A stretch of DNA of 6,583 nt from Porphyromonadaceae bacterium (GTDB lineage: Bacteria; Bacteroidota; Bacteroidia; Bacteroidales; Tannerellaceae), in the NCBI GenBank assembly GCA_003517945.1, contig DOZP01000346.1, forward strand, positions 3,925-10,507, written 5' to 3'. Both the position numbers and the translations under genes were made by a program. Of this stretch, positions 1-6,583 are shown piece by piece; position 1 is the stretch's first letter; every line of letters starts with the position of its first letter. Under the pieces are notes generated by a model that saw only the letters and a program-made list of their open reading frames with translations, ran no database searches and was not told where the DNA came from.

Positions 1-458
1 TGGCTCTTGAGCTTATTCAAAAAGCGAAAGACAAAGGTGTTAACCTTGTGCTTGCGGTAGATGCTAAAATAGCAGACGACTTCAGTAATGATGCAAATAC
101 GGACTATACCGATGTGAACAAAATACCTGACGGATGGGAAGGTCTGGATATAGGCCCGGAAACAGAAGCAATCTATGCCGAAGTGATCAAAAATTCCAAA
201 ACAATCCTATGGAACGGCCCTACGGGAGTATTCGAATTTGACAACTTTACCCACGGTTCACGCAGTGTAGGCGAAGCCGTAGTGGAAGCAACCAAAAACG
301 GAGCGTTTTCGTTAGTTGGCGGCGGCGATTCGGTTGCCTGTGTCAATAAATTCGGTCTGGCAGACGGCGTATCGTATGTTTCGACAGGAGGAGGAGCCCT
401 TCTTGAAGCAATCGAAGGAAAAACCCTTCCCGGAATCGAAGCGATCCGCGGATATTAA
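1..458 (+). CDS. pgk: phosphoglycerate kinase, C-terminal part (5' end outside window)
   Basis: This cytoplasmic glycolytic enzyme moves phosphate between 1,3-bisphosphoglycerate and ADP, giving 3-phosphoglycerate and ATP. The reading frame is open from base 3, and 151 codons precede the TAA at 456-458, about a third of the usual length near 420. The nucleotide-binding C-terminal domain is seen: [14 protein letters not shown], then the glycine-rich GGGDSVA loop, then the family's C-terminal signature [19 protein letters not shown]. No frameshift or internal stop appears. The gene is followed by tandem terminators, so it ends its transcript and is unlikely to be co-transcribed with the metal genes downstream. 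The close match to Bacteroidales versions of the enzyme, recalled from memory, is one reason for placing the organism there. Confidence 0.97.
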
Positions 459-497
459 ATAAATAACCAACGTTTTAATTTCTAATAAACATATAAC

Positions 498-533
498 AAG
501 GGATTGCCTCATAAATGGATGCAATCCCTTTTT
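498..533 (+). terminator. intrinsic terminator of pgk (first of two)
   Basis: A perfect 10-bp stem is formed by AAGGGATTGC (498-507) and GCAATCCCTT (521-530). The loop is 13 nt and a run of T spans 529-533. It starts about 40 nt after the pgk stop. Confidence 0.85.
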
Positions 534-534
534 C

Positions 535-558
535 ATGCCGGTTTCTCCGGCATTTTTT
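535..558 (+). terminator. second, tandem intrinsic terminator
   Basis: A perfect 7-bp GC-rich stem, ATGCCGG (535-541) with CCGGCAT (547-553), has a 5-nt loop (TTTCT) and runs into a T tract at 553-558. It begins two bases after the T run of the previous hairpin, so the two act in series and insulate the downstream metal operon from pgk transcription. Confidence 0.85.
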
Positions 559-604
559 CTGTTTTTACCGGATATAAATATATAACGTTAAAAATATCGA
601 ACAT

Positions 605-635
605 TTTTTTTTATCATAAATGATTCATATCTTTG
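605..635 (+). promoter_or_regulatory. Bacteroidota-type promoter of the metal operon
   Basis: TATCTTTG at 628-635 matches the Bacteroidota -7 consensus TAnnTTTG at every fixed position. The -33 position, 20 nt upstream, falls in a T tract (604-612) rather than a clean TTG. The predicted start of transcription is near 641-643. A 12-bp dyad, ATCAT-AA-ATGAT (613-624), sits between the two promoter boxes and could be a repressor site. Confidence 0.6.
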
Positions 636-643
636 CGCTAACA

Positions 644-1165
644 ATGAGAAATATAGCCAAACATACACTTACGGTTATAATGGCGGCTTTGGTATTTTAT
701 GGCGGAGCGGGCATTAACATTATTTCATATTGTTGCAACCAGTGCCGTTCGGCAGGAATAAAAGCGCTCTTTCAGGATAAATGTTGCGAGATTCATAATC
801 ATAATCATACCCATGCAGCGAATAAACGGGAATCCCCTGCCGGCCATTCCTGTTGTGCAAAAACCGGAGAAACAGATCAGCATTTTCGCAGCGCGCATCA
901 TGAAAAATCCTGTAATCATTGTACGGATCATACCTCCGGAAATTGTTGCAATATGGAGCGCATTGATTTCGACTGGAATACACAAAATACCACCGGATCG
1001 GACACAAACCTTTCTCCGGTTGTGGTTGATTTATTACCCTCCGGGGCCTTTGATCGTTCAATAACAGACCATTTGGTATGCGAGGCCGGCGCAATCATGT
1101 CCAACGGGCCGCCATTAGTCTGTCCCCGCGAATACCTTTCCCGCCTTACCATTCTTTTGATTTAG
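644..1165 (+). CDS. Cys/His-rich envelope protein, HYC_CC_PP-like, putative metal binding
   Basis: This 173-residue protein has a short basic N-terminus (MRNIAKH) and a hydrophobic segment at about residues 9-27, so it is probably exported or membrane-anchored. Eleven Cys and ten His lie between residues 30 and 102, in clusters such as YCCNQC, DKCCEIHNHNHTH, HSCC, CNHC and NCC, which is strong evidence of soft-metal binding. The order SYC (28-30), CC (47-48) and PP near the C-terminus (156-157, GPPLVCPREYL) fits the Bacteroidota family known as HYC_CC_PP, with Ser replacing the first His; that name is from memory. An upstream in-frame ATG at 620 gives 181 residues, but the -7 box would then lie inside the gene, so 644 is preferred. 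It leads a module with a TonB receptor and an HMA protein. Its exact role is unknown; buffering, sensing or handing over copper or zinc are possible. Confidence 0.75.
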   Translation: MRNIAKHTLTVIMAALVFYGGAGINIISYCCNQCRSAGIKALFQDKCCEIHNHNHTHAANKRESPAGHSCCAKTGETDQHFRSAHHEKSCNHCTDHTSGNCCNMERIDFDWNTQNTTGSDTNLSPVVVDLLPSGAFDRSITDHLVCEAGAIMSNGPPLVCPREYLSRLTILLI

Positions 1166-1304
1166 TTTTCGGAAGAGGGGATTTCCCTCCTGTGCAATAT
1201 ACCCGGTAAAAAGGTATATCCGTTCGTGAGATCCCGATTATCCGGACAACATTCTATCATTCCGATGTATGTTTGTAAAAAAAGATCAATCAAAAGAATA
1301 AAAA
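1166..1304 (+). promoter_or_regulatory. intergenic region with a likely promoter for the TonB receptor gene
   Basis: TATGTTTG at 1268-1275 matches the -7 consensus TAnnTTTG, but no clear TTG lies about 20 nt upstream. Transcription would start near 1282, leaving a leader of roughly 20 nt. Upstream is a 5-bp stem, GAGGG (1175-1179) with CCCTC (1185-1189), with no T run. Next comes a perfect 7-bp inverted repeat, ATATACC (1197-1203) with GGTATAT (1213-1219), which could be an operator. Read-through from the first gene is also possible. Confidence 0.45.
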
Positions 1305-3518
1305 ATGACAAAACATATATATATTATTATCACTTTACTCTTTTCTTCTTATACGATAGCAGAAGAAAAAATAAAAGGATACGTCTTTGACGAAAACAAT
1401 GAACCGATGCCGGGAGCCAATGTCCATTGGGAAAAAACAACAAAAGGTACGACTACGAATACAGACGGTTATTTTGAGCTGGATCAGGAAACTACCAATC
1501 AATTAGTTATAAGCCATATAGGATACACCACCTATACCATTGCGGTCAGACCTTCCGACGAACCGCTGCGTATTACCCTGAAAAGTGAAGTAGAACTTGA
1601 TGAAGTGGTAGTGAGCGAACGTCGTATCGGCACCATATCTTCACGTACCAGTATCCTGCAAACCCAGAAAATAACATACGATGAGCTTTCCCGTGCGGCA
1701 TGCTGCAATCTGGCGGAAAGTTTTGAAACAAACCCGTCTGTTGACGTTTCGTACGCAGACGCCGCAACCGGCGCGCGCCAGATCAAGCTTTTGGGATTAT
1801 CGGGGACATACGTACAGATGCTGACGGAAAACTACCCGAATTTCCGTGGCGCGGCTTCGCTTTACGGACTGGATTATGTTCCCGGAGCCTGGATGGAAAA
1901 TATACAGATATCCAAAGGCACTTCATCCGTAAAAAACGGATACGAAGCAATGGCCGGCCAGATCAATGTGGAATATAAGAAACCGGTTACGGCAGATATT
2001 TTCTCGGCTAATCTTTTTGCCAGCGACGCCGGCAGGTATGAAGCTAACAGTGACGCATTCTGGCATATCAACAACAACCTTTCCACCGGATTGTTCGTGC
2101 ATTATTCCAAAGATGGCATGCAACATGACGGCAATGACGACGGATTTCTGGATATGCCGCTCAAAGAACAGGTCAACCTGATGAACCGGTGGCAACACCG
2201 CATCAATAACTATGTAGCGCAATACGGCGTACGCTACTTGCACGAAAACCGTACCGGCGGTCAGGATACGAAGCATCATAATGTTACAGATCCGTACCGT
2301 ATCAAACTCCATACAAACCGCATGGAAGGATTTACCAAACAGGCCTATATCATTGATCCGGAAAAAGTTGAAAGCGTCGCATTGATCCTGTCCGGCTCTT
2401 ACCACGACCAACAAGCTACTTACGACCATACGCCTTACAACATCTATCAGAATAACATATATGCCAGCCTGATGTACGAAAAGGAATTTACGCCGATGCA
2501 TAGCCTGAGTACCGGCCTGAGCCTGAATTATGACGGCTTTGACGAAAACCTGACGCAAAACAGAGAAAAACAGGTTTACAACCGAAGCGAAGTCGTACCC
2601 GGGGCCTATGTTCAATATACCTGTAACCTGAATGATAAATTGATTATCCTGGCCGGTATACGTGCAGACCATAGTTCAATTTACGACTTTTTCGTAACCC
2701 CTCGCGTCCATCTGAAATACAACCCGTTCGATTGGTTTCACATACGCGCTTCCGCAGGAAAAGGGTTCCGTACCGCCAACGTGCTTGCCGAAAATAATTT
2801 TTTACTGTCCAGCAGCCGCAGTATAGTGATCGCGAACAATCTGGATCAGGAAGAAGCATGGAACACCGGAATTAATTTTTCTTTTTATATTCCTGTCGCA
2901 GGCAAAGATCTTATCATCAATACGGAATGGTATTACACGGATTTCAGCAAACAAGTCGTCGTAGATATGGACAGTAATCCGCACGAAGTCAGTTTCTATA
3001 ACCTTGACGGAAAGTCATATTCAAACAGTTTTCAGATAGAAGCGACATATCCGTTTCCTTTCCTGCGCGGCTTCACTTTAACGGGCGCCTACCGTTACAC
3101 GGACGCCCAAACGGATTACCGGAATGCGGAAGGTGTTGTAAAACGGTTAAAGAAACCTTTGGTAAGCAATTATAAAGGACTACTAACCGCATCTTACCAG
3201 ACACCTTTAAAAAAGTGGCAGTTCGACCTGACCGGACAATTCAACGGCGGAGGCCGTATGCCGGTTCCGGACACGAAAAATCCGATGTGGGATACCGATT
3301 TCAGTTCTTACCAGGTGTGGAACGCGCAAATAACAAAATTTTTCCGCCGGTGGTCCGTCTATGCGGGAGCGGAAAATATGTTTAATTTCACACAGGATCA
3401 TCCGGTCATTGACGCGGTAAACCCACGGGGAGACAATTTTGACGGTTCCATGGTATGGGGTCCCGTACACGGACGAAAAATATACGCAGGCCTGCGCTTT
3501 AACATAGGCCGTGATTAA
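1305..3518 (+). CDS. TonB-dependent outer-membrane receptor, putative copper/heavy-metal uptake
   Basis: This 737-residue gated outer-membrane channel would use TonB-ExbBD energy to import its substrate. In order there is a signal peptide (about 1-19, cut near TIA/EE), a CarboxypepD_reg-like domain (about 23-93, with GYVFDENNEPMPGANV and TDGYFEL), an ELDEVVV segment (97-103), a plug (about 110-226, ending AMAGQINVEYKKP), and a beta-barrel to the C-terminus with many alternating aromatic strands. The plug begins with AACCNLAESFETNPSVDVSY, a Cys-Cys pair at 133-134 that I recall from Bacteroidota receptors encoded beside HMA-domain genes. The last residues (LRFNIGRD) leave the usual terminal aromatic several positions inside. 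The HMA gene begins 32 nt downstream, so the two are probably one transcript. Copper is an inference from the neighbours; zinc or another metal complex cannot be excluded. Confidence 0.9.
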   Translation: MTKHIYIIITLLFSSYTIAEEKIKGYVFDENNEPMPGANVHWEKTTKGTTTNTDGYFELDQETTNQLVISHIGYTTYTIAVRPSDEPLRITLKSEVELDEVVVSERRIGTISSRTSILQTQKITYDELSRAACCNLAESFETNPSVDVSYADAATGARQIKLLGLSGTYVQMLTENYPNFRGAASLYGLDYVPGAWMENIQISKGTSSVKNGYEAMAGQINVEYKKPVTADIFSANLFASDAGRYEANSDAFWHINNNLSTGLFVHYSKDGMQHDGNDDGFLDMPLKEQVNLMNRWQHRINNYVAQYGVRYLHENRTGGQDTKHHNVTDPYRIKLHTNRMEGFTKQAYIIDPEKVESVALILSGSYHDQQATYDHTPYNIYQNNIYASLMYEKEFTPMHSLSTGLSLNYDGFDENLTQNREKQVYNRSEVVPGAYVQYTCNLNDKLIILAGIRADHSSIYDFFVTPRVHLKYNPFDWFHIRASAGKGFRTANVLAENNFLLSSSRSIVIANNLDQEEAWNTGINFSFYIPVAGKDLIINTEWYYTDFSKQVVVDMDSNPHEVSFYNLDGKSYSNSFQIEATYPFPFLRGFTLTGAYRYTDAQTDYRNAEGVVKRLKKPLVSNYKGLLTASYQTPLKKWQFDLTGQFNGGGRMPVPDTKNPMWDTDFSSYQVWNAQITKFFRRWSVYAGAENMFNFTQDHPVIDAVNPRGDNFDGSMVWGPVHGRKIYAGLRFNIGRD

Positions 3519-3550
3519 TATCAACTATTAACTTTTTAAATATCAACATT

Positions 3551-3883
3551 ATGAAACAGATTTTAGTTATTATGTTTTGTGCGATATGCGCCATTTCATC
3601 AGCATCCGCACAGGAGACAAAGAAAAAAAGTAAAAAAGAAACAACAACGTTTCTTATTGAAAACATGAAATGCGAAAACTGCATAAAAAAGATTGAAAAA
3701 AACATCGCCTTCGAAAAAGGCGTAACCGATCTAACCTGCGATTTGTCTACGCTTACCGCTACAGTTACTTACCGCACGGATAAAACCGACGAAAAAAAAC
3801 TGATCACCGCATTCGAAAAGATAGATATGAAAGCAAAAGCGCTGAAAAAAGAAGAAAAACCGGAGGTCAAACACAACGACTAA
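3551..3883 (+). CDS. periplasmic heavy-metal-associated (HMA) domain protein
   Basis: This 110-residue protein has a Sec signal peptide (about 1-20, ending SASA before QET) and so should act in the periplasm. After a short Lys-rich linker comes an HMA fold of about 70 residues with the metal motif MKCENC (39-44), the MxCxxC site that binds Cu(I) or similar soft metals in CopZ- and MerP-like proteins. The expected beta-alpha-beta pattern follows: the helix IKKIEKNIAF, a strand around LTATVTY, and a second helix, KKLITAFEKI. The tail is rich in Lys and Glu. It lies 32 nt after the TonB receptor gene and just before a strong hairpin, so it is probably the last gene of that transcript. A likely role is catching metal after outer-membrane entry and passing it on. 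The specific metal is not shown by the sequence. Confidence 0.88.
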   Translation: MKQILVIMFCAICAISSASAQETKKKSKKETTTFLIENMKCENCIKKIEKNIAFEKGVTDLTCDLSTLTATVTYRTDKTDEKKLITAFEKIDMKAKALKKEEKPEVKHND

Positions 3884-3907
3884 AAACATTGAAAACCAAC
3901 ATTTAAT

Positions 3908-3950
3908 CAGCAAACGGGGTTGCTTCACATGAAAGCGACCCCGTTTGCTG
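3908..3950. terminator. strong hairpin closing the metal operon
   Basis: An 18-bp stem with a single G-U pair joins 3908-3925 to 3933-3950 around a 7-nt loop (CACATGA). It begins 25 nt after the HMA stop codon. Neither flank carries a long T run (AAAACATG follows on the + strand), so it may be an atypical terminator or a 3'-end stabilising structure shared with minus-strand transcription. A weaker stem with a 2-nt bulge follows, 3960-3971 with 3976-3985. Confidence 0.6.
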
Positions 3951-4275
3951 AAAACATGCTGACCGGGTTTTGAAGAAAACCGTCAAAGTCAGGAAAATCT
4001 ATGAAATAGAATTACCCACACCTTGCATATTGGCCAGTCGCAACACCATTACGATATTCTCTTACAATCATATTATCCTTTAAACTTGCAGGTATCATCA
4101 TACGCAACCAGTAATTTGTAATTGCAGGTATGATAACCAACCGTCGCATTGCGCTATCAGCAAATCAATATAATACTTTGTTTTCTCGGCAAGCGTCCGA
4201 ATTTCTTTTCGGCTGTTATTCTTTGCATCCATAAACGTTATGATTTACGGCTGTAAAGGTCGGTATACAACAAAT
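3951..4275. other. intergenic stretch without a convincing full-length gene
   Basis: No + strand gene is visible here. What can be seen is a bulged hairpin (3960-3985), two overlapping short minus-strand reading frames (4098-4232 and 4012-4149), and a direct repeat TTGCAGGTAT at 4086-4095 and 4122-4131, 36 nt apart and lying across those frames. No tRNA, riboswitch or insertion-sequence signature was recognised. Confidence 0.5.
4098..4232 (-). CDS. possible small protein, 44 residues, divergent from the lipoprotein gene
   Basis: From the ATG at 4232 the minus strand encodes 44 residues (MDAKNNSRKEIRTLAEK, then KYYIDLLIAQCDGWLSYL and a short tail) ending in TGA at 4098-4100. The composition is protein-like: a charged amphipathic helix followed by a hydrophobic stretch. 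No family is recognised. Its start lies about 22 nt after a -7-like octamer placed 20 nt from the TTG of the inverted palindromic repeat copy, which is the main argument for expression. A second minus-strand frame, 45 residues from an ATG at 4149 to a TAA ending at 4012 (MRRLVIIPAITNYWLRMM at its start), overlaps its 3' half. Together they could be one decayed gene broken by a frameshift around 4100-4150. Chance occurrence is a real alternative. Confidence 0.3.
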   Translation of the reverse strand: MDAKNNSRKEIRTLAEKTKYYIDLLIAQCDGWLSYLQLQITGCV

Positions 4276-4284
4276 GCTTGTCAA
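4254..4284 (-). promoter_or_regulatory. possible divergent promoter from the inverted repeat copy
   Basis: On the minus strand the TTG of the repeat (4284-4282) is followed, after exactly 20 nt, by GACCTTTA (4261-4254), which keeps only four of the six fixed positions of TAnnTTTG. Spacing equals that of the two + strand promoters, but the -7 box is weak. It would serve the small reading frame starting at 4232. Confidence 0.25.
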
Positions 4285-4342
4285 TGAGTAAAATTACTCA
4301 ATTTCAGCGTGTCTTTATGAGTAATTTTACTCATTGACAAGC
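4276..4342. repeat. 25-bp perfect inverted repeat (copies 1 and 2 of the palindromic element)
   Basis: Bases 4276-4300 are the exact reverse complement of 4318-4342, separated by 17 nt. Each arm itself contains a dyad, TGAGTAA-N2-TTACTCA (4285-4300 and 4318-4333), next to TTGACA pointing outward. The pair is therefore two operator-like palindromes in head-to-head, divergent arrangement. Within the spacer, ATTTCAG (4301-4307) is complementary to CTGAAAT (4343-4349) just outside the right arm. Copy 1 extends as a 27-bp match, inverted, to the third copy at 5688-5714; copy 2 matches that third copy over 22 bp in direct orientation. Confidence 0.95.
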
Positions 4343-4364
4343 CTGAAATGCCGCCGTATCTTTG
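4334..4364 (+). promoter_or_regulatory. promoter of the fusion lipoprotein gene
   Basis: TTG at 4334-4336, the tail of palindrome copy 2, is followed after 20 nt by TATCTTTG at 4357-4364, a full match to the Bacteroidota -7 consensus. Transcription would begin near 4371, giving a leader of about 64 nt. The palindrome (4318-4333) would be centred near -45 and abuts the -33 box, a position suited to a dimeric activator or a repressor. Confidence 0.7.
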
Positions 4365-4434
4365 CACCGGATTTCAGCATGAACGGGATTTTCGGGGCTG
4401 ATTTCCGGAAAAGCATTTATATAAATAATTGAAT

Positions 4435-5712
4435 ATGAAAAAAATAGGGATTATTTCGCTTTTAATGCTGTTTCTTGCAGGTTGCAGGGATACAGGGCCG
4501 GAGATGATTTCTGTCAAAGGCGGCACGTTTCTGATGGGCTGTACGGACGATGAGGAAAGCAATTACTTCGCCGGCTGGGAAAAGCCGGTACATGAAGTGA
4601 CGTTAAGCGGTTATAAGATAGGCAAGTTCCTGATAACGCAGGCGCAATGGCGGAAGGTAATGGGAGCTACTCCAAATGTTCCTGCCGGTTGCGACGATTG
4701 CCCGATCACAAACGTCAGTTGGGATGACATCACAGGTCTCACAGGCAATTATCCGCAACCTGCCGTTGTGCAATTCACAACCATTGAGGCGGAAGACTTT
4801 GTGAAACATCCGAAAGGAACAGAGGAAGATCACGGGTTTAAATATAAGGTACGCTTCACCGTTCCCGAGCGATATGCCGACAAAGCCGTTTTAAAAACTT
4901 TGCAACAGAGGTTTGTAACCACCCTGCAATCGTGGTACTTCCAAAATCCGGACGACGAACCGATGGAGGATTACAGTTCACTACCGCCTGAAAAAGCGGT
5001 CAAAGCCATTGCCGATTCATGGAAAGCCAAATACAACGAAGAGATCAGGAAGGAAGCGGATGACCCGAAACCCGATTGGACTACCTTTTGGGAGTTCAAC
5101 TACAGCAATACTATTCCCTTTGTCAACGAAACGCTGTTGCAGTTGCAAACGGAGACATACCAGTTTTTGGGCGGCGCTCATGGCACCAGATGGTTTTCGT
5201 GTCATCTTTTCAATCTTCAAACAGGCGAAACATACACTCGAGACGATATTTTCAAACCCGAAGCCGCCGCCCGTATCCACCGGTTACTGCTCAATTATTG
5301 GGAAGTGGAATCACTTCGCGAAGTTGGGTTTATAGAAGACAATATATGGACGGAAAATACAGCATTTGCCGTCATGCCCAGAGGTATCACATACTTATAC
5401 AGCGATTACGAACTCGGCAGTTACGCCCTCGGATGCACCAAAGTAACCATCCCCTACGACATAATCCTGCCTTACCTGCGCGAAGGAACGCCCGTATGGG
5501 AGGTTGCAAAATCCTATGTCACAGATGATTCCGAAACCCTCCATGCCCCCGCCCCTGCTACTGTCCCTGAAACAACGCCAATGGACAACGATCAATTCCT
5601 CCTGTTGATGGATAAAATCTATTACAATCTGCCCGCATCCGTCATGCCCGTGCTCGAAACACTCAAAATGAACAAAGGATGGAATCCGAAATTGAGTAAT
5701 TTTACTCATTGA
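4435..5712 (+). CDS. lipoprotein: truncated FGE-like N-terminus fused to a DUF3298/RsiV-like domain
   Basis: This 425-residue protein starts MKKIGIISLLMLFLAGC, a signal peptide with lipobox LAGC, so Cys17 should be lipidated and the rest exposed to the envelope. Residues about 24-98 resemble the start of the formylglycine-generating enzyme/sulfatase-modifying-factor fold (MISVKGGTFLMG, EKPVHEVTLSGYKIGKFLIT, CDDCPITNVSWDD) but stop before the part holding the active-site cysteines, so no FGE catalysis is expected. Residues about 110-360 look like a DUF4163/DUF3298 protein as in RsiV: GGAHG (246-250), FNLQTGETYTRDDIF, and a YSDYELGSYALG...IPYDIILPYL block. A Pro/Thr-rich linker and short helical tail follow. 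The last codons (LSNFTH and stop) lie inside palindrome copy 3. An in-frame TTG at 4429 is less likely than the ATG at 4435. The function of the fusion is unknown; envelope binding is a guess. Confidence 0.8.
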   Translation: MKKIGIISLLMLFLAGCRDTGPEMISVKGGTFLMGCTDDEESNYFAGWEKPVHEVTLSGYKIGKFLITQAQWRKVMGATPNVPAGCDDCPITNVSWDDITGLTGNYPQPAVVQFTTIEAEDFVKHPKGTEEDHGFKYKVRFTVPERYADKAVLKTLQQRFVTTLQSWYFQNPDDEPMEDYSSLPPEKAVKAIADSWKAKYNEEIRKEADDPKPDWTTFWEFNYSNTIPFVNETLLQLQTETYQFLGGAHGTRWFSCHLFNLQTGETYTRDDIFKPEAAARIHRLLLNYWEVESLREVGFIEDNIWTENTAFAVMPRGITYLYSDYELGSYALGCTKVTIPYDIILPYLREGTPVWEVAKSYVTDDSETLHAPAPATVPETTPMDNDQFLLLMDKIYYNLPASVMPVLETLKMNKGWNPKLSNFTH

Positions 5713-5714
5713 CA
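5688..5714 (+). repeat. third copy of the palindromic element, overlapping a stop codon
   Basis: These 27 bases are the exact reverse complement of 4279-4305, and 5693-5714 equals 4318-4339 in direct orientation. The core dyad TGAGTAA-TT-TTACTCA is at 5693-5708. The copy supplies the last eight sense codons and the TGA stop (5710-5712) of the upstream lipoprotein gene, and its TTG is placed as the -33 box of the next gene. Confidence 0.95.
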
Positions 5715-5739
5715 CGCGCTTCTATCCGATGTATTTTTA
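5709..5739 (+). promoter_or_regulatory. probable promoter of the gene at 5771
   Basis: TTG at 5709-5711 inside palindrome copy 3 is followed after 20 nt by TATTTTTA (5732-5739), which fits TAnnTTTG except for the last base. The geometry is the same as at copy 2. Transcription would begin near 5746, about 25 nt before the ATG at 5771, which favours that start over the in-frame ATG at 5753. Confidence 0.5.
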
Positions 5740-5770
5740 TCCCTGAAATCAGATGACAATTTTTATCGTA

Positions 5771-6454
5771 ATGAAAAAGAAAAGTATTTTTAAAATTTTG
5801 GCGGCGGCGGTGCTGTTTAGCTGTGCGTTATTCGCTGTCATGGAGCAAGATAAAGAAACTGCGGTTTTGACCGTTGCCCCGGCTGTTGTACTCGGCGCGT
5901 CGGTTTTCTGTCAGGGGAGAAAGCCGGTCAACGACCAATTGACGGGGCTGACCATGAGTTGCGGCCACATGTCCCGTTATGCTTCGTATTCGTTCGAGTT
6001 ATGGGAGAAGGACGGCGAAACCGTCTTTTCCTGCCATTTCCATGACAATAAAGAGATAGAAAAAGAGATTAAAATGGAGAATGTCAGCGTGTCGCCCGAC
6101 TACATGCGCCGGTTGCGCGAAATCGCAAAGAAATACAACTTTGCGCGTATGAAGGCAAAAAACAGGTTCTACAAACCCTTTATACGTGATGCGCCATCGT
6201 ATCACACAGCCCTTTACTGGCCGGACAAAACTCGTATACCCCTCAATTTCCGGCCGGGAAACGGCGAAGTGGAAAAACTATTCCGCGAGATAGCGGATCT
6301 ATACGTGAATCCGTCAGACAGCGACTCATCGGAGGTTATTTTACCCTCCCGCGAACAGCAGCAACCTGCTCATGCGCCTGAGCTACCGTCTGAACCGGTT
6401 TTTAACTGCACACATGGGAAGGACGGCTATCCGGCGGACGGCGATGGGTATTGA
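5771..6454 (+). CDS. uncharacterised membrane-anchored or exported protein
   Basis: No family is recognised. From the ATG at 5771 the protein has 227 residues: a basic start (MKKKSIFK), a hydrophobic segment at about 9-23 containing LFSC (15-18, a poor lipobox because of Phe), a short charged stretch (EQDKET), then a second hydrophobic segment at about 31-46. It may thus be a two-helix membrane anchor, or a cleaved signal followed by an apolar stretch. The soluble part (about 50-190) looks like a compact alpha/beta domain, with YSFELWEKDGETVFSCHF, then a helix SPDYMRRLREIAKKYNF, then PLNFRPGNGEVEKLFREIADLY. The tail after 190 is low in order, rich in Ser, Pro and Gln, and ends in a Gly/Asp-rich stretch. 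An ATG at 5753 adds six residues but leaves a very short leader after the predicted promoter. It likely shares regulation with the lipoprotein gene upstream through the palindrome. Confidence 0.7.
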   Translation: MKKKSIFKILAAAVLFSCALFAVMEQDKETAVLTVAPAVVLGASVFCQGRKPVNDQLTGLTMSCGHMSRYASYSFELWEKDGETVFSCHFHDNKEIEKEIKMENVSVSPDYMRRLREIAKKYNFARMKAKNRFYKPFIRDAPSYHTALYWPDKTRIPLNFRPGNGEVEKLFREIADLYVNPSDSDSSEVILPSREQQQPAHAPELPSEPVFNCTHGKDGYPADGDGY

Positions 6455-6497
6455 AATGGAAGGAAAAGGTTTCACAACAATAAAATTTTAACTGTTT

Positions 6498-6583
6498 ATG
6501 GAGTGGTATGTAATTGTTCTGATAGTCTCGTCCGGGGTGTTTTTATTGACATCCGTCTGTTTGCTTTTGTTCGGAAATATGGA
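6498..6583 (+). CDS. N-terminus of a membrane protein (3' end outside window)
   Basis: An ATG at 6498 opens a frame of 28 codons that runs off the window. The visible residues are MEWYVIVLIVSSGVFLLTS followed by VCLLLFGNM, essentially one long hydrophobic segment, so a membrane-spanning start is likely. It begins 43 nt after the previous stop, with an AT-rich leader and no TAnnTTTG box, which suggests co-transcription with the gene at 5771. Too little is visible to name a family, and an entirely different protein is possible if the frame closes soon after the edge. Confidence 0.5.
   Translation, partial: MEWYVIVLIVSSGVFLLTSVCLLLFGNM

What the first reader, a model, noticed from the sequence alone, without database searches (positions are those of the whole stretch)
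4276..5739. A thrice-repeated palindromic operator-promoter cassette with fixed 20-nt geometry
The element TGAGTAA-N2-TTACTCA followed by TTGACA occurs three times. In each case the TTG is exactly 20 nt before an octamer resembling the Bacteroidota -7 box: TATCTTTG (4357), TATTTTTA (5732) and, on the minus strand, GACCTTTA (4261-4254). Shared spacing in unrelated flanking sequence suggests selected function: a dimeric regulator bound next to the -33 box, controlling the gene at 4435, the gene at 5771 and possibly a divergent small gene. I do not know a described Bacteroidota regulator with this site.
Basis: partly seen in the sequence, partly recalled or inferred. Interest (0 to 1): 0.75.

Follow-up and report, generated by a model that had tools for sequence, protein, structure and literature searches.

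The report
Paired operators of a FimR-like regulon
A DNA palindrome occurs three times here, each time exactly 20 letters before a promoter box or a weaker likeness of one, and relatives carry the same or a respelled palindrome beside a regulator gene whose protein likely binds it, so it is probably the switch for a set of likely cell-envelope genes and a tiny, undescribed protein.

Summary
The palindrome occurs seven times in the window's own genome, on three contigs, six of them as pairs 33 nt apart. In the genus, 10 of 10 palindrome ends flush with TTG have the -7 box at exactly 20 nt; no other offset does. Across 123 family genomes operator and regulator co-occur (Fisher p = 7.6e-9), and 6 of 29 operator-promoters lie within 1 kb of the regulator gene (0.05 expected). 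The operator is a 7-2-7 inverted repeat, as for NarL. Paralogous regulators go with respelled operators (TGAGTAA, TACGTAA, TAGTTAA, TRGGTAA) in the same place; one recognition-helix residue (Asn, Thr, Ser) follows three of the four spellings, with exceptions. Where a second palindrome exists it lies 23-24 or 33-34 nt upstream. An undescribed small protein lies behind such operators in 10 of 10 copies seen; the window has a truncated copy at 4098-4232 (-). Weak points: the regulator gene is missing from the 81%-complete own assembly; five regulator-bearing genomes show no operator; no wet-lab data.

The parts
4276..4342 (.). composite operator: perfect 25-nt inverted repeat (4276-4300 / 4318-4342), each arm holding one palindrome; palindrome starts 33 nt apart
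   Evidence: same 33-nt pair in G000 C145 and C153
4285..4300 (.). palindrome 1, TGAGTAAAATTACTCA; promoter-proximal for the minus-strand small gene, distal for the 4435 gene
4318..4333 (.). palindrome 2, TGAGTAATTTTACTCA; promoter-proximal for the 4435 gene
5693..5708 (.). palindrome 3, TGAGTAATTTTACTCA; single copy, overlaps the 3' end of the 4435 gene
4334..4336 (+). TTG of the -33 region, promoter A
4357..4364 (+). TATCTTTG, -7 box, promoter A
5709..5711 (+). TTG of the -33 region, promoter B; overlaps the stop codon 5710-5712 of the upstream gene
5732..5739 (+). TATTTTTA, -7-like box (5 of 6), promoter B
4282..4284 (-). TTG of the -33 region, promoter C
4254..4261 (-). GACCTTTA, weak -7-like box (4 of 6), promoter C
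4435..5712 (+). predicted target: 425-aa lipoprotein-like protein (LAGC near the N-terminus), FGE-sulfatase-like plus DUF3298 domains
   Evidence: FGE-sulfatase 40.7 bits, DUF3298 38 bits; PdaC 26.1, below its cut-off; N-terminus read from the sequence; start
5771..6454 (+). predicted target: 227-aa protein (233 aa if started at 5753), N-terminal hydrophobic stretch, no Pfam or NCBIfam family
4098..4232 (-). predicted target: 44-aa small ORF, truncated copy of a conserved small protein (keeps LAEKT..Y..LLI.QC..WLS, lacks EEEG..NVEKR)

Best explanation
The three palindromes are predicted to be operators for dimers of a FimR-like, NarL-family response regulator that would sit flush against the -33 box, probably as an activator, and so likely control the genes at 4435 and 5771 and the small minus-strand gene at 4098-4232. 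Shown here: the operator-promoter geometry, the pairing, the co-occurrence with and adjacency to the regulator gene in relatives, and the respelling of the operator beside paralogous regulators. Inferred: a FimS-like kinase with TPR repeats phosphorylates the regulator; a dimer fills one 7-2-7 palindrome; two dimers on the same DNA face (second site one helical turn nearer or farther) cooperate; the proximal dimer touches the housekeeping sigma factor at about -45, near where NarL sites lie at napF and yeaR. Between 4285 and 4333 one pair of operators would serve two divergent promoters, and the single copy at 5693 a third. Activation rather than repression is a guess from position. The regulator is expected to autoregulate, since operators sit before its own operon or its kinase in several genomes (G017, G456, G026, G014, G018, G036; kinase only in G000).
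For: (1) Geometry: of 25 oriented palindrome ends examined in the genus 10 are flush with TTG; all 10 have the -7 box at 20 nt, mean 5.6 of 6 letters, next best offset 2.6. In a scan of named genomes that did not use the -7 box, 9 of 25 stretches that I labelled Bacteroidota from titles have a box at TTG+20 and 4 at TTG+19; of the other 36 one has a box, at an unrelated distance. (2) Co-occurrence in 123 family genomes: regulator in 17, operator-promoter in 12 (reversed control: 1 site), both in 10, p = 7.6e-9; genus only, regulator in 10, operator in 7, both in 6 of 41, p = 2.9e-4. (3) Adjacency: 6 of 29 operator-promoters (G477 dropped as asymmetric) within 1 kb of a regulator gene, 0.047 expected by uniform placement. 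(4) In the own genome the one clearly FimS-like kinase (261 bits; next gene of 29 rows 90.8) is the gene behind the C145 operator. (5) Respelled operators beside or on the same contig as paralogous regulators. (6) Recognition helix: Asn in 7 regulators with TGAGTAA sites beside them (G456, G503, G017a; G245 with one mismatch; G014a and G026a as 7-1-7; L071 with the site at its 3' side), Thr in 4 tied to TACGTAA (one adjacent, two on the same contig, one only in the same genome), Ser in both G018 regulators beside TAGTTAA. (7) Homologous targets sit under different spellings: G017 C7 gene 1 (TGAGTAA) and G036 C8 gene 1 (TACGTAA), 482 bits; G017 C7 gene 2 and G064 C88 gene 1, 145 bits. (8) 7-2-7 inverted heptamers are NarL's preferred site and lie at -40 to -49 (napF) and -38 to -47 (yeaR) (PMC4549865, passages).
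Against: No full-length regulator of this clade in the own assembly: best of 38 scored candidates 82.8 bits at 31% identity, none (24 of 50 candidates scored); the assembly is 81.1% complete and contig C153 ends 24 nt after its operator pair, so absence is not proven. Of 17 regulator-bearing genomes 5 (G031, G020, G435, G475, G329) show no operator in these searches; G504's operator is far from its regulator. The residue rule fails or is untested for G020 (Asn), G031 and G475 (Thr), for the more distant G014b-d and G026b, and for G013 (Asn, but TRGGTAA). Related genomes are not independent, so the p values are optimistic. The same palindrome occurs in unrelated settings (tandem arrays in many phyla, a cyanobacterial repeat), so it alone is not diagnostic. 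The two large window genes have no homologue among the other target sets. No expression or binding data.
Confidence: 0.83

Rival explanations
1. The palindrome is bound by another dimeric regulator (TetR-, MarR- or XRE-like) and merely travels in the same genomes as the FimSR-like genes.
For: Other regulators do seem to use palindromes flush with -33 here: G487 C207 has TACCTAA-N2-TTAGGTA before a TetR gene. The same 16-mer occurs in unrelated settings in other phyla. The own assembly lacks the regulator.
Against: 6 of 29 sites within 1 kb of the regulator gene against 0.047 expected; the spelling changes with the paralogous regulator and, in three of four spellings, with its recognition helix; I saw no other regulator gene recurring beside the sites, reading gene starts by eye.
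Confidence: 0.1
2. The operator pair is a repressor site: the regulator (phosphorylated or not) blocks RNA polymerase at the -33 region.
For: The palindrome abuts the -33 TTG; NarL itself represses frdA from a 7-2-7 site near the start (PMC4549865, passages).
Against: The palindrome ends before TTG and its centre lies near -45, close to the NarL sites of napF and yeaR; FimR, the nearest studied system, is described as an activator (PMC1974823 and PMC5706477, passages).
Confidence: 0.25
3. The repeats are remnants of a mobile repeat or recombination site that happens to carry a promoter.
For: Two identical 25-nt arms in inverted order plus a third copy resemble transposon or recombination ends.
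Against: Outside the palindromes, TTGAC and the -7 box the flanks look unrelated between most loci (C145 and the window share the start of the small gene); spacing is 23-24 or 33-34 nt in 25 of 25 rows with a second site, which are 23 physical pairs; respelled operators keep the same architecture.
Confidence: 0.02

Closest known systems
FimS/FimR two-component system of Porphyromonas gingivalis
   Same: Kinase with TPR repeats and NarL-type regulator; NF053520 (FimS) is the best NCBIfam match of the four kinases scanned (P0002, P0004, P0005 and the G245 kinase).
   Different: 140-312 bits against a curated cut-off of 600, so not FimS by NCBI's rule; I recognised no fimbrial target, but no fimbrial search was made; the passages I read give no FimR site sequence, so the operators could not be compared.
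NarL 7-2-7 operator of Escherichia coli
   Same: Two inverted heptamers separated by 2 bp, placed at about -40 to -49 at napF and yeaR (PMC4549865, passages).
   Different: Heptamer sequence: the engineered narG site TACCCCTAAAGGGGTA against TGAGTAA-N2-TTACTCA; here most sites come in pairs 23-24 or 33-34 nt apart, and G014 and G026 also use a 7-1-7 form.
sigma-ABfr housekeeping promoter of Bacteroidota
   Same: -7 box TAnnTTTG and a TTG-bearing -33 element (PMC7366714, passages).
   Different: Here the -33 element is flush with an operator and the spacing to the -7 box is 20 nt (21 at some TACGTAA sites).

Membership tests
NarL/FixJ-type response regulator (for the regulator predicted to bind) | receiver domain plus C-terminal LuxR-type HTH | tested here: met
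   P0001: Response_reg 80 bits, GerE 63.2 bits; best solved relatives VraR/LiaR, DevR, NarL, RcsB, EvgA
NarL/FixJ-type response regulator (for the regulator predicted to bind) | full-length member of the clade present in the window's own genome | tested here: not met
   none in the 81.1%-complete assembly; only a receiver-only relative on C153
NarL 7-2-7 operator | inverted heptamers with a 2-bp centre | tested here: met
   20 of 22 sites found with unconstrained NNN/NNN are perfect dyads, the other two have one mismatch; two of the 22 perfect ones (G487) do not belong to this family
NarL 7-2-7 operator | bound by a NarL-type dimer | not testable with these tools
   needs a binding assay or footprint
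FimS/FimR system | kinase passes the curated NCBIfam FimS cut-off (600 bits) | tested here: not met
   310.7 (P0002), 311.8 (P0005), 139.5 (P0004, cut by the contig end), 286.8 (G245 kinase)
FimS/FimR system | regulator and TPR kinase encoded side by side | tested here: met
   G017 C7, G456 C5, G503 C14, G245 C2, L071; not for G000, where only the kinase is seen
FimS/FimR system | controls fimbriae | not tested
   no fimbrial model search was made on the targets
sigma-ABfr promoter | TAnnTTTG at -7 with a -33 element | tested here: met
   10 of 10 TTG-flush ends in the genus at 20 nt; transcription starts not mapped

The most novel reading that the evidence does not exclude
A rewritable operator code: in Tannerella and Parabacteroides a duplicated FimSR-like system respells its whole regulon (TGAGTAA, TACGTAA, TAGTTAA, TRGGTAA) around an unchanged promoter frame, largely through one recognition-helix position (Asn, Thr, Ser), and carries along a dedicated helical small protein, the split-off N-terminal module of one of its kinases, that is a built-in partner of the pathway.
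Probability: 0.4. Interest if true: 0.78.

Novelty: new variant of a known kind. Interest (0 to 1): 0.62.

Why it matters
It would give a sequence-level operator for a FimR-like regulator. I found none in print in the searches (10 of 95 papers listed; 12 of 22 listed); subscription journals are mostly not held. It offers a natural series of three to four paired regulators and operators for asking how NarL-type specificity changes. It predicts which genes an unstudied Bacteroidota two-component family controls, and it uncovers a conserved small protein for which Pfam and NCBIfam have no model.

Tried and rejected
Mobile element or recombination site: rejected, flanks mostly unrelated and spacing constrained. 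RNA structure: no Rfam match at gathering score in the window. A pattern-only census of the palindrome across phyla was split by eye into three classes; tandem arrays (in L025 before an AAA/DUF4143 gene) and a cyanobacterial repeat were set aside as different things. G487 sites (TATCTAA, TACCTAA) looked like further spellings but one lies before a TetR gene and the other is a tandem array without a FimSR-like neighbour. G477 was dropped as asymmetric. A search for palindromes in the loci of G020, G031 and G475 gave nothing convincing. Literature searches for the operator letters or for a FimR consensus found nothing relevant (one search returned one paper, on a Haemophilus locus, holding a 12-letter piece). 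The regulator tree is poorly resolved (12 of 22 inner branches open), so the number of independent spelling changes is not known. Exact-pattern counts miss degenerate sites, so absences are lower bounds. NarL contact residues could not be found in the papers held (no paper).

Full report
WHAT IS THERE. The palindrome TGAGTAA-N2-TTACTCA is in the window three times (4285-4300, 4318-4333, 5693-5708). Copies 1 and 2 lie in the arms of a perfect 25-nt inverted repeat with a 33-nt period. TTG is flush with each copy on the outward side and a TAnnTTTG-like octamer starts exactly 20 nt later (6, 5 and 4 of 6 letters). The third copy overlaps the end of the preceding gene, whose stop codon lies in the -33 region.

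THE OWN GENOME. The window is C304:3925-10507 of a 366-contig, 81.1%-complete assembly. Allowing one mismatch there are 7 places, all exact: pairs with the same 33-nt spacing on C145 and C153, the pair and the single copy in the window, and 0 for the reversed pattern. The genus is likely Tannerella: contigs of two same-genus genomes (G014, G026) have the same lengths as named Tannerella contigs. On C145 the pair lies between a TPR histidine kinase and genes for an SPFH-type (Band_7_1 28.3 bits) and a zinc-ribbon-like protein (below cut-off); on C153 before a leucine-rich-repeat protein gene.

GEOMETRY TEST. In 41 genus genomes the exact palindrome occurs in 5. Of 25 oriented ends with enough flank, 10 are flush with TTG and all 10 have the -7 box at 20 nt (mean 5.6 of 6; best other offset 2.6). 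Two of the ten (G014 C36, G026 C36) are orthologous. In a scan of named genomes with TGAGTAA-N2-TTACTCATTG, 61 stretches were found; I labelled 25 as Bacteroidota from titles. Nine of these have a box at 20 nt and four at 19 nt; of the other 36, one has a box at an unrelated distance. The nine overlap the G-handle genomes, and two of the four belong to the tandem-array class.

THE REGULATOR. The kinases' best NCBIfam match is FimS, at 140-312 bits against a cut-off of 600 (four kinases scanned). In 123 family genomes the regulator (alignment A1, E <= 1e-35) is in 17 and GTAA-N2-TTAC-N2-ATTG-N19..21-TAnnTTTG in 12 (24 sites; 1 for the reversed control). Ten have both; the exceptions are the own genome and G477 (asymmetric, probably chance). 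Fisher p = 7.6e-9, within the genus 2.9e-4; genomes are related, so these are optimistic. Outside the family the pattern is rare: 6 of 393 order genomes, three of them family members already counted. Adding the 7-1-7 form (6 sites, only in G014 and G026, control 0) and dropping G477, 6 of 29 sites are within 1 kb of a regulator gene, 0.047 expected. In the own genome the regulator is missing, but its one clearly FimS-like kinase is the gene behind the C145 operator.

A RESPELLED OPERATOR. Paralogous regulators go with other spellings of the same frame: TACGTAA-N2-TTACGTA (G017 C79, G064, G003, G036), TAGTTAA-N2-TTAACTA (G018) and TRGGTAA (G013). A search leaving three letters of each half free found 22 sites in 13 of 123 genomes, 0 for the control, 20 of 22 perfect dyads; two (G487) do not belong to this family. 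The recognition helix reads T[VI]-x-N-HK in the seven regulators beside TGAGTAA, TV-x-T-HK in the four tied to TACGTAA, TV-N-S-HK in both G018 regulators and TVYNHR in G013. In the PDB comparison this position aligns with the V before H in NarL's TVKVH; that this NarL residue contacts bases is recalled, not from a call. In the model it lies in helix 183-196. Of 120 homologues listed, 118 fit the pattern [TS][VILM]xxH[KR]; the position is N 77, T 23, S 9, A 6, others 3. Exceptions: G020 (Asn), G031 and G475 (Thr) have no matching operator found, nor have the distant G014b-d and G026b, and G013 has Asn with another spelling. Homologous targets are found under different spellings.

PAIRING. Of 29 promoter-proximal sites listed, 25 have a second palindrome (up to 3 mismatches) upstream, best match at 23 nt (3), 24 (6), 33 (6) or 34 (10). 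Two divergent pairs (C145, window) are counted from both sides, so these are 23 physical pairs. The two modes differ by about one helical turn. The four singles are window 5693, G014 C219, L071 and L086.

THE SMALL PROTEIN. A profile of seven copies (the window's included) finds ten copies in the fetched loci longer than 3,500 nt (plus two shorter ones searched); three (G245, G503, G018b) were not in the profile. All ten have an operator starting 67-151 nt before the ATG. The loci had been fetched because of operators or regulators, so this is not an unbiased count. Three copies are the N-terminus of a longer frame (two kinases, one DUF3108-like protein); the stand-alone ones have 57-65 aa, the window's 44. 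A protein search found 21 relatives of 55-113 aa, the query's own record included, without Pfam domain; four share contig lengths (20180, 6042, 9855, 10840) with regulators (120 of 538 listed), compared by eye. The core LA.KTKRYCDLLIEQSDNWLSEEEG..NVEK is almost constant and is predicted helical at modest confidence (pLDDT 72). The window copy stops after WLS plus ten unrelated residues, so it is probably degenerate.

HOW IT LIKELY WORKS. A TPR kinase senses an unknown, perhaps peptide, signal (for FimS a suggestion of PMC11053733, passages) and phosphorylates the regulator. Dimers fill the two palindromes on one face, and the proximal dimer at about -45 helps the polymerase. NarL 7-2-7 sites lie at -40 to -49 and -38 to -47 at napF and yeaR (PMC4549865, passages). 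FimR is described as an activator and binds the mfa1 promoter, without a change on phosphorylation in that assay (PMC1974823, passages). Targets, by family matches and by N-termini as I read them (no signal-peptide program was run), are often lipoprotein, secreted or membrane proteins (LRR, TMEM43, LemA, SPFH, 5'-nucleotidase) and the kinases themselves, which suggests an envelope or surface response; this is inference.

VERDICT. The regulator is now predicted with good support, the site is part of a diversified operator family, and a small protein belongs to it. It is a new variant of a known kind (NarL-type regulon), not a new principle.

Noticed in passing
L025 6778, L026 7494, L065, L078, L079, L081, L082, L094, L105: A different use of nearly the same palindrome: tandem arrays (TACTCAATA..TTGAGTAA-N2-TTACTCA..TTGAGTAA) in several phyla; in L025 just before an AAA_14/DUF4143 gene. 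Possibly autoregulation by an unrelated protein; genes at the other loci were not typed.
   Followed up: partly
L061, L069, L085, L091, L097, L110, L112, L114, L115: Cyanobacterial (Microcoleus, Oscillatoriales) repeat holding TGAGTAA-N2-TTACTCATTG and a shared tail, several copies per genome.
   Followed up: no
L009 9572-9973 (-), G000 C153: Receiver-only relative of the regulator in the operon behind a TGAGTAA promoter; where relatives read LLD it reads IVG, so the phosphorylatable Asp seems lost, and there is no HTH. Possibly a decoy or a decayed regulator.
   Followed up: partly
window 620-3883: His/Cys-rich ORF (620-1165), TonB-dependent receptor (1305-3518) and HMA-domain protein (3551-3883) in a row: looks like a metal-uptake operon without the operator.
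   Followed up: no
window 3897-3961: 29-nt inverted repeat (83%, 7-nt loop) just after the HMA gene, probably its terminator.
   Followed up: no
L241 1155 (G487 C207); L240 about 5040-5130 (G487 C85): Other palindromes flush with TTG-20-box: TACCTAA-N2-TTAGGTA before a TetR gene, and a tandem TATCTAA array; suggests that palindromes flush with -33 may be a wider layout in this family.
   Followed up: partly
L165 and L163 (G014 C58, G026 C79): Behind the operator beside the regulator: the small protein, then (typed in L165) a TMEM43 protein (250 bits), a 63-aa ORF and a LemA protein (126 bits).
   Followed up: partly
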